From positions 62,001 to 126,000 of the forward strand of contig SCUI01000011.1 of assembly GCA_004297225.1 (NCBI GenBank): 64,000 nt of DNA. The letters are read 5' to 3'. Of this stretch, positions 1-64,000 are shown in pieces. Each line of letters opens with the position of its first letter. Within the stretch, counting starts at the first letter, position 1. The position numbers and the translations under genes are program-made. The stretch comes from Lysobacteraceae bacterium. GTDB lineage: Bacteria > Pseudomonadota > Gammaproteobacteria > Xanthomonadales > Xanthomonadaceae. The notes beneath the pieces were generated by a model. That model was not told where the DNA came from. It did no database searches and saw nothing but the letters and a program-made list of their open reading frames with translations.

Positions 1-63
1 GCGCTGATGCCCAAGGCGCTGGATTACCGGGCGCGGTTCTGCGAGGCCTCAGGGACGCCGTAG
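1..63 (+). CDS. 3' end of an unidentified gene (partial)
   Basis: Frame 1 is open from the window edge to TAG at 61-63 and encodes about 20 residues ending in [12 protein letters not shown]. It would overlap the phaR stop codon tail-to-tail by 15 bases, which is common in this compact genome. The piece is too short to recognise a family, and it may be chance. The sequence upstream of the window would settle it. Confidence 0.3.
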   Translation, partial: ALMPKALDYRARFCEASGTP

Positions 64-510
64 CGCGCGGCTGCCCATGCCACCGACCAGGTTGGCCTGG
101 AACTCCTTCCACTGCTCCAGGTTGCGCTCGGTGAGCTGGTTCATCATCGCCCAGGGCGTCTGCCCGAGCATGCCGCCCATCTGCTGCCGGAACGACTGCT
201 GTTCCTCCAGGAACAACTGCATCGACCGCTCCAGGTAATTGCCCATGTAGCACTGCAGCGAATCGCCGTAGAAACGGATGATCTGGCTGAGCAGCTGCGT
301 GGACAACACCGGTTCGCCGTCCTGTTCGTGCTCGGCGATGATCTGCAGCATCACGCAGCGGGTGAGGTCGTCGCCGGTGCGCGCATCGCGCACCTGGAAC
401 TCCTCGCCTTCGACCACCAGCTGGCGGACGTCCTCGATGGTGATGTAGCTGGAGATCTCGGTGTCGTAGAGACGCCGGTTTGGATACTTCTTGATGACGC
501 GAACGGCCAT
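49..510 (-). CDS. phaR: Polyhydroxyalkanoate synthesis repressor PhaR
   Basis: A 153-residue cytoplasmic DNA- and polymer-binding regulator. In the known family PhaR represses phasin and PHA genes and is titrated off DNA by nascent PHB granules. The N-terminus, with [20 protein letters not shown], is the hallmark PHB/PHA accumulation regulator DNA-binding domain (about residues 3-63). The following half, with [13 protein letters not shown], is the accumulation-regulator domain. The C-terminal third is Gln/Met-rich ([14 protein letters not shown]), as is usual. The start is ATG at 510 with the purine-rich AGGGGGG about 7 bases upstream; a longer open frame above it has no family similarity. 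No PHA synthase lies in the window, so a role in PHA control is inferred from family only. Confidence 0.93.
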
Positions 511-572
511 GCCCAGCCCCCCTGGGTGAGAACCGAGCATCGCGCAGCGCGGGCGCGCTTGCAACTGCCGCG

Positions 573-1448
573 TCAACGAACCGGTCCGGCTGGAATCGCT
601 TCCGGGATGAATGCGGTGATCGCCTGGCGCAACAGCGCGGGTGGCGAAGCCGTCCCCGCGATCGCGCGCGGGTCCTGTCCCAGCGCCTGCCACGCCGCGC
701 GCAGCGCCGGCATCGGATCGCCGGCGTCCACCGGCCGCGCGGCGAGCGACTTGGACAGCTTGTGCCCGTCCGCATCGACCACCAGCGGCAGGTGCGCGTA
801 GCGCGGCGCCGGCAGTCCCAGCGCTCGTTGCAGCAACAATTGCCGCGGCGTGGACTCCAGCAGGTCGGCGCCGCGCACGACCTCGGTGATTCCCTGTTCG
901 CCATCGTCGACCACCACCGCGAGCTGGTAGGCCCACAGCCCGTCCGCGCGGCGCAGGACGAAGTCGCCGACCGCTTCGCCGACGTCCTGCTCGAAACGGC
1001 CCTGGATCGCGTCGTCGAACGCGATCCGGGTGCCCGGGGGCACGCGGAACCGCAGCGCCGGATCAGGGCGTGGTGCGCTCGCGACGCAGTGTCGGTGCAC
1101 GCCGCCGGCTTGCGCCAGCGCACTGCGGCTGCAGTGGCAGGCGAAGGCGTGGCCGGAGGCGAGCAGGCGATCCAGTGCGTCCTGGTAGAGCGCGCCGCGC
1201 GCGTGCTGCCAGGTCACTTCGCCATCGTGTTCCAGGCCGAAGGCGGCCAGGGTCCGCAACTGCCCACGGGCGGCGCCGGCGACTTCCCGTGGCGGATCCA
1301 GGTCCTCGACCCGCAGCAGCCATTGCCCGCCGGCCCGGCGTGCGAACAGCCAGCTGCCCAGTGCCGCCAGCAGCGAGCCGAAGTGCAGCGGACCGGTCGG
1401 CGAGGGCGCGAACCGGCCGCGGTAGCCAGGGTCGCGGGCAGGGGTCAT
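573..1448 (-). CDS. gluQ: Glutamyl-Q tRNA(Asp) synthetase
   Basis: A 291-residue truncated glutamyl-tRNA synthetase paralogue. Known members activate glutamate and attach it to the queuosine base at position 34 of tRNA-Asp. The N-terminal class I signature is [14 protein letters not shown] (HIGH-like) and the second signature is HKLSKS, with the Rossmann core between them. A Cys/His cluster (CHCSR, then HRHC) matches the zinc site of this family. There is no C-terminal anticodon-binding domain, and the length is right for GluQ rather than GltX. The start ATG at 1448 is the first codon in frame with family similarity. It is transcribed away from the divergent htpX, leaving about 80 bases between them. 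Confidence 0.95.
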
Positions 1449-1529
1449 TGCACTTGCGTTCGGGGCCCGGAGGCCACACTTTGCACCATGAAGCCGCGCC
1501 CTCCTGCGGCACCGACGGAAATGACGGGA

Positions 1530-2405
1530 ATGTTCAAGCGGGTCTTCTTGTTCGTCGCCACCAACCTCGCGGTGCTGGCGCTCCTCAGCGTGGTGATGTC
1601 CGTGCTCGGCGTCAATCCCGACCAGTTCGGGGGGCTGCTGGTGATGGCTGCGCTGTTCGGCTTCGGCGGCGCGTTCGTGTCGCTGCTGATGTCCAAGTGG
1701 ATCGCCAAGCGCAGCACCGGCGCCCAGGTCATCGGCAACCCGCGCAACGAGGCCGAGCAGTGGTTGCTGGACACGGTGCGCCGGCAGGCGCAGGCGGCGG
1801 GCATCGGCATGCCCGAGGTCGCGGTCTACGACGCGCCCGAGATCAACGCCTTCGCCACCGGAGCCAATCGCAACAAGTCGCTGGTGGCGGTGTCCACCGG
1901 GCTGTTGCGCGCGCTGGACCGCGACCAGGCCGAGGCGGTGCTCGGCCACGAGGTCAGCCACGTCGCCAACGGCGACATGGTCACCATGACCCTGCTGCAG
2001 GGCGTGCTGAATACCTTCGTGATCGTGCTCGCGCGGGTCGTCGGCCGCGTGGTCGACGGCTACCTCAGCGGCGGCCGCGACAATGGCGGCGGCGGGATCG
2101 GTTATTTCGCGGTGGTGTTCGTGCTGGACATGGTCTTCGGCCTGTTCGCCAGCATGATCGTGATGTGGTTCTCGCGGCACCGCGAGTTCCGCGCCGACGC
2201 CGGCGGCGCTTCACTGGCCGGTCGCGGCAAGATGATCTCCGCGCTTCAGGCGCTGTCGCGCAACCAGGGCGTGAACACGCTGCCCAAGGCGGTGCAGGCG
2301 TTCGGCATCGCCGGCGGCCTCGGCCACGGCCTCAAGCGCCTGTTCATGAGCCACCCTCCGCTGGAGGAGCGCATCGCCGCCCTGCAGAAGAGCGTGGTGG
2401 TGTAG
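1530..2405 (+). CDS. htpX: Membrane zinc metalloprotease HtpX
   Basis: An M48-family inner-membrane protease of 291 residues that cleaves misfolded membrane proteins, usually as part of the envelope stress response. Two N-terminal transmembrane segments ([17 protein letters not shown] and the following hydrophobic stretch) precede the catalytic HEVSH zinc motif (about residue 140). Two more membrane helices and the third ligand region FRADAGG follow. The C-terminal [11 protein letters not shown] is characteristic. The start is set at ATG 1530 (MFKRVFLF), matching the family N-terminus; in-frame ATGs at 1521 and 1488 are possible but add residues not expected in the family. The TAG stop at 2403-2405 lies inside a GTAG repeat unit. 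Confidence 0.95.
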
Positions 2406-2462
2406 CGCCCGACCCATGGTCGGGCGACCTTCGAAAAGCAGCCGGCCATGGGTCGGCCCTAC
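2402..2462. repeat. Pair of GTAG-type REP units between htpX and fimX
   Basis: Two inverted REP units fill the 53 bases between the convergent genes. Unit 1 starts GTAG (2402-2405), then a perfect 9-bp stem CGCCCGACC / GGTCGGGCG (2406-2414, 2418-2426) around CAT. Unit 2 is in reverse, with stem 2441-2447 / 2451-2457 around ATG, ending CTAC (2459-2462). The stops of both flanking genes are the TAG within GTAG. The shape and the GTAG head match the REP (GTAG/SMAG-like) elements known in Stenotrophomonas and Xanthomonas. The paired hairpins may also terminate transcription from both sides. A third copy is at 62357-62381. Confidence 0.85.
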
Positions 2463-4534
2463 TCGAAGTCGTAAGTCATCTCCGGCCCGGCCGGCGCGAG
2501 GAAGTTGCCCTCGACGTAGTCGACGCCGCCGGAGAACAGGATCGCCATGCTCGCGGCGTCCTGCACGAACTCGGCGATGGTGCGGATGCCCATGCTGCTC
2601 GCCTTCTCGGCGATCTCCTTGATCCGCTGCTGGTTGGCGGCGTTCTTCGGCAGGTCCTCGGTGAAGCTGCGGTCGAGCTTGATGTAGGCCGGGTCGAAGT
2701 GCTGCAACAACTGGAACGAGTCCAGGCCGATGCCGAACTGCTCCAGGCCGACCCTGCAGCGGCTGTAGGCGAGGGTCACGGCGAAGTCCTGTGCCGCACG
2801 CAGGTGGGTGAATACCTTGGCCTCGGACAGCTGCAGCACCAGCCGCTCGCCGTCCACCTTGTGCGCGGCCAGTTGCTCGTTGACGAATTTCGCCAGGGTG
2901 TCGTCGGCCAGCGACGCCTGGGTGATCTTCACCATCAGCGTCACCGGCTGGCCCGAGCGCTGCCGCTCGGCCAGTACCTTGATCGCCCGGCCCACCACCC
3001 AGCGGTCGATCTCCCAGAGCAGGCCGTGTTCTTCGGCGATCTGCTGGAAGCTCAGCGGCGGCACCATCTCGCCGGCGCCGACGTCCAGGCGGATATAGGA
3101 CTCGTACATCGCGCCGGTCTCGCCCTGCAGGCTGATCACCGGCTGGTAGTGGAGCAGGAAGCGGTCGTTGTCGAGCGCGTCGCGCAGGTGGCTCACCCAG
3201 GCCTGCACGCGTTCCTGTTCGGCGCGGTCCACGGCACCAGGGTCGAACACCTCGCAGCGGTTGCCGCCGACGTTGATCGAGGCCTGCACGCCCTCGGTGG
3301 CCTTGGTCAGCACCTGGCTGACGCTGGCGATCTTCTCGCCGATCTGCACGCCGCCGATGCTGACGGTGATCGCCGCCGAACGCTCCCCGATCTCGACCAC
3401 GTGCGAGGCGAAGGCCTCGCGGATGCGCTCGGCCAGGGCCATCGTCGCGACATGGTCGCCGCGCACCAGCGCCGCCAGGGTGTGCTCGCCGAAGCGCGCG
3501 GTCGCCGCTTCCTCGCCGAGCACGCCCTGCAGCCGCTCGGCCAGCCCGCGCAGCAGCGCGTCGGCCGAATCCAGGCCGATTTCCTGCAGCAGCCGCTGGT
3601 AATGGTCGGGTTCGATCAGCACCAGGCCGAACTGGCCCTTGCGCTGCGCCGCCTCCGCCACCGCGTCCTCGAGCCCGTGGAGGAAGGTCTGGCGATTGAG
3701 CAGGCCGGTGACCTGGTCGCGCTGGCGCAGCTCCTCGACCTCGCGGGCGAGTTCGGGATCGAGCTCCTGGCGGCGGAACACCACCTGCAGGCAGGGCTCG
3801 CCCTCGTACATCGCCTGGGTGAATTCCATCACCGCCGGGAATTCGTTGCCTTCGCCGTCGATCGCCTTCAGCTCGTAGCGCGGCGGCGGCGGCTCGCCCT
3901 TGCTCAGGCCCTTGAGCAGGGCCTTGAAACCGCCGACGTGCTGGGGCGCGACCATGTCGAGCAGGGACATGCCCTCCAGGTCGTCGAAGGACTCGAAATC
4001 GAACATCTCCATGTACGCCGCGTTGGCGCGGATGTGCATGCCTTCGTGGATGTAGGCGATCGGGTCGCGGGAGGATTCGATCAGCGCGTCGCAGCGGCGC
4101 TCGGTCTCGCGGACCTGGGCCTCGAGCCGGCGCAGCATGCGCCGTGCCTCCAGGTCGCCCCATTCGGTGCGGACCACGCCCAGCATCTGCTGCGGCTGGT
4201 GGCGCAGGGCGATGCCGCGCACGCCGGCGGCCAGCGCCTGGGTGAGGGCGGCATCGTCCACCTGGTCCACCACGGCGACCACCGGCAGGTCCTTGCCGCT
4301 GGCCTTCACGCACTCCAGCACCTGTGCCAGCGTGACCGCCGTGGCCGATTGCGCCGCCAGCACCAGGTCGACCGGCTGGGCGTCCATCAGCTCGATCAGC
4401 TCGTCGCAGGTCGCCGGCCGCTGCGGGCGAACGGCGATGCCGGCGTTGCGCAGCGTGCTGACGATGGCCTCGGCCGCTTCGACGCTGTCGTCGACGATCA
4501 CGAGGCGCAGCGCTTGGTCTTGTCCGTTGGCCAT
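2459..4534 (-). CDS. fimX: FimX-type REC-PAS-degenerate GGDEF-EAL protein
   Basis: A 691-residue cytoplasmic protein, the same length as Pseudomonas FimX, the c-di-GMP receptor that works with PilZ and PilB in type IV pilus assembly and twitching. Order: receiver-like domain (about 8-125), PAS (about 140-255), GGDEF-like (about 265-425), EAL-like (about 440-690). Both output domains look catalytically dead. GGDEF is replaced by FGEHT. EAL is replaced by ESY, the metal-binding Asn by Lys (VKITQ), and DDFG by EQFG, while a KLDRSF and an AEFV region remain. This pattern fits a binding rather than an enzymatic protein. The TAG stop lies in the REP pair. A different degenerate scaffold protein is possible, but length and order favour FimX. 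Confidence 0.85.
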   Translation of the reverse strand: MANGQDQALRLVIVDDSVEAAEAIVSTLRNAGIAVRPQRPATCDELIELMDAQPVDLVLAAQSATAVTLAQVLECVKASGKDLPVVAVVDQVDDAALTQALAAGVRGIALRHQPQQMLGVVRTEWGDLEARRMLRRLEAQVRETERRCDALIESSRDPIAYIHEGMHIRANAAYMEMFDFESFDDLEGMSLLDMVAPQHVGGFKALLKGLSKGEPPPPRYELKAIDGEGNEFPAVMEFTQAMYEGEPCLQVVFRRQELDPELAREVEELRQRDQVTGLLNRQTFLHGLEDAVAEAAQRKGQFGLVLIEPDHYQRLLQEIGLDSADALLRGLAERLQGVLGEEAATARFGEHTLAALVRGDHVATMALAERIREAFASHVVEIGERSAAITVSIGGVQIGEKIASVSQVLTKATEGVQASINVGGNRCEVFDPGAVDRAEQERVQAWVSHLRDALDNDRFLLHYQPVISLQGETGAMYESYIRLDVGAGEMVPPLSFQQIAEEHGLLWEIDRWVVGRAIKVLAERQRSGQPVTLMVKITQASLADDTLAKFVNEQLAAHKVDGERLVLQLSEAKVFTHLRAAQDFAVTLAYSRCRVGLEQFGIGLDSFQLLQHFDPAYIKLDRSFTEDLPKNAANQQRIKEIAEKASSMGIRTIAEFVQDAASMAILFSGGVDYVEGNFLAPAGPEMTYDFE

Positions 4535-4612
4535 GGCGTCAGGTTTTCTACACGATGCCCGCGACCGCGTCCATGGCGAGCGTGCATCCGGGTGCTTGGA
4601 GGCGGGCCTCCA

Positions 4613-5632
4613 TCACAGCGGCCGCTTGCCCGGATCACCGGGGATTTCCCGTACCAGGCGAGGCACCAGGTAGCCGGGCAGGCGTGCCGCCAGCGCCTGG
4701 TGCAGTGCACGCGCGGCGTCGTCGCCGACCTCGAAATGCGCGGTGCCGGCGACACGGTCGAGCTGGTGCAGGTAATAGGGCAGCACGCCGGCCAGGTAGC
4801 CGCGCTCGCACAGATCCGCCAGTGCGTCCACCGAATCGTTGACTCCGCGCAGCAGCACCGCCTGGTTCAGCAGCACGGCGCCGGTTTCGCGCAGCCGCGC
4901 CATCGCCGCATCCACGCCCTGGTCGAATTCACGGGCATGGTTGGCGTGCACGACCACCGACACCGGCCAGGGCAGCGCGCGCAACCAGCCCAGCAGTTCC
5001 GCGTCCACGCGCTCGGGCAGCACCACCGGCAGGCGGCTGTGGACGCGCAGGCGGCGCACGTGCGGCACGGCGGCGAGCGCATCGGTGAGTTCGGCCAGCT
5101 TGTGCGTCGCCAGCGACAGCGGGTCGCCGCCGGAGAGGATCACCTCGTGCAGCGTCGGGTCCGCGGCGATCGCGGCCACCGCCTCGCGCCACTGGCCCGC
5201 GGCGGCGGTCTCCTCGGCATAGGGGAAATGGCGGCGGAAGCAGTAACGGCAGTTGATCGCGCACGAACCGGTGGCGACCAGCAGCGCGCGTCCCCGGTAC
5301 TTGCGGATCACGCCATGGGCGGCGCGCGCGGCGCCGTCGCCGACCGCGTCCAGCACGAAGCCGGGCACCACCCGTTCCTCCTCGAGCACCGGCAGCACCT
5401 GCCGCAGCAGCGGGTCGCATGGGTCGCCGTGGCGCATCCGCGCGACGAAGCCGCGCGGCACCCGCAGCGGGAATTGCGCCGCGGCGGCCTGCGACAGGCC
5501 GGCGCCCAGCTGGGCGAGGCCGAGCAGCGCCAGCAACTCGCGCGGATCGCGCACCGCGTCGCGCCAGGCCCGCTTCCAGTCGGCCGGCTCCGGTTCGATG
5601 GGCTGCAGGGCGGGCGGGGCAGCGGTTATCAT
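4613..5632 (-). CDS. epmB: EF-P beta-lysylation protein EpmB (lysine 2,3-aminomutase-like)
   Basis: A 339-residue radical-SAM enzyme. In gammaproteobacteria EpmB makes (R)-beta-lysine, which EpmA then attaches to the tip lysine of elongation factor P. The radical-SAM cluster motif is CAINCRYCFRR, and the typical aminomutase features ILSGGDPL and LNQAVLLRGVND follow. The protein is shorter than catabolic lysine 2,3-aminomutases and lacks their C-terminal extension. The divergent neighbour, 61 bases away, is efp, its substrate, which makes the assignment strong. The start is ATG at 5632. A TAAAAT box (5642-5647 on this strand) sits only 9 bases upstream, so the transcript may be nearly leaderless. 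No epmA is in the window. Confidence 0.94.
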   Translation of the reverse strand: MITAAPPALQPIEPEPADWKRAWRDAVRDPRELLALLGLAQLGAGLSQAAAAQFPLRVPRGFVARMRHGDPCDPLLRQVLPVLEEERVVPGFVLDAVGDGAARAAHGVIRKYRGRALLVATGSCAINCRYCFRRHFPYAEETAAAGQWREAVAAIAADPTLHEVILSGGDPLSLATHKLAELTDALAAVPHVRRLRVHSRLPVVLPERVDAELLGWLRALPWPVSVVVHANHAREFDQGVDAAMARLRETGAVLLNQAVLLRGVNDSVDALADLCERGYLAGVLPYYLHQLDRVAGTAHFEVGDDAARALHQALAARLPGYLVPRLVREIPGDPGKRPL

Positions 5633-5693
5633 GACCGACCTATTTTAACCGGCCCCCGGCAATTCCCGGGCACCGCCGCCAGCAGGAGCATCG

Positions 5694-6260
5694 ATGGCCA
5701 CCCTCGGCATGAACGACGTCAAGAACGGGCAGAAGATCCTGGTCAACAACGAACCGGCGATCATCACCGACACCGAGTACGTCAAGCCGGGCAAGGGCCA
5801 GGCCTTCACCCGGGTGAAGTACCGCAGCATCCGCAGCGGCCGCGTGCAGGAAATCACCATGAAGGCGACCGATTCGCTGGAAACCGCCGACGTGGTCGAT
5901 ACCGACATGCAGTACCTGTACTCGGACGGCGAGTACTGGCATTTCATGAACCCCGAGTCCTTCGAACAGGTCCAGGCCGACAAGGCAGGCATGGGCGGCG
6001 CGGAGAAGTGGCTCAAGGGCGAGGAGGAATGCGTGGTGACGCTGTGGAACGGCTCGCCGATCATGGTCACCCCGCCGAACTTCGTCGAACTGAAGATCGT
6101 CGAGACCGACCCCGGCGTGCGCGGCGACACCTCCGGCGGCGGCGGCAAGCCGGCGACCCTGGAGACCGGGGCCGTGGTGCGCGTGCCGCTGTTCGTCGGC
6201 CAGGACGAGGTGATCAAGGTGGACACCCGCTCCGGCGAATACGTCTCGCGCGTCAAGTAA
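5694..6260 (+). CDS. efp: Translation elongation factor P
   Basis: A 188-residue tRNA-shaped protein that binds between the P and E sites and rescues ribosomes stalled on polyproline stretches. Three beta-barrel domains are evident: the KOW-like domain with loop [11 protein letters not shown] carrying the tip lysine (residue 34, the EpmA/EpmB target), the middle OB domain with [12 protein letters not shown], and the C-terminal OB domain with the family signature [17 protein letters not shown] ending in GEYVSRVK. The start ATG at 5694 follows AGGAG at 7 bases. It is divergent from epmB and followed after 3 bases by mtaD. A paralogue (efpL) is at 46787-47353. Confidence 0.98.
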
Positions 6261-6263
6261 GCG

Positions 6264-7607
6264 ATGACGCCAGGCGCGCCGGAACCCTGCGACCTGCTGA
6301 TCGAGGCCGGCTGGGTCGTGCCGGTCGAGCCGCACGGCGTGGTGCTGGAAGGCCACGCGGTGGCGGTGCGCGGGGCGCACATCGTCGCGGTGTTGCCGGC
6401 GGCCGAGGCGCGCGCGCGCTTCGAGGCGGCCGAGATCGTCTCGCGGCCGGATTCGGTGCTGTTGCCGGGCCTGGTCAACGCCCACGTCCACAATCCGATG
6501 ACGCTGCTGCGCGGCGTCGCCGACGACCTGCCGCTGAAGGTCTGGCTGCAGCAGCACATCTGGCCGATCGAAGCCGAGGTGATCGGACCTGGCTTCGTCG
6601 CCGACGGCGTCGCGCTGGCGATCGCCGAGATGCTGCGCGGCGGCACCACCAGCTGCAACGAAAACTACTTCTTCCCCGACGTCCAGGCTGCGACCTACCA
6701 GCGGCATGGCTTCCGCGCCCGCGTCGGCCTGCCGGTGATCGACTTCCCCACCGCCTGGGCGCGCAGCGACGACGAATACTTCGACCGTGCCGGCGAAGTC
6801 CATGACCAGTGGCGCGACGATCCGCTGGTGGCGACCGCGTTCGCGCCGCACGCGCCGTACACGGTGTCCGACGCCAACTTCGAACGTATCCGCATGCTCG
6901 CCGACCAGCTCGACGTGCCGGTGCACCTGCACCTGCACGAGACGGCGCAGGAAATCGGGCAATCGCAGGAGAAGCACGGACAGCGGCCACTGGCGCGGAT
7001 GGACCGCCTGGGCCTGGTCAACGACCGCCTGGTCGCCGTGCACATGGCGCACCTCACCGACGCCGAGATCGCGCTGTGCGCGCAGCGCGGCGCCAGCGTG
7101 GTGCATTGCCCGGAATCCAACCTCAAGCTGGCCTCGGGCTTCTGCCGCGCGGCCGACCTGGCGGCTGCCGGCGTGAACCTCGCGCTGGGTACCGACGGTT
7201 GTGCCAGCAACAACGACCTCGACATGTTCGGCGAAACCCGCACCGCGGCGTTGCTGGCCAAGGCCGTGGCGCAGGACGCCGCCGCGCTGGATGCAGCCAC
7301 CGCGCTGCGCGCCGCCACGCTCGGCGGGGCGAAGGCGCTGGGTTTCGACCACCTGGTCGGTTCGATCGAGCCCGGCAAGCAGGCCGACCTCGCGCTGGTC
7401 GACCTGTCGCCGCTGGAAACCCAGCCGCTGCACCACGTGCTGTCGCAGCTGGTCTACGCCACCGGGCGCCAGCAGGTGACCGACGTCTGGATCGCCGGGC
7501 GCGCGAGGTTGCGCGAGCGGCGCCTGCAGGACATGGACGAAGCGGCACTGGTCGCCAATGCGCGGCAGTGGCGCGAGCGCATCGCCGCGATCAGGATCCC
7601 GGGATGA
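6264..7607 (+). CDS. mtaD: 5'-methylthioadenosine / S-adenosylhomocysteine deaminase family amidohydrolase
   Basis: A 447-residue zinc amidohydrolase of the TRZ/ATZ and cytosine-deaminase-like group. The metal ligands are visible: HVH in [26 protein letters not shown], and [10 protein letters not shown], with the HMAHL segment between. In Pseudomonas aeruginosa the equivalent gene sits directly before ubiG and mupP and encodes methylthioadenosine deaminase; the same order here supports MTA to methylthioinosine. It starts at ATG 6264, 3 bases after efp, and overlaps ubiG by ATGA. Together with mtnBDC (41-43 kb) it points to MTA recycling by the deamination route. A different nucleoside or guanine-type substrate cannot be ruled out. 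Confidence 0.87.
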
Positions 7608-8320
7608 CCGCGCCCGCCGCCAATGCGTCCCAGGCCGAGCTGGACAAGTTCAACGCGCTTGCCAGCCGTTGGTGGGACCCGCGGGGCCCGCAGAAGGCGC
7701 TGCATGCGCTGAATCCGGCGCGGCTGGACTACGTGGCCGCGCGGACGACGTTGCGCGAGGCGCGGGTACTCGATGTCGGCTGCGGTGGCGGCCTGCTCAG
7801 CGAGGCGCTGGCCGCGCGCGGCGCGCAGGTCACCGCGATCGACCTGGCGCCGGACCTGCTGCAGGTCGCGCGCCTGCACGGACTGGAATCCGGCCTCACG
7901 GTGGATTACCGGTTGACTGGCGTCGAGGCAGTGGCGGCGCAAGAGCCGAGCGCGTTCGACGCGATCACGTGCATGGAAATGCTCGAGCACGTGCCGGATC
8001 CGGCCTCGGTGGTCGCCGCCTGCGCCACGCTGCTGCGTCCTGGCGGCCGCCTGTTCCTGTCCACGCTGAACCGCACGCCCGCGGCGTTCGCGCTGGCGAT
8101 CGTCGGCGCCGAATACGTGGCGCGGATGTTGCCGCGCGGCACCCACCAGTACCGGGATTTCATCCGTCCATCGGAACTGGCCGCCTGGCTGCGCGCGGCA
8201 GGCCTGGAACTCGAGGACGTCAGCGGCCTGGCCTACGAGCCCTGGCGCGACGGCGCACGCCTGTCCACGCGCACCGACGTCAACTACCTTGCCAGCGCGG
8301 TGAAGCCCGATGCCGCCTGA
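7604..8320 (+). CDS. ubiG: Ubiquinone biosynthesis O-methyltransferase UbiG
   Basis: A 238-residue SAM-dependent methyltransferase that performs both O-methylations of ubiquinone synthesis. The SAM-binding glycine motif is [16 protein letters not shown], followed by the acidic AIDLAPDLL and the post-motif [11 protein letters not shown]. The N-terminal [20 protein letters not shown] is diagnostic of UbiG (Coq3), and the [12 protein letters not shown] segment is also typical. The start ATG at 7604 overlaps the mtaD stop by ATGA, and its end overlaps the next gene by 11 bases, so the run is probably one transcript with coupled translation. Confidence 0.96.
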
Positions 8321-8987
8321 CATGCTGGGGCAGGGCAGTTTCCCGCCGCTGGTCCTGTTCGATCTCGACGGCACGCTGCTCGACAGCGCGCCGGACTTCG
8401 TCGCCACCCTGGGCGTGCTGCGCTCGCGCCACGGCATGCCGCCGATATCCGAAGACGCGCTGCGGCCGCATGTGTCCAAGGGCTCGCGGGCGATGTTGCG
8501 CGCCGCGTTCCCGAACATCGACGAGGCCGGGCGCGAAGCGCTGGTGCAACCCTTCCTCGACATCTACCGCGGCGAACTGGGCCGCCACGGCGGGCCATTC
8601 GACGGCGTGGAAGCGCTGCTGTCGGGAATCGAGGACGCCGGTTCGCGCTGGGGCATCGTCACCAACAAGCCCGAGGCGCTTGCGCGTGCACTGATGCCGC
8701 TGCTGGGCTGGGACAAGCGCTGCGCGGTGCTGGTGGGCGGCGACACGCTGCCGGTGAGCAAGCCCGATCCGTTGCCCTTGCTGCACGCGGCGCGGGCGCA
8801 GTCGCTGGCCGCCGGCGAATGCGCCTATGTCGGCGACGACGAGCGCGACATCATTGCCGCACGCGCCGCCGGCATGCCGGCGCTGGTCGCGTTGTGGGGC
8901 TACCGCCTGGACACCGACGATCCGCTGGCATGGCAGGCGCAGGGTCTGTTCGACACCCCGCGCGACCTGCTCGCCCACTGGGCGTAG
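8310..8987 (+). CDS. mupP: HAD phosphatase, MupP / phosphoglycolate phosphatase-like
   Basis: A 225-residue haloacid-dehalogenase phosphatase with the nucleophile motif [15 protein letters not shown], threonine motif IVTNKPE, the lysine in SKPDPLPL, and the acidic motif VGDDERD. Sequence alone would give Gph (2-phosphoglycolate phosphatase). The conserved position immediately after mtaD and ubiG is that of Pseudomonas MupP, which dephosphorylates N-acetylmuramate 6-phosphate in peptidoglycan recycling, so MupP is the preferred call. ATG 8310 overlaps the end of ubiG and has GGTGAAG upstream; ATG 8322 is the alternative. The choice between the two substrates is an inference from context. Confidence 0.78.
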
Positions 8988-8993
8988 CGCGAC

Positions 8994-9725
8994 GTGGACG
9001 AGCGCGCGGAACTCGACAGCTTCCTGGCCAAATGGCGCCGGCGCTGGCCGGAATGGCGCATCGCCGAAGCCTTCATCCCGGCCGCGCGACGCGATCCTGC
9101 GCTGGCCTGGCTGTGCCTGCGCCAGGAACTGGCCGATGCGGCCTGGGCCGGTCTCGATCCACGCCCGGGCGAAGCCAAGCTTGGCTGGTGGGTGGAAGAA
9201 CTGCACGGCTGGACGCAAGGCGCGCGGCGGCATCCGCTGGCGCACGCGTTGCCGTACGCGGCTGCGCCCTGGCGCGAACTCGCGGCAGCGCTACCCTGCC
9301 TGGCCGAAGCGCGCGGGCGCGCCGCCGGTTTCGACGACGCGCGCGCGCTACTGCAACCGTACGCGCAAGCGGTGGCGAACCTCTCCGCCGCACTCGATCC
9401 GTCCGCCCCCGCGGGCGGCGACGCTGCCGCCGCGATCGCGACAACCGTGCTGGCCCAGCGGCTGGTGGACGGCGATCCTTCCGCCGTGCCGTTGGCGGCC
9501 CGCGCGGCACTGGGCGCCGACGCCGCGGAAACCGAACTGCGCGCGCACGCGGCACGAATGCTGCTCCAGGACTGGCCCGACGCCGCGCCGCTGGCGTGCG
9601 CGGACCGGATCCAGCTGGCGATGGTGCGTGCGCGGCTGGCGGCCATGGCCGCCGGCGGTGACGGGCAACGGCCGCTGCCGGCCTGGCGCTCGCTGGGCCT
9701 GGCCTGGCGCGCCGCGCGGGGCTAG
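8994..9725 (+). CDS. Unknown protein, possibly squalene/phytoene synthase-like fold
   Basis: A 243-residue soluble, alpha-helical, Ala/Arg-rich protein starting with GTG at 8994, only 6 bases after mupP. I do not recognise it firmly. The segment LGWWVEELHGWTQGARRHPLAHAL resembles the region in trans-isoprenyl (squalene/phytoene synthase, NDUFAF6-like) proteins where R/K-WW-x-x-x-L is followed by a His-Pro. The Asp-rich DxxxD substrate motifs of active synthases are not evident. It may therefore be a non-catalytic relative. Its place at the end of the mtaD-ubiG-mupP run suggests co-transcription. Confidence 0.6.
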   Translation: MDERAELDSFLAKWRRRWPEWRIAEAFIPAARRDPALAWLCLRQELADAAWAGLDPRPGEAKLGWWVEELHGWTQGARRHPLAHALPYAAAPWRELAAALPCLAEARGRAAGFDDARALLQPYAQAVANLSAALDPSAPAGGDAAAAIATTVLAQRLVDGDPSAVPLAARAALGADAAETELRAHAARMLLQDWPDAAPLACADRIQLAMVRARLAAMAAGGDGQRPLPAWRSLGLAWRAARG

Positions 9726-9797
9726 CCGCGGGTTGGAACGCCCGGGACGCAGCTTTCCACAGGCGTCCACGGCCGGCCTGGCAGGCGCCGGTACAAT

Positions 9798-10736
9798 ATG
9801 AGAATGACTCCCGCTCCCGGCCAATCCGCCACTGGCTCGACCCCGCCGTTGCCCGACGTCGCGCACGACGCGGCGGCGCTCGCGCGCCCGCTGGACTGGG
9901 TCGGCATGGACCGCATCGCACTGCCAGTGCGGATCGCCGACGGCCGCGGCGGCAGCGTCCAGCTATCGGCGTCGGTCGACGTCGCGGTGGACCTGGCCGA
10001 CACGGCGGCGCGCGGCATCCACATGTCGCGCCTGTACCTGCGCCTGCAGGAGGCCTTCGCCACCGAGAACGTGACTCCCGGCGGCCTGCGCCGGGTGCTG
10101 CAGGAATTCATCGATTCGCAGAACGGCCTGTCCACGGCGGCGCGGCTGGTGTTGCGCTACGACCACCTGCTGCAGCGTGCGGCGCTGTCCAGCGGGCACC
10201 TGGGCTGGAAGGCCTATCCGGTCACGATCGAGGCGACGCTGCAGGACGGCCACCTGAAGCTGGCACTGTCGCTGGCCGTCGAATATTCCAGCACCTGCCC
10301 GGCATCGGCGGCGCTGACCCGGCAACTCAACGCCGCGCGCTTCGCCGAGGACTTCTCCGCGGCGCGGCCGCTGTCGCCGGAAGTCGTGGGCGAGTGGCTG
10401 GCATCCGAGCGCGGGCTGGCGGCCACGCCGCACGCGCAGCGCAGCCGCGCGCAGGTCCGCGTGGAGCTCAAGCCCGCGTTCGACGAGTTGCCGGTGGATG
10501 CGCTGGTCGATGCGCTGGAAGGCGCGCTCGGCACGCCGGTGCAGGCGGCGGTGAAGCGGGAGGACGAACAGGCCTTCGCCGAACTCAACGCCGCCAACCT
10601 GATGTTCTGCGAGGACGCCGCCCGCCGCGTCGCCGCCGTGCTTTCAGCCGACCCCCGCGTCGACCATTACGAAGCCACCGTCTCCCACTACGAATCCCTG
10701 CACCCCCACGACGCCGTCGCCCGGGTCAGCGGCTGA
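9798..10736 (+). CDS. folE2: GTP cyclohydrolase FolE2 (type IB)
   Basis: A 312-residue GTP cyclohydrolase IB that makes 7,8-dihydroneopterin triphosphate, the first step of folate (and preQ0) synthesis. Unlike FolE it does not strictly need zinc. Family motifs are present: RGIHMSRLYLRL, the catalytic cysteine region EYSSTCPASAAL, and FCEDAARR near the C-terminus. A TACAAT box at 9792-9797 directly precedes the first ATG (9798). The second in-frame ATG (9804) lies where transcription would begin, so the mRNA may be leaderless with translation from 9804. I looked for an obvious Zur operator and found none. It converges on pyrC, with a repeat element between them. Confidence 0.94.
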   Translation: MRMTPAPGQSATGSTPPLPDVAHDAAALARPLDWVGMDRIALPVRIADGRGGSVQLSASVDVAVDLADTAARGIHMSRLYLRLQEAFATENVTPGGLRRVLQEFIDSQNGLSTAARLVLRYDHLLQRAALSSGHLGWKAYPVTIEATLQDGHLKLALSLAVEYSSTCPASAALTRQLNAARFAEDFSAARPLSPEVVGEWLASERGLAATPHAQRSRAQVRVELKPAFDELPVDALVDALEGALGTPVQAAVKREDEQAFAELNAANLMFCEDAARRVAAVLSADPRVDHYEATVSHYESLHPHDAVARVSG

Positions 10737-10748
10737 CGTGGTTTTCTT

Positions 10749-10880
10749 TTTGACGCGGATCACGCGGATAAAAGCCGATTAGGGCGGATCAGGCGAAAAA
10801 TGGAACGGCGACAAGCCCATTCCCATCTTGTCCGTGTTGATCGGCTCTTATCCGCGTTATCCGCGTCCTGCGTTTGCCCT
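10749..10880. repeat. Gene-less GACGCGGAT inverted-repeat element
   Basis: About 132 bases between folE2 and pyrC form a long imperfect inverted repeat. The left arm runs TTTGACGCGGAT, CACGCGGATAAAAGCCGAT; the right arm in reverse reads GACGCGGATAACGCGGATAA, GAGCCGAT. The right end matches the right end of the larger element at 54161-54688 over about 40 bases with a single mismatch up to GCCCT, and the left ends are also alike. The interior (about 10800-10830) holds no gene. The last two bases overlap the pyrC stop. This looks like a non-autonomous copy of that element and may also act as a hairpin between the convergent genes. Confidence 0.75.
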
Positions 10881-12225
10881 ATCGGTCGAAGCGGAGGCGC
10901 TGGCCGGCGGCGGTTCCGAGGAGTTGCTTGCCGTCCCAGACCTGGATGCCGTTGACCCAGGTGGCGGCGATGCGGGAGTGGAAGGTCGTGCCCTCGAACG
11001 GGGTCCAGCCGCACTTGGACAGGACGTCCTCGCGGCGCACGGTGTGCGCGACGTCGTCCACCAGCACCAGGTCGGCGAAGTAACCCTCGCGCAGGAAGCC
11101 GCGTTCGGCCACGTCGAACAGCTGCGCCGGTGCGTGGCAGACCTTCTGCACCACCTGCGCGTTGCTCAGCTTGCCCTCGTGCACCAGCTCCAGCGCCGCC
11201 AGCAGCGCGTCCTGCACCAGCGGCAGGCCGCTGGGAGCCTGCGCGTAGGGCCGCTGCTTTTCTTCCCACGTGTGCGGCGCGTGGTCGGTGGCGAGCACGT
11301 CGATGCGGCCGTCCACCAGCGCGGCGGTGAGCGCCTCGCGGTCGGCGGCGTCCTTGATCGCCGGGTTGCACTTGATCAGGTTGCCCAGTCGCGCGTAGTC
11401 GGCGCGATCAAAGTGCAGGAAGTGGATGCAGGTCTCGGCGGTGATGCGCTTGCGCGAACCGTCGGCGCGTACCAGCGGGCCGGCCTCGAACAGGGCCAGC
11501 TCGTCGGCGGTGGAGATGTGCAGCACGTGCAGGCGCGAGCCGTGCTTTTTCGCCAGCGACGTCGCCAGCACGCTCGACTTCAGGCAGGCCTCGCGCGAGC
11601 GGATGTCCGGATGGCATTCGATCGGGATGTCCTCGCCGTACCTGGCGCGGTACGCGGCGAGGTTGGCCTCGATCGTCGGCGTGTCCTCGCAATGGGTGAT
11701 GATCGGCGTCGGCGCGTCGCGGAAGATCGCGTCCAGCGTCGCAGGGTCGTCGACCAGCATGTTGCCGGTGGAAGCGCCCATGAACACCTTGATGCCCGGC
11801 GCGGACAGCGGATCCAGCGCGCGGATCGCGGCGATGTTGTCGTTGCTGGCGCCCAGGTAGAAGCCATGGTTGGCCCACATCCGGCCCGCGGCGCGGCGGT
11901 ACTTGTCCTCCAGCGCATCGCTGTCCAGCGTCGGCGGGTTGGTGTTGGGCATGTCCATCACGCTGGTCAGGCCGCCGGCGACCGCCGCCGCCGACTCGGT
12001 GGCCATGTCGGCCTTGTATTCCAGGCCCGGTTCGCGGAAATGCACCTGGTCGTCGATCATGCCGGGCAGCAGGCGCCGGCCGTTGGCGTCGAGCACGAGG
12101 TCGCCGGGTTGCGCCGCCAGGCCGCGGCCGATGGCGTCGATGCGGCCGTCGCGGATGCGCAGGTCGCCCTCGGTTTCGTGTCCCTCGTTCACGAGGCGGG
12201 CGTTGACGATCAGGGTTTGCGACAT
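10879..12225 (-). CDS. pyrC: Dihydroorotase, class I
   Basis: A 448-residue amidohydrolase that cyclises carbamoyl-aspartate to dihydroorotate in pyrimidine synthesis. The carboxylated lysine region is GIKVFMGASTGN. Metal-ligand histidines are in THCED and LHISTADE, and the catalytic aspartate is in ATDHAPH. The N-terminal metal motif reads DDQVHFREPG, with Gln where most dihydroorotases have His in the HxH pair. This is, to my recollection, normal for the subfamily shared by Bacteroidetes and xanthomonads, so I regard the enzyme as active. The start is ATG at 12225. The stop TAG at 10879-10881 touches the repeat element. Confidence 0.93.
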   Translation of the reverse strand: MSQTLIVNARLVNEGHETEGDLRIRDGRIDAIGRGLAAQPGDLVLDANGRRLLPGMIDDQVHFREPGLEYKADMATESAAAVAGGLTSVMDMPNTNPPTLDSDALEDKYRRAAGRMWANHGFYLGASNDNIAAIRALDPLSAPGIKVFMGASTGNMLVDDPATLDAIFRDAPTPIITHCEDTPTIEANLAAYRARYGEDIPIECHPDIRSREACLKSSVLATSLAKKHGSRLHVLHISTADELALFEAGPLVRADGSRKRITAETCIHFLHFDRADYARLGNLIKCNPAIKDAADREALTAALVDGRIDVLATDHAPHTWEEKQRPYAQAPSGLPLVQDALLAALELVHEGKLSNAQVVQKVCHAPAQLFDVAERGFLREGYFADLVLVDDVAHTVRREDVLSKCGWTPFEGTTFHSRIAATWVNGIQVWDGKQLLGTAAGQRLRFDR

Positions 12226-12240
12226 GCCTGGCTTCCTTGT

Positions 12241-12504
12241 TCAGGGGGGAGGGGATTCGGGAGGGACGGGATCGCTCTCGGGCGAAGCGGTGCCTGGTAC
12301 GGGGTCGTAGCCGCCCGGGTTCAGCGGATGGCAACGACCGATCCGGCGCAGCGCGAGCCAGCCGCCGCGCAACGCGCCATGCCGACCGATCGCCGTCATC
12401 GCGTATTCCGAGCAGGTTGGCAGGAAACGGCATCGCGGACCCAGCAGCGGGCTGAGCCAGCGTTTGTAGCCGCGCAGGATGGCGATGAGGAGGCGTGCGA
12501 TCAC
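12241..12504 (-). CDS. yidD: Membrane protein insertion efficiency factor YidD
   Basis: A small 87-residue protein of the YidD (DUF37, haemolytic-domain) family, which assists YidC-dependent insertion of inner-membrane proteins. The N-terminal amphipathic region ([20 protein letters not shown]) is followed by the diagnostic [11 protein letters not shown] and the later [15 protein letters not shown]; three cysteines are conserved. The start is GTG at 12504. The C-terminal tail is proline-rich ([13 protein letters not shown]). The gene lies downstream of pyrC on the opposite side from dksA, not in its common rpmH-rnpA-yidC cluster. Confidence 0.93.
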
Positions 12505-12539
12505 GATGTCTGGACGCGGCAACACGCACACTCCCGCGG

Positions 12540-12568
12540 TTGCCGCTGTAGTCCCGGCAGGGTATAAC
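12540..12568 (+). promoter_or_regulatory. Putative sigma-70 promoter of dksA
   Basis: TTGCCG at 12540-12545 and TATAAC at 12563-12568 are separated by exactly 17 bases, a near-consensus spacing, in the yidD-dksA divergent gap. Transcription would start near 12575, giving a leader of about 38 bases that contains AGAGGAAA before the GTG start of dksA. Confidence 0.65.
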
Positions 12569-12612
12569 AGCGCGCTTTCCCGTCTCAAGGGAATACAGAG
12601 GAAATACGGCTC

Positions 12613-13644
12613 GTGGCAGCGAAGAAACCAGCGAAAAAGGCCGTCAAGGCCGCCAGCAAGTCCTCCACCCGACCCAAGGCCGGCGCCAAGACCGCCGCTG
12701 CGCGCAAGCCGGCCGCGAAGGCCGCGCCGGCGAAGAAGCCGGTGGCGAAGAAGACTGCCGCCGTGAAGAAGCCCGTCGTCGCGAAGAAGGCGGCGGCGCG
12801 GAAGCCCGTGCCCGCGAAGAAGGCCACCAGGCCGGTGGCGAAGAAGGCAGCGCCGGCGAAGAAGCCGGTCGCGAAAAAGGCCGTGCCGGCGAAGAAGTCG
12901 CCGGTCGCGGCGAAGCAGCCGGCTCGCAAGCCCGCGCCGCAGAAGGCCGCGCCGCAGAAGCCGGTTGCGAAGAAGGCGGCGGCGAGCAAGGTTGCTCCTG
13001 CCAAGGCGGCGGCGCCGCTGGTGCCAGCGAAGGGACCGGTCAAGGCGCCACAACGCCCTGTCGCCAAGGCCACGTCCCGTGCCGCGAAGCAGGCGCCGGT
13101 CGAGGCCGCCAAGGCTGCGCCCTCGCGTCCCCGGCCGGTGGGCAAGGTCGCCGTGGCCCGCATTGCGGCGCCGGCGGCACCAGCGCCGAAGGGCAAGGCC
13201 CGGGTCGTGCCCTACAAGTCCGACGAGAGCGGCCGTCCGATCGTGCCGCCCGGCTACAAGCCCGGAACGGACGAGGAATACATGAGCCCGCTGATGCTCG
13301 AGTACTTCCGCCAGCGGCTGCTGCAGTGGCGCGCGGACCTGGTGGAGGAATCCAAGCAGACGATCGAGAACCTCAAGGACGAAGTGCGCGACGTCGGCGA
13401 CGAAGCCGAGCGCGCCACCCGCGAGACCGAGAATTCGCTGGAGCTGCGCACCCGCGACCGCTACCGCAAGCTGATCGGCAAGATCGACAGCACGCTCAAG
13501 CGCGTGGACGAGGGCGAGTACGGCTACAGCGTGGACTCGGGCGAGGAAATCGGCCTGGAGCGGCTCGAGGCGCGCCTCACCGCCGAGCGCACGATCGACG
13601 AGCAGGAGCGCTGGGAACACCTGCAGAAGCAGATCGGCGACTGA
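12613..13644 (+). CDS. dksA: DksA-family RNA polymerase-binding factor with long Lys/Ala/Pro-rich N-terminus
   Basis: A 343-residue protein, over twice the length of E. coli DksA (151). Residues 1 to about 205 are a low-complexity AKKP-type histone-H1-like region. The last 120 residues are DksA: a coiled coil ([20 protein letters not shown]) and the C-terminal globular [16 protein letters not shown]. All four zinc-finger cysteines of classical DksA are absent: the CxxC positions read VDS and IDE. DksA binds the RNA polymerase secondary channel and with ppGpp adjusts rRNA and amino-acid promoters. The start is GTG 12613 (MAAKKPAKK) with AGAGGAAA upstream. The basic tail could bind nucleic acid; this is inference. 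Confidence 0.88.
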
Positions 13645-13645
13645 T

Positions 13646-14548
13646 TCAGGCCGTCGCTGCCGCCACCGCCGCCGTGCGGTGGCGGTGCGGCAACAGCGCC
13701 CAGCGCGGATCCTCGCGCGCGCGCTCCAGTCCGCCTTCGCGCAACCAGCGCGTGGTTGCAGCCTCCCCGCGCATGACCAACGCGTCCGCCTGGGAGAAAT
13801 CGTGGCTGCTGGTCGCCAGCGGGCACAGCGGCGGCACGATCGCCAGCTCGCAGCGCCCGGCGAAGCGTTCGACATCGGCCAGCAACTGGCGCATCGCCAG
13901 CAGGTTGAGCGCATGCAGCGCCGCCGCCAGCGCACCGCGTGGGGGCTCCGCGAGTGCGCAGGCAAAACCCGTCGGGACCACGACCACGCGCCTCGCGCCG
14001 ACCGAAAACGCGGCGGAGATCGGCGTGTAGCTGGCGACGCCGCCGTCGATCAGGGCGCGGCCATCGATGGTTACCGGCGGGAACACGCCCGGGATCGCCG
14101 CGCTTGCCAGCAACGCCTGCACCGCATCGCCGCGCGACAGGGTCACCTCGGTGCCGTCCAGTGCGTCGGTGGCCACCACGTGGCATGGCAGCGGCGCGTC
14201 CTCGAGCCGCGAATACGGAAGTTCGCGCTCGATCAGCGCGCGCAGGCGCGCCGGCTTCGCCAGGTGGCCGCGTCGCCCCAGCAGGCACAGCGCCGCGCCC
14301 GCGAGGGTGACCGGGAAGATGTCGTCGCGACGCAGGCCGCGCCAGATGCGCGCGAGTCGCGCCAGGCCTTCGGCATCGGGTTGCGCCGCGAAGCATGCGG
14401 CGTTGAGCGCGCCGGCCGAGGCGCCGACCACGAAGTCCGGGTGCAAGCCGGCGGCGACCAGCGCCTGCAGCATGCCCACCTGTACCGCGCCGAGGCTGCC
14501 GCCGCCGGCCAGCACGAAAGCCGTGGCAGGCGGCAGCGGCGCGATCAT
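13646..14548 (-). CDS. Patatin-like phospholipase (RssA-type)
   Basis: A 300-residue patatin-family lipid acyl hydrolase. The oxyanion loop is [11 protein letters not shown]. The nucleophile elbow is GASAG (about residue 43), and the dyad aspartate is in the DGG motif ([11 protein letters not shown]). No signal peptide is seen, so it is probably cytoplasmic or peripheral. Its start ATG overlaps the stop of the upstream Rieske/FAD reductase by ATGA, so the two are co-translated. Its stop lies one base from the dksA stop, tail-to-tail. The natural substrate is unknown. Confidence 0.86.
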
Positions 14549-16062
14549 GGCGCCTGCAGCGCTTGTTCGAACTCGAGCAGCGCCTGGTCGCGGCCAGCGG
14601 TGGCGGCGGCGATCGGCTTGCCGTCGCGGTAATAGCGCACCATGAAATCACCGGCGGCGAGGTCGCCGTCGAGACGCACCTCGTCCCACCCGGACAGGTG
14701 GCCGCTCACGCGCAATTCCAGGTCGTACTGGTGGGTCCAGAAAAACGGCACGTCGTCGAAGGCGCGCCCGGCGCCAAGCATGTTGCCCGCGGCGTGCTGG
14801 CCCATCCGCTCGGCATGCACCCAGTGCTCCACGCGCGCGCGACCGCCCGCATGCGGGTAACTGGCGACGTCGCCGGCGGCGTAGTGTCCCGGGATCGAGG
14901 TCTGCAATGTGGCGTCGACGAGGATCCCGTTGTCCACGTGCATGCCGGCCTTCGCGGCGAGTTGCGTGCGCGGCACCACGCCTGCGCCGACGATCACCAG
15001 GTCGGCGGCGATCCGCGTGTCGTCGTCCAGGCGCAGTTGGCCCGATTGCAACGCCGTCGGCTTGCGGCCCAGGTGCATCGCGACGCCGTGCCGGCGATGC
15101 AATCCGGCGATGTGCGCGCCCAGTTGCGCGCCGAGCACGCGTTCCATCGGGATCGCCTCCGGGGCGACGACGGCCACCTCCAGCCCGCGCGAACGCAGCG
15201 CCGCCGCGGCTTCCAGGCCGATGAAGCCGGCGCCGACGAAGGCGACCGTGCGTGCGCGCGACGCGGCCTCGACGATCGCGGTTGCGTCGGCGAGCGAGCG
15301 CAGCACGAACACGCTGGCCGAATCGAAGCCCGGCAAGTCCAGGCGTCGCGGTTCCGCGCCGGTCGCCAGCAGCAGCGCGTCATAGCCGAAGTCGCCCTGC
15401 GATGAACGGGCGACACGCGCAGCCGGGTCGATCGACGCGACCTCGCAAGCCAGGTGCAGGTCGATGTCCTGGTCGCGGTAGGCCTGCGCATCCTGCAGCG
15501 GGATCCATTCGGCCGGCGCCTTGCCCGCCAGGAAATCCTTGGACAGGTTGGGCCGATCGCAAGGCAGGTCCGAATCGGCGCTGAGCATCGTCAGCTTGCC
15601 GTCGAAACCGAGTTCGCGCAGGCGGCGTGCGGCGGCGTAGCCGGCGGCGCCGCCGCCGATGACCAGGATCCTGCGCGGCAAGGCATCGCGCGATTCGCGG
15701 CTTGCCGCGGGCGCCGGCAACGGGATCGAATCGCGCGCGAAGACCTTGTCGCCCACCACTTCGCTGCGCCAGGCAGGCAATGGTGCGAATGCCGGGGCGC
15801 AGGCCGCCGCGCCGTTGCGCAGGTCGAAGCAGGCGTGGTGCCACGGGCAGTGGACGTGGTCGCCTTCGACCCGTCCTTCGATCAGCGACGCACCGTAATG
15901 CGTGCAGTGCGCGCCGACCACGCGCAAACCGCTGGCGGTGCGTAGCAGCAACGCCGCTTCCCCGGCGACATGGCCGGCGAGCTTGCCGTCGGCCGGGATG
16001 TCGGCAAGGGCGACGCCCTGGCTGAAGTCGGGGCCGGGCGGCGGACCATCGGGCTGGGACAT
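14545..16062 (-). CDS. Rieske-domain FAD-dependent pyridine nucleotide oxidoreductase
   Basis: A 505-residue fusion. Residues about 10-110 are a Rieske [2Fe-2S] domain (AHCTHYGASL, then CPWHHACFDL). The rest is an AIFM3/ferredoxin-reductase-like flavoprotein with the FAD-binding ILVIGGGAAGYAAA, the NAD(P)H-binding VAFVGAGFIGLEAAA, and the second FAD motif GHYAAGDVASYP. Such proteins pass electrons from NAD(P)H to iron-sulfur partners; the partner here is not evident. It is followed with an ATGA overlap by the patatin gene. The start is ATG at 16062. It has no export signal. Confidence 0.88.
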   Translation of the reverse strand: MSQPDGPPPGPDFSQGVALADIPADGKLAGHVAGEAALLLRTASGLRVVGAHCTHYGASLIEGRVEGDHVHCPWHHACFDLRNGAAACAPAFAPLPAWRSEVVGDKVFARDSIPLPAPAASRESRDALPRRILVIGGGAAGYAAARRLRELGFDGKLTMLSADSDLPCDRPNLSKDFLAGKAPAEWIPLQDAQAYRDQDIDLHLACEVASIDPAARVARSSQGDFGYDALLLATGAEPRRLDLPGFDSASVFVLRSLADATAIVEAASRARTVAFVGAGFIGLEAAAALRSRGLEVAVVAPEAIPMERVLGAQLGAHIAGLHRRHGVAMHLGRKPTALQSGQLRLDDDTRIAADLVIVGAGVVPRTQLAAKAGMHVDNGILVDATLQTSIPGHYAAGDVASYPHAGGRARVEHWVHAERMGQHAAGNMLGAGRAFDDVPFFWTHQYDLELRVSGHLSGWDEVRLDGDLAAGDFMVRYYRDGKPIAAATAGRDQALLEFEQALQAP

Positions 16063-16158
16063 GCGGGCGGCTCCGGCCGTGCGTGGGGACGGCCCTGCAA
16101 CCAGCCTACGCCGGCACGCGAGGAGTGCAGGAATCCATGTGCAAAGCCTGGGCGACGG

Positions 16159-17421
16159 TCACTGCAGGTCGCGCAAGTCGAGCCTGCGCAGCTTCGGCGC
16201 AAGGTGCCAGGTGCTGGCCACCACGCCCAGGGTGACGCAGCCGCCGACCACCACCGCCGGCACTAGCCCGATCAGCCGCGCCATGACGCCATCGTAGAAG
16301 GCGCCGAGCTCGTTCGAGGAGCCGATGAAGATGCCGTTGATCGAGGACACGCGGCCGCGCATCTCGTCCGGCGTCGCCAGTTGCAGGATGGTCGAGCGCA
16401 ACACCACCGAGACGCCGTCGCACATGCCGTACAGCAGCAGGATCCCCGCCGACAGCCAGAAGTGCCGCGACAGGCCGAAGGCGATCGTGCACAGGCCGAA
16501 GCCGGCGACCGAATACATCAGCACGCGCCCGGCGTTGCGCTGCAGCGGCCGCCGCGCCAGGTACAGCGCAACGACTATCGAACCCAGCGCCGGCATCGCC
16601 CGCAGGATGCCCAGGCCTTCCGGGCCCCAGTGCAGGATCTCGCGGATGAAGGCCGGCAGCATCGACACCGCGCCGCCGAGCAGCACGCAGAACATGTCCA
16701 GCGCCATCGCGCCGAGCATGATCTGGTTGCCGAACACGAAGCTCGCGCCCTCGCGGATGCTGGCGAACACGGGCGCGCGCTGCAGCAGCAACGGCGGTTC
16801 GCTGACCTTGAGCCAGAACACCGCGGCCGCGGCCACGACCGCGAACGCGCCGGCCACCAGGTACGCGGCGGCGACGCCGGACCAGCCGACGATGACGCCG
16901 CCCAACGCGGGGCCGATCACCAGGCTGATCTGGAACACGACGCTGCCGAAACTGGCTCCGCGCACGAACTGGTCGCGCGGCAACACGCGCGCGAACAGCG
17001 CGTTGTACACCGGCGTCAGGAACGAGCGCACGGTGCCGGTGAGCGCGATCGCGGCGTAGATCGGCCAGGTCGCGTGCGCGCCGAACTCCGTGTGCGCGAT
17101 CCCGGCCAGCGCCAGCGCGGTGGCGAGCAGTCCCATGCAGGCGACCGCGCCCAGCGTGCGCCGTCGCGAGTGGTCGACCAGGTAGCCGGCGAATGGCGCC
17201 ACGCAGAAGTACGGCAGCACTTCGGCCAGGCCCACCAGGCCCAGCGCGAACGGATCGCGGGTGATCGTGTAGATGTGCCAGCCGACGGTGACCGCCACGA
17301 CCTGGTAGGACAGGCCGGCGCAGGCGCGGTACAGCAGCAGGGCAAGGAAGGCGCCGTTGCGCAGCGGAGACGCGCCGTTCAGTGACCGGCCAGGCGCGGC
17401 GGCGGTGTCCGGCGTGCTCAC
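16159..17421 (-). CDS. Major facilitator superfamily transporter (EntS-like)
   Basis: A 420-residue inner-membrane protein with about 12 hydrophobic helices. The loop DHSRRRTLGAVACM between helices 2 and 3 is an MFS motif A variant. The overall layout, including MRGRVSSINGIFIGSSNELG near helix 10, is that of the EntS/MFS_3 exporters. The substrate is unknown; export of a siderophore or drug is only a family-level possibility. The GTG start at 17421 overlaps the sufE stop by GTGA, so cysS, sufE and this gene are probably one transcript. Confidence 0.85.
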   Translation of the reverse strand: MSTPDTAAAPGRSLNGASPLRNGAFLALLLYRACAGLSYQVVAVTVGWHIYTITRDPFALGLVGLAEVLPYFCVAPFAGYLVDHSRRRTLGAVACMGLLATALALAGIAHTEFGAHATWPIYAAIALTGTVRSFLTPVYNALFARVLPRDQFVRGASFGSVVFQISLVIGPALGGVIVGWSGVAAAYLVAGAFAVVAAAAVFWLKVSEPPLLLQRAPVFASIREGASFVFGNQIMLGAMALDMFCVLLGGAVSMLPAFIREILHWGPEGLGILRAMPALGSIVVALYLARRPLQRNAGRVLMYSVAGFGLCTIAFGLSRHFWLSAGILLLYGMCDGVSVVLRSTILQLATPDEMRGRVSSINGIFIGSSNELGAFYDGVMARLIGLVPAVVVGGCVTLGVVASTWHLAPKLRRLDLRDLQ

Positions 17422-17851
17422 ACGGCCTTGGCCGCGGTGTCGCGGATGCAGGCGAGCAGCGCCGCGAGGCCGTTGCTGCGCGTGGGCGAAAGGTGCTTGG
17501 CCAGGCCGATCGAGGCGATGTAGTCGGGCTCGGTGGCGAGGATCTCGGCGGCGGGGCGCCCGGAATAGACGCGCAACGCCAGGTACACCAGGCCCGAGAC
17601 GATCGCCGAATCGCTCACCGCGGCGAACTCCAGTTTCGCCGCGTCACCCGACGGCACGATCCAGACCATCGACTGGCAACCCTGCAACCGGTGTTCCTCG
17701 GTCTTCCACTCCTCGGGGAATGGCGGCAGCTTGCGCCCGAGGTCGATCAGGTACTGGTAGCGCTCGGACCAGTCGCCGAAGAACGCGAACTCCTCGGCGA
17801 TCGCGGCCTGGGCCTGCGCGGCCGTGGGTTCGAGCGGGAATGCCGAGTCGT

Positions 17852-17855
<4 letters not shown>
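17418..17855 (-). CDS. sufE: Cysteine desulfuration protein SufE
   Basis: A 145-residue sulfur acceptor that takes persulfide from SufS and passes it to the SufBCD scaffold for Fe-S cluster assembly. The catalytic cysteine is in [11 protein letters not shown], preceded by the usual [20 protein letters not shown]. The C-terminal half has the family [14 protein letters not shown] 17855 overlaps the cysS stop by ATGA and its own stop overlaps the MFS gene start. No other suf gene is in the window. Pairing with cysS places two cysteine-handling functions in one operon. Confidence 0.93.
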
Positions 17856-19219
<1,364 letters not shown>

Positions 19220-19376
19220 CAGGGGGCTGCTGCGGGATGTCGGTGGATTCTAGCGGGCACGGGCCGGGGCGTCCCGGATACCGGCCGCCGACAGCCACGA
19301 TTCAGCCCCGGCAAGGCCGCACCGCCTACACTGCCGGTCCCGTGGAACCCACCGCCTGCCGCAGGAAGCGTCGACC

Positions 19377-19826
19377 TTGATCCCCGCCGGTCGCTGGACC
19401 TGGTTGCTGATCGCCGCGCTGGCGATGCCCTCGGCCGCGCAGGAAACCGTGGTGCCCAAGCGCAACGTGCGCACCGGCTGGGCGCAGGTGTTGCGGGTGG
19501 ACCCGGTGTACCAGACGCTCACCGCCACGGCGATCGAGGAACAGTGCGAAGGCGAGGCGGCCGATCCCGGGCGCCATGGCCTGTCCCGCATCGTCGGCGC
19601 GGTGAAGGACGCACTTACGGCCGAGGACAAGCCGCCGGCGCAACCGCGACCCGGCTGCAAGTTCGTCCCGGTGGAGCGCAAGTTCCGGCGGGCCATCGCC
19701 TACGACGTGGACTACGTCTATCGCGGCATGAAATACCGCTCGCGCCTGCCGTACGACCCCGGCAACCGGTTGCGGGTCCAGGTCTCGATCCAGCCCGTCG
19801 CCGCCGACGCCAACGGCAACGAATGA
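19377..19826 (+). CDS. Small secreted protein of unknown function
   Basis: A 149-residue protein with an N-terminal signal peptide (WTWLLIAALAMPSAAQ, probable cleavage after the AQ). The mature part has two cysteines (EEQCEG, RPGCKF) that may form a disulfide. A beta-rich C-terminus (VDYVYRGMKYRSRLPYDPGN) recalls xanthomonad periplasmic proteins that usually also have a glycine zipper, which is absent here. The start is TTG at 19377 with AGGAAG about 8 bases upstream. Function unknown. Confidence 0.75.
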   Translation: MIPAGRWTWLLIAALAMPSAAQETVVPKRNVRTGWAQVLRVDPVYQTLTATAIEEQCEGEAADPGRHGLSRIVGAVKDALTAEDKPPAQPRPGCKFVPVERKFRRAIAYDVDYVYRGMKYRSRLPYDPGNRLRVQVSIQPVAADANGNE

Positions 19827-19869
19827 GCGCCTTGCGCCGCCCCGCGGCGCATGCGACGATGCGCGCCCG

Positions 19870-19977
19870 ATGACCCACCTCGCCGCCACCGCCGTCGTCC
19901 AGCTGACCGCCGCCCGCATGGCCGCGGGCATGACCTCGCGCGCGCGCCGACCGGAATCCCGACGAACCGCTGGGTAA
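19870..19977 (+). CDS. Candidate arginine leader peptide (35 aa)
   Basis: A 35-codon frame from ATG 19870 to TAA 19975-19977, ending 80 bases before argF'. It carries Arg at residues 16, 24, 26, 27, 31 and 32; five of the last 12 codons are Arg, and three of these are CGA, a codon scarce in the neighbouring genes. It is followed by a terminator whose 5' arm can pair with the last codons. A weak TTGCGC-17-GACGAT promoter (19832-19860) would start transcription close to the ATG, so no Shine-Dalgarno is expected. Shorter in-frame starts are at 19918 and 19930. No protein function is implied. Confidence 0.55.
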
Positions 19978-20029
19978 TCCGGAGCAGTTGCTGCACCTCC
20001 GAAAAAGCCCGGCCTTCGCCGGGCTTTTT
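19951..20029 (+). promoter_or_regulatory. Attenuator of the arginine operon (intrinsic terminator with competing antiterminator)
   Basis: The terminator stem is GCCCGGC / GCCGGGC (20007-20013, 20018-20024) with loop CTTC and five T at 20025-20029. Its 5' arm can pair instead with GCTGGGT (19969-19975), all seven positions with two G-U pairs. GCTGGGT in turn overlaps the 3' arm of an upstream hairpin, CCGGAATCCC (19951-19960) with GGGTAATCCGG (19972-19982). This is the classic 1:2, 2:3, 3:4 arrangement of amino-acid attenuators. A ribosome stalled at Arg codons 24-27 would leave 19969-19975 free, so the antiterminator forms. One finishing at the TAA would cover it, so the terminator forms. Confidence 0.65.
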
Positions 20030-20057
20030 GCTTTTCCGCTTGCCAGGACGCCACCCC

Positions 20058-21092
20058 ATGAAGCACTTCCTCAACACCCAGGACCTCGATCGCGCCGAAC
20101 TCGACGCATTGCTGGCCGACGCGGCCCGGTACAAGCGCCAGCTGGCCGCCGGCCAGCGCATGGGCGACGAACTGGCGGGCAGATCCATCGCCCTGGTGTT
20201 CTTCAATCCATCGCTGCGCACCCGCGCCAGCTTCGAGCTGGGGGCGTACCAGCTCGGCGGCCACGCGGTGGTGCTGCAGCCGGGCAAGGATGCCTGGCCG
20301 ATCGAGTTCGACCTGGGCACGGTCATGGACGGCGAGGCCGAGGAACACATCGCCGAGGTGGCGAGGGTGCTCAGCCGCTATGCCGACATGATCGGGGTGC
20401 GTGCGTTCCCGAAGTTCGTCGACTGGTCGCTGGACCGCCAGGACCGGGTGCTGCGCGGCTTCGCGAAATACGCCACGGTGCCGGTGGTCAACATGGAAAC
20501 GATCACCCATCCCTGCCAGGAACTGGCGCACGCGCTGGCGCTGCAGGAGCACTTCGGCACCGACGACCTGCGCGGGAAGAAGTACGTGCTCACCTGGACC
20601 TACCACCCGAAGCCGCTCAATACCGCGGTCGCCAATTCGGCACTGACCATCGCCACCCGCCTGGGCATGGACGTCACCCTGCTGTGCCCGGCACCGGAGT
20701 ACGTGCTCGACCAGCGTTACATGGGCTGGGCCGAACGCAACGCGGCCGAAAGCGGCGGCTCGCTGCGGGTCAGCCACGACATCGCGGCTGCCTACGCCGG
20801 CGCCGACGTCGTCTACGCCAAGAGCTGGGGTGCGCTGCCGTACTTCGGCCGCTGGGACGCGGAGAAGCCGCTGCGCGACCAATACCGCCACTTCATCGTC
20901 GACGAGGAAAAGATGGCGTTGACCAACCAGGCCGTGTTCAGCCATTGCCTGCCGTTGCGCCGCAACGTCAAGGCCACCGATGCGGTGATGGATTCGCCGC
21001 GCTGCATCGCCATCGACGAAGCGGAGAACCGGCTGCACGTGCAGAAGGCGGTGATGGGCTGGCTTGCCGCGCAAGCGGAGGTCCGGGGATGA
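20058..21092 (+). CDS. argF': N-acetylornithine carbamoyltransferase
   Basis: A 344-residue AOTCase, the xanthomonad variant that carbamoylates N-acetylornithine rather than ornithine, giving N-acetylcitrulline. The carbamoyl-phosphate loop is [19 protein letters not shown]. The [12 protein letters not shown] motif and [19 protein letters not shown] are characteristic, and the protein matches what I know of the Xanthomonas campestris enzyme closely through its length. The start ATG is 20058, with AGGA about 10 bases upstream, just after the attenuator. It overlaps argG by ATGA. The carbamoylated lysine of the X. campestris enzyme lies in its C-terminal half; a matching lysine was not checked. 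Confidence 0.96.
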
Positions 21093-22321
21093 ACCAGGAC
21101 ATCGTGTTGGCATTCAGCGGTGGCCTGGACACGTCGTTCTGCGTGCCATGGCTCCAGGAGCAGGGCTGGCGCGTGCACACGGTGTTCGCCGACACCGGCG
21201 GCGTGGACGCGGCGGAACGGGCGACCATCGAGGCGCGCGCCGCGGAACTGGGCGTCGCCTCCCACGTCACCATCGATGGCGGCCCCGCGTTGTGGGACGG
21301 CTTCGTGCGGCCCTTCACCTGGGCCGGCGAGGGCTACCAGGGCCAGTATCCCCTGCTGGTGTCGGACCGTTACCTGATCGTCGACGCTACGCTGGCGCGG
21401 GCGCGCGAGCTCGGCACCAATGCCGTCGCCCACGGCTGCACCGGCATGGGCAACGACCAGGTGCGCTTCGACCTGGCGGTGAAAGCCGCGGGCGACTACC
21501 GGATCGTCGCCCCGATCCGCGAAATCCAGAAGGAGCACGCGCAGACGCGTGCCTATGAGCAGGCCTACCTGGAGGCGCGCGGATTCGGCGTGCGCTCGAA
21601 GCAGAAGGCCTACACGATCAACGAAAACCTGCTGGGGCTGACGCTGTCGGGTGGCGAAGTCGATCGCTGGGAGGCGCCGGGCGAGGGCGCGCGCGGCTGG
21701 TGCGCGCCGCGCGAACAGTGGCCGGACGCGCCGCTGCGGGCAACGCTGCGTTTCGTTGGCGGCGAGGCGGTGGCGCTGGACGGAGAGGAGTTGCCCGGAC
21801 CCCGGATCCTCGCGCGCCTCAACACCCTGTTCGCCCGCTACGGCGTCGGCCGCGGCATGTACACCGGCGACACCACCATCGGCCTGAAGGGCCGCATCGT
21901 CTACGAGGCGCCGGGCCTGGTGGCCTTGCTCACCGCGCACCGCGCACTCGAGGAAGCGGTGCTGAGCAAGCAACAGAACCGCTTCAAGCCCGAGGTCGCG
22001 CGCAAGTGGGTCGAGCTGGTGTACGAGGGGTTCTGGCATGACCCGCTGAAGACCGACCTGGAGGCCTTCCTCGCTTCCTCGCAGCGCATGGTCGAGGGGG
22101 AGGTGCTGCTGGAAACGCACGGCGGCCGCGTGGATGCGATCGCCGTGCGCTCGCCGCGGATCCTGCAGGCGGCCGGCGCCACCTACGCGCAGAGCGCCGA
22201 CTGGGGCGTGCAGGAGGCGGAAGGCTTCATCCGGTTGTTCGGGATGAGTTCGACGCTCTGGGCGCAGGTCAACAAAGGCGAAAGCGGGAACGGGGAACCG
22301 GGAACGGGGAATCGGGGATGA
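21089..22321 (+). CDS. argG: Argininosuccinate synthase
   Basis: A 410-residue enzyme joining citrulline and aspartate with ATP. The ATP-pyrophosphatase P-loop is [30 protein letters not shown] and [14 protein letters not shown] follow. The core ends near [11 protein letters not shown]. The last dozen or so residues ([13 protein letters not shown]) are encoded by a tandem GGGAACGGGGAA repeat and are not family sequence. ATG 21089 overlaps the argF' stop; its own stop overlaps the argE start. Confidence 0.95.
22284..22317 (+). repeat. GGGAACGGGGAA tandem repeat inside the argG 3' end
   Basis: Two near-identical 14-base units (GGGAACGGGGAACC, GGGAACGGGGAATC) plus a partial one form the last codons of argG. 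Such GGGAA/GGGGAATC runs are typical of intergenic DNA in xanthomonads. Here the run is translated and followed immediately by the ATG of argE. Confidence 0.7.
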
Positions 22322-23418
22322 GCGGCGACCTGTTGCTGGCCGGCGTGCTGACGCACCTGGAACGCCTGGTGGGATTCGACACGCGCAATCCGCCGCGCCG
22401 GATCGGGCCGTGGGGCATCTTCGATTACCTGCGCGAACAGTTGCCGGGGTTCCGCTGCACGCTGACCGACCATGGCGACGGCGCGGTGTCGCTGCTGGCC
22501 GTGCGCGGCGCGCCGGTGCGGGTGTTCAACGTGCACCTGGACACGGTGCCGTCGTCGCCGGCGTGGAGCGCGGACCCGCTGGTGCTGCGGGTCGAGGGCG
22601 AGCGTGCGATCGGGCTTGGCGCCTGCGACATCAAGGGTGCCGCGGCCGGGCTGCTGGCGGCGGCGCAGGCGACCACCGGCGACGCCGCGTTCCTGTTCAG
22701 CAGCGACGAGGAAGCCAACGATGCGCGTTGCGTCGCGGCCTTCCTCGGCCAGGCGCATGGTTTCCGCGAGGCGATCGTCGCCGAGCCGACCGGTTGCGAG
22801 GCGGTGCTGGCGCACCGCGGCATCTCGTCGGTGCTGTTGCGCTTCCGGGGCGAGGCGGGTCATGGCTCCGGTGCCGGCGCGCTGGAAGCCAGCGCGCTGC
22901 ACCAGGCGATGCGCTGGGGCGCCCACGCACTGGACCTGGTGGAAGGCGAATCCCACCAGCGTTTCGGCGGCCTCGCCGGGCTGCGATTCAACGTCGGCAA
23001 GGTCGAGGGCGGGATCAAGGCCAACGTGATCGCGCCCAGCGCGGAGGTGCGCTTCGGTTTCCGGCCGTTGCCCTCGCACGACATCGACGAGTTGCATTCG
23101 CGATTCGGCGCCTGCGCCGCGGTCGGCGCGCTGGAACGCTACCAGGAAACCTTCCGCGGCCCCGCGCTGCCCGCCGGCGACGTCGCCGAAGCCGAGCAGA
23201 AGCGCCTGGCCGCGCGTGATCTCGCCGAGGCCCTGCATTTGCCGATCGGCAACGCGGTCGATTTCTGGACCGAGGCTTCGCTGTTCTCGCGCGCGGGGAT
23301 GACCGCGCTGGTGTACGGCCCGGGCGACATCGCCCAGGCGCATTCGGCGGACGAATGGGTGTCGCTGGAACAGCTCGCCTGCTACGCCGCAACGGTCCGC
23401 GGGATCCTCGCGGCTTGA
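22318..23418 (+). CDS. argE: Acetylornithine / acetylcitrulline deacetylase
   Basis: A 366-residue M20-family zinc deacetylase. Metal and catalytic residues are in [33 protein letters not shown] and [16 protein letters not shown]. In xanthomonads with argF' the physiological substrate is N-acetylcitrulline, giving citrulline for ArgG; that is inferred from pathway context. ATG 22318 overlaps the argG stop. Directly after its TGA lies a REP-like repeat. Confidence 0.92.
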
Positions 23419-23444
23419 GTCGCGGCTTGCGCCGCTCCCACAAC
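23419..23444 (+). repeat. REP-like repeat (GCGGC-TTGC-GCCGC type), copy 1
   Basis: Twenty-six bases with the stem GCGGC / GCCGC around TTGC and the tail TCCCACAAC. An identical 26-base copy is at 57563-57588. On the reverse strand it reads TGTGGGAGCGGCGCAAGCC, a sequence widespread between xanthomonad and pseudomonad genes. It starts immediately after the argE stop and lies 12 bases before argB. Confidence 0.8.
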
Positions 23445-23456
23445 TGCCACCCTTCG

Positions 23457-24809
23457 ATGAACATCCACGACATTCAAACCAGGCAGACCATCGTCAGACT
23501 GCTCTCGAGCATGGGCAGCGCGAAGGAGATCTCGCAGTACCTCAAGCGCTTCTCGCAACTCGACGCGGCGCGCTTCGCGGTGGTCAAGGTCGGCGGCGCG
23601 GTGCTGCGCGACGACCTGTCCGCGCTGGTGTCCTCGCTGGCCTTCCTGCAGGACGTGGGCCTGACCCCGATCGTGGTGCACGGCGCCGGCCCGCAGCTGG
23701 ATGCCGGACTGGCCGCCGCCGGGATCGACAAGCGCACCGTCAACGGCCTGCGCGTCACCTCCGCGGAAGCGCTGGCGGTGGTGCGCCGCGTGTTCCACGC
23801 GCAGAACCTGGCGCTGGTGGAGGCGCTGCAGGCGCAGGATGCGCGCGCGACCTCGATCGTCACCGGCGTGTTCGAGGCCGGCTACGTGGACGAGGCCTCG
23901 CTCGGCCTGGTCGGCAACGTCCACGGCGTGCACCTGGGTCCGATCCACGCCAGCCTCAAGGCCGGCGCGATCCCGGTGATCGCCAGCCTCGGCGAGACCG
24001 CCGGCGGGCAGATCCTCAACATCAATGCCGATTTCGCCGCCAATGCCCTGGTGCGCGAACTGCAGCCCTACAAGATCGTGTTCCTGACCGGAACGGGCGG
24101 CCTGCTCGACGCGGAAGGCCGGGTGATCGACTCGATCAACCTGTCCACGGAATACGATGCGTTGATGGCGCAGCCGTGGATCGACGGCGGCATGCGCCTC
24201 AAGCTCGAGCAGGTGAAGCAGCTGCTCGACGGACTGCCGCCGGCGTCCTCGGTCTCGATCACGCGTCCCTCGGAACTGGCCAAGGAGCTGTTCACGCACA
24301 AGGGCTCCGGCACGCTCGTGCGCCGCGGCGAACGCGTGCTCGAAGCCACGAACTGGGATGAACTCGACCTGCCGCGGCTGCGCGCGCTGATCGAATCGGC
24401 CTTCGGCCGCCGGCTGGCGCCCGACTACTTCGAGCGCACGCGCCTGCACCGCGCCTACGTCAGCGAGCATTACCGGACCGCGATCATCCTCACCCGCGAG
24501 GATGCCGGGCCCTACCTCGACAAGTTCGCGGTGCTGGAGGATGCGCAGGGCGAAGGCCTCGGGCGGGCGGTCTGGCAGGTGATGCGCGAGCAGACACCGC
24601 GGCTGTTCTGGCGTTCGCGCCGCGGCAACCCGGTGAACCCGTTCTATTTCTCCCAATGCGACGGCTGCCTGAAGCAGCCGCGCTGGAAGGTGTTCTGGTA
24701 CGGTTTCGACGACCTCGCCGCGATCGGTGCCTGCGCCGCGCATTGCGCGTCGCGCCCGCCGACGCTGCTGGACCCCGAACCGCGGGAAGCCGCCGGAGCA
24801 ACGCCGTGA
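23457..24809 (+). CDS. argB: Bifunctional N-acetylglutamate synthase/kinase
   Basis: A 450-residue fusion. Residues about 1-290 are the acetylglutamate kinase fold ([35 protein letters not shown]). Residues about 295-440 are a divergent GNAT acetyltransferase (vertebrate-like NAGS type). Xanthomonas and relatives use this enzyme for the first two steps of arginine synthesis; it is arginine-sensitive in the studied members. The segment [21 protein letters not shown] is typical. The start is ATG 23457 ([10 protein letters not shown]); no good Shine-Dalgarno is seen, because a REP unit occupies the upstream gap. It overlaps the next gene by GTGA. Confidence 0.94.
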
Positions 24810-25414
24810 CCGATGCCGATGCCTGGACCCGAGTGCCGGCCCTGCGCGGCAGGTACGTGTCGCTGGAACCGATGCAGGCCGCGCATGCCGATGGCCTGCG
24901 CGCGGCTGCCGCGGACGGCGAGCTGTGGAAGCTGTGGTGGACCAACGTGCCCGAACCGGGGCAGGTCGAGTCCTGGCTGCAGGACGCGCTGGCGAAACAG
25001 GCCGCCAGCGAGCAGATCGCATTCACCGTGCGCGACGCCGACGGCCGCATCGTCGGCAGCACCCGCTTTTACGAAATGCTGCCCGCTACGCCGCGTCTGT
25101 GCATCGGCTACACCTGGTACGCACGTTCGGTGCAGCGCACCGGCCTGAACACCGAGGCCAAGCACCTGCTGCTCGGCCATGCGTTCGAGGCCATGGGCTG
25201 CGCCAGTGTCGGCTTCCACACCAGCACCGAAAACAGCGCGTCGCGCGCGGCGATCGCGCGGCTGGGCGCCACGGAGGAGGGCATCCTGCGCGCCCACCTG
25301 CGCCACCGCGACGGCAGCCTGCGCGACACGGTCTGCTTCTCCATCCTCGACAGCGAATGGCCGGCGGTGAAGGCCGGCCTCGAGGCCAGGCTCGAGGCGC
25401 ACGCCCATGCATGA
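24806..25414 (+). CDS. GNAT-family acetyltransferase within the arginine operon
   Basis: A 202-residue RimJ/RimL-like GNAT protein. Family features are [44 protein letters not shown] and [19 protein letters not shown], resembling the small-molecule or ribosomal-protein N-acetyltransferase subgroup. The start is GTG 24806, overlapping argB by GTGA, and it overlaps argC by 8 bases, so it is co-translated with arginine genes. NAGS activity is already covered by the ArgB fusion, so the substrate is unknown. Confidence 0.88.
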
Positions 25415-26366
25415 GTCCCCCATCACCGTCGGCATCGTCGGCGCGCGCGGCCACACCGGCGTCGAACTGATCCGCCTGCTGGCGGCGCACCCGCGCTTCG
25501 AGATCGGGTTCGTGTCCTCGCGCGCGCTGGACGGCCAGCGCGTCGCCGACCACGTGCCCGAATACCAGGGCGAACTGCGCTACGGCGCGCCGGAACACGG
25601 CGCGCTGCCGGCGCTGGGCGCGGAGGCGGTGGTACTGGCGCTGCCCAACGGCAAGTCCGACGCCTGCATCGCGGCCTACGACGCCGCCGGGCAGGACCCG
25701 GTGATCGTCGATCTGTCCGCGGACCATCGCTTCGACGACCACTGGCACTACGGCCTGCCGGAGCTGACCCGAGCCGCGTACGCCGGGCAACGGCGCATCG
25801 CCAATCCGGGCTGTTACGCCACCGCGATGCAGCTGGCGATCGCGCCGATGCGCGAGCTGCTCGAGGGGCCGGTGCAGTGCTTCGGTGTTTCCGGATACTC
25901 CGGTGCCGGCACGACGCCGTCGGACCGGAATGATCCGGCGTTGCTGCGAGACAACCTGATGCCGTACGCGCTCACCGGGCACGTGCACGAGCGCGAGGTT
26001 TCGCGGCGCCTCGGGCATGCGGTGGAGTTCATGCCGCACGTGGCGCCGCATTTCCGCGGCATCACGCTGACCGCGAACCTGCACCTGTCGCGGCCGGTGA
26101 CGTTGCAGGACGTCCAGGCGCGCTATGCGGCCCGTTTCGCGAACGAGCCGCTGGTGCGGATCGTCGACGAGGCGCCCTGGGTCAGCCGCATCGCCGGCCG
26201 CCACCACGTCGAGATCGGCGGCTTCGCGGTTTCCCTGGATGGACGCCGCCTGGTCGTCGTCGCCACCGAGGACAACCTGCTCAAGGGCGCTGCCACCCAG
26301 GCGCTGCAGAACCTCAACCTCGCCTTCGGCCTGGACGAATTCACGGGAGTGCCGCTCAATGGCTGA
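25407..26366 (+). CDS. argC: N-acetyl-gamma-glutamyl-phosphate reductase
   Basis: A 319-residue NADPH-dependent reductase for the third arginine step. The nucleotide-binding motif is [18 protein letters not shown]. The catalytic cysteine is in [13 protein letters not shown], and the family segments [10 protein letters not shown] and [11 protein letters not shown] are present. ATG 25407 overlaps the preceding gene by 8 bases; its end overlaps argH by 8 bases. Confidence 0.95.
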
Positions 26367-27645
26367 CCTGCTGTGGCAGAAACCGGGGGTCGAAGTGGAC
26401 CCCTCGATCCAGGCGTTCCTGGCCGGCGACGACGTCGTGCTCGACCGCGAGTTCTTCCTGCACGACATCGCTGCCAGCCACGCGCATGCCGAAGCCCTGT
26501 TGCGCATCGGCATCCTTTCCAGCGATGAACTGGCAGCCATCTCGAGCGAACTCGAGGCGCTCGCCGGGGACTTCCGCGCAGGCACGTTCGTGCTCGACGA
26601 GCGCTACGAGGACGGGCACTCCGCGATCGAGGCGCGCCTGGTCGAACGCCTGGGCGACACCGGCCGCCGCATCCACACCGGCCGCAGCCGCAACGACCAG
26701 GTGCTGGTCGCCACCCGGCTGTGGCTCAAGGACCAGCTGGCGCGCCTGCACGGCATCGCCCGCGAAGTGGCCGGGATCGCGCTCGGACGCGCCGAAGCGG
26801 AAGCCACGCTCCCGATGCCCGGCTATACGCACCTGCAGCGCGCCGTCGTGTCGTCGGCCGGAATGTGGTGGGCCGGCTGGGCCGAAGCGTTCATCGACGA
26901 TGCCGTGCGCGCCCGAGATACCCGCGCCTGGGTCGATGCCAATCCGCTCGGCAGCGCCGCCGGCTACGGTGTCAACCTGCCGCTGGACCGTGACCACACC
27001 ACCCGCGCGCTCGGCTTCGGGCGCCTGCAGCTGGCGGCGACGTACGCCCAGCTCTCCCGCGGCAAGTTCGAACTGGCCGCGCTCGAGGCGCTGGGCAGCG
27101 CGATGCTCGACCTGCGCCGCATCGCCTGGGACCTTTTGCTGTTCACCAGCGGCGAGTTCGGCTTCGTCGTGCTTCCTCCGCAATACGCCACCGGCAGCTC
27201 GCTGATGCCGAACAAGCGCAATCCGGACGTGATCGAGCTGATGCGTGCCAGCTACGCCAGCGTCGCCGCCGCCAAGGCGGAAATCGAACAGCTGCTGTCG
27301 CTGCCGTCCGGCTACCACCGCGACCTGCAGGTGTCCAAGGGCGCGCTGTTCCACGGCTTCGGCAAGGGCCTGCAGGCGCTCGCCCTGTTGCCCGGGTTGC
27401 TGCGCGGGCTGCAGTGGAGGCCGGAAGCGATGCGCGACGCACTCGAGCCGTCGATGTATGCCACCGATCTCGCGCTCGACCTGGCGAAACAGGGAACACC
27501 GTTCCGCGACGCCTATCGCCAGGCCGCCGATCCCGCGCGCTGGGCCGCGGGCGACCCGGACGCCAGCCTCGCTGCGCGGGTTTCTCCGGGCGCGGCGGGC
27601 GAACTGCGCCTGGATGCGTTGCGCGAGCGCCTGGAACGCGACTGA
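26359..27645 (+). CDS. argH: Argininosuccinate lyase
   Basis: A 428-residue fumarase-superfamily enzyme that releases arginine and fumarate. Signatures are [29 protein letters not shown] and the fumarate-lyase [16 protein letters not shown]. The start ATG 26359 ([10 protein letters not shown]) lies within the end of argC. It is the last recognisable arginine gene; proB and proA, which follow argH in Xanthomonas, are not here. Confidence 0.96.
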
Positions 27646-27747
27646 TGAGATCCGTCCTGCGTCGACGGTTGTCGACGCGAGGTGAAAACCGGGTCGACAA
27701 CGCCGTGGTATTGGCGATACTTGGGCCCTCCGCGCCAGGATGTCGAA

Positions 27748-28356
27748 GTGCCGTACATCACCCTTGTCGACTCGCCGGTGCCGGTGTTGTGGGTGCGCTA
27801 TTCCGGCGTAGTGACGCTGGAGCAGCGCAGGCACCGGTTCCGCGAAGCGCTCGAACGCGCGCTCGCGGCGGACTGTTACCGGGTGCTGGTGGATTTCCGC
27901 GCGGCCCATTCGCTCCAGCACGATGATCGCGTCAGCAATGAGATCGCGAAGCTCCTGGTCGAGCATGTCGCAGGCCGCGATGTGCGGATTGCATGGCTCG
28001 TCAGCTACGACCACCAGCTGGACGACCTGGTGGAGCGCAGCGTCGCCAGGCTTGGCGTCGCCACGGCGCGCTTCCGGGATCGCGACAAGGCGATTGCCTG
28101 GCTGCGGGCGCCCAAGGTGGCGCCGGTCGACGACGCGCACCTGCGCCCGGCCGCCGGCACACGGGCCGTGCGGCGGAAAGGCGATGCGGTCGACCTGGTG
28201 GCGCGCCTGGCCGGGGCAAGGGCGCGGCTGAGCGGCGCGCAATATGCGGCCGTTGTGCGGCTGGTGGAGGACCTGGCGGCTTCCGGGATGGACGAGGCCC
28301 GGATCAGGCCGTTGGCCAGGCGCATGCTCGACGCCATGGATCCGGGCGCCGGCTAG
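27748..28356 (+). CDS. Unknown protein, possible STAS/SpoIIAA-like domain
   Basis: About 202 residues from GTG 27748 (VPYITLVDSPVPVLWVRY), chosen because AGGA lies 8 bases upstream and conserved-looking sequence begins there; an in-frame ATG at 27682 gives 224. The first 120 residues alternate beta strands and helices (WVRYSGVVTLEQRRHRFREALER, YRVLVDFRAAHSL, AIAWLR), recalling STAS/SpoIIAA-like proteins. The rest is an Arg/Ala-rich helical tail. There is no signal peptide. Function unknown. Confidence 0.7.
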   Translation: MPYITLVDSPVPVLWVRYSGVVTLEQRRHRFREALERALAADCYRVLVDFRAAHSLQHDDRVSNEIAKLLVEHVAGRDVRIAWLVSYDHQLDDLVERSVARLGVATARFRDRDKAIAWLRAPKVAPVDDAHLRPAAGTRAVRRKGDAVDLVARLAGARARLSGAQYAAVVRLVEDLAASGMDEARIRPLARRMLDAMDPGAG

Positions 28357-28391
28357 CCGGCCCGGCACCCGCGCAGAAAATACCTGCGCGC

Positions 28392-28889
28392 TTACGCTTG
28401 CTCCTGGCTACGGGCGTATTCCTCCTCCCACTCCTGTCGCTTGCGGTAGAACTCGACGCGCTCGGGGTTGATCTTGAGCGGCGCGGAGTCCACCACGAGC
28501 TGGTAGGCCTTGCCCACCAGCAGCGGCACGATGATGAGGCCCCAGCTGGTGAACGGAGAGAACATCAAAAGGGCCGGGTAGCTCACCCAATCGGGGGCGA
28601 AGTGGGACACCATGTTCATCCGGCCCACGATCATTGCCCCGACCAGGAGCAGGAAAGTCAGGCCCGCGGCCTTCCCGAAGACCTTCCGGGGGCGTGGAGC
28701 GAAGTAAATGCTCTTGTGGCGCTGGCTCTCGCGCCGGGCGAAGCGGAACTTCAGCCACCAGCCGAACACCGGCACGGCAAAAATGGCCAGGCCGCCGATG
28801 ACGCCCCAAGGCATGCCCCAGTGCTCCATGGCGATGCCGCCCCAGAAAAAGCACATCACGGAAATGAAAATCAGGCCCATGGTCTGCAT
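28392..28889 (-). CDS. Unknown inner-membrane protein
   Basis: A 165-residue protein with four or so hydrophobic segments (LIFISVMCFFWGGIAM, WGVIGGLAIFAVPVFGWW, GLTFLLLVGAMIVG, WGLIIVPLLVGKAYQ) and a charged C-terminus (YRKRQEWEEEYARSQEQA). ATG 28889 is preceded by GAGGACG. Base composition is slightly less GC-rich than its neighbours, and the gene stands alone between the convergent unknown at 27.7 kb and tRNA-Pro, so recent acquisition is possible. I do not recognise a family. Confidence 0.75.
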   Translation of the reverse strand: MQTMGLIFISVMCFFWGGIAMEHWGMPWGVIGGLAIFAVPVFGWWLKFRFARRESQRHKSIYFAPRPRKVFGKAAGLTFLLLVGAMIVGRMNMVSHFAPDWVSYPALLMFSPFTSWGLIIVPLLVGKAYQLVVDSAPLKINPERVEFYRKRQEWEEEYARSQEQA

Positions 28890-28998
28890 GTCATCGTCCT
28901 CGCGACAGGGTTTGTAGCCTTTGCGGTTGTCCTCTCTACGCAACGGGCAGGTCGGGACGGCCACAGGCGGTGTCTTGCCGGAGGGGTCGCTTGAAAAC

Positions 28999-29024
28999 AA
29001 AAAACCGGCCGCGAGGGCCGGTTT
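28999..29024 (-). terminator. Intrinsic terminator after tRNA-Pro
   Basis: On the minus strand a stem of CCGGCC / GGCCGG (with flanking A/T pairs) around a short GC loop is followed by six T, 10 bases beyond the 3' CCA of the tRNA. The A/T runs on both sides could make it work in both directions. Confidence 0.8.
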
Positions 29025-29033
29025 CCGGATCTT

Positions 29034-29110
29034 TGGTCGGGGAGACAGGATTTGAACCTGCGACTTCTACGTCCCGAACGTAGCGCTCTACCAGGCTGAG
29101 CTACACCCCG
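29034..29110 (-). tRNA. tRNA-Pro(CGG)
   Basis: A 77-base cloverleaf with encoded CCA. The 5' acceptor strand is CGGGGTG, D-arm GTAGCTCAGCCTGGTAGAGC, anticodon stem CTACG / CGTAG with loop TTCGGGA (anticodon CGG), T-arm GCAGG TTCAAAT CCTGT, and 3' CTCCCCG-A-CCA. A U-U mismatch is at acceptor pair 6-67. A TAAAAT box lies at 29126-29131 on the same strand. Confidence 0.97.
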
Positions 29111-29215
29111 ACAGGTGAGCCCGGCATTTTACGGACCCGGCGGGGTCCCGGGCAAGGGGCGGACCGGTAAACTGTGCCGAGATCCATACGGACAACCCAG
29201 TCTCCGGAGCCCCGC

Positions 29216-30568
29216 TTGATCAAGCCCCGCACCCCGTCCGGCGTCATGGAGCTGCTGCCGCGCGAGCAGATCGCCTTCCAGCGCATGCTCGACGCCATCC
29301 GCGGCACCTTCGAAGCCTACGGCTTCCTGCCGGTGGAGACCCCCGTTTTCGAGCTGACCGACGTCCTGCTGACCAAGTCCGGCGGCGAGACCGAGCGCCA
29401 GGTCTACTTCGTCGAGTCCACGGGGGCACTGGAAAAGGGGGGCGAGGGCCTGCCCGAGCTGGCGCTGCGCTTCGACCTGACCGTGCCGCTGGCCCGCTAC
29501 GTGGCCGAGCACGAACATGAACTGGCGTTCCCGTTCCGCCGCTACCAGATGCAGCGGGTGTACCGCGGCGAGCGCGCCCAGCGCGGCCGCTTCCGCGAGT
29601 TCTACCAGTGCGACATCGACGTGATCGGCAAGGACAGCCTGTCGCCGCGTTTCGACGCCGAGATCCCGGCGGTGATCAACGCCGCCTTCGAGCAGCTGGC
29701 GATCGGCGAGTTCACCATCCAGTTCAACCACCGCAAGCTGCTGCGCGGTTATTTCGAAGGCCAGGGCATCGCCGGCGACCGGCAGCTGCTGGTGCTTCGC
29801 GAGCTGGACAAGCTCGACAAGCGCGGCGAGGACGCGGTGGCCGCGACGCTGGCGGGGGAGGGCTTCGGCCTGGAGGCGGAGGCCGTGGGCAAGCTGATGG
29901 CTTTCTCGCGCGTGCGTTCGCAAGGCCACGACGATGCGCTGGCTCGACTCGAGGCCCTGGGTGACGGCACGCCGCTGTTCGAGGAGGGTCGTGCGGAATT
30001 GCGCCAGGTGCTGCAACAGCTGCGCGCGCTGGGTGTTCCGGAACACCGTTATGCGTTGAACCTGTCCATCGCCCGCGGCCTGGATTACTACACCGGCATC
30101 GTCTACGAGACCACGCTCGACGCGCATCCCGAAATCGGTTCGATCTGCTCGGGCGGGCGTTACGACGACCTGGCCAGCCACTACACCAGGTCGAAGCTGC
30201 CGGGCGTGGGCATCTCGATCGGCCTGACGCGGCTGTTCTACCAGCTGCGCGAAGCCGGCATCGTGCCGGTGGCGGAAAGCTCGGTGGACGTGCTGGTCGC
30301 GCTGCTGGACGACGCGATGCTGGCCGATGCGCTGGCCCTGTCGCAGCAGTTGCGCGCCGGCGGCTTCAACGTCGAGACCCAGCTCGAGCCGCGCAAGCTG
30401 GCGCGGCAACTGCAGTATGCGGACCGCGCCGGCATCCGCTTCGCCGTGATCCGCGGCGAGGACGAGGCCGCGCGCGGCGTGGTCGCGGTCAAGGACCTGC
30501 GCCGCGGCGAGCAGTTCGAGGCCACGCCCGACACGCTCGTGGCGCGCTTGCGGGAGTCGCTGGCATGA
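29216..30568 (+). CDS. hisS: Histidyl-tRNA synthetase
   Basis: A 450-residue class II synthetase. Motif 2 is [29 protein letters not shown]; the histidine loop is [13 protein letters not shown]; motif 3 is [12 protein letters not shown]. The start is placed at TTG 29216 ([14 protein letters not shown]), with GGAG 7 bases upstream, matching the N-terminus MIKPRTP known in xanthomonads; GTG 29174 would add 14 unsupported residues. Its stop overlaps the ammonia-lyase start by ATGA. Confidence 0.93.
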
Positions 30569-32157
30569 GCGCCGAACCGGTCCAGCTCGACGGCCGTTCG
30601 CTGACCCGCGCGCAGCTGGTTGCGGTGGCGCGTGGCGCCGGCGTCGCGCTCGCCCCGTCCGCACTGCAGGACGTCGCCCGTGCCGCCACGTTCCTGGCCG
30701 ACAAGGCCGAACAGGGCGAACCGATCTACGGCGTGACCACCGGTTTCGGCATGAATGCCGACAAGCTGCTGGCCGGCGCCGGGCACGCGCTGCGCGGCGC
30801 GACCGAGAAGCTGCAGCGCAACCTGATCCAGACCCACGCGGTCTGTGTCGGCGAGCCATTCGCGCCAGAAGTCGTGCGGGCAATGTTGTGCATCCGCGTC
30901 AACACGCTGCTGTGCGGACATTCGGGCATCCGCGTGGAAACCTTGCAGGCGCTGGCGGCGATGCTCAACGCCGGGGTCGTGCCGGTGGTGCCGCAGCTGG
31001 GCTCGGTCGGGGCTTCGGGCGACCTGGCGCCGCTGTCGCACCTGGCGATCGTTCTGATCGGCGGCGGCGAGGCGTTCTTCGCCGGCGAACGGCTGCCGGG
31101 TGGCGAGGCGCTGTCGCGCGCCGGCCTGCAGCCGGTCACCCTGACCATCAAGGAAGGCCTGGCGCTCAACAACGGCACCGCGCAGATGCTGGCGACCGGC
31201 GTGCTGGCGCTGGCGAAGCTCGAGGAATTGCTGGATACCGCCGACCTCGCCGCGGCGATGACCCTCGACGCGTTCGCCGGGCGCTTGGGCGCGTTCGCCG
31301 AAGAGGTGCATGCGCTGCGCCCGCATCCCGGCCAGGTGCACGTGGCCGCGCGCATCCGCGCGCTGCTGGAAGGCTCCACCCTGGCCGACATCGACTACGT
31401 GCGCGTGCCCGGCAAGAAGGTGCAACCGCAGGACAGCTACTCGCTGCGCTGCGTGCCGCAGGTGCACGGCGCGGTGCGCGACGCCGCGGCGCAGGCCGCG
31501 CGCGTGCTGGAGATCGAGCTCAACGCGGTCACCGACAACCCGCTGGTGTTCCCGGACGCCGCCGACGGCCGCATCGACCGCCAGGTGATCTCCGCCGGCC
31601 ATTTCCACGGCATGCCGCTGGCGCTGGCGATGAGCTACGTCAAGGCGGCGATCCCGGTGCTGGCGTCGATCAGCGAACGCCGGCTCAACAAGCTGGTCGA
31701 TCCGGCCACCAGCGACGGCTTGCCGGCCTTCCTGGTGGGCAATGCCGACGGGACCGAATCGGGTTTCATGATCGTGCAGTACACCGCAGCGGCGATCGTC
31801 AACGATCTCGCCAGCCGCGCGATGCCGGCTTCGGTGTATTCGATCCCGACCTCGGCCAATGCCGAGGACCACGTCTCGATGGGCGCCAACGAGGCGCGCC
31901 ACGTGCTGGCGATGGTCGACGACCTGGGCAAGGTGCTGGCGCTGGAGCTGATGACCGCGTCGCAGGCGCTTGACCTGCGCCTGAACATGGTCGAGGGCAA
32001 CGCGCGGCCCGGCCGCGCCGTCGCCGCCGCGCACCACGCGATCCGCCAGCGCATCGCTTTCCTGGTGCACGATCGCGCGTTGGACGGCGATGTCCGCGCG
32101 GCGCTCGAGCTTGTGGCGGATGGCAGCGTCCTCGCCGCGGCGCGTGGCGTTGCCTGA
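30565..32157 (+). CDS. hutH: Histidine/aromatic ammonia-lyase (HutH-like)
   Basis: A 530-residue lyase of the HAL/PAL/TAL family. The autocatalytic MIO triad Ala-Ser-Gly is in [14 protein letters not shown]. The active-site Tyr loop is IYGVTTGFG. The substrate-selectivity pair reads TH ([11 protein letters not shown]), close to the SH of histidine lyases rather than the HL/FL of Tyr/Phe lyases. However, the segment [14 protein letters not shown] differs from the usual HutH PQVMGA. No hutU, hutI or hutG is nearby, and the gene overlaps hisS. The call is histidine ammonia-lyase-like with the substrate open. Confidence 0.82.
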
Positions 32158-32158
32158 G

Positions 32159-33754
32159 ATGCGCTGCGCGCTGGCGCTCCTGTTGCTGGTGGCCGGGCCC
32201 GCCTTCGGCACGGGCTTGTCCGGCGTCGTGTTCGAGGACGCGAACGGCAATGGCATGCGCGACGCCAACGAAACCGGCATCACGGGGGTCGCGCTGTCCA
32301 ACGGCCGCGGGCTCGTCCGCAGCGATGCTTCCGGTCGTTACGAGATCGCGGCCAGGGAGGGCGACATCGTGTTCGCGATCAAGCCCGCCGGATTCCGGTT
32401 CGGCGAGCGCGACGACGGCTTGCCGGACTTCTGGGCCCGCGCAGGCGACGCCGCGCGCCATGACTTCGCGCTGCGCCGGCAGTCGTTCCCCCCCATGCGC
32501 GACGCCGGCCTGGAGGTCGTGCTGTTCGCCGACCCGCAGGTCAAGTCGCTGGTGGATGTGGACTACTACGCGCGCGACATCATCGACTCGCTGAAGGCCG
32601 CCAGCGCGATGCATGTCGTGGACCCCGCGCATGCGCTGCCGAAGTTCCATTTTCCAGGGAGTGCCGGCGACCTCGGCTTGAGCCTTGGCGACCTCGTCAA
32701 CGACGAGCTGTCGCTGTACCCGGCCCTCAACCAGGCCACGGCCTCGCTCGGGGTGCCCTGGCTGCACGTGGCGGGCAACCACGACCTGGATGCCGGCGCC
32801 ACCGGCGACGAGGATTCGCTCGTCACCTTCCGCCGTACCTACGGCCCCGACACGGTGGCCTGGGAAGAACCCGAGGCGGTCTTCATCGGCCTGGACGACG
32901 TCATCGCGTTGCCGGGCCAGCGCCCGGCCTATGTCGGCGGCCTGCGCGAGGACCAGTTCGCGTTCCTGGAGGCCTACCTGCCGTCGGTGCCGAAGGACCG
33001 CCTGCTGGTCGTCGCCGCGCACATTCCCTTCTTCGACACCGCCGCGCCGGGCGCGGCGCCGACGTTCCGCGCGGGCGATCGCAAGCGCCTGTTCGCGCTG
33101 TTGCAAGCGTTCCCGCACGTGCTGCTGCTCAGTGGCCACACCCACAATCAGCGACACGTTTTCCACGGCGCCGCCGACGGCTGGCACGGGCCGGCGCCGC
33201 TGCACGAGTACAACGTGGGCGCGGCCTGCGGCGCGTTCTGGTCGGGGGTGAAGGATGCGGCCGGCATCCCCGACAGCACCATGTCCGACGGCACGCCCAA
33301 CGGTTACGCGTTGCTGACGGTGAAGACCGGGGGCGCCTACGCGCTGGCCTGGCACGTCGCCCGAGATCGCGCGGACACGCAGATCGGCCTGCACGCGCCG
33401 AAGGTCCTGCGTCGCGGCGCCTATCCGGCGTGGGGCGTGTACGCGAACGTGTACATGGGGTCGGACGACAGCGTCGTCGAGTACCGCGTCGACGGCGGCG
33501 ACTGGCGACCGATGCGCAAGGTGCTGCAACCCGATCCCGCGTTGCTGGCCGAGAACGCCCGCGACGACCTGGCCGAGGCGCTGCGAGGCTACGACCGCTC
33601 GCCCGAGGCCACGCCCTCCACGCACCTGTGGCGCGGCGCGTTGCCGACGGACCTCGCGGTGGGGGAGCACGCCGTGGAAGTCCGTTACCTGGACCCGTGG
33701 CGCGGCGAGCAGCGCGCCGCGGCCGCCTACCGCCTCGTCCAGGCCGAACCCTAG
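32159..33754 (+). CDS. Secreted calcineurin-like phosphoesterase with N-terminal SdrD-B-like domain
   Basis: A 531-residue exported protein. The signal peptide is MRCALALLLLVAGPAFG. Residues about 20-95 form an SdrD-B/Cna-B-like beta domain (GVVFEDANGNGMRDANETGITGV). Then comes the metallophosphoesterase core with FADPQV, LGDLVND, GNHDLDA, AAHIPFF and SGHTHNQ. The final 150 residues are a C-terminal beta domain of the kind found in these secreted phosphoesterases. It starts one base after the hutH stop. The substrate is unknown. Confidence 0.87.
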   Translation: MRCALALLLLVAGPAFGTGLSGVVFEDANGNGMRDANETGITGVALSNGRGLVRSDASGRYEIAAREGDIVFAIKPAGFRFGERDDGLPDFWARAGDAARHDFALRRQSFPPMRDAGLEVVLFADPQVKSLVDVDYYARDIIDSLKAASAMHVVDPAHALPKFHFPGSAGDLGLSLGDLVNDELSLYPALNQATASLGVPWLHVAGNHDLDAGATGDEDSLVTFRRTYGPDTVAWEEPEAVFIGLDDVIALPGQRPAYVGGLREDQFAFLEAYLPSVPKDRLLVVAAHIPFFDTAAPGAAPTFRAGDRKRLFALLQAFPHVLLLSGHTHNQRHVFHGAADGWHGPAPLHEYNVGAACGAFWSGVKDAAGIPDSTMSDGTPNGYALLTVKTGGAYALAWHVARDRADTQIGLHAPKVLRRGAYPAWGVYANVYMGSDDSVVEYRVDGGDWRPMRKVLQPDPALLAENARDDLAEALRGYDRSPEATPSTHLWRGALPTDLAVGEHAVEVRYLDPWRGEQRAAAAYRLVQAEP

Positions 33755-33801
33755 GCCTTTCCCGCGCACGCCCGCGCTCGCCGCGATGGGGCGGGCCGGG
33801 G

Positions 33802-33830
33802 TTGACGCGCCCCGCGCCGTGCCCTAATGT
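33802..33830 (+). promoter_or_regulatory. Promoter of the his operon
   Basis: TTGACG at 33802-33807 and TAATGT at 33825-33830 with a 17-base spacer. This near-consensus sigma-70 promoter lies 28 bases before hisR. The -10 box lies within the palindromic operator, so a bound repressor would block it. Confidence 0.8.
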
Positions 33831-33849
33831 ATTAACGCGTTAATACATT
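33826..33849 (+). promoter_or_regulatory. Perfect 24-bp palindromic operator of the his operon (probable HisR site)
   Basis: AATGTATTAACG followed directly by its reverse complement CGTTAATACATT. It is strikingly AT-rich against the GC-rich surroundings. It covers the -10 box and the predicted start site, 8 bases before the ATG of a TrpR-family regulator, so autoregulation and control of the downstream his genes is the natural reading. Confidence 0.85.
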
Positions 33850-33857
33850 GGTCCACG

Positions 33858-34193
33858 ATGAAGCAGCGTCCCGCCCCCCTGCCGCCCCGCGAAGCCAGCG
33901 CCTCGTTCCGAGCGCTGGCGCGCGCGTTGGCGGAACTGGGCGATCCGCGGGACGTGGCCGCCTTCCTCGAGGACCTGTGCACGCCCGCGGAACTGGAGGC
34001 GATGGCCGACCGCTGGCGCGTGGTGCCCCTGTTGCAGAAGGGCCTGCCCTACCGCGAGATCCACGAGCGCACCGGCGTGAGCGTCACCACGATCGGCCGC
34101 GTTGCCCGCACCCTCGACCGCGGCGCCGGCGGCTATTCCGCCGCCCTCGCCAAGGTCCATCCGCACCACCACCACCACCCCGCTTCCCACTGA
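33858..34193 (+). CDS. hisR: TrpR-family repressor, probable histidine-biosynthesis regulator HisR
   Basis: A 111-residue TrpR/YerC-type DNA-binding protein. The helix-turn-helix region is LPYREIHERTGVSVTTIGRVARTLDRG, after the conserved LCTPAELEAMADRWRVVPLLQKG. It heads the histidine operon, and a perfect palindrome overlaps its promoter, so the ligand is probably histidine. Comparative genomics has predicted a TrpR-family HisR in xanthomonads (recollection). The C-terminus is odd: seven of the last 11 residues are His (VHPHHHHHPASH). The tail ends 10 bases before hisG, whose GAGG Shine-Dalgarno overlaps this TGA. Confidence 0.87.
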   Translation: MKQRPAPLPPREASASFRALARALAELGDPRDVAAFLEDLCTPAELEAMADRWRVVPLLQKGLPYREIHERTGVSVTTIGRVARTLDRGAGGYSAALAKVHPHHHHHPASH

Positions 34194-34203
34194 GGCTGCC
34201 CGC

Positions 34204-35121
34204 ATGGCTGACACCGCCTTGCCGGCGGTGCGCCGCGAGCGTCTGCGCATCGCCATCCAGAAGAAGGGCCGGCTCGGCGAGCCGGCGCGCGCCCTGCTGT
34301 CCGCCTGCGGGCTGGCCTGGCGCGAAACGCCCGACCGCCTGTTCTGCCACGCCGACAACGCGCCGGTGGACCTGCTGCTGGTGCGCGACGACGACATCCC
34401 GCGGCTGCTGCTCGAAGGCCATTGCGAGTGGGGCATCGTCGGGCGCAACGTGCTCGGCGAGCAGCTGGCGCGCGTCCGCGAACAAGGCGCCGAGCCGGCG
34501 GTGCGCGAGGAGCGCGCGCTGGGCTTCGGCGGCTGCCGCCTGTCGATCGCCGTGCCGACCGCGTTGCCGTGGAACGGCGTCGCGGACCTGGCCGGACAGC
34601 GCATCGCCACCAGCCATCCGGCGCTCCTGCGAGCGTGGCTGGCGGAGCGCGGGATCGCCGCAGGCGTGGTCACGCTGTCAGGCTCGGTGGAGATCGCGCC
34701 CGGGCTCGGCCAGGCCGACGCCGTCTGCGACCTGGTGTCCTCCGGGGCCACGCTCGCCGCCAACCGGCTGCGGCCGGTCGAGGACCTGCTCGCCAGCGAG
34801 GCGGTGCTGGCGGTCGGCGCGGCCCCGCTCGACCCGGCGCGCGAGGCGACGGCTTCCACACTGCGCCGCCGCATCGATTGCGTGCTGCGGGCGCGCGACC
34901 GCCGGCTGCTGGTGTTTCGCGCGCGTCGCGATGCGCTGCCCGGGCTGATGTCGCTGCTCACCGACGTGGAAGCGCCGACCGTCTGTCCGACCGAGGACGG
35001 CGACAGCGTCTCGCTGCAGGCGTTGTGGCACGGGCAGATGCCTTGGCAGCGGCTGGAGGCGCTCGAACGCGCCGGGGCACGCGGGCTGATGGTGCTGCCG
35101 GTCGAAAGGATGCTGGCATGA
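34204..35121 (+). CDS. hisG: ATP phosphoribosyltransferase, long form
   Basis: A 305-residue HisG of the long, HisZ-independent type with its own C-terminal regulatory domain; known members are feedback-inhibited by histidine. Features are [17 protein letters not shown], the PRPP-binding region [20 protein letters not shown], and the ACT-like C-terminus ([17 protein letters not shown]). ATG 34204 uses a GAGG that overlaps the hisR stop. It overlaps hisD by ATGA. Confidence 0.94.
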
Positions 35122-36422
35122 GGCGGATCGACTGGGCCGACGCGGACGACTCCACGCGGCGCGGCCTGCTGCAGCGTCCCGCGCAGGGCGACGCGGCGGC
35201 GGTGTTCGCCACCGCCGGTGCGATCCTGGAGGACGTGGCCCTCCGCGGCGATGCCGCGGTGCGCGAATACGCCGCCAGGTTCGATGCGGCGGCGCCTGGC
35301 GCGGCGCTCGAAGTGCCGCGCGAACGACTCGACGCGGCCGCCGCCACGCTGGCCCCGGCGCTGCGCGCCGCGATCGACGAGGCCGCGGCTCGCATCGAAG
35401 ACTTCCATCGCGCTTGCATGGCGCCCGAGGTCGCGATCGAGACCGCGCCCGGGTTGCGCTGCGAGCGGTTGCAACGGCCCATCGGCACCGTCGGCCTGTA
35501 CGTGCCCGGGGGTAGCGCGCCGTTGCCGTCCACCGCGCTGATGCTCGCGGTGCCGGCGATGCTCGCCGGTTGCCCGCAGGTCGTGCTGTGTTCGCCGCCG
35601 GCGGCTGACGACGGGCTGCCGGACGCGACCGTGCTGGCGGTGGCCGCGCGCGTGCCGGGCGTGCGGGTGTTCGCCATCGGCGGCGCGCAGGCGATCGGGG
35701 CGATGGCGCTGGGCACGCGGACCGTGCCGCGCTGCGACAAGCTGTTCGGGCCCGGCAACGCCTACGTGGACGCCGCCAAGCAGCTCGCCGCGCGCCGACC
35801 CGGCGGCCCCGCCATCGACCTGCCGGCGGGGCCTTCGGAACTGATGGTGATCGCCGATGCCGGCGCGAATCCCGGCTTCGTCGCCGCCGACCTGCTGTCG
35901 CAGGCCGAACACGGCCCCGATTCGCAGGTACTGCTGCTGTCGGACGATCGCGCGTTGCTGGACGCGGTGGACGCGGCGCTGGCCGCGCAACTGTCTACGT
36001 TGCCGCGCGCCGCGATCGCGCGCGCGGCGCTGGCCGGCTCGCCGGCGATCCTGGTGCCGGACCTGGCAGCCGCGTTCGCGATCGCCAACGACTACGCGCC
36101 CGAACACCTCTCGCTCGCGTTGCGCGCACCGCGCGAGTGGCTGGACCGGGTCGCGTCGGCCGGCAGCGTGTTCCTCGGCGACTGGACGCCGGAGACACTG
36201 GGCGACTACTGCAGCGGCAGCAACCACGTGCTGCCGACGGGCGGGCACGCGCGCGCCTGGAGCGGGCTGTCGGTCGCGGCCTTCCGCAAGTCCATCGCGG
36301 TGCAGGAAGCCAGTCGCGAGGCGCTCGCCGAGGTCGGTCCCTGCGCGGTGACGCTGGCCCGCGCCGAGGGCTTGCAGGCGCACGCGCGGGCCGTCGAACT
36401 ACGCCTGGAGCGCGCGGCATGA
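35118..36422 (+). CDS. hisD: Histidinol dehydrogenase
   Basis: A 434-residue zinc enzyme oxidising L-histidinol to histidine in two steps. The signature region [31 protein letters not shown] leads to [15 protein letters not shown], and the zinc/active-site histidines are in AEHGPDSQ and [11 protein letters not shown]. It overlaps hisG and hisC by 4 bases each. Confidence 0.97.
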
Positions 36423-37495
36423 GCGCGGTGGAAACGCTGCTGCGCGCGGACCTGCGCGGCTTCGCCGGTTACGCCTCAGCGGCGGGACGCGGCTTCGAGC
36501 CGCGCATCCGCCTGGATGCGAACGAATCGCCCTGGGCCAATGCCGACGCGGGCAAGGGCCTGCGCTGTTATCCCGAACCGCAGCCGGACGCGTTGCTGGA
36601 GGCGCTGGCCCGGCTGTACGGCGTCGCCACCGACCAGGTACTCGCCTGCCGCGGCAGCGACGAGGGCATCGACCTGCTGCTGCGCGCGGCGTGCTCGCCG
36701 GGCGCCGGCGCAGTGGTGGTCGCGCCGCCGGTGTTCGGCATGTACGCGGTGTGCGCGCGCCTGCACGGCGCGCAGGTCGTGGACGTGCCCCTGCGCGACG
36801 ACGACCTCGGCTTCGCACCGGACCTGGACGCGATGACCCGTGCGGCGCGCGACGCCTGCGCACGCCTGGTCTTCCTGTGCTCGCCCGGGAATCCGACCGG
36901 GGATGTGGTCGCGCCCGAGGCGGTCGCCGCGCTCGCGGAGCGGCTGCGCGGCGAGGCGCTGGTCGTAGTGGACGAGGCTTATGCCGAGTTCGCGGCGGCG
37001 CCGTCAAGCATCGGCCAGCTCGAGCGGTGCCCGAACCTGGTGGTGCTGCGGACCTTGTCCAAGGCGCACGCGCTGGCCGGCGCGCGCATCGGTTGCGTGC
37101 TGGCCGCCCCGGCGCTGGTGGCGGCGCTGCGCCGCTGCCAGGCGCCGTATCCCTTGCCGGTGCCCAGCGTCGCGGCGGCCCTGCGCGCGCTCACGCCCGG
37201 GGCGCTGGCGCGCACGCGCCGCCGCGCCGCGCGCCTGGCGCAGGCACGCGAGCGGCTGGCGCGGCAGTTGGCCGCGCGGCCCGGCGTGCGCCGGGTCTAT
37301 CCGTCGCAGGGAAACTTCCTGCTGCTGCGACTGGCAGATGCGCAAGGCGTGCTCGACCGACTGCGCGCCCTCGGGATCGCGGTCCGCGACGTCCGCACCA
37401 TGCCGCAGCTCGGCGACGCGCTGCGCGTCACCGTCGGCACTCCGGCCCAGAACGCCGCGCTGCTCGCGGCGCTGGACGGGGAGGGCGGCGCATGA
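36419..37495 (+). CDS. hisC: Histidinol-phosphate aminotransferase
   Basis: A 358-residue PLP aminotransferase. RLDANESPW is at the N-terminus. The PLP lysine is in [15 protein letters not shown], and SPGNPTGD and VVDEAYAEF precede it. The C-terminal segment [11 protein letters not shown] is typical. ATG 36419 overlaps the hisD stop; the stop overlaps hisB. Confidence 0.96.
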
Positions 37496-38571
37496 GCGCG
37501 CGTCCGCTGCTGCTGGTGGATCGCGACGGCACCCTGCTCGAGGAACCGGCCGACCGGCAGATCGACCACTACGCCAAGATGCGCTTCGTCCCCGGCGCCA
37601 TCCCCGCGCTGCTGCGCCTGCGCGATGCCGGCTACCGGATGGTGATGGTCAGCAACCAGGACGGCCTGGGCACCGACCGCTATCCACAGACGGCGTTCGA
37701 CGGCCCGCAGGCGCTGCTGTTGCAGCTGCTCGAGAGCCAGGGGATCGCGTTCGAGGAAGTGCTGGTCGACCGCAGCCTGCCGGAGGCACCCGCGCCCACG
37801 CGCAAGCCCGGCATCGGGCTGGTACTGCACCTGCTGCGCGACCGTTCCGTGGACTGGGCGCGCTCGGCGGTGGTCGGCGATCGCGACAGCGACCTGGCGT
37901 TCGCCGCCAACCTCGGCGTGCGCGGCTTCAAGCTGGGCAGCGCGGCGTTCGGCGAAGGCTGCCGCTGGGAGGACGTCGCGCACGCGCTCGCCGACGCGCC
38001 GCGCGCGGCCGTCATCGAGCGAGCGACGCGCGAGACGCGGATCCGCGCGGCGGTGGACCTGGACCGCGCGCAGTCCCCCGTGGTCGAAACCGGTCTCGGC
38101 TTCCTCGACCACATGCTGGACCAGCTCGGCACCCACGCGGGCATCGCGCTGGAATTGCGGTGCGCCGGCGACCTCGCGGTGGACGAGCACCACACGGTCG
38201 AGGATTGCGCGCTGGCGCTCGGCGCCGCCCTGCGCGAGGCGCTGGGCGACAAGCGCGGCATCGGCCGCTACGGATGGCTGCTGCCGATGGACGAGGCGCT
38301 GGCGGAAGTGGCGCTCGACCTGTCCGGACGGCCGCGGTTCCTGTTCGAGGGCAGCTTCGCCCGCGAGCGCCTGGGCGACCTGCCGACCGAACTCATCCCG
38401 CACTTCTTCCAGTCCTTGTGCGATGCGGCCGGCATGACCTTGCACCTGCGCGTGCGCGGCGACAACGACCACCACAAGGCCGAGGCCTGCTTCAAGGGCG
38501 TCGCGCGCGCGCTGGGACAGGCCTGCCGCCGAGAGGGCCGCGTGCTGCCGAGCAGCAAGGGGCTGCTGTGA
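37492..38571 (+). CDS. hisB: Bifunctional histidinol-phosphatase / imidazoleglycerol-phosphate dehydratase
   Basis: A 359-residue fusion of enterobacterial type. Residues 1-165 are a HAD phosphatase ([33 protein letters not shown]). Residues about 170-359 are the dehydratase, with the two manganese-binding repeats around [29 protein letters not shown] and [13 protein letters not shown]. It carries out two non-consecutive steps of the pathway. Overlaps with hisC and hisH are 4 bases. Confidence 0.97.
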
Positions 38572-39182
38572 GCGCAGTGTCGCCGACGGTGGCGCTGGTG
38601 GATGCCGGTGGCGCCAACTTCGCCTCCGTTCGCCACGCCCTGGAGCGGCAGGGCGCGCGCGTGCGCCTGGCGCGCGATGCCGACGCGCTGCGTGGCGCGC
38701 AACACATCATCTTGCCTGGGGTCGGCGCAGCGCGTCCGGCGATGGCGCTGCTGCGGGAACGCGGCTTCGACGCAGCGCTGCGCGCGGTGGAGGTGCCGCT
38801 GCTCGGCATCTGCCTGGGCATGCAACTGTTGTTCGAGCACTCGGCCGAGGGCGACGTGCAGGCGCTGGGGATCCTGCCGGGGCGCGTCGAGGCGCTGCCC
38901 GCCAGCGCCGGCGTGCGGGTCCCGCACATGGGCTGGAACTCGATCTGGCCGACCCGGCCGGCGCCGCTGTTCGAAGGGTTGCCGGCGGGCGTGGCGATGT
39001 ACTTCGTGCACGGCTTCGCCGCGGCGCACGACGAGGCCTGCATCGCGCGCTGCGTGCACGGGCGCCCGTTCGCGGCGGCAGTCCAGCGCGACCAGGTGTT
39101 CGGCGTGCAGTTCCATCCGGAGCGATCCGGCGCCGCAGGCGCGCGGGTGCTGGCCAATTTCCTGCGGGTCGCGCCGCCATGA
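38568..39182 (+). CDS. hisH: Imidazole glycerol phosphate synthase, glutaminase subunit
   Basis: A 204-residue class I glutamine amidotransferase that feeds ammonia to HisF. The nucleophile cysteine is in [15 protein letters not shown], and the His/Glu pair is in [19 protein letters not shown] is typical. The start is GTG 38568, overlapping the hisB stop. Confidence 0.95.
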
Positions 39183-39910
39183 ACTTCGTGCTGTATCCCG
39201 CCATCGACGTCCGCGACGGTCGCGTCGTGCGCCTGCGCCAGGGCGACTACGCGCGCGAGACCGGCTACGCGGCCACGCCGCTGGCACAGGCGCGCGCATA
39301 TGCCGCGCAGGGCGCGCAGTGGTTGCACCTGGTGGACCTGGAGGGCGCCCGCGACGGCCGCAACACGCTGGCGCCGCTGGTGCAAGGCATCGTCGCTGCG
39401 ACCGGGCTGCGCATGCAGGTGGGTGGCGGCGTCCGGGCGTCGGACGATGTGCAGCGCCTGCTCGATTCGGGTGCCGAGCGAGTCGTGGTCGGCTCGGTGG
39501 CCGTGCGCGACCCGGAACAGATGGGCCGGTGGATCGCGCGCTTCGGCGCGCAGGCGATCACCATCGCACTGGATGCCCGCTGTGGCGCCGACGGTACCTG
39601 GCGGCTGCCCGTCGCAGGTTGGACCACGGCGACGGAGGCCACGCCGGAAGGCCTCGCCGCGCGCTTCGCGACGATGGGCGCGGTGCACGTGCTCAGCACC
39701 GACATCGGCCGCGACGGCATGCTCGCCGGTCCTGGCCTCGACCTGTACCGTGCCCTGCGCGCGGCGGCGCCGGCGCTGTCGTTGCAGGCCAGCGGCGGCC
39801 TGCGCGACGAAATCGACCTTGCGGCGGTGCGCGCGCTCGGCTGCAGCGGCGCGGTGCTCGGCCGCAGCCTGCTCGAGGGCCGGCTGTCGCTGGCGGCCGC
39901 GACATGCTGA
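39179..39910 (+). CDS. hisA: Phosphoribosylformimino-5-aminoimidazole carboxamide ribotide isomerase
   Basis: A 243-residue TIM-barrel isomerase (ProFAR to PRFAR). The catalytic aspartates are in YPAIDVRDGRVVRL and STDIGRDGML; phosphate-binding glycines are in QVGGGVRASDDV and ASGGLRDEIDL. It overlaps hisH by ATGA and hisF by 7 bases. Confidence 0.96.
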   Translation: MNFVLYPAIDVRDGRVVRLRQGDYARETGYAATPLAQARAYAAQGAQWLHLVDLEGARDGRNTLAPLVQGIVAATGLRMQVGGGVRASDDVQRLLDSGAERVVVGSVAVRDPEQMGRWIARFGAQAITIALDARCGADGTWRLPVAGWTTATEATPEGLAARFATMGAVHVLSTDIGRDGMLAGPGLDLYRALRAAAPALSLQASGGLRDEIDLAAVRALGCSGAVLGRSLLEGRLSLAAATC

Positions 39911-40677
39911 CGCGCCGCATCCTCGCCTGCCTGGACGTGCGCGACGGCCGCGTGGTCAAGGGCGTGCGTTTCGCCGGGCATCGCGACATGGGCGACGTGG
40001 TCGACCTGGCCCGCCGCCACCGCGACGCCGGCGCCGACGAACTGGTGCTGTACGACATCGCCGCCAGCCCGCGCGGGACCTGCGCCGATCCCGCCTGGGT
40101 CGCGCGCGTGGCCCGGGCGATCGACATCCCGTTCTGCGTGGCCGGTGGCATCCGCACGGTGGCGCAGGCGCGCACGCTGCTCAACGCCGGCGCCGACAAG
40201 GTTTCGGTCAACACCCCGGCGCTGGAGCGTCCGGCGTTGATCGGTGAACTGGCGGAGGCGTTCGGCTCGCAATGCGTGGTCGTGGGCGTGGATTCGCGAC
40301 GCGACGCCGACGGCGAGTGGCGGGTGCGCAGCCATGCCGGCGACCCCGCCGCGATGCGCGCGCTGCCCCGGCGCACGCTGGACTGGATCGCCGAGGCGCA
40401 GGCGCTCGGCGCCGGCGAGATCGTCCTCAACTGCATGGACAGCGACGGCACGCGCGACGGCTTCGACCTGGTGCAGCTGCGCGCGGCGCGCGCGGTGTGT
40501 GCGATACCACTGGTCGCGTCCGGCGGGGCCGGGCGGGCGGCGCATTTCGCCGCGGCGTTCCGCGACGCCGACGCGGATGCCGCGCTGGCCGCAGGCGCGC
40601 TGCACGACGGCAGCCTCGACCTGCGCGAGCTCAAGCGTGCGCTGGCCGAGTCGGGCCTGCCGGTGCGACTGTCGTGA
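39904..40677 (+). CDS. hisF: Imidazole glycerol phosphate synthase, cyclase subunit
   Basis: A 257-residue TIM barrel that closes the imidazole ring using ammonia from HisH. It has RILACLDVRDGRVVKGVRF, VAGGIRTVAQART, NCMDSDGTRDGFD and PLVASGGAGRAAHF. ATG 39904 lies inside the end of hisA (ATGCTGA). The C-terminus overlaps hisI by 4 bases. Confidence 0.97.
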   Translation: MLTRRILACLDVRDGRVVKGVRFAGHRDMGDVVDLARRHRDAGADELVLYDIAASPRGTCADPAWVARVARAIDIPFCVAGGIRTVAQARTLLNAGADKVSVNTPALERPALIGELAEAFGSQCVVVGVDSRRDADGEWRVRSHAGDPAAMRALPRRTLDWIAEAQALGAGEIVLNCMDSDGTRDGFDLVQLRAARAVCAIPLVASGGAGRAAHFAAAFRDADADAALAAGALHDGSLDLRELKRALAESGLPVRLS

Positions 40678-41297
40678 CGGCGCCGTTCGACATCGACGCG
40701 CTGGCATGGACGAAGCAGGGCGGTTTGCTGCCCGCCATCGTCCAGGACGCCGCCTCCCTGCGGGTGCTGATGCTCGGCTACATGGATCGCGCCGCGCTCA
40801 CGGCGACGCTGGCCGAAGGCCGCGTCAGCTTCTTCAGCCGCAGCCGCCAGGCGCCATGGCGCAAGGGCGACACCTCCGGCCACTGGCTCGAGCTCGTGGG
40901 CATCGAGCGCGACTGCGATGCCGACGCGCTGCTGGTGCTCGCGCGGCCGCACGGCCCCACCTGCCACCTCGAACGCTGCAGCTGCTTCGCCGCGGCGCCC
41001 GCGCGCGACGCGGATGCCCTGCAGGCGCTCGACGCCCTGGTCGCGGCACGCATGGCGGCGCCCGGAGACGGCTACACCGACCGCCTGCTGGCCGCCGGCC
41101 GCGCGCGCCTCGCGCAGAAGGTCGGGGAGGAGGGCGTGGAAACCGCGCTGGCGCTGGTCGCCGGCGACCACGCCGCCCTGCAGGGCGAGGCCGCGGACCT
41201 GCTGTACCACCTGGTCGTGGCCTTGCGCGCGGCCGGCACCTCGATCGACGCGGCGCTGCGCGAACTGCAGGCGCGCGCGCAACCGCGGCGCGGCTAG
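40674..41297 (+). CDS. hisI: Bifunctional phosphoribosyl-AMP cyclohydrolase / phosphoribosyl-ATP pyrophosphatase
   Basis: A 207-residue fusion. The N-terminal cyclohydrolase has LMLGYMDRAAL, SFFSRSRQAPWRKGDTSGH and the zinc-binding CHLERCSCF. The C-terminal pyrophosphatase has LAQKVGEEGVETALALVAGD and LLYHLVVALRA. The start is GTG 40674. It ends the operon 3 bases from the converging mtnC. Confidence 0.95.
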   Translation: MTAPFDIDALAWTKQGGLLPAIVQDAASLRVLMLGYMDRAALTATLAEGRVSFFSRSRQAPWRKGDTSGHWLELVGIERDCDADALLVLARPHGPTCHLERCSCFAAAPARDADALQALDALVAARMAAPGDGYTDRLLAAGRARLAQKVGEEGVETALALVAGDHAALQGEAADLLYHLVVALRAAGTSIDAALRELQARAQPRRG

Positions 41298-41300
41298 CGA

Positions 41301-42002
41301 TCAGCCCGCGAGCAGCGCGTCTACGGCATCGAACGATTCCACGCGCGGGTGGCCGTTGGCCGCGGCCGCGTCGCGCGGTTGCGGGTAGTCGTCGCGACGG
41401 TCCAGCAGCACGGTGCGCATCCCCGCCTCGCGCGCCGCGTCCAGCTCGGCCACGACGTCGGACAGGAACACGATGCCCGCAGCCGGAGCGCCGAGCCGCG
41501 CGGCGATGGTGCGGTAGCTGTCGGCCTCGCGCTTGGGGCCGGCCTCGGTGTCGAAGAAGGCGTCGAACAGCGGCGTCAGGTCGCCGGCGTCGGTGTGCGC
41601 GAACAGCAGCTGCTGCGCGGCGACCGAACCCGACGAGTACACCGCGAGCCGATGCCCTTCCGCGTGCCAGCGCCGCAGTCCCGCCGCGGCGTCCGGGTAC
41701 AGGTCCGCCTGCAGCGTGCCGGCGAGGTAGCCTTCGCGCCAGATCATTCCCTGCAGCGCCTTCAGCGCGGTGTGCTTGCGGTCCTCGTCGATCCAGCCCT
41801 GCAGGGTCTCGACGATTATCGCGTCCTCGCACATCGCGCCGTGCTCCGTGGCGACGACGTCCAGCCAACGCCGCACCTCCGGCTCGTCGCCGTGCGCGCG
41901 CACGAAGCCCGGCAGCGCCTTGCGCGCATACGGAAACAGCACCTCCTTCACGAACGAGATGCTGCTGGTCGTCCCCTCGATATCGGTCAGGATCGTCGCC
42001 AA
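41301..42002 (-). CDS. mtnC: Enolase-phosphatase E1
   Basis: A 233-residue HAD enzyme of methionine salvage that enolises and dephosphorylates 2,3-diketo-5-methylthiopentyl-1-phosphate. The nucleophile motif is [21 protein letters not shown], diagnostic of Mtn[23 protein letters not shown] and [12 protein letters not shown] follow. The start is TTG 42002, 10 bases after the mtnD stop. It is the last gene of mtnB-mtnD-mtnC. Confidence 0.95.
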
Positions 42003-42012
42003 GGAAGTCGCC

Positions 42013-42582
42013 TCACCCGAGCCGCGGAAAGCGGGAGGCGATGTCGGTGCCGGTGAAGTGGCCGACCCAGCCGTCCGGCTCCGTGAAGAAGCGGATGGCG
42101 ATGAAGCTGGGCTCGGGGCCCATGTCGAACCAGTGCTTCGCCGAGTCGGGCACCGCGATCAGGTCGCCCCGGGTGCACAGCACCTCATAGACCTTGTCGT
42201 CCACGTGCAGGGTGAAAAGTCCCGAGCCGCCGACGAAGAACCGCACCTCGTCTTCCTTGTGGAAGTGCTCGTCGAGGAACTTGGCGCGCATCGCCTCGCG
42301 CTGCGGGTTGTCCGGCGCGATGCTGACCACGTCCACGCTGCGGAAGCCGCGCTCGGCCACCAGCCGGTCGATGTCGGCGCGGTAGGCCTCCATGACCTCC
42401 TCGGGCGAAGCGCCGGGCGCTACCGGCTTCGACGCCTGCCACTGCTCGAACGTCACGCCGATCCGCGCCAGTTCCCGCGCCATCGCGGCAAGATCCTGCG
42501 TTTCCAGCAGCGGCTGGTCCGGATGCGCCTCGTCGAAGATCCGCAGGCGGCTTTGCGGGGTGCGGGCGGTCACGCCGGGCAT
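42013..42582 (-). CDS. mtnD: Acireductone dioxygenase
   Basis: A 189-residue cupin. The metal ligands are in [19 protein letters not shown] (HxHxxxxE) and [11 protein letters not shown]. Depending on Fe or Ni it gives the methionine precursor KMTB or an off-pathway product. ATG 42582 overlaps the end of mtnB by 13 bases. Confidence 0.95.
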
Positions 42583-43214
42583 TGCAGCATCCTCAGTTGC
42601 AGCTCGCAGTCGAGCAGGAATTCGAACGCCTCCAGGTGGCGGCGTGCCTCGGCCATGTCGCGGCCCCAGGCGTACATTCCATGGCCGTCGATGAGGTAGC
42701 CCCACATGCGGCGGTTTTCGAGCAGGGCATCCACCTGCGCCGCCAGGGTCTTCATGTCCTGGCTGTTGGGCAGCACCGGCAGGTCGATCCGTGCCTCGTG
42801 GGTGTCGTTGCCGCGGAAGGCCTTCAGCAGTTCATAGCCTTCCAGCCGCAACACGCCGGCACCGGCGAACAGCCGCGAAGCCACGGTTTGCGCCTTCGAA
42901 TGCGTGTGCAGCACGCAACCGATGTCGGGTGTGTGGCGGTAGAGCTGGGTATGCAGCAGGGTTTCGGCGGACGGCCGGTGGTCGCTGCCGACGGCGTGGC
43001 CGTCGAAGTCCACCACCATGATGTCGTCCTCGACCAGGCGGCCCTTGTCGCGGCCGGAGACGGTGATCGCGGCATGCCGCTCATCCAGGCGCCGCGAGAA
43101 GTTGCTGCTGGTGGCGGGCGTCCAGCCCAGCGCCGACAGCTCGCGGACGTTGACGATCAGTTCGCCGGCCAGGTGGCGCAGGGCCTGCGCGTCGTAGGGA
43201 GGGGGGGCGCTCAT
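42570..43214 (-). CDS. mtnB: Methylthioribulose-1-phosphate dehydratase
   Basis: A 214-residue class II aldolase-family zinc enzyme. It has [14 protein letters not shown], the zinc histidines in [11 protein letters not shown] and [13 protein letters not shown], and [16 protein letters not shown]. First gene of the mtnBDC run. mtnA and an MTA/MTI phosphorylase are not in the window; the MTA deaminase at 6.3 kb may feed the pathway. Confidence 0.95.
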
Positions 43215-43224
43215 GGGCGCCAGT

Positions 43225-44520
43225 TTAGCGCCGCGCGGCGAACGCCCGGTAAAGCAGCCAGGCCGCGAGCATCGCCACGACCGCGCCGAGCAGCATCATC
43301 GGTGGCGAGGACGCGAGCAGCAACGCGCAGGCCGCCAGCGCGCCGAAGCCGTAGAAGCGGTCGGCCGGCTTCGGACGCCGCGCCGGCGTGCCCACGACCA
43401 GGCTCAGGCCGGCGGCCGCGTAGGCCAGCACGACCAGGTTCACCACCACGTTGACGATCACGCCGAACTGGCCGGAGACCTGCGGCGAAAGGGTGATCAT
43501 GGCGATTGCGGTCATCGCGATGGAGACGAACAACAGGCCCAGGCCGGCGGCGCCGTTGCGGTTGAGCCTGCCGAACACGGCCGGCAGGAAGCCGCGCTTG
43601 GCGGCCTGCGCGCCGGTCTCGCCGGTCACCAGCATCCAGCCGCCCAGCGTTCCGGTGGCCTTGAGCGCGGCGGCCGCGGCGATGGCGATCGCGGCCCACG
43701 GCCCGAAGATCGCGGCGGCGACCAGCGCGAACGGCGCGCTCGAGGCTTCCAGTTCCGCCGCCGGGACGATGCCCATGACCAGCACCGACGAGGTGATGTA
43801 GACCACGCCCGCGATCAGGATCCCGCCCAGCGTGGCCCTCGGCACGTCGCGGTCGGGATCGCGCACCACGCCGGCGATCATCGCGCCGGTCTCCAGCCCC
43901 ACGAACGCCCAGAACACCGGCGACAGCGACTTGAACACGACCTTCGCGTCGGAATCGCCAGTGACGTTCCAGGCCGCCTCGTAGAGGCCGCGGTCGAAGC
44001 TGCTCCAGCCGAACACGAGCACCAGCGCAACCGGTGCCAGCCCGAGCACCACGCACAGCGACTGGAACTTCGCCACCGGCTTGGGACCGAGCAGGTTGAT
44101 CGCGAACATCAGCCAGATCAGCACGATCTGCCCGCCCACCTGCACGTGCGGATCGGACCCGTCCAGCGGCAGCAGCATCACCAGGTAGCCGAAGGCCGCC
44201 ACCGCGATCGCGTTGTTGCCGATCCACGACGACGCCCAGTACAGCGAGGAGGCGAGGAAGCTGGCGTCGCGCCCCAGCGCCGGCCGCACGTAGTCGTCGG
44301 CCGAGCTGAGGTCGGGATAGTCACGCGCCAGCCGCGCGAACGCGCCGCCCAGCATCAGCGCCAGCGCCGTGCCGATGATCCAGCCGAAGGCGGTGACCGC
44401 GCCCGCGCCGGCGAGGTTCGCTGGCAGCAGGAAGAACCCCGAGCCGATCATGTTGTTGGCGACCACGAAGGTCGCCAGCAACGGTCCGATCTTGCGCGTG
44501 CTCGCCGGCCCGCCGTCCAA
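43225..44520 (-). CDS. APC-family amino acid permease (AdiC/arginine-agmatine antiporter-like)
   Basis: A 431-residue membrane protein with about 12 helices and the APC helix-1 signature [19 protein letters not shown]. The layout is that of basic amino acid/polyamine antiporters (AdiC, CadB, PotE). The start is set at TTG 44520, 4 bases after the TAA of the upstream permease with AAGGG in front; open frame continues upstream without a better start. The substrate is not determinable. Confidence 0.83.
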
Positions 44521-44524
44521 GCCC

Positions 44525-46090
44525 TTAGGCCTGCGGACCCTCGTGGAATTTCGGCTCGGGCGGCGGCACCACGCCACCTTCCGGACCTGTGATGCCGCGG
44601 CCCAGGTCGCTGTGGCGGTAACCGTAGAAGCGGTACACCACCAGGCCGATCGCCGCCCAGATGAAGAACAGGCTGATCGTGTACAGCGACAGGTTCACGA
44701 ACAGCAGCAGGCAGCCGGCGATCGCGAGCGGGCACACCACCCACACCAGCGGGGTGCGGAACGGGCGATGGCGGTCGGGCTGGCTCTTGCGGAGGATCAG
44801 CACGCCGATGGAGACCATGATGAACGCGAACAGCGTGCCCGAGTTGGAGATGTCGGCAAGGATGCCCACCGGGAACATCGCGCCGAACAGCGCCACGAAC
44901 ACGCCGGTGATGATCGTCACCACGTGCGGGGTGTGGTAGCGCGGATGCACCCGCGACAGCACTTCCGGCAGCAGGCCGTCGCGCGACATGGTGAAGAAGA
45001 TGCGGGTCTGGCCGTAGATCATCATCAGCACCACCGACGGCAGCGCCAGCGCCGCGGCCAGGCCGATCATGTTGCCCACGCCGCCGAAGCCGATCATGCG
45101 CATCACATGCGCCAGCGGTTCCTTGCTGCACACCAGCGCGTCCGAACCGAGGCAGGCCGCCGCCATTTCCGGCGTACCGGGCGACAGGACGATGCCGTCC
45201 GCGCCGAACATCGGCGCCGAACCCGCCGCGCCGACCGCGCCGTATCCCACCAGCAGGTAGAAGATGGTGCAGATCAGCAGCGAGCCGATCAGGCCGATCG
45301 GGATGTTGCGGTTCGGATCCTTGGTCTCCTCCGACGCGGTCGAGACCGCGTCGAAGCCGACATAGGCGAAGAAGATCGAGGCCGCCGCGCCGAGCACGCC
45401 GATGCCGCCCATCGGGCTGCCCCAGCCGGTCGGGAAGAACGGTTCGAAGTTCTCGCTCTGCACCGCCGGCAGCGAGATCGCGATGAAGGCGACCAGTGCC
45501 GCGACCTTGATCGAGACCAGCACGGCGTTGACCTTGGCCGACTTGGACGTGCCGATCACCAGCAGCCAGGTCACCACCAGGGCGATGAAGCAGGCGAGGA
45601 TGTTGAACGTGCCCCCGTCATAGGGGCCGGTGCGCAGCCAGCGCGGCAGCGCCAGCGACCCGGGTTCGACCAGCCCGAACAGGTTGGTGTGCATCAGCAG
45701 GCCATTCATGTAGCCGGACCAGCCGACCGAGACCGCCCCCGCGGCCACGGCGTATTCCAGCACCAGCGCCCAGCCCACGATCCAGGCCAGCGCTTCGCCG
45801 AGCACGCCGTACGTGTAGGTATAGGCCGAGCCGGAGACCGGCACCATCGACGCGAGTTCCGCGTAGGCGAGCGCGGCCAGGCCGCACACCACCGCGGCGA
45901 TCACGAAGGCGATCATCATCGCCGGGCCGGCCTTCTGGCCCGCTTCGGCGGTCAGGACGAAAATGCCGGTGCCGATCACGGCACCAATGCCGAGCATCGT
46001 CAGCTGGAAAGCCCCCAACTGCCGGGTCAGGGCCTTCTTGCCCGCCGTCTCCAGGATCTTGTCCAGCGGCTTGACGCGCCAAAAAAGCAT
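44525..46090 (-). CDS. APC-family amino acid permease (cationic amino acid transporter-like)
   Basis: A 521-residue protein with about 12-14 helices. Features are QLTMLGIGAVIGTGIFVLTAEAG, PVSGSAYTYTYGVLGE, the conserved FFAYVGFDAVSTASEETKDP and GQTRIFFTMSRDGLLP of the CAT/YfnA subfamily. The cytoplasmic tail is proline-rich. It is paired with a second APC permease 4 bases downstream. Confidence 0.9.
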   Translation of the reverse strand: MLFWRVKPLDKILETAGKKALTRQLGAFQLTMLGIGAVIGTGIFVLTAEAGQKAGPAMMIAFVIAAVVCGLAALAYAELASMVPVSGSAYTYTYGVLGEALAWIVGWALVLEYAVAAGAVSVGWSGYMNGLLMHTNLFGLVEPGSLALPRWLRTGPYDGGTFNILACFIALVVTWLLVIGTSKSAKVNAVLVSIKVAALVAFIAISLPAVQSENFEPFFPTGWGSPMGGIGVLGAAASIFFAYVGFDAVSTASEETKDPNRNIPIGLIGSLLICTIFYLLVGYGAVGAAGSAPMFGADGIVLSPGTPEMAAACLGSDALVCSKEPLAHVMRMIGFGGVGNMIGLAAALALPSVVLMMIYGQTRIFFTMSRDGLLPEVLSRVHPRYHTPHVVTIITGVFVALFGAMFPVGILADISNSGTLFAFIMVSIGVLILRKSQPDRHRPFRTPLVWVVCPLAIAGCLLLFVNLSLYTISLFFIWAAIGLVVYRFYGYRHSDLGRGITGPEGGVVPPPEPKFHEGPQA

Positions 46091-46224
46091 CGTGTTCTCC
46101 CCAGGTCTTGCGAATGGCGCACGGCAGGCCCGTGCGGAAAAGTGCAGTGGCCGACCTTACCTTCCGGGCGGGGGGAGGCACAAGCGCCGGTCGGCACCCG
46201 CGTGCGATCCGGGATAATCGGCGG

Positions 46225-46785
46225 ATGGACGATGGAAGGCTCGAGGGCCATTCCGGCGGGCTGCGGGCGGCGCTGGCGGACTATCGCGCGCGCTGGCCGG
46301 GCGAAGCAGGCATGGTCGAACGGTTCCACGCGCTGCTGGGCGAGGGCGCGCACGCGTTCGCGCGCGGGCGCCTGGCGGGCCATTTCACCGCCTCGTCCTG
46401 GCTGGTGGCCGCCGATGGCGCGCGCACGCTGCTCACCCACCACCGCAAGCTCGGATTGTGGCTGCAGCTGGGCGGCCACGCCGACGGCGACACGGAATTG
46501 CCGCGCGCGGCGCTGAAGGAAGCGCAGGAGGAGTCGGGCCTGCCGGGGCTGCGACTCGCCGGCCGCGCGATCTTCGACCTCGACCGGCACTGGATCCCGG
46601 AACACAAGGGCGTGCCCGCGCACTGGCACTACGACGTGCGCTACGTGGTGCGTGCCGGCGCGGTCGAGGCGTTCGTGGTCAGCGACGAATCGCACGCGCT
46701 GGCCTGGCGCGACATCGCGGCGTTGGCGCGCGACGAATCGGCAGACGCCAGCGTCCGCCGCATGGCGCAAAAGTGGATCGGGTGA
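46225..46785 (+). CDS. NUDIX hydrolase
   Basis: A 186-residue protein. The NUDIX box is GHADGDTELPRAALKEAQEE plus SGL, matching GX5EX7REUXEEXGU except for Lys in place of the box Arg. The substrate cannot be told. ATG 46225 lies 6 bases after a GATAAT box (46213-46218), so transcription would start at the A of the ATG: a likely leaderless mRNA. Confidence 0.87.
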   Translation: MDDGRLEGHSGGLRAALADYRARWPGEAGMVERFHALLGEGAHAFARGRLAGHFTASSWLVAADGARTLLTHHRKLGLWLQLGGHADGDTELPRAALKEAQEESGLPGLRLAGRAIFDLDRHWIPEHKGVPAHWHYDVRYVVRAGAVEAFVVSDESHALAWRDIAALARDESADASVRRMAQKWIG

Positions 46786-46786
46786 A

Positions 46787-47353
46787 TCAATCCGCGCGGC
46801 CGGCGAACTCGCCCGTCGTCGTGTTCACCCACACCTTCTCGCCGTTGGCGATGTACTCGGGCACCTGGATCTCGATTCCGGTGGAGAGCTTCGCCGGCTT
46901 CGGGCGCTTTGTCGCGGTGCCGCCCTTGAGCTCGGGCGGGGTCTCGACCACCTCGATCGCCACGCTCTGCGGCAGCTGCACCGCCACCGGCAGGTCGTCG
47001 ATGATCTGCACGTAGCAGCCCGACAGGTCGTCGACGATGTAACCCGCGGCTTCGCCGACCGCGTCGGCGTCGAGCGTGTAGGGGGTGTAATCCTCGTCGT
47101 CGAGGAACACGAAGGCGTCGCCGTCGCGGTACGAGTACGTCACCTGCCGCCGCGACAGCTCGACTTCCTTCAGCTCGTCCTCGGCGCCCAGGCTTAGGTC
47201 GAGCTTGTTGCCGCCGGGCACCGAGTACATGGTGAAGCGGTACTTGACGTTGCCGCCGCGGCCCTGTGGCGAGCTGCGCTCGATGTCGCGGATCTGGTAC
47301 GCGCCGCCGTTGTGTTCGACGACGTTGCCTTTCTTGATGTCGTAGGCCTTCAT
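46787..47353 (-). CDS. efpL: EF-P-like protein EfpL (YeiP)
   Basis: A 188-residue paralogue of elongation factor P with the YeiP features: [20 protein letters not shown], the tip loop [14 protein letters not shown] with Arg where EF-P has the modified Lys, DKEDYTPYT-like [15 protein letters not shown], and [20 protein letters not shown]. EfpL has been described as a second stalling-relief factor that acts without modification. The start is ATG 47353, 4 bases after the SDR stop; TTG 47371 is the alternative. Confidence 0.93.
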
Positions 47354-47357
47354 GGGA

Positions 47358-48128
47358 TCACTTCGGGGCAAGGCGCGTGGCGCCGTCGAGGCGGATGGTT
47401 TCGCCGTTGAGGTAGGTGTTGCCGAGGATGAAGGCGACCAGCGAGGCGTATTCCTGCGGTTGCCCGAGGCGCGAGGGGAACGGGATCGACGCGGCCAGCG
47501 ACTGCTGCACGCTGTCGGGCATGCCGTCCACCATCGGCGTCCAGAACACGCCGGGTGCGATGGTCATCACGCGGATGCCGAAGCGTGCCAGCTCGCGCGC
47601 CATCGGCAGGGTCATGCCGACCACGCCGCCCTTGGACGCGGAATACGCGGCCTGTCCGATCTGGCCTTCGTAGGCGGCGACCGAGGCGGTGTTGACGATC
47701 ACGCCGCGCTCGCCGTCCACGCCCGGGGCGTTGTCCTGCATCTTCGCCGCGGCCGCCTTGGCCACGTTGAAGCTGCCGACCAGGTTCACCATCACCGTGG
47801 CCTGGAACCGCGACAGCGGCATGGGACCTTCCTTGCCGAGGACGCGGCCGGCGCCGAGGATGCCGGCGCAGTTCACCGTGACATTCAGGCCGCCGAGGAA
47901 ATCGCATGCAGCGTCGACGTTGGCCGCGACGCCGGCCTCGTCGGTGACGTCGGTATGGAAGAAGCGGGCATTCGCCTCGCCGAGTTCGGCGACCGCGGCG
48001 GCGGCCTTGTCGGCGTTGACGTCGAACAGCGCGACCTTGCCGCCGTGGGCGACCAGGTGCTGCGCCACCGCCAGGCCAAGGCCGGAGACGCCGCCGGTGA
48101 TGATGGCGCGGGTTTGGGAAAGCTGCAT
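47358..48128 (-). CDS. SDR-family 3-hydroxyacyl-CoA dehydrogenase-like
   Basis: A 256-residue short-chain dehydrogenase. It has the cofactor motif [16 protein letters not shown], Asp (LFDVNADK) favouring [12 protein letters not shown], and active-site YSASKGG. The insertion and the C-terminal segment [17 protein letters not shown] resemble type-2 3-hydroxyacyl-CoA dehydrogenase (HSD17B10), an enzyme of branched-chain and fatty-acid breakdown, which suits the liu genes nearby. The start is ATG 48128. Confidence 0.9.
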
Positions 48129-48158
48129 GCGGGATCCTGGAACCGGAAACCCGCGATT

Positions 48159-48647
48159 TTACAGGTCCAGGAGGTAGAAGGTGTTGCAGCCGCCGTGGCC
48201 GGTGGCGCCCATCGGCGCGTCGATGCGGCGGAAACCGCTGCGCTCGTAGAGCTTCATCGCCGCGTCCATCCCGGACAGGGTTTCCAGGTAGCACTGGGTA
48301 AAGCCGAAGCCGCGCGCCGCCTCCAGGCAGCGCGCCATCATCGCCGCGCCGGCGCCCAGCCCGCGCGCCTCGGGCAGGAAGTACATCTTCCGCAGCTCGC
48401 AGGTCCCGTGGGCGCCGCCTTCCAGCGGCGCCACGCCGCCACCGCCCACCACCACGCCGTCGCGCTCGACCACGAAGTAGGCGTTGCGCGGCGCGGAATA
48501 CGCGCGGCTCATCCAGTCCACTTCCGGGTCGCTGATCGCGAACCCGCAGCCGGTGGCGCCGAATTCCGGCATGACGGTGCGGATGATCCACGCCATGCGC
48601 GCGTCGTCTTCCGCGCGGATCGGCCGGATCGACCAGGTCTGGCTCAT
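48159..48647 (-). CDS. GNAT-family acetyltransferase
   Basis: A 162-residue GNAT protein with IRPIRAEDDARMAWIIR at the N-terminus and the acetyl-CoA binding loop KMYFLPEARGLGAGAAMMARCLE (R/Q-x-x-G-x-G/A variant), followed by ETLSGMDAAMKLYERSGFRR. The substrate is unknown. It starts at ATG 48647, 9 bases after the stop of the large GGDEF-EAL gene. Confidence 0.88.
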   Translation of the reverse strand: MSQTWSIRPIRAEDDARMAWIIRTVMPEFGATGCGFAISDPEVDWMSRAYSAPRNAYFVVERDGVVVGGGGVAPLEGGAHGTCELRKMYFLPEARGLGAGAAMMARCLEAARGFGFTQCYLETLSGMDAAMKLYERSGFRRIDAPMGATGHGGCNTFYLLDL

Positions 48648-48656
48648 CGTGACTCC

Positions 48657-51230
48657 TCAGGCAGAAAGCGCGATCGCAGGCTGCTTCAGCCGCAGCGCGA
48701 ATTCCCCGGGCGCCAGGCCCGGCGCGAACAGGAAACCCTGGCCGACCGGCACGCCCAGTTCCAGCAGGAACGCGCGCTGCGCATCGGTCTCCACGCCTTC
48801 GGCCACCAGTCCCAGGCCCAAGCTCCGGGCGATGCCGGAGACGGCCTGGCAGACGGCGACGTCGGACTGGTTGCCCGGCACGCCATGCACGAACATCTGG
48901 CTCAGTTTAAGCCCGTGGATGGGCAACCGGCGCAGGTAGTTGAGCGCGCTGTAGCCTTCGCCGAAATCGTCGATGGTCAAGGTCACGCCCATGTCGCGCA
49001 GCGCGGCGAAGGTGCGCTGGGTGTCCGGCGCGTCCTCGATCAGCACCCGCTCGGTGAACTCCAGTTCCAGCGCCGAGCCGGGCAACTCGAAGTCGGCCAG
49101 CAGCTTGCGTACGGTGTCGGCCAGGTCGTCGCCGAGGAACTGTCGATAGGACACGTTCACCGCCAGGCGCACGGTGCCCAGGCCGTCGTCGCGCCACTGC
49201 CGCACCTGCCGGCAGGCCTCGCGCAACACCCAGCCGCCGATGCGGACGATGTCGCCGGTGACCTCGGCGTGGGAGATGAAGTGGTCCGGGCGCATTTCGC
49301 CCAGCAACGGATTCTCCCAGCGGATCAGCGCCTCGGCGCCGACGATGCGGCCGCTGGCCAGCGCCACCTGCGGCTGGTAGACGAGGTGGAACTCGCTGTT
49401 CTCGGCGGCCTTGCGCAGGTGCGTCTCCAGGCGCAGCCGCTCCTGCTGCGATTGCGCCAGCGCCGGCGTGTACTGCTGCCAGCCGTTGCGGATGCGGCGC
49501 TTGGAGTCGTACATCGCCGCGTCGGCGTTCTGCACCAGCGCCTGCACGGCGACGCCGTCCTGCGGCGACTGCGCGATGCCGATGCTGGCGGTGATCGTGA
49601 ACTCCTCCTTGTCGAAGCGGAAGCTGTCGCCGAAGGCGTCGAGGATGGCGTCGGCGATGCGCCCCGGCCGCGCCGGGTCGTCGCCGATCGTGCAGATGAC
49701 CAGGAACTCGTCGCCACCGAAGCGCGCGATCAGGCCTTCCTCGTCCACGGCGTCGGCGATCCGCCGCGCCGCGGTGACCAGCAACGCGTCGCCGGCGGCA
49801 TGGCCGAGCACGTCGTTGACCACCTTGAACCGGTCCAGGTCGATGTACAACACCGCGACCGCGCCCCGCGCCGGATCGTCGAGCCAGCGCTCGAGTTCGC
49901 CGAGGATCGCGTCGCGATTGAGCAGCCCGGTCAGCGGATCGGTGCGCGCCTGCTCCCGCAGGCGTTCCTCGGCCTGCTTGCGCTGGGTGATGTCCTGCAC
50001 GGTGCCGGTCAGGTGGCTGGTGAGCGGATCCCCGGTCTCGGCTTCGCCGATGGTGCGTACCCAGAACGGCTCGTCGTTGCGCCGCCCGCGCAGTTCCAGG
50101 TCGAACGGCTCGCCATGGTCGCGCAGCCGTTCGATGCCGGCCTGCAGGCGCTTGCGGTCGCCGGGTTCGAGCACGGCCAGCATCGGCCCGATCGCCTGCG
50201 GCGGTTGTTCCAGGCCGAAGATCCGCAAGGCCTCGCCACTGAGGTACAGACGGTCGCGGCCGGCATCCCACTGCCAGCCGCCGATGTGCGCCAGCGACTG
50301 CACGCGTTCGAACAGCGCGCTGTCGCGCTTGAGCGTGGTGACGTCGGTGAACAGGGTGAGGACCTGGTGCGGTCGGTCGGCGCCCGGCGCGAACTGCGGC
50401 ACCGAGGTCACCGCGAACCAGGTCAGCTTGCGCAGGCGGAAGCTGTAGTACCCGAGCAACGTGTTCTCGACCACCCGGCCTTCGTGCAGGGCGCGGTACA
50501 TCGGCAGGTCGTCGCGGGCCAGTTCGTGGCCGGCCTCGTCGATGATCCGCCAGCGGTCGGGTTGCAGTTCCTCGTCCAGGCTCAACCCGGACTCGACGCT
50601 GAGCAATCGGATTGCGGCGGCGTTGGCGTAGGCGATGCGGCCCTCGCTGGTGCGCACCACGATGCCCTTGTCGACCACCTCCATCAGTTGCCGGTAGCGG
50701 AGTTCCGCCTCGGCGCGGCCGCTGATGTCGCGCGCCACCGCGACCAGGCAGGGGCGTCCCTCGAACTCGAAGTTGGCCGAGTGCACCTCCACCGGGAAGC
50801 GCGCGCCATCGCCGCGCATGTTGGTCACTTCCACCACGTGCGAGTCGCCGCGTCGCAACGCTTCGCGCACCGGGCCCATGTGGTCGCGCGGCAGGTCCGG
50901 GTTCAGCAACTCGATGTTCTTGCCGACGATCTCTTCGAGCGGCCGGCCGTAGGCTTCGATGCCGGCGCGATTCAGGTCGAGCACGGTGCCGTCCCAGCCG
51001 AGCACGCTGGTCGGGTCGGGCACGGCGTCGAACAACGAGCGGTAACGCGCGCGCTCGGCCTCGGCCACCGCGATCGCCACCTGCAGCGCATCGGCGGCCT
51101 GCTGCAGCAGGTTGCGGGTGTCCTCGGCGAGGGTGTCGTCGGCCAGCGCCCCCAGCAGCATCGCGAGGCTGTCCTCGGCGTCCGCGGTCGCGGCTCCCGG
51201 GGGCAGCGGCGCGGGCAGGTCCTGGCTCAC
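48657..51230 (-). CDS. PAS-GGDEF-EAL c-di-GMP protein
   Basis: An 857-residue cytoplasmic signalling protein with no evident membrane segment. Three PAS-type domains (about 60-180, 185-300, 310-425) precede a GGDEF domain with intact RFGGDEFLV and an EAL domain with intact GAEALIRW, VNVSYRQF, TIDDFGEGYSAL and EGVET. Both activities may be possible; no RxxD inhibitory site is seen at the usual spot before GGDEF. The start is GTG 51230, overlapping the HMG-CoA lyase stop by GTGA, so it is co-transcribed with leucine catabolism genes. Confidence 0.92.
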   Translation of the reverse strand: MSQDLPAPLPPGAATADAEDSLAMLLGALADDTLAEDTRNLLQQAADALQVAIAVAEAERARYRSLFDAVPDPTSVLGWDGTVLDLNRAGIEAYGRPLEEIVGKNIELLNPDLPRDHMGPVREALRRGDSHVVEVTNMRGDGARFPVEVHSANFEFEGRPCLVAVARDISGRAEAELRYRQLMEVVDKGIVVRTSEGRIAYANAAAIRLLSVESGLSLDEELQPDRWRIIDEAGHELARDDLPMYRALHEGRVVENTLLGYYSFRLRKLTWFAVTSVPQFAPGADRPHQVLTLFTDVTTLKRDSALFERVQSLAHIGGWQWDAGRDRLYLSGEALRIFGLEQPPQAIGPMLAVLEPGDRKRLQAGIERLRDHGEPFDLELRGRRNDEPFWVRTIGEAETGDPLTSHLTGTVQDITQRKQAEERLREQARTDPLTGLLNRDAILGELERWLDDPARGAVAVLYIDLDRFKVVNDVLGHAAGDALLVTAARRIADAVDEEGLIARFGGDEFLVICTIGDDPARPGRIADAILDAFGDSFRFDKEEFTITASIGIAQSPQDGVAVQALVQNADAAMYDSKRRIRNGWQQYTPALAQSQQERLRLETHLRKAAENSEFHLVYQPQVALASGRIVGAEALIRWENPLLGEMRPDHFISHAEVTGDIVRIGGWVLREACRQVRQWRDDGLGTVRLAVNVSYRQFLGDDLADTVRKLLADFELPGSALELEFTERVLIEDAPDTQRTFAALRDMGVTLTIDDFGEGYSALNYLRRLPIHGLKLSQMFVHGVPGNQSDVAVCQAVSGIARSLGLGLVAEGVETDAQRAFLLELGVPVGQGFLFAPGLAPGEFALRLKQPAIALSA

Positions 51231-52144
51231 GCTACGGCAGCCCCCGGATCCCTGGTCCTGGCCAGCGTGACCTTGCTGCCGCTGGCGCGCCCGAGCAGGG
51301 CGGCGAACCAGCGGCCGGTCTCGACCAGGCGGTCGAGGTCCACGCCGGTGTCGATGCCCAGGCCCTGCAGCATGTAGGCCACGTCCTCGGTGGCGACGTT
51401 GCCGCTGGCGCCGTGCGCGTAGGGGCAACCGCCGGTGCCGGACACAGCGGCGTCCACCACCGCCACGCCCTCTTCCAGGCAGGCCAGCAGGTTCGGCAAT
51501 GCCTGGCCGTAGGTATCGTGGAAATGCACCGCCAGCGCAGGCAAGGGCACGGCCGCCGCGACCGCGCGCAGCATCGAGCGCGCCTTGCCGGGCGTGCCGA
51601 CGCCGATGGTGTCGCCGAGGGAAATCTCGTAACAGCCCATCGCGTGCAGCGCGGCGGCGACGCGGACAACGTCGCCGAGCGGGACTTCGCCCTGGTACGG
51701 GCAGCCGAGCACGGTGGAAACGTAGCCGCGCACGCGCACGCCATCGGCGGCGGCACGCTCGAGCACCGGCGCGAAGCGCGCCAGCGATTCGTCGATGCCG
51801 GCATTGGTGTTGCGCCGGTTGAAGGCTTCCGAGGCGGCGGTGAACACCGCGATCTCCTCCGCGCCGGCCGCGCGTGCGCGCTCGTAGCCTTGCAGGTTCG
51901 GCACCAGCACCGGGTAGGCGACGCCGGGCTTGCGGGTGATCCCGGCCATCACCTCGGCGGCGTCGGCCAGTTGCGGGATCCACTTGGGACTGACGAAGCT
52001 GGTCGCCTCGATGCTTTGCAGGCCGGTGGCCGAGAGCCGGTCGATCAGCTCGATCTTGGCGGCGGTCGGGACGATCGCCTGCTCGTTCTGCAGGCCGTCG
52101 CGAGGCCCGACCTCGACGATGCGCACGCGCGCGGGCAGGGCCAT
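51227..52144 (-). CDS. liuE: Hydroxymethylglutaryl-CoA lyase
   Basis: A 305-residue HMGL-like TIM-barrel enzyme that splits HMG-CoA to acetyl-CoA and acetoacetate, the last step of leucine breakdown. VRIVEVGPRDGLQNEQ is at the N-terminus. Metal ligands are in AVHFHDTYGQAL, and the catalytic Cys loop is VSGTGGCPYAHGASGNVATED. It follows liuD by one base. Confidence 0.95.
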   Translation of the reverse strand: MALPARVRIVEVGPRDGLQNEQAIVPTAAKIELIDRLSATGLQSIEATSFVSPKWIPQLADAAEVMAGITRKPGVAYPVLVPNLQGYERARAAGAEEIAVFTAASEAFNRRNTNAGIDESLARFAPVLERAAADGVRVRGYVSTVLGCPYQGEVPLGDVVRVAAALHAMGCYEISLGDTIGVGTPGKARSMLRAVAAAVPLPALAVHFHDTYGQALPNLLACLEEGVAVVDAAVSGTGGCPYAHGASGNVATEDVAYMLQGLGIDTGVDLDRLVETGRWFAALLGRASGSKVTLARTRDPGAAVA

Positions 52145-52145
52145 G

Positions 52146-54149
52146 TCAACGCTCCAGCGACACCAGCACGGTGTCCGCCTCGACGAAGTCGCCGGCCGCG
52201 GCGTCCACGGACGCCACCACGCCGTCGCGCGGCGCCTTGAGCGCCAACTCCATCTTCATCGCCTCGATGACCAGCAATTCCTGCCCCGCCACGACGTTGT
52301 CTCCCTTGGCGGCCCGGACCACCACGACCCTGCCGGGCATTGGGGCCCGTACCTGGTCGTCCTGCGCCGCCGACGTGTCGCTGTCCCGACGATACACCTC
52401 CACCACGGCCAGTGGCAGGCGGCCCGCGGCCCCGTGCAACACCAGGTTGCCGGGGGTGGCGTCGACGCCCATGCGCAGCGCCTGTCCGTCGAATCGGCCG
52501 CCGAGTACACCCTCGGCCAGCCTCGCGCCGGAAACCGTGACCGGCGCCCCATCGACGGCCTGCAGGACGTAGTCGCCTGCGCTGCCGTGGGCGGTGACGA
52601 CGTGGCGTTCGCCCCGATGGATGAAGGCGACCCGGCGCTTGCCGCCGTGGCCCAGGCGCCAGCCGTCGGCGACCGCCCAGGGCGAACCGGGGTCGCCGGA
52701 ACGCACCGCGGATTCGCGCGCCTCGCGTTCCTGCAGCAGCAGGCGCGCCGTGGCCGCCGCGAGCAGCGCCTCGCGCGGGAGTGGCGCATCGGCGTCGGGC
52801 AGGAATTCCCCGAGGTGTCGATCGAGGTAGCCGGTGTCGATGCTGGCGCCGACGATCGCCGGGTGCCGCACCAGCCGCTCGAGGAAGGCGATGTTCGACT
52901 TCGGCCCGGCCACCGCGCACTGCGCCAGCGCCTCGCGCATCCGCGCCAGCGCCATCTCGCGCGTCGCGTCGTGGACGATGAGCTTGGCGATCATCGGGTC
53001 GTAGAAGATGCTGACCGTGTCGCCTTCGACCACGCCCGAGTCGATGCGCACGCGGTCGTTCGCGGTCGGCAGCCGCAGCCGCTCGAGCTTGCCGGAGCCC
53101 GGCAGGAAGCCGGCGGCCGGATCCTCTGCGTACAGCCGCACTTCGATCGCGTGGCCGACTTGCGGCACCACTTCCTGGGCCAGCGGCAGCGGCTCGCCGG
53201 TGGCGATGCGCAGCTGCCACTCGACCAGGTCCAGCCCGGTGGTCATTTCGGTCACCGGATGCTCGACCTGCAGCCGGGTGTTGATCTCCATGAAATAGAA
53301 CTCGCCCGAGGGCGCGACGATGAACTCCACCGTGCCGGCGTTGGCGTAGTCGATCGCGCGCGCCGCCTGCACCGCGGCGGCGCCCATCGCCGCGCGCAGT
53401 TCCGGGGTCAGGAACGGCGAAGGCGACTCCTCCAGCACCTTCTGGTAGCGGCGCTGCGCCGAGCACTCGCGCTCGTTGAGATGGATCGCGCCGCCGTGCG
53501 CGTCGCCGAAGACCTGGATTTCGATGTGCCGCGGCGACTGGATGTAGCGTTCCAGCAGCACGCGGTCCTTGCCGAAGGCGTTGGCGGCCTCGCGCTGGCA
53601 GCTTTCCAGCGCCGCGGCGAACTCTTCCGCGGCGCGGACGATGCGCATGCCCTTGCCGCCGCCGCCGTGCGCGGCCTTGATCATCAGCGGGTAGCCGATG
53701 CGGTCGGCTTCGCGCTGCAGCAGGGCAGGGGACTGGTCCTCGCCGGTGTAGCCCGGCACCACCGGCACGCCGGCCGCGGCCATCAGTTCCTTGGCGCCGG
53801 CCTTGCTGCCCATCCTGCGCATCGACGCGGCCTTCGGGCCGATGAACACGAGCCCCGCGGCTTCCACCGCATCGGCGAAGTCGGCGTTCTCCGAGAGGAA
53901 GCCGTAACCCGGGTGGATCGCCTGCGCACCGGAAGCCAGCGCCGCGGCGATGATCGCCTCGCCGCGCAGGTACGACTCCTGCGGCCGCGGCCCGCCGATC
54001 GCATGGCCCTCGTCGGCCAGGCGCACGTGCTGCGCATCCCGGTCCGCCTCCGAGAACACCGCCACCGTGGCGATCCCCAGCCGCCGGCAGGTCCGGATCA
54101 CCCGGCAGGCGATCTCACCGCGATTGGCAACCAGCACCTTCTTGAACAT
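52146..54149 (-). CDS. liuD: 3-Methylcrotonyl-CoA carboxylase, biotin-containing alpha subunit
   Basis: A 667-residue acyl-CoA carboxylase alpha chain. Biotin carboxylase (about 1-450) has FKKVLVANRGEIACRVIRT, the ATP-grasp loop KAAHGGGGKGMRIV, and FMEINTRLQVEHPVTE. The BT linker follows, and the C-terminal biotin-carrier domain has VIEAMKMELAL with the biotinyl lysine. The liu context identifies the substrate as 3-methylcrotonyl-CoA. Start ATG 54149 (MFKKVLVANRGE); ATG 54161 is 4 codons upstream, at the edge of the inserted repeat element. Confidence 0.94.
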   Translation of the reverse strand: MFKKVLVANRGEIACRVIRTCRRLGIATVAVFSEADRDAQHVRLADEGHAIGGPRPQESYLRGEAIIAAALASGAQAIHPGYGFLSENADFADAVEAAGLVFIGPKAASMRRMGSKAGAKELMAAAGVPVVPGYTGEDQSPALLQREADRIGYPLMIKAAHGGGGKGMRIVRAAEEFAAALESCQREAANAFGKDRVLLERYIQSPRHIEIQVFGDAHGGAIHLNERECSAQRRYQKVLEESPSPFLTPELRAAMGAAAVQAARAIDYANAGTVEFIVAPSGEFYFMEINTRLQVEHPVTEMTTGLDLVEWQLRIATGEPLPLAQEVVPQVGHAIEVRLYAEDPAAGFLPGSGKLERLRLPTANDRVRIDSGVVEGDTVSIFYDPMIAKLIVHDATREMALARMREALAQCAVAGPKSNIAFLERLVRHPAIVGASIDTGYLDRHLGEFLPDADAPLPREALLAAATARLLLQEREARESAVRSGDPGSPWAVADGWRLGHGGKRRVAFIHRGERHVVTAHGSAGDYVLQAVDGAPVTVSGARLAEGVLGGRFDGQALRMGVDATPGNLVLHGAAGRLPLAVVEVYRRDSDTSAAQDDQVRAPMPGRVVVVRAAKGDNVVAGQELLVIEAMKMELALKAPRDGVVASVDAAAGDFVEADTVLVSLER

Positions 54150-54160
54150 GTGGGTTCTCA

Positions 54161-54688
54161 TTTGACGCGGATTAACGCGGATAGAAGCGGATAAGAGCGG
54201 ATCAATCATCAGTTTGCAGAACGCGACGGCGTAGTTCCGCGCGAGGGCCGAAATTCAGCAGCAAGCCGACCTGGATGCCCGTGGCCCGCAGGTAGTTCAC
54301 CAACTGGACTTCATGGGGAATGGCCAGGTGTGAGACTGCCTTGACTTCGAGGATCAGCCTGCCTTCGACGAGCAAATCGGCGCGGAACTGGCCCACGACC
54401 TTGCTCCTGAAGCGAACTTCCAGCGGAACTTCCCTTGCAGCCTTGAGCCCGAGTTCCCCAAGTGCGATGACCATTGCATTGACATAGACGCTTTCGAGGA
54501 ATCCAGGCCCCAGTTCATTGTAGACAGCGTAAAACCCTCCAATAACCTGTTGCGTGAGCCTTCCTTCGATCAATCGACCTTCTTCGCCATCCATTGGCGC
54601 CTGTTCCATCGAGCCTCCTGCTCTTCAAATTTTCCCTATCCGCGTCTATCGGCTCTTATCCGCGTTATCCGCGTCCTGCGGTTGCCCT
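54161..54688. mobile_element. GxxExxY element flanked by GACGCGGAT repeats
   Basis: A 528-base unit between liuC and liuD. The left end reads TTTGACGCGGATTAACGCGG then ATAGAAGCGGAT; the right end in reverse is GGACGCGGATAACGCGGATA then AGAGCCGAT. The ends are thus imperfect inverted repeats built of ACGCGGAT units. The unit holds one gene (54202-54609). The right boundary touches the stop of liuC, the left is 12 bases from the liuD start. The gene-less copy at 10749-10880 shares both ends. No target-site duplication is obvious. Mobility is inferred from the two copies, not shown. Confidence 0.65.
54202..54609 (-). CDS. GxxExxY family protein (PD-(D/E)XK nuclease-like)
   Basis: A 135-residue protein. 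The naming motif is GFLESVY in YNELGPGFLESVYVNAM. The nuclease-like core is FRADLLVEGRLILEVKAV (Asp, then ExK), and LLLNFGPRAELRRRVL is the usual ending. A strong AGGAGG lies 4 bases upstream of ATG 54609. The TGA overlaps the left repeat. The biochemical role is not established; the fold suggests DNA or RNA cleavage. The gene is less GC-rich than its liu neighbours. Confidence 0.9.
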   Translation of the reverse strand: MEQAPMDGEEGRLIEGRLTQQVIGGFYAVYNELGPGFLESVYVNAMVIALGELGLKAAREVPLEVRFRSKVVGQFRADLLVEGRLILEVKAVSHLAIPHEVQLVNYLRATGIQVGLLLNFGPRAELRRRVLQTDD

Positions 54689-55470
54689 CAAAAGCACCAC
54701 TTCGGCTTGCGTTTCTCGAGGAAGGCGGCGATGCCTTCCTGGCCTTCGGGGGAGACGCGGAGGCGGGCGATGAGTTCGGCGTTGGCGGTGTCGATGGCCA
54801 CCGGGCCCGAGGCGCTGGCGACGTTGCGGACCAGCGCTTTCGCCGCCGCCGCCGCGATCGGGCCGGCCTTCAGCAGCAAGCCCACCTGGCGCTCGATCGC
54901 CTCGTCCAGCCCATCTTCGTCGACCACTTCGTGCAGCAACCCCATGCGCTGCGCCTGCGCCGCGTCGAAGATCTCCGCGCTGGCGAAGTAACGCCGTGCG
55001 TGGCGCGGACCGATCGCGTCGACCACGTACGGCGAGATCACCGCCGGCAGCAAACCCAGCTTGCTCTCGGTCAGCCCGAACTTCGCCGCAGGCACGCCGA
55101 TGGCGATGTCGCAGGCCGCCACCAGGCCGACGCCGCCGCCGAACGCGGCGCCATGCACGCGGGCGATGGTCGGCTTGGGCAGTTCGTCGAGCGTGCGCAG
55201 CAGTTTCGCCAGCGCCAACGCGTCCTGGCGATTGTCCAGTTCGCTCGCGGCGGCCATGCCGCGCATCCAGTTGAGGTCGGCACCGGCCGAGAACGACGCG
55301 CCTTCGCCTTCCAGCACCAGCACGCGCACGCTCGCGTCCAGCGCCAGGCCCGAGATCGCGTGGGTGAGGGCGGCGACCAGCGCGGCGTCGAAGGCGTTGT
55401 GGACCTCCGGCCGTTCCATCCGCAGGCGCGCGACGGCACCTTCCTTGCGCAGCGACAGGGGCTGTTTCAC
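54688..55470 (-). CDS. liuC: Methylglutaconyl-CoA hydratase (enoyl-CoA hydratase family)
   Basis: A 260-residue crotonase. The oxyanion loops are SAGADLNWMRGM and HGAAFGGGVGLVAACDIAI; the residues FGLTESKLGLLPAVISPYVV are those of the LiuC/GnyH group that hydrates 3-methylglutaconyl-CoA to HMG-CoA. The start is GTG 55470, divergent from the FTR1 gene. It lies upstream of liuD and liuE on the same strand but is separated from them by the GxxExxY element. Confidence 0.92.
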   Translation of the reverse strand: MKQPLSLRKEGAVARLRMERPEVHNAFDAALVAALTHAISGLALDASVRVLVLEGEGASFSAGADLNWMRGMAAASELDNRQDALALAKLLRTLDELPKPTIARVHGAAFGGGVGLVAACDIAIGVPAAKFGLTESKLGLLPAVISPYVVDAIGPRHARRYFASAEIFDAAQAQRMGLLHEVVDEDGLDEAIERQVGLLLKAGPIAAAAAKALVRNVASASGPVAIDTANAELIARLRVSPEGQEGIAAFLEKRKPKWCF

Positions 55471-55622
55471 GCGCGGGTCTCCGGCCGTTCGAGCCGGTCA
55501 TGATAGCCGGCACGCCGCAAGGCCCCGGCGGGACTGGGTTTCGGGCCAGGGCGGTAATGCGAGCCATTCGCGTTTGACATAGAATGCCGCATCGCCCCCG
55601 TGCCCGTTCCAGGAACCATCCG

Positions 55623-57557
55623 ATGCGCCCCATGTCGCGCCTGAGCCGCAGCATTGTCGTCGCCGTGCTGCTGTGCGTGGCCTGGGTCGCGCAGGCGGCG
55701 GCGCCGCAGGTGCAGACCCTGTGGCAGCTGCTGGATTACATCGCGGTCGACTACAGCGCCGCGGTCGAGGACGGCCGGGTCGCCAACGAAATGGAATTCC
55801 AGGAGATGCAGGAATTCTCGGCCACCGTGCGCGAACAGCTGGCGGAACTGCCCGGGCATCCGGCGCGTGCCGGCCTCGTCGCGCAGGCGCGGTCGCTGGA
55901 AGCGGCGATTGCCGCGAAATCCCCGGCGGCCGAGGTCGACCGCCAGGCGCGCGCGCTGGCCGATGCCCTGCTGCAGGCCTATCCGGTGCCGCGCGGGCCG
56001 GAGCAGGCACCTTCGCTGGCGTCTGCGGCGGCGTTGTACCAGCAGCATTGCGCCAGCTGCCATGGCGCCACCGGTGCGGGTGATGGCCCGGCCGCAGTCG
56101 GCATGGAACCGCCGCCGATCGCCTTCACCGATGCCGCCCGCGCGCGCCAGCGCAGCGTGTTCGCGCTGCACCAGGTGATCACCCAGGGCCTGGAAGGCAC
56201 GGCGATGGCCAGTTATGCCCACCTGCCCGACGACCAGCGCTGGGCGCTGGCGTTCTACATCGGCCAGCTCGCGTTCGCCAATGCGGAGCACGGCGAGTCG
56301 CTGTGGGAGTCGCGCGCGGACTTGCGTGCGCAACTGACGGGCCTCGACGCGCTGGTGCAGGCGTTGCCGGCCGGCCTCGCCGGCCTGTCGCAGGCCGACG
56401 CCGACGACCTGACCGCCTACCTGCGGCGCCATCCGGATGTCGTGGTGTCAGCCGGGGGCACCAGCACCAACCAGGACGGCATCGCACTGGCGCGCGCGCG
56501 CCTGCAGGAAGGCGTCGACGCGCTGGCCGCGGGCGATCGGCAGCAGGCGCGGGCGAAGATGCTGTCGGCCTACCTGGACGGGTTCGAACCGGTCGAGGCG
56601 GTGCTGGCGACCCGCGACCCGGCCCTGCTGCGCGAGATCGAATCGGCGATGGCCGGCCTGCGCGCGCGCGTCGGCAGCCAGGCGTCGCTGGAGGAAGTGC
56701 GCAGCCAGGTCGGCGTGCTGTCCGGGCTGCTGGACCGCGCCAGCGTGGCGCTGGACGACACCGCCGAGGCCGGCGCCGGCGCGGCGTTCGCCGGTGCGCT
56801 CACCATCCTGTTGCGCGAGGGCCTGGAAGCGCTGTTGCTGGTGATCGCGATGATGGCGTTCCTGCGCAAGGCCGAGCGCACCGACGCGATGCCCTACGTG
56901 CATGCCGGCTGGGTCGGCGCGCTGGTCGCCGGCGGCGCCACCTGGCTGGTGGCGACGGAGCTGGTCGCGATCAGCGGCGCCAGCCGCGAACTCACCGAAG
57001 GTTTCGCGGCGCTGGTGGCCGCCGTGGTGCTGGTCTCGGTCGGCATCTGGATGCACGGCAAGAGCCAGGCGGACGCCTGGCAGCGCTACGTGCGCGAGCA
57101 GCTTTCGCACGCGCTTTCGCGCGGCTCGCTGTGGTTCCTGTTCGGCCTGTCGTTCCTGATCGTCTACCGCGAGGCGTTCGAGACGGTGCTGTTCTACGCG
57201 GCACTGTGGAGCCAGGGCAACCATGCGGCGGTGCTGGCGGGCGCGGCCACGGCGGTGCTGGCGCTGGCGGTGATCGCCTGGCTGATGCTGCGCTTCACCC
57301 GGCGCCTGCCGTTCGGCAAGTTCTTCGCGGCCAGCGCGCTGCTGATGGCGGTGCTTGCGGTGGTGCTGGCGGGCAAGGGCGTGGCTGCGCTGCAGGAGGC
57401 GGGCTGGCTGCCGGTGTCGCTGGTGCCGCTGCCGCGGATCGACCTGCTGGGCATGTATCCGACGCTGCAGGGGGTGGGGGCGCAGTTGCTGGTGCTGGGG
57501 GTTCTGCTGGCGGGGTTTGCCTGGAATGCGAGGAGCGCGAGGGTCGCGGCGGCCTGA
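55623..57557 (+). CDS. Cytochrome c-FTR1 fusion iron permease
   Basis: A 644-residue membrane protein. It has a signal peptide (RSIVVAVLLCVAWVAQA), a periplasmic helical region, a c-type heme domain with CASCHG (about residue 145) and an axial Met candidate in TAMASYAHL, then another helical stretch. A C-terminal FTR1 domain has about seven membrane helices and the two iron motifs LREGLEALL and YREAFETVL (RExxE). High-affinity Fe(II) uptake with on-protein oxidation is the likely role. ATG 55623 has AGGAA upstream. Confidence 0.92.
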   Translation: MRPMSRLSRSIVVAVLLCVAWVAQAAAPQVQTLWQLLDYIAVDYSAAVEDGRVANEMEFQEMQEFSATVREQLAELPGHPARAGLVAQARSLEAAIAAKSPAAEVDRQARALADALLQAYPVPRGPEQAPSLASAAALYQQHCASCHGATGAGDGPAAVGMEPPPIAFTDAARARQRSVFALHQVITQGLEGTAMASYAHLPDDQRWALAFYIGQLAFANAEHGESLWESRADLRAQLTGLDALVQALPAGLAGLSQADADDLTAYLRRHPDVVVSAGGTSTNQDGIALARARLQEGVDALAAGDRQQARAKMLSAYLDGFEPVEAVLATRDPALLREIESAMAGLRARVGSQASLEEVRSQVGVLSGLLDRASVALDDTAEAGAGAAFAGALTILLREGLEALLLVIAMMAFLRKAERTDAMPYVHAGWVGALVAGGATWLVATELVAISGASRELTEGFAALVAAVVLVSVGIWMHGKSQADAWQRYVREQLSHALSRGSLWFLFGLSFLIVYREAFETVLFYAALWSQGNHAAVLAGAATAVLALAVIAWLMLRFTRRLPFGKFFAASALLMAVLAVVLAGKGVAALQEAGWLPVSLVPLPRIDLLGMYPTLQGVGAQLLVLGVLLAGFAWNARSARVAAA

Positions 57558-57562
57558 AAAGC

Positions 57563-57588
57563 GTCGCGGCTTGCGCCGCTCCCACAAC
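57563..57588 (-). repeat. REP-like repeat (GCGGC-TTGC-GCCGC type), copy 2
   Basis: Identical over 26 bases to 23419-23444. It ends at the base before the stop codon of the zinc-ribbon gene and begins 5 bases after the FTR1 stop, so it fills the convergent gap and may form a terminating hairpin. Confidence 0.8.
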
Positions 57589-57951
57589 CTAGTGCTTGCG
57601 GCGGGCCTTGGCGCCCTGCGCCTCGGTCATCTCGACCTGCAGGGTGAAGCTGCGCTGCTCGTCCGGCCATAGCGCGCCGACGCCGATCACCTGGCGGTTC
57701 ACTTCCTCGCCGCGCTCGTTGCGGATCGACAGCACCATCGAGTATTCGAACGGCAGGTCGCCGGCCGGTGCCGCGAGCGTGCCCTCGATCATCAGGGGCA
57801 CGACGCGGGTCTTCTCGCGCTGCATGGACGCCTCGTCGTACCGCAGGTGGCCCCGGCAGGCGGGGCACACGGTTGCGGTCTCGAGGATGGTCGCCTTGCA
57901 GTGGGGACAGGCGCGGGTCGCGCCCGCGGTCCCCGGGCGCGGGTTGCTCAT
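57589..57951 (-). CDS. Zinc-ribbon protein co-translated with bactofilin
   Basis: A 120-residue protein. The N-terminal double CxxC zinc ribbon is CPHCKATILETATVCPAC. Then comes a beta-rich domain (VVPLMIEGTLAAPAGDLPFEYSM) ending in a basic tail (AKARRKH). I do not know its function. It overlaps the bactofilin stop by ATGA, so a role with the bactofilin filament is likely. Confidence 0.8.
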   Translation of the reverse strand: MSNPRPGTAGATRACPHCKATILETATVCPACRGHLRYDEASMQREKTRVVPLMIEGTLAAPAGDLPFEYSMVLSIRNERGEEVNRQVIGVGALWPDEQRSFTLQVEMTEAQGAKARRKH

Positions 57952-58451
57952 GACGCGGAGAAGCTCTCCGACGACTTGGCACCCTTGTCTTCCCAGCCGA
58001 AGTCGGCCTGGCCGCGCATGCGCGCGCCGCTGGCCACGGTCATGGTGCCGGCCTTGACGTCGCCGGTGAGCACGCCGCCCTGCTGCAGTTCGACTTGCTG
58101 GGCGCCCTCGATGTTGCCCTCGAGCTCGCCGGCGATGATCACGCGCTTGGCGCGCACGCCGCCGGTGAGCTTGGCGCCCGGCTCGATGGTCAGGTCGCCC
58201 TGGACGTTGACGTCGCCCTTGAACTTGCCGGCGATGCGGACGTTGCCGGCGCCTTCGATCTTGCCCTCGATGGTGAGGTCGGCGGCGATCAGCGATTCCT
58301 TCGCGGGCAGGCCCTGCGCGCGCGGCGCCGAAGCCAGGGTCGGACCCGGGGTCGGGTCGGCGGCCGGCGGCGGGTCGCGGAACGGCGGCAGGTCGGATGC
58401 GAACGGCCCGGTATCCTTCTTGGCCGCGGTTTTCTGGTCGAAGATCGCCAT
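57948..58451 (-). CDS. Bactofilin
   Basis: A 167-residue polymer-forming cytoskeletal protein. A disordered Pro-rich N-terminus (about 1-50) precedes the beta-helix core: IAADLTIEGKIEGAGNVRIA, GKFKGDVNVQGDLTIEPGAK, then LEGNIEGAQQVELQQGGVL. The tail is short. Bactofilins form nucleotide-free filaments that localise cell-wall enzymes or polar structures. The start is ATG 58451 and it overlaps the zinc-ribbon gene. Confidence 0.92.
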   Translation of the reverse strand: MAIFDQKTAAKKDTGPFASDLPPFRDPPPAADPTPGPTLASAPRAQGLPAKESLIAADLTIEGKIEGAGNVRIAGKFKGDVNVQGDLTIEPGAKLTGGVRAKRVIIAGELEGNIEGAQQVELQQGGVLTGDVKAGTMTVASGARMRGQADFGWEDKGAKSSESFSAS

Positions 58452-58544
58452 GGTGCTTGCCCTCTGCGGGGTTATGGATGGAACACGTGTCCCGGAGCGA
58501 TCGAGCCTAGCACGGTGCCGCGGGGGCGGCGCTGTGACCGCGTG

Positions 58545-60155
58545 CTACATCCGGAACACGCCGTAGCGGGGCGCGTCCGCCACCGGCGCGTTCAGCGCGG
58601 CGGAAATCCCCAGGCCGAGGACGCGGCGGGTATCGGCCGGATCGATGATGCCGTCGTCCCACAGCCGCGCGGTCGCGTACCAGGGGCTGCCCTGGGTTTC
58701 GTACTGCTCGCGGATCGGCGCCTTGAACGCGTCCTCCTCGCCGGCGCTCCACTGGCCGCCGCGCGCCTCGATGCCGTCGCGCCTCACCGTCGCCAGCACG
58801 CTGGCCGCCTGTTCGCCGCCCATCACGCTGATCCGCGCGTTCGGCCACATCCACAGGAAGCGGCCGCCGTAGGCGCGCCCGTTCATCGCGTAGTTCCCGG
58901 CGCCGAAGCTGCCGCCGATGACCACGGTGAACTTGGGCACGTGCGAGCACGCGACCGCGGTGACCATCTTGGCGCCGTCGCGGGCGATGCCCGAGTGTTC
59001 GTACTTCTTGCCGACCATGAAGCCGGTGATGTTCTGCAGGAACACCAGCGGGATGCCGCGCTGGTTGCACAGCTCGATGAAGTGCGTGCCCTTGAGCGCG
59101 CTCTCGGAGAACAGGATGCCGTTGTTGGCGACGATCCCGACCGGGTAACCGTGCAGGTGCGCGAAGCCGGTGACCAGGGTCTTGCCGTAGCGCGCCTTGA
59201 ACTCCTGCAGCTCGCTGCCGTCGGTGATGCGGGCGATCACCTCGCGGATGTCGAACGGACGCCGCGGGTCCTTCGGCACGATGCCGTACAGCTCCTCGGC
59301 CGGGTGCAGCGGCTCGCGCACTTCGCGGGTGGCCAGCGGCAGCTGCTTGCGCCGGTTGAAGTTGCCGACGATGTCGCGGGCGATCTGCAGCGCGTGGCGG
59401 TCGTCCTCGGCGAAGTGGTCGGCGACGCCGGAGATCGCGGTGTGTACGTCGGCGCCGCCCAGGGTTTCGGCATCCACCACTTCGCCGGTGGCCGCCTTCA
59501 CCAGCGGCGGGCCGCCAAGGAAGATCGTGCCCTGTTCCTTGACGATGACCGATTCGTCGCTCATCGCCGGCACGTATGCGCCGCCGGCGGTGCACGAGCC
59601 CATCACCACCGCGACCTGCGGGATGTTCTCCGCGCTCATCCGCGCCTGGTTGTAGAAGATCCTGCCGAAGTGCTCCTTGTCCGGGAACACCTCGTCCTGC
59701 AGCGGCAGGAACGCGCCGCCGGAGTCGACGAGGTAGACGCACGGCAACCGGTTCTCGTACGCGATTTCCTGCGCGCGCAGGTGCTTTTTCACCGTCATCG
59801 GGAAGTAGGTGCCGCCCTTGACGGTGGCGTCGTTGGCGACCACCACGACTTCCTGGCCCATCACCCGGCCGATGCCGCAGACGATGCCGGCGGCGGGTGC
59901 CTGGCCGTCGTACATGTCTTCGGCGGCGAGCGGGGCGATCTCCAGGAACGGCGAGCCGGGGTCGAGCAGGGCGGCGATGCGGTCGCGCACCAGCAGCTTG
60001 CCGCGTGCCTCGTGCTTGTCGCGCGCCTTCTGCCCGCCGCCGTCGGCGGCGCGGGCCAGGCGCCGGTCCAGCTCGGCGACCAGGGTGCGGTGGTAGTCGG
60101 CGTTGTCGCGGAATTCCTGCGACCGCGGATCGAGCTTCGAAGTAATGGCGGGCAT
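58545..60155 (-). CDS. liuB: 3-Methylcrotonyl-CoA carboxylase, carboxyltransferase beta subunit
   Basis: A 536-residue carboxyltransferase. It has the N-terminal [20 protein letters not shown], the acyl-CoA oxyanion stretch [17 protein letters not shown], and the C-terminal [20 protein letters not shown] and [14 protein letters not shown]. It transfers the carboxyl group from LiuD-biotin to 3-methylcrotonyl-CoA. Unusually it is 4 kb from liuD, separated by bactofilin, FTR1 and liuC. A terminator precedes it at 60176-60203, so it needs its own promoter. Start ATG 60155. Confidence 0.94.
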
Positions 60156-60175
60156 CCGCCGATTGTATTGAAAAG

Positions 60176-60203
60176 AAAAGGCCCGCCGGAGGGCGGGCCT
60201 TTT
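60176..60203. terminator. Bidirectional intrinsic terminator
   Basis: A perfect 12-bp stem AAAAGGCCCGCC / GGCGGGCCTTTT around GGAG, with A and T runs on both sides. It lies between the 60.2 kb lipoprotein gene and the start of liuB and ends the lipoprotein transcript. Confidence 0.9.
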
Positions 60204-60226
60204 GGTGTCGCGTTGGAGCGCGTGGA

Positions 60227-60562
60227 TCAGTCGTTCTCGCCGTCGATGGCGACGTCGGCTTCCTGCGCGGCTTCCTGGGTCTCGTCGGCAGCCTGGTCGG
60301 CGGCGGCGGAGACTTCCGCGGCGGCTTCCTGGGTGTTGCCGGCGACTTCGCTCACGGCCTCGCCAGTGGCGGCGGCGGCGGCTTCGGCGCCCTGCTCGAC
60401 CATCGCGCCGGTGGCTTCGACGGCGTCGGCGGCGGCGGCGCCGGCCTGGTCGGCGGCGGCGGAAGCCTCAGCGGCCTCCTGCTGGGCGGCGGGGGTCTCG
60501 TTCTTGCAGGCCGACAGCGCCAGCACGGCGGCGGCGGCGAGCACGAAAAGCTTGGTGTTCAT
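60227..60562 (-). CDS. Alanine-rich small lipoprotein (copy 2)
   Basis: A 111-residue protein. Lipobox VLALSAC; the lipidated cysteine is about residue 19. The mature part is almost only Ala, Glu, Asp, Gln and Thr in helical heptad-like order ([40 protein letters not shown]) and very acidic. It may form a rigid periplasmic helix as Lpp or similar spacers do, but no family is certain. It has its own flanking terminators. Confidence 0.85.
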
Positions 60563-60602
60563 TGGGCAATCTCCATTGCAGGGTTGGACAGGGACTTGGA
60601 AA

Positions 60603-60635
60603 GGGAAAAGCCGCCGTTTGGGCGGCGGCTTTCCC
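60603..60635. terminator. Intrinsic terminator between the two lipoprotein genes
   Basis: Stem GCCGCCG / CGGCGGC around TTTGGG, extended by AAA/TTT and GGG/CCC pairs with one bulged A. It sits 23 bases after the stop of the upstream lipoprotein gene on the minus strand. Confidence 0.85.
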
Positions 60636-60658
60636 GTTTTGCAGACAACTGGGACCGA

Positions 60659-61036
60659 TTACTGGCCGTCGTTGTTGGTCGGCGCGTCGGCGGAAGCAGC
60701 GGCTTCCTCGGCGGCGTCCTGGGCCTGCTCGGCGGCGTCGGCAGCGTTCTCGGCGGCATCGGCGGCGTCATCGGCGTCGCCCATGGTGCCGGCGGCACCG
60801 GCGGCGTCGGCCGAGGTGCTGGCAGCGTCGGCAGCGGCGGCGGCGGCGTCGGCAGAAGCCTGCGCGGCGTCGGCGGCAGCCATGTCGCCGGTCATCGCGG
60901 CGTTGTCGGCGGCCTGCTGGGCCTCGGTGGCGGCATCGGCCGCTTCGGCGGCCGAGTCAGCGGCCTGCTCCTGGTTGGTGCACGCAGCCAGGGCCAGGCC
61001 CATGGCAATGGCGAGCAGCGCCTTGTTGATGGTCAT
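60659..61036 (-). CDS. Alanine-rich small lipoprotein (copy 1)
   Basis: A 125-residue protein. It has a signal with lipobox GLALAAC and lipidated cysteine about residue 19. The mature region is about half alanine with Asp/Glu/Gln spaced regularly (ASADAAAAAADAASTSADAA, AADAAENAADAAEQAQDAA), predicted helical. It is similar in layout to the adjacent lipoprotein, so tandem duplication is likely. ATG 61036 follows GAGGAAA. Function unknown. Confidence 0.85.
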   Translation of the reverse strand: MTINKALLAIAMGLALAACTNQEQAADSAAEAADAATEAQQAADNAAMTGDMAAADAAQASADAAAAAADAASTSADAAGAAGTMGDADDAADAAENAADAAEQAQDAAEEAAASADAPTNNDGQ

Positions 61037-61143
61037 GATCGGTTTTTCCTCGTCTTGTGAGTGTTTGGCAACGCGCAACTGCGCGCCTTTAACATGATGA
61101 CAAGCCCGTGTCGCCTGTCAAGCGGGGGAGCGTGAAAAATTTG

Positions 61144-61159
61144 GTTAAAGGCCTTTAAC
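61144..61159. promoter_or_regulatory. 16-bp palindrome GTTAAAGGCCTTTAAC after the thiolase gene
   Basis: A perfect palindrome 3 bases beyond the thiolase stop. The half-site GCCTTTAAC recurs at about 61085-61093, near the likely promoter region of the lipoprotein gene, 50 bases away. It could be an operator. As a terminator it would be weak because there is no loop. Confidence 0.4.
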
Positions 61160-61162
61160 GCT

Positions 61163-62338
61163 TCACGCCATCTCGACGGCGACCGCGGTCGCCTCGCCGC
61201 CGCCGATGCACAGGGAGGCCACGCCACGCTTGCCGCCACGGGCCTGCAGGGCATGCAGCAGGGTCACCAGCAGGCGCGCGCCGCTGGCGCCGATCGGGTG
61301 GCCCAGGGCGACCGCGCCGCCGTTGACGTTGAGCTTGTCGTGGGGGATGCCGAGGTCGGTCATCGGTGCCATGGCCACGCAGGAGAAGGCTTCGTTGATC
61401 TCGAACAGGTCGACGTCGCCGACCTGCCAGCCGGCCTTGGCCATGACCGCCTTGAGCGCGGAGACCGGGGCGGTGGTGAACCACTCCGGGGCCTGGGAGT
61501 GGGTGGCGTGGGCAACGATCCGCGCCAGTGGCTTCAGGCCGCGGCGCTTCGCTTCCTCGGCCGACATCAGCACCGCGGCGGCGGCGCCGTCGGAAATCTT
61601 GGACGAGGAGGCGGCCGTCAGCACGCCCTCCTTGCCGAACGCCGGACGCAGGCCGGGGATCTTCGACGGGTCGATCTTGCCCGGCTCCTCGTCGGTGTCG
61701 GCGACCACCTCGCCCTTGCGGGTCTTGACCGTCACCGGGACGATCTCGGCCTTGAACGCACCGGAAGTCACCGCTTCCTGCGCGCGACGCACGCTTTCGG
61801 CCGAGTAGGCGTCGAGCTTGGCGCGGTCGTAGTCGTACTTGGCGCAGGCAATGTCGCCGAACACGCCCATCGCCTTGCCGTCGTAGGGATTGGTCAGGCC
61901 GTCCCAGGCCATGTGGTCGAGGAACTCGGTGCTGCCGTAGCGGATGCCGGTGCGCGAACCGTTGAGCAGGTGCGGCGCGTTGGTCATCGACTCCATGCCG
62001 CCGGCGACGACCACGGTGGCCGAGCCGGCCTTGATCGCGTCGTGCGCCAGCATCACCGCCTTCATGCCCGAACCGCAGACCTTGTTGACCGTGGTGCAGC
62101 CGGCCGCGGCCGGGATGCCGGCACCCAGCGACGCCTGGCGCGCGGGTGCCTGGCCCAGGCCCGCCGGCAACACGCAGCCCATGATCACCTCGTCCACCTG
62201 GTCGGCGGCGAGGCCGGCGTGCTCGAGCGCGCCGCGGATCGCGGCGCTGCCCAGCGTCGGCGTCGGCACGCCGGTGAACTGGCCGAGGAAGGAACCGATG
62301 GCGGTGCGCTTGGCGCCGACGATGACGATGTCGTTCAT
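61163..62338 (-). CDS. Acetyl-CoA C-acetyltransferase (thiolase)
   Basis: A 391-residue degradative/biosynthetic thiolase. The acylated cysteine is in TVNKVCGSGMKAVMLAHDA. Base motifs are INEAFSCVA, GGAVALGHPIGASGARLLV and CIGGGEATAVAVE. It probably thiolyses acetoacetyl-CoA formed from leucine breakdown; being next to liuA supports this. ATG 62338 (MNDIVIVGAKR) has GGAG upstream; the longer frame runs into the REP unit and is rejected. Confidence 0.93.
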   Translation of the reverse strand: MNDIVIVGAKRTAIGSFLGQFTGVPTPTLGSAAIRGALEHAGLAADQVDEVIMGCVLPAGLGQAPARQASLGAGIPAAAGCTTVNKVCGSGMKAVMLAHDAIKAGSATVVVAGGMESMTNAPHLLNGSRTGIRYGSTEFLDHMAWDGLTNPYDGKAMGVFGDIACAKYDYDRAKLDAYSAESVRRAQEAVTSGAFKAEIVPVTVKTRKGEVVADTDEEPGKIDPSKIPGLRPAFGKEGVLTAASSSKISDGAAAAVLMSAEEAKRRGLKPLARIVAHATHSQAPEWFTTAPVSALKAVMAKAGWQVGDVDLFEINEAFSCVAMAPMTDLGIPHDKLNVNGGAVALGHPIGASGARLLVTLLHALQARGGKRGVASLCIGGGEATAVAVEMA

Positions 62339-62356
62339 GGGGGACTCCGGTGATGA

Positions 62357-62381
62357 GTAGCCGACCATGGGTCGGCTCTAC
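62357..62381. repeat. GTAG-type REP unit between liuA and the thiolase gene
   Basis: GTAG, then stem AGCCGACC / GGTCGGCT around ATG, then CTAC. It is the same family as the pair at 2402-2462. The CTA at 62378-62380 is the reverse of the liuA stop codon TAG. Confidence 0.85.
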
Positions 62382-63538
62382 GGTTTGTTCTCGAACAGTT
62401 CGCGCCCGATCAGCATGCGCCGGATCTCGTTGGTGCCGGCGCCGATGGCGTAGAGCTTGGCGTCGCGCAGGATGCGGCCGGTGTCGAACTCGTTGATGTA
62501 GCCGTTGCCGCCCAGCGCCTGGATTGCCTCCAGCGCGACCGCCACCGCCGATTCGCTGGCGTGCAGCAGGCACGAGGCCGCGTCCACGCGCGACTTGTGC
62601 CCGGCGTCGTAATCGCGGGCCACCTGGTAGGCGAACGCGCGGCTGGACTGCAGCGCCGTGTACATGTCGGCGATCTTGGCCTGCATCAGCTCGAAGCAGC
62701 CGATCGGCTGGTCGAACTGCCGGCGCTCGCGCACGTAGGGCAGGGCGGTGTCGAGCGCGGCCTGCATCAGGCCTAGCGGGCCGCCGCTGAGCACCAGGCG
62801 TTCGGTGTTCAAACCGGACATCAGCACCTTGACGCCCTGGTTCACTTCACCCAGCACGTTTTCGGCGGGGATCGCGCAATCCTCGAACACCAGCTCGCAG
62901 GTGTTGGAGCCGCGCATGCCGAGCTTGTCCAGCTTCTGCGCGGTGGAAAACCCCTTCATGCCCTTTTCGACGATGAAGGCGGTCATGCAGCGGCTGCCGG
63001 CGTCCTTGCCCGCAGTGCGCATGTAGACGATCAGCACATCGGCCTCGGGGCCGTTGGTGATCCACATCTTGTTGCCGTTGGCGATCCAGCTGCCGTCGGC
63101 GCGTTGTTCGGCGCGGCAGGCCATCGAGCCGACCACGTCCGAACCGGCGCCCGGCTCGCTCATCGCCAGCGCGCCCTTCCATTCGCCGCTGCACAGCTTC
63201 GGCAGGTACTTCGCGCGCTGCGCCTCGTTGCCGTTGGCGTAAAGGTTGTTGACGCACAGGTTGGAATGCGCGCCGTAGCTCAGGCCGACCGAACCCGAGG
63301 CGCGGGAGATTTCCTCCATCGCCACCAGGTGCGCGAGGTAGCCCATCGCGCTGCCGCCATGTTCCTCGGCGACCGTCAGCCCCAGCAGGCCCATCTCGCC
63401 CAGCTTGGGCCACAGGTCCTGCGGAAACGCGTTGTCGTGGTCGATGCGTTGCGCGCGCGGCGCTATTTCGGCCTGCGCGAAGCGGTGCACCGCCTCGCGC
63501 AGGGCGTCGATGTCCTCACCCAGCGGGAAGGGACGCAT
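62378..63538 (-). CDS. liuA: Isovaleryl-CoA dehydrogenase
   Basis: A 386-residue acyl-CoA dehydrogenase. FAD/substrate segments are [18 protein letters not shown] and [14 protein letters not shown]. In the [16 protein letters not shown] helix the Glu sits at the position of the catalytic base of isovaleryl-CoA dehydrogenase. The usual base position near the end is [11 protein letters not shown], without the YEGT Glu, as in this subfamily. It makes 3-methylcrotonyl-CoA, the LiuB/D substrate. Start ATG 63538; the stop lies in a REP unit. Confidence 0.94.
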
Positions 63539-63547
63539 CAGTACCTC

Positions 63548-64000
63548 TTAGTGGCCACGGATCCGGCCCTGGAAGCGCGGCTTGGCGCGGCCCAGCGGCA
63601 GCTTCAGCTTGCCCATGATCGCAATGCGTTCTTCGGCCATGCGGTCGGCGGCCTTGTAGGTCGGGATGCCGTCGCGCTCGGAGATCTCGTAGATGCGGGT
63701 GAGGTTGTGGTAGATCGTGCGCATCATCCGCATTGCGCGCTCGCGGTTGTAACCGGTGATCTCCAGCGCCACGTTCATCACGCCGCCCGCGTTGACCGCG
63801 TAGTCCGGCGCGTAGAGGATGCCGCGCTTGGCCACTTCGTCGCCGACCGCGTTGGTGGACAGCTGGTTGTTGGCCGAGCCGCAGATGACCTTGAACTTGA
63901 ACCGCGGCAGGGTCTGCTCGTTGACGGTACCGCCCAGCGCGCACGGCGAGTACACGTCGGCGTTGACGTCGTAGATCTCGTCCGGGGCCACGGCCTCGGC
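63548..64000 (-). CDS. ldh: Leucine dehydrogenase (Glu/Leu/Phe/Val dehydrogenase family), C-terminal part
   Basis: The frame runs off the window; 150 codons of the C-terminal NAD-binding domain are visible. DVNADVYSPCALGGTVNEQT, CGSANNQLS and GILYAPDYAVNAGGVMNVA are diagnostic of the leucine/phenylalanine dehydrogenase group. Oxidative deamination of leucine to 4-methyl-2-oxopentanoate would feed the liu pathway next door. The keto-acid decarboxylating step is not in the window. The N-terminus lies beyond position 64000. Confidence 0.9.
   Translation of the reverse strand, partial: AEAVAPDEIYDVNADVYSPCALGGTVNEQTLPRFKFKVICGSANNQLSTNAVGDEVAKRGILYAPDYAVNAGGVMNVALEITGYNRERAMRMMRTIYHNLTRIYEISERDGIPTYKAADRMAEERIAIMGKLKLPLGRAKPRFQGRIRGH

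Follow-up and report, generated by a model that had tools for sequence, protein, structure and literature searches.

The window considered here, i.e., the whole stretch of 64,000 nucleotides that was analysed, belongs to a genome of 2.52 Mb (91% complete) and contains a small gene framed by inverted repeats, as well as a short gene-less element with matching ends. The features are located as follows.

10752–10788, forward strand: left arm of the gene-less element
10831–10867, reverse strand: right arm of the gene-less element
52146–54149, reverse strand: liuD, methylcrotonyl-CoA carboxylase alpha, host neighbour, start read from the sequence
54164–54203, forward strand: left (liuD-proximal) arm, G followed by ACGCGGAT, ACGCGGAT, AGCGGAT and AGCGGAT, oriented gene-ward
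54202–54609, reverse strand: GxxExxY gene, 135 aa, PD-(D/E)XK nuclease family (TIGR04256, PF13366)
54637–54675, reverse strand: right (liuC-proximal) arm, three ATCCGCGT and one degenerate unit, oriented gene-ward
54688–55470, reverse strand: liuC, enoyl-CoA hydratase, host neighbour

The further neighbour is an HMG-CoA lyase gene; the carboxylase alpha, hydratase and lyase genes are consistent with liuD, liuC and liuE. The first-pass annotation had described a GxxExxY nuclease-like gene that is framed by inverted repeats and, together with them, splits liuC from liuD, and this is the arrangement that was found. The left arm, with ACGCGGAT at 54165 and 54175 and AGCGGAT at 54186 and 54196, begins 15 nt from the likely start codon of liuD (read from the sequence), and the liuC stop lies 13 nt from the end of the right arm. 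The stop codon of the gene (54202–54204), said earlier to lie within the left repeat, overlaps the last base of the innermost left-arm unit, so the statement was nearly right. The gene-less version with matching ends was located at 10752–10867, and its two arms are 84% complementary. At the orthologous place, a ACGCGGAT element occurs in genome G168 and a CACAGAT element in G054; no element is present there in G151.

The product of the gene is a member of the PD-(D/E)XK superfamily, and nuclease activity is predicted for it. It matches TIGR04256 with E = 1.1e-35 (122.4 bits against a curated cut-off of 35) and PF13366 (PDDEXK_3) with E = 5e-36. The G-x-x-E-x-x-Y motif corresponds to G36, E39 and Y42, the last two of which are each conserved in 203 of 204 aligned proteins, and the active site residues D78, E88 and K90, present in 192 of the 204, are intact, in agreement with the PD-(D/E)XK-like core proposed before. 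The predicted structure (pLDDT 94.4) gave fold matches mostly to DNA nucleases, and T19 is the candidate specificity residue of this protein. Relatives are numerous: at least 582 were obtained in one scan, and the loci kept include many bacterial phyla and two archaea. No sequence match to the window protein was found among solved structures. Among models of anti-phage defence systems, none in PADLOC (2023 library) matched. The idea of a phage or plasmid gene was unsupported, since only 8 of 72,556 plasmid records and no phage record matched the window protein, and two family alignments used as queries retrieved 2 viral contigs each. In the open-access journal literature, no function was found described under GxxExxY, PDDEXK_3, PF13366 or TIGR04256, and a passage naming the GxxExxY family leaves the arrays unmentioned. 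The earlier remark that this protein has no known function and is undescribed as a transposable system thus agrees with what was found in print. The array sequences were also not found described in the open literature of the same scope.

The GxxExxY gene is present in one copy in this genome, and its repeat ends are dispersed. In the window, the tandem pair ACGCGGAT-N1-2-ACGCGGAT was counted 4 times, whereas none of 100 dinucleotide shuffles contained it; the genome-wide count is 27, at 18 places including the gene, and that of the reversed pattern is 0. The genome-wide search for such ends, proposed by the first-pass annotation, therefore gave exact tandem pairs at 17 places besides the gene, usually as gene-less inverted pairs. 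Most of the 17 have a second arm, often degenerate (by eye), and TTTTG-ACGCGG or CGCAGG-ACGCGG recurs as the outer sequence. By the strict unit pattern, 12 two-armed elements were recognized among 21 loci fetched from this genome; 11 of them are 77–134 nt in length, and the gene-bearing one is 508 nt. Chance or base composition as a source of the arrays was ruled out by the shuffles, by the reversed-pattern controls (0–2 per genome and strand) and by the control regions 2.5 kb away that are given below. A known RNA family was excluded as well, as neither the elements of the window nor those of loci L325, L326, L356 and L503 had a match in Rfam. In the window, Rfam recognized only a tRNA and Xoo5, both away from the elements; the Xoo5 match, a Xanthomonadaceae sRNA at 19908–19990 of the forward strand, scored 51.3 against a gathering score of 50.

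In the family Xanthomonadaceae, 13 of 198 genomes carry a GxxExxY gene. Arrays flank every one of these copies, as judged by eye (those of L037 are degenerate), and are composed of ACGCGGAT, CACGGAT, CACAGAT, CGCAAAG or CGCCAAG. A wider set consisted of 161 loci, namely 80 named loci from many bacterial phyla and two archaea (80 kept of at least 582 relatives) and 81 from Gammaproteobacteria, including the host family. After 7 loci without a 150 nt flank had been dropped, 154 were scored; 6 loci with an internal stop were excluded from work on proteins, and the protein alignment comprised the 134 loci that had at least three units and were free of stops. With the pattern CRYNRAK in at least two tandem units, arrays were recorded on both sides of 112 of the 154 genes and on one side of 24. 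Most of the 18 remaining loci carry other units (CACGGAA, CACGAAA, ACAGGAT) or outward-facing arrays (by eye), as in L271 and L308. When any last base was allowed (C-R-Y-N-R-A-N), 127 loci had heptamers on both sides and 147 on at least one, compared with 1/45 at control positions 2.5 kb away. In 70 later loci, 67 of them with flanks, both arms were found in 50/67 and at least one in 64/67. Another scan of 70 loci gave 52/70 with both arms and 65/70 with at least one, with 0/45 in the distance control and 10/70 and 12/70 in the outward and reversed controls; since reversal leaves the heptamer pattern almost unchanged, the distance control was relied upon.

A typical arm has three units with starts 8–10 nt apart. 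The base before the outermost unit is C in 261 of 354 arms, whereas inner units are mostly preceded by A or G, and the majority sequence outside the arms is TT(A/C)AC; the element therefore has a defined end. By eye, it starts at the stop codon of the upstream gene in L019, L335, L348, L357 and L453, and in the last of these, its first bases seem to provide that stop. A second common gene place was noticed for L034 (genome G004, units CGCAAAG) and L038 (G126, units CGCGAAG/CGCCAAG), between genes that are presumably carA and carB.

The correspondence between the gene and the dispersed arrays was examined with four further heptamers, the genomes expected to hold arrays being picked before each search from the unit that flanks the gene. 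CACAGAT gave 41 and 25 matches in the two predicted genomes and at most 5 in 26 others. CGCAAAG gave 87 and 22 in the predicted genomes and 0–1 elsewhere, except for 23 in G084, whose GxxExxY gene is broken and flanked by CGCCAAG. For CACGGAT, there were 85, 69 and, in G168, 26 matches, followed by 15 in G164 and 5 in the window genome; the gene arms of G168 are a mixture of CGCGGAT and CACGGAT. CGCCAAG was searched in 35 genomes of the class, where the nine predicted ones had 131, 102, 76, 65, 57, 51, 32, 8 and 2 matches, 25 others 0–4 and G280 42. In this last genome, there are truncated GxxExxY copies with CGCCAAG arrays as their direct flanks, and L510 lacks a further part of the gene. Sequence common to these copies extends past the arms, within a larger inverted-repeat unit, so a larger or other element may have transported them. 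The CGCCAAG copies at L507 and L510 have a common outer inverted repeat, starting with GGCTCGTC, and common flanks beyond the arms. At L508 (G280:C2:730400-731150), an inverted element of the CGCAGAT/CGTTAAT type encloses a CGCCAAG element that carries a GxxExxY remnant, so that elements of two systems are nested. Among 116 element loci, with G280 viewed separately, no gene remnant was detected in gene-less elements at E 1e-3.

It had been suggested that the proposal would fail if the repeats occurred independently of the gene in most genomes. In 15 gene-less genomes, the total over the CACAGAT, CGCAAAG and CACGGAT searches was 0 or 1 match each, which speaks against such independence, yet one or more ACGCGGAT pairs are present in 16 of the 185 genomes of the family in which no gene was detected; most of these contain 1–6 pairs, and the highest number, 13, belongs to G007 (72% complete). 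The corresponding figure for genomes with the gene, regardless of its heptamer, is 6 of 13 (Fisher p = 0.001).

The two arms of a locus usually agree with each other: left and right have one and the same consensus heptamer at 98 of 127 loci, compared with 11.4 expected and a maximum of 23 in 1000 permutations. Heptamer distance tracks protein distance (Mantel r = 0.46, uncorrected for shared descent; the top of 2000 permuted values was 0.14). Paralogues within one genome differ in their heptamers in 31 of 34 pairs, the same as under random assignment, so the arms go with the gene rather than with the genome. Avoidance by paralogues of one another's heptamer was unsupported: 3 of the 34 pairs had a heptamer in common, and 2.5 were expected to.

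Residue 19 of the protein covaries with position 5 of the heptamer in 34 phylogenetically independent pairs, 24 of which differ in the residue; among these pairs, Thr19 was combined with G at position 5 in 22 cases and never with A. Owing to this covariation, the GxxExxY protein very probably reads its heptamer repeats. In a test set (70 loci, 67 with flanks, 62 with a heptamer), the strict residue-19 rule was right for 40 loci and wrong for 16, with 6 outside it, against an expectation of about 85%; Ser19 was equally frequent with A and with G. A second covariation, between residue 105 and position 7, held in each of the 61 test loci that it covered (a single Ile fell outside the rule) and was set aside as essentially one deep clade split with 3 independent pairs.

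The history of the locus was traced in relatives. At the liuC–liuD site, nine genomes of the genus were compared. The gene is present in 4 of them; in 3, the flanking matches lie just 34, 34 and 58 nt apart, and in the other 2, they are separated by 567 and 967 nt of different sequence, which is probably another gene. Empty sites, the lack of which would have spoken against the first-pass proposal, thus exist in three of the nine. A single clade (support 0.94) unites all 8 proteins encoded at this site, from four genera, that were placed in the tree, which leaves out the broken G099 copy from a fifth genus; the heptamers in this clade are CGCGGAT, CACGGAT, CACAGAT or CGCCGAT. Four heptamers also occur in a group of 16 of family f207 linked by flank matches, with a clade support of 0.24. 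Since the gene is single-copy here and its liuC–liuD copies from four genera make one clade, it looks locus-stable, and, judging from these comparisons, it seems to keep one locus while its heptamer changes.

The gene-less elements are also found in common places. With the gene site included, this genome has 21 element places, and for 17 of them, an element also occupies the orthologous position in one or more of three relatives, whose element lists are incomplete for this count; 11 of 21 are shared with G054, where the units are CACAGAT. In 45 pairs (3 of the initial 48, over 300 nt, were dropped), boundaries at common slots coincide within 10 nt on the left in 36 and on the right in 26, with small intergenic gaps limiting their freedom. 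The cores at common slots are no more alike than at different slots (p = 0.64 for the 30 of 33 pairs in which both cores were available). Within G168, cores are more alike than shuffled ones (10.6 vs 7.35, to which leftover unit fragments may contribute), and many cores of its gene-less elements, e.g., L369, L374 and L381, have the form AGTGG...CCACT by eye. Perfect stems in cores are in weak excess (4.5 vs 4.0, 66 cores). The units of G168, in loci chosen by these patterns, are CGCGGAT (83) and CACGGAT (44). One slot in another family, beside genes that look to us like ribF and ileS, is held by two GxxExxY lineages with 41–46% identity and different heptamers (L448 versus L436, L453, L470 and L489). 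A few slots in a sample of loci, presumably the fabG and kdsA-eno places, are common with other genera, including one with G004, and were uncounted as evidence. Common slots with differing occupants indicate that the slots persist and the occupants change. No target duplications were seen by eye at the compared sites, in genomes diverged by some 10–25%.

As found by sequence comparison, the gene with its arms is a unit, dispersed copies match the resident gene, arms follow the gene, residue 19 covaries with position 5, and one locus seems to be kept under changing heptamers. Taken together, these findings suggest that a DNA-cutting protein and a population of very small DNA elements act as partners, in a way for which no description was found. 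In our opinion, with a probability of about 60%, it is a sequence-specific PD-(D/E)XK nuclease that reads CRYNRAN arrays and has a dispersed cognate population, working in a manner similar to RAYT-REPIN systems although both its enzyme and its repeats are unrelated to theirs. The recognition unit would be the CRYNRAN heptamer, about three per arm at a spacing of 8–10 nt and directed inward on both sides of the gene, and the gene-less inverted pairs of matching arrays would constitute the dispersed population of the genome. Judging by the covariation, the protein may use its first helix to bind single units, with several protein copies per arm, and it might then bring the two arms together and cut at or near the element, after which host repair could copy or replace elements in existing slots. 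The population would thereby carry a heptamer readable by the resident protein, and a change in protein specificity would cause turnover of the elements. Several observations stand against this explanation: no target duplication was seen by eye, the residue-19 rule did less well in the test set than expected, cores at common slots are no more alike than those at different slots, ACGCGGAT pairs occur in 16 of 185 genomes without a detected gene, and two of the nine predicted CGCCAAG genomes have just 8 and 2 matches.

A conventional mobile element seems unlikely. The gene copy would then be an autonomous transposon, the short copies internally deleted passengers and the GxxExxY protein a transposase. 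The part of the first-pass reading that stood, i.e., ends common to gene-bearing and gene-less copies together with empty liuC–liuD sites, agrees with such an autonomous element and its non-autonomous derivative, as do the slot held by two GxxExxY lineages, the alikeness of G168 cores and the truncated gene copies of G280. A plain autonomous transposon was unsupported in that form: the gene is single-copy and apparently locus-stable, dispersed elements lie at common places in related species although their units and cores differ, target duplications were not seen by eye, and a PD-(D/E)XK nuclease alone is not known to have strand-transfer chemistry. The scarcity of plasmid, phage and viral matches reported above also disfavours this alternative, and a larger element may account for the G280 copies, whose common sequence extends past their arms.

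It is quite improbable that the arrays are chromosomal host sites, connected with 3'-ends or chromosome organisation, and that the protein is a host reader co-evolving with them gradually and without mobility. The common intergenic slots with their closely coinciding left boundaries and the apparent locus stability of the gene would suit such sites, and the mixed units of G168 are as expected of an intermediate; however, cores at common slots lack detectable homology, most relatives are without the gene, slots are empty in sisters, and the gene is framed nearly always by arrays of its own (147/154). Very improbable, finally, is an RNA hairpin, in which the inverted arms would pair in transcripts and be processed by the protein. 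Long inverted arms do adjoin stop codons, and first spacers agree between arms more than by chance (0.39 vs 0.25), but of 164 first spacers of equal length, 61% are not the same in the two arms, while the heptamers mostly agree, the predicted fold matches mostly DNA nucleases, and the elements of the window and of four loci have no Rfam match.

If the nuclease–array reading is right, the family would represent compact (about 130 aa) sequence-reading nucleases with a specificity readable from the flanking DNA. It would also provide a widespread yet uncharacterised nuclease family with a specific DNA sequence as candidate substrate and with a recognition code that can be put to the test, and it would explain intergenic repeats of a type for which no description was found in the open literature.

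Several known systems may be compared with this one. The window protein is a clear member of the GxxExxY family TIGR04256 / PF13366 (PDDEXK_3). The PD-(D/E)XK fold is common to Holliday-junction resolvases and Cas4, from which the protein differs in having no sequence match in solved structures; to our knowledge, these enzymes have no flanking cognate arrays. Short copies with inverted ends beside one gene-bearing copy resemble MITEs with their autonomous DNA transposon, but no transposase of a known type is present, just GxxExxY lies between the arms here, the gene is single-copy, and no target duplication was seen by eye. The closest likeness is to REPtrons (RAYT-REPIN): in both cases, a nuclease gene is framed by inverted repeats, many inverted pairs are dispersed, repeat abundance appears to depend on the cognate gene, and an apparently locus-stable gene is combined with changing repeat classes, here four heptamers in the liuC–liuD clade of 8. 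According to PMC3686654, RAYT genes that are orthologous to each other have REP sequences of different classes on their flanks ("orthogroups", "orthoswitch"), and high REP abundance appeared dependent on a cognate RAYT. In PMC8266576, TnpA-REP proteins are treated as HUH enzymes, the E. coli one processing single-stranded REP. Two defining features keep the GxxExxY system out of the RAYT-REPIN class, as RAYT is an HUH/Y1 tyrosine nuclease, unlike the PF13366 protein with its PD-(D/E)XK fold, and REP is a palindrome with a conserved tetranucleotide, unlike the tandem non-palindromic CRYNRAN heptamers. We see an even chance that it is a second, independently evolved REPtron-like class in Bacteria and Archaea, with a base code (residue 19/position 5), propagation and overwriting of a genome-wide population of inverted heptamer arrays in conserved slots and a concerted switch of dozens of sites; in that case, RAYT-like control of a repeat population would have evolved at least twice, with unrelated enzymes.
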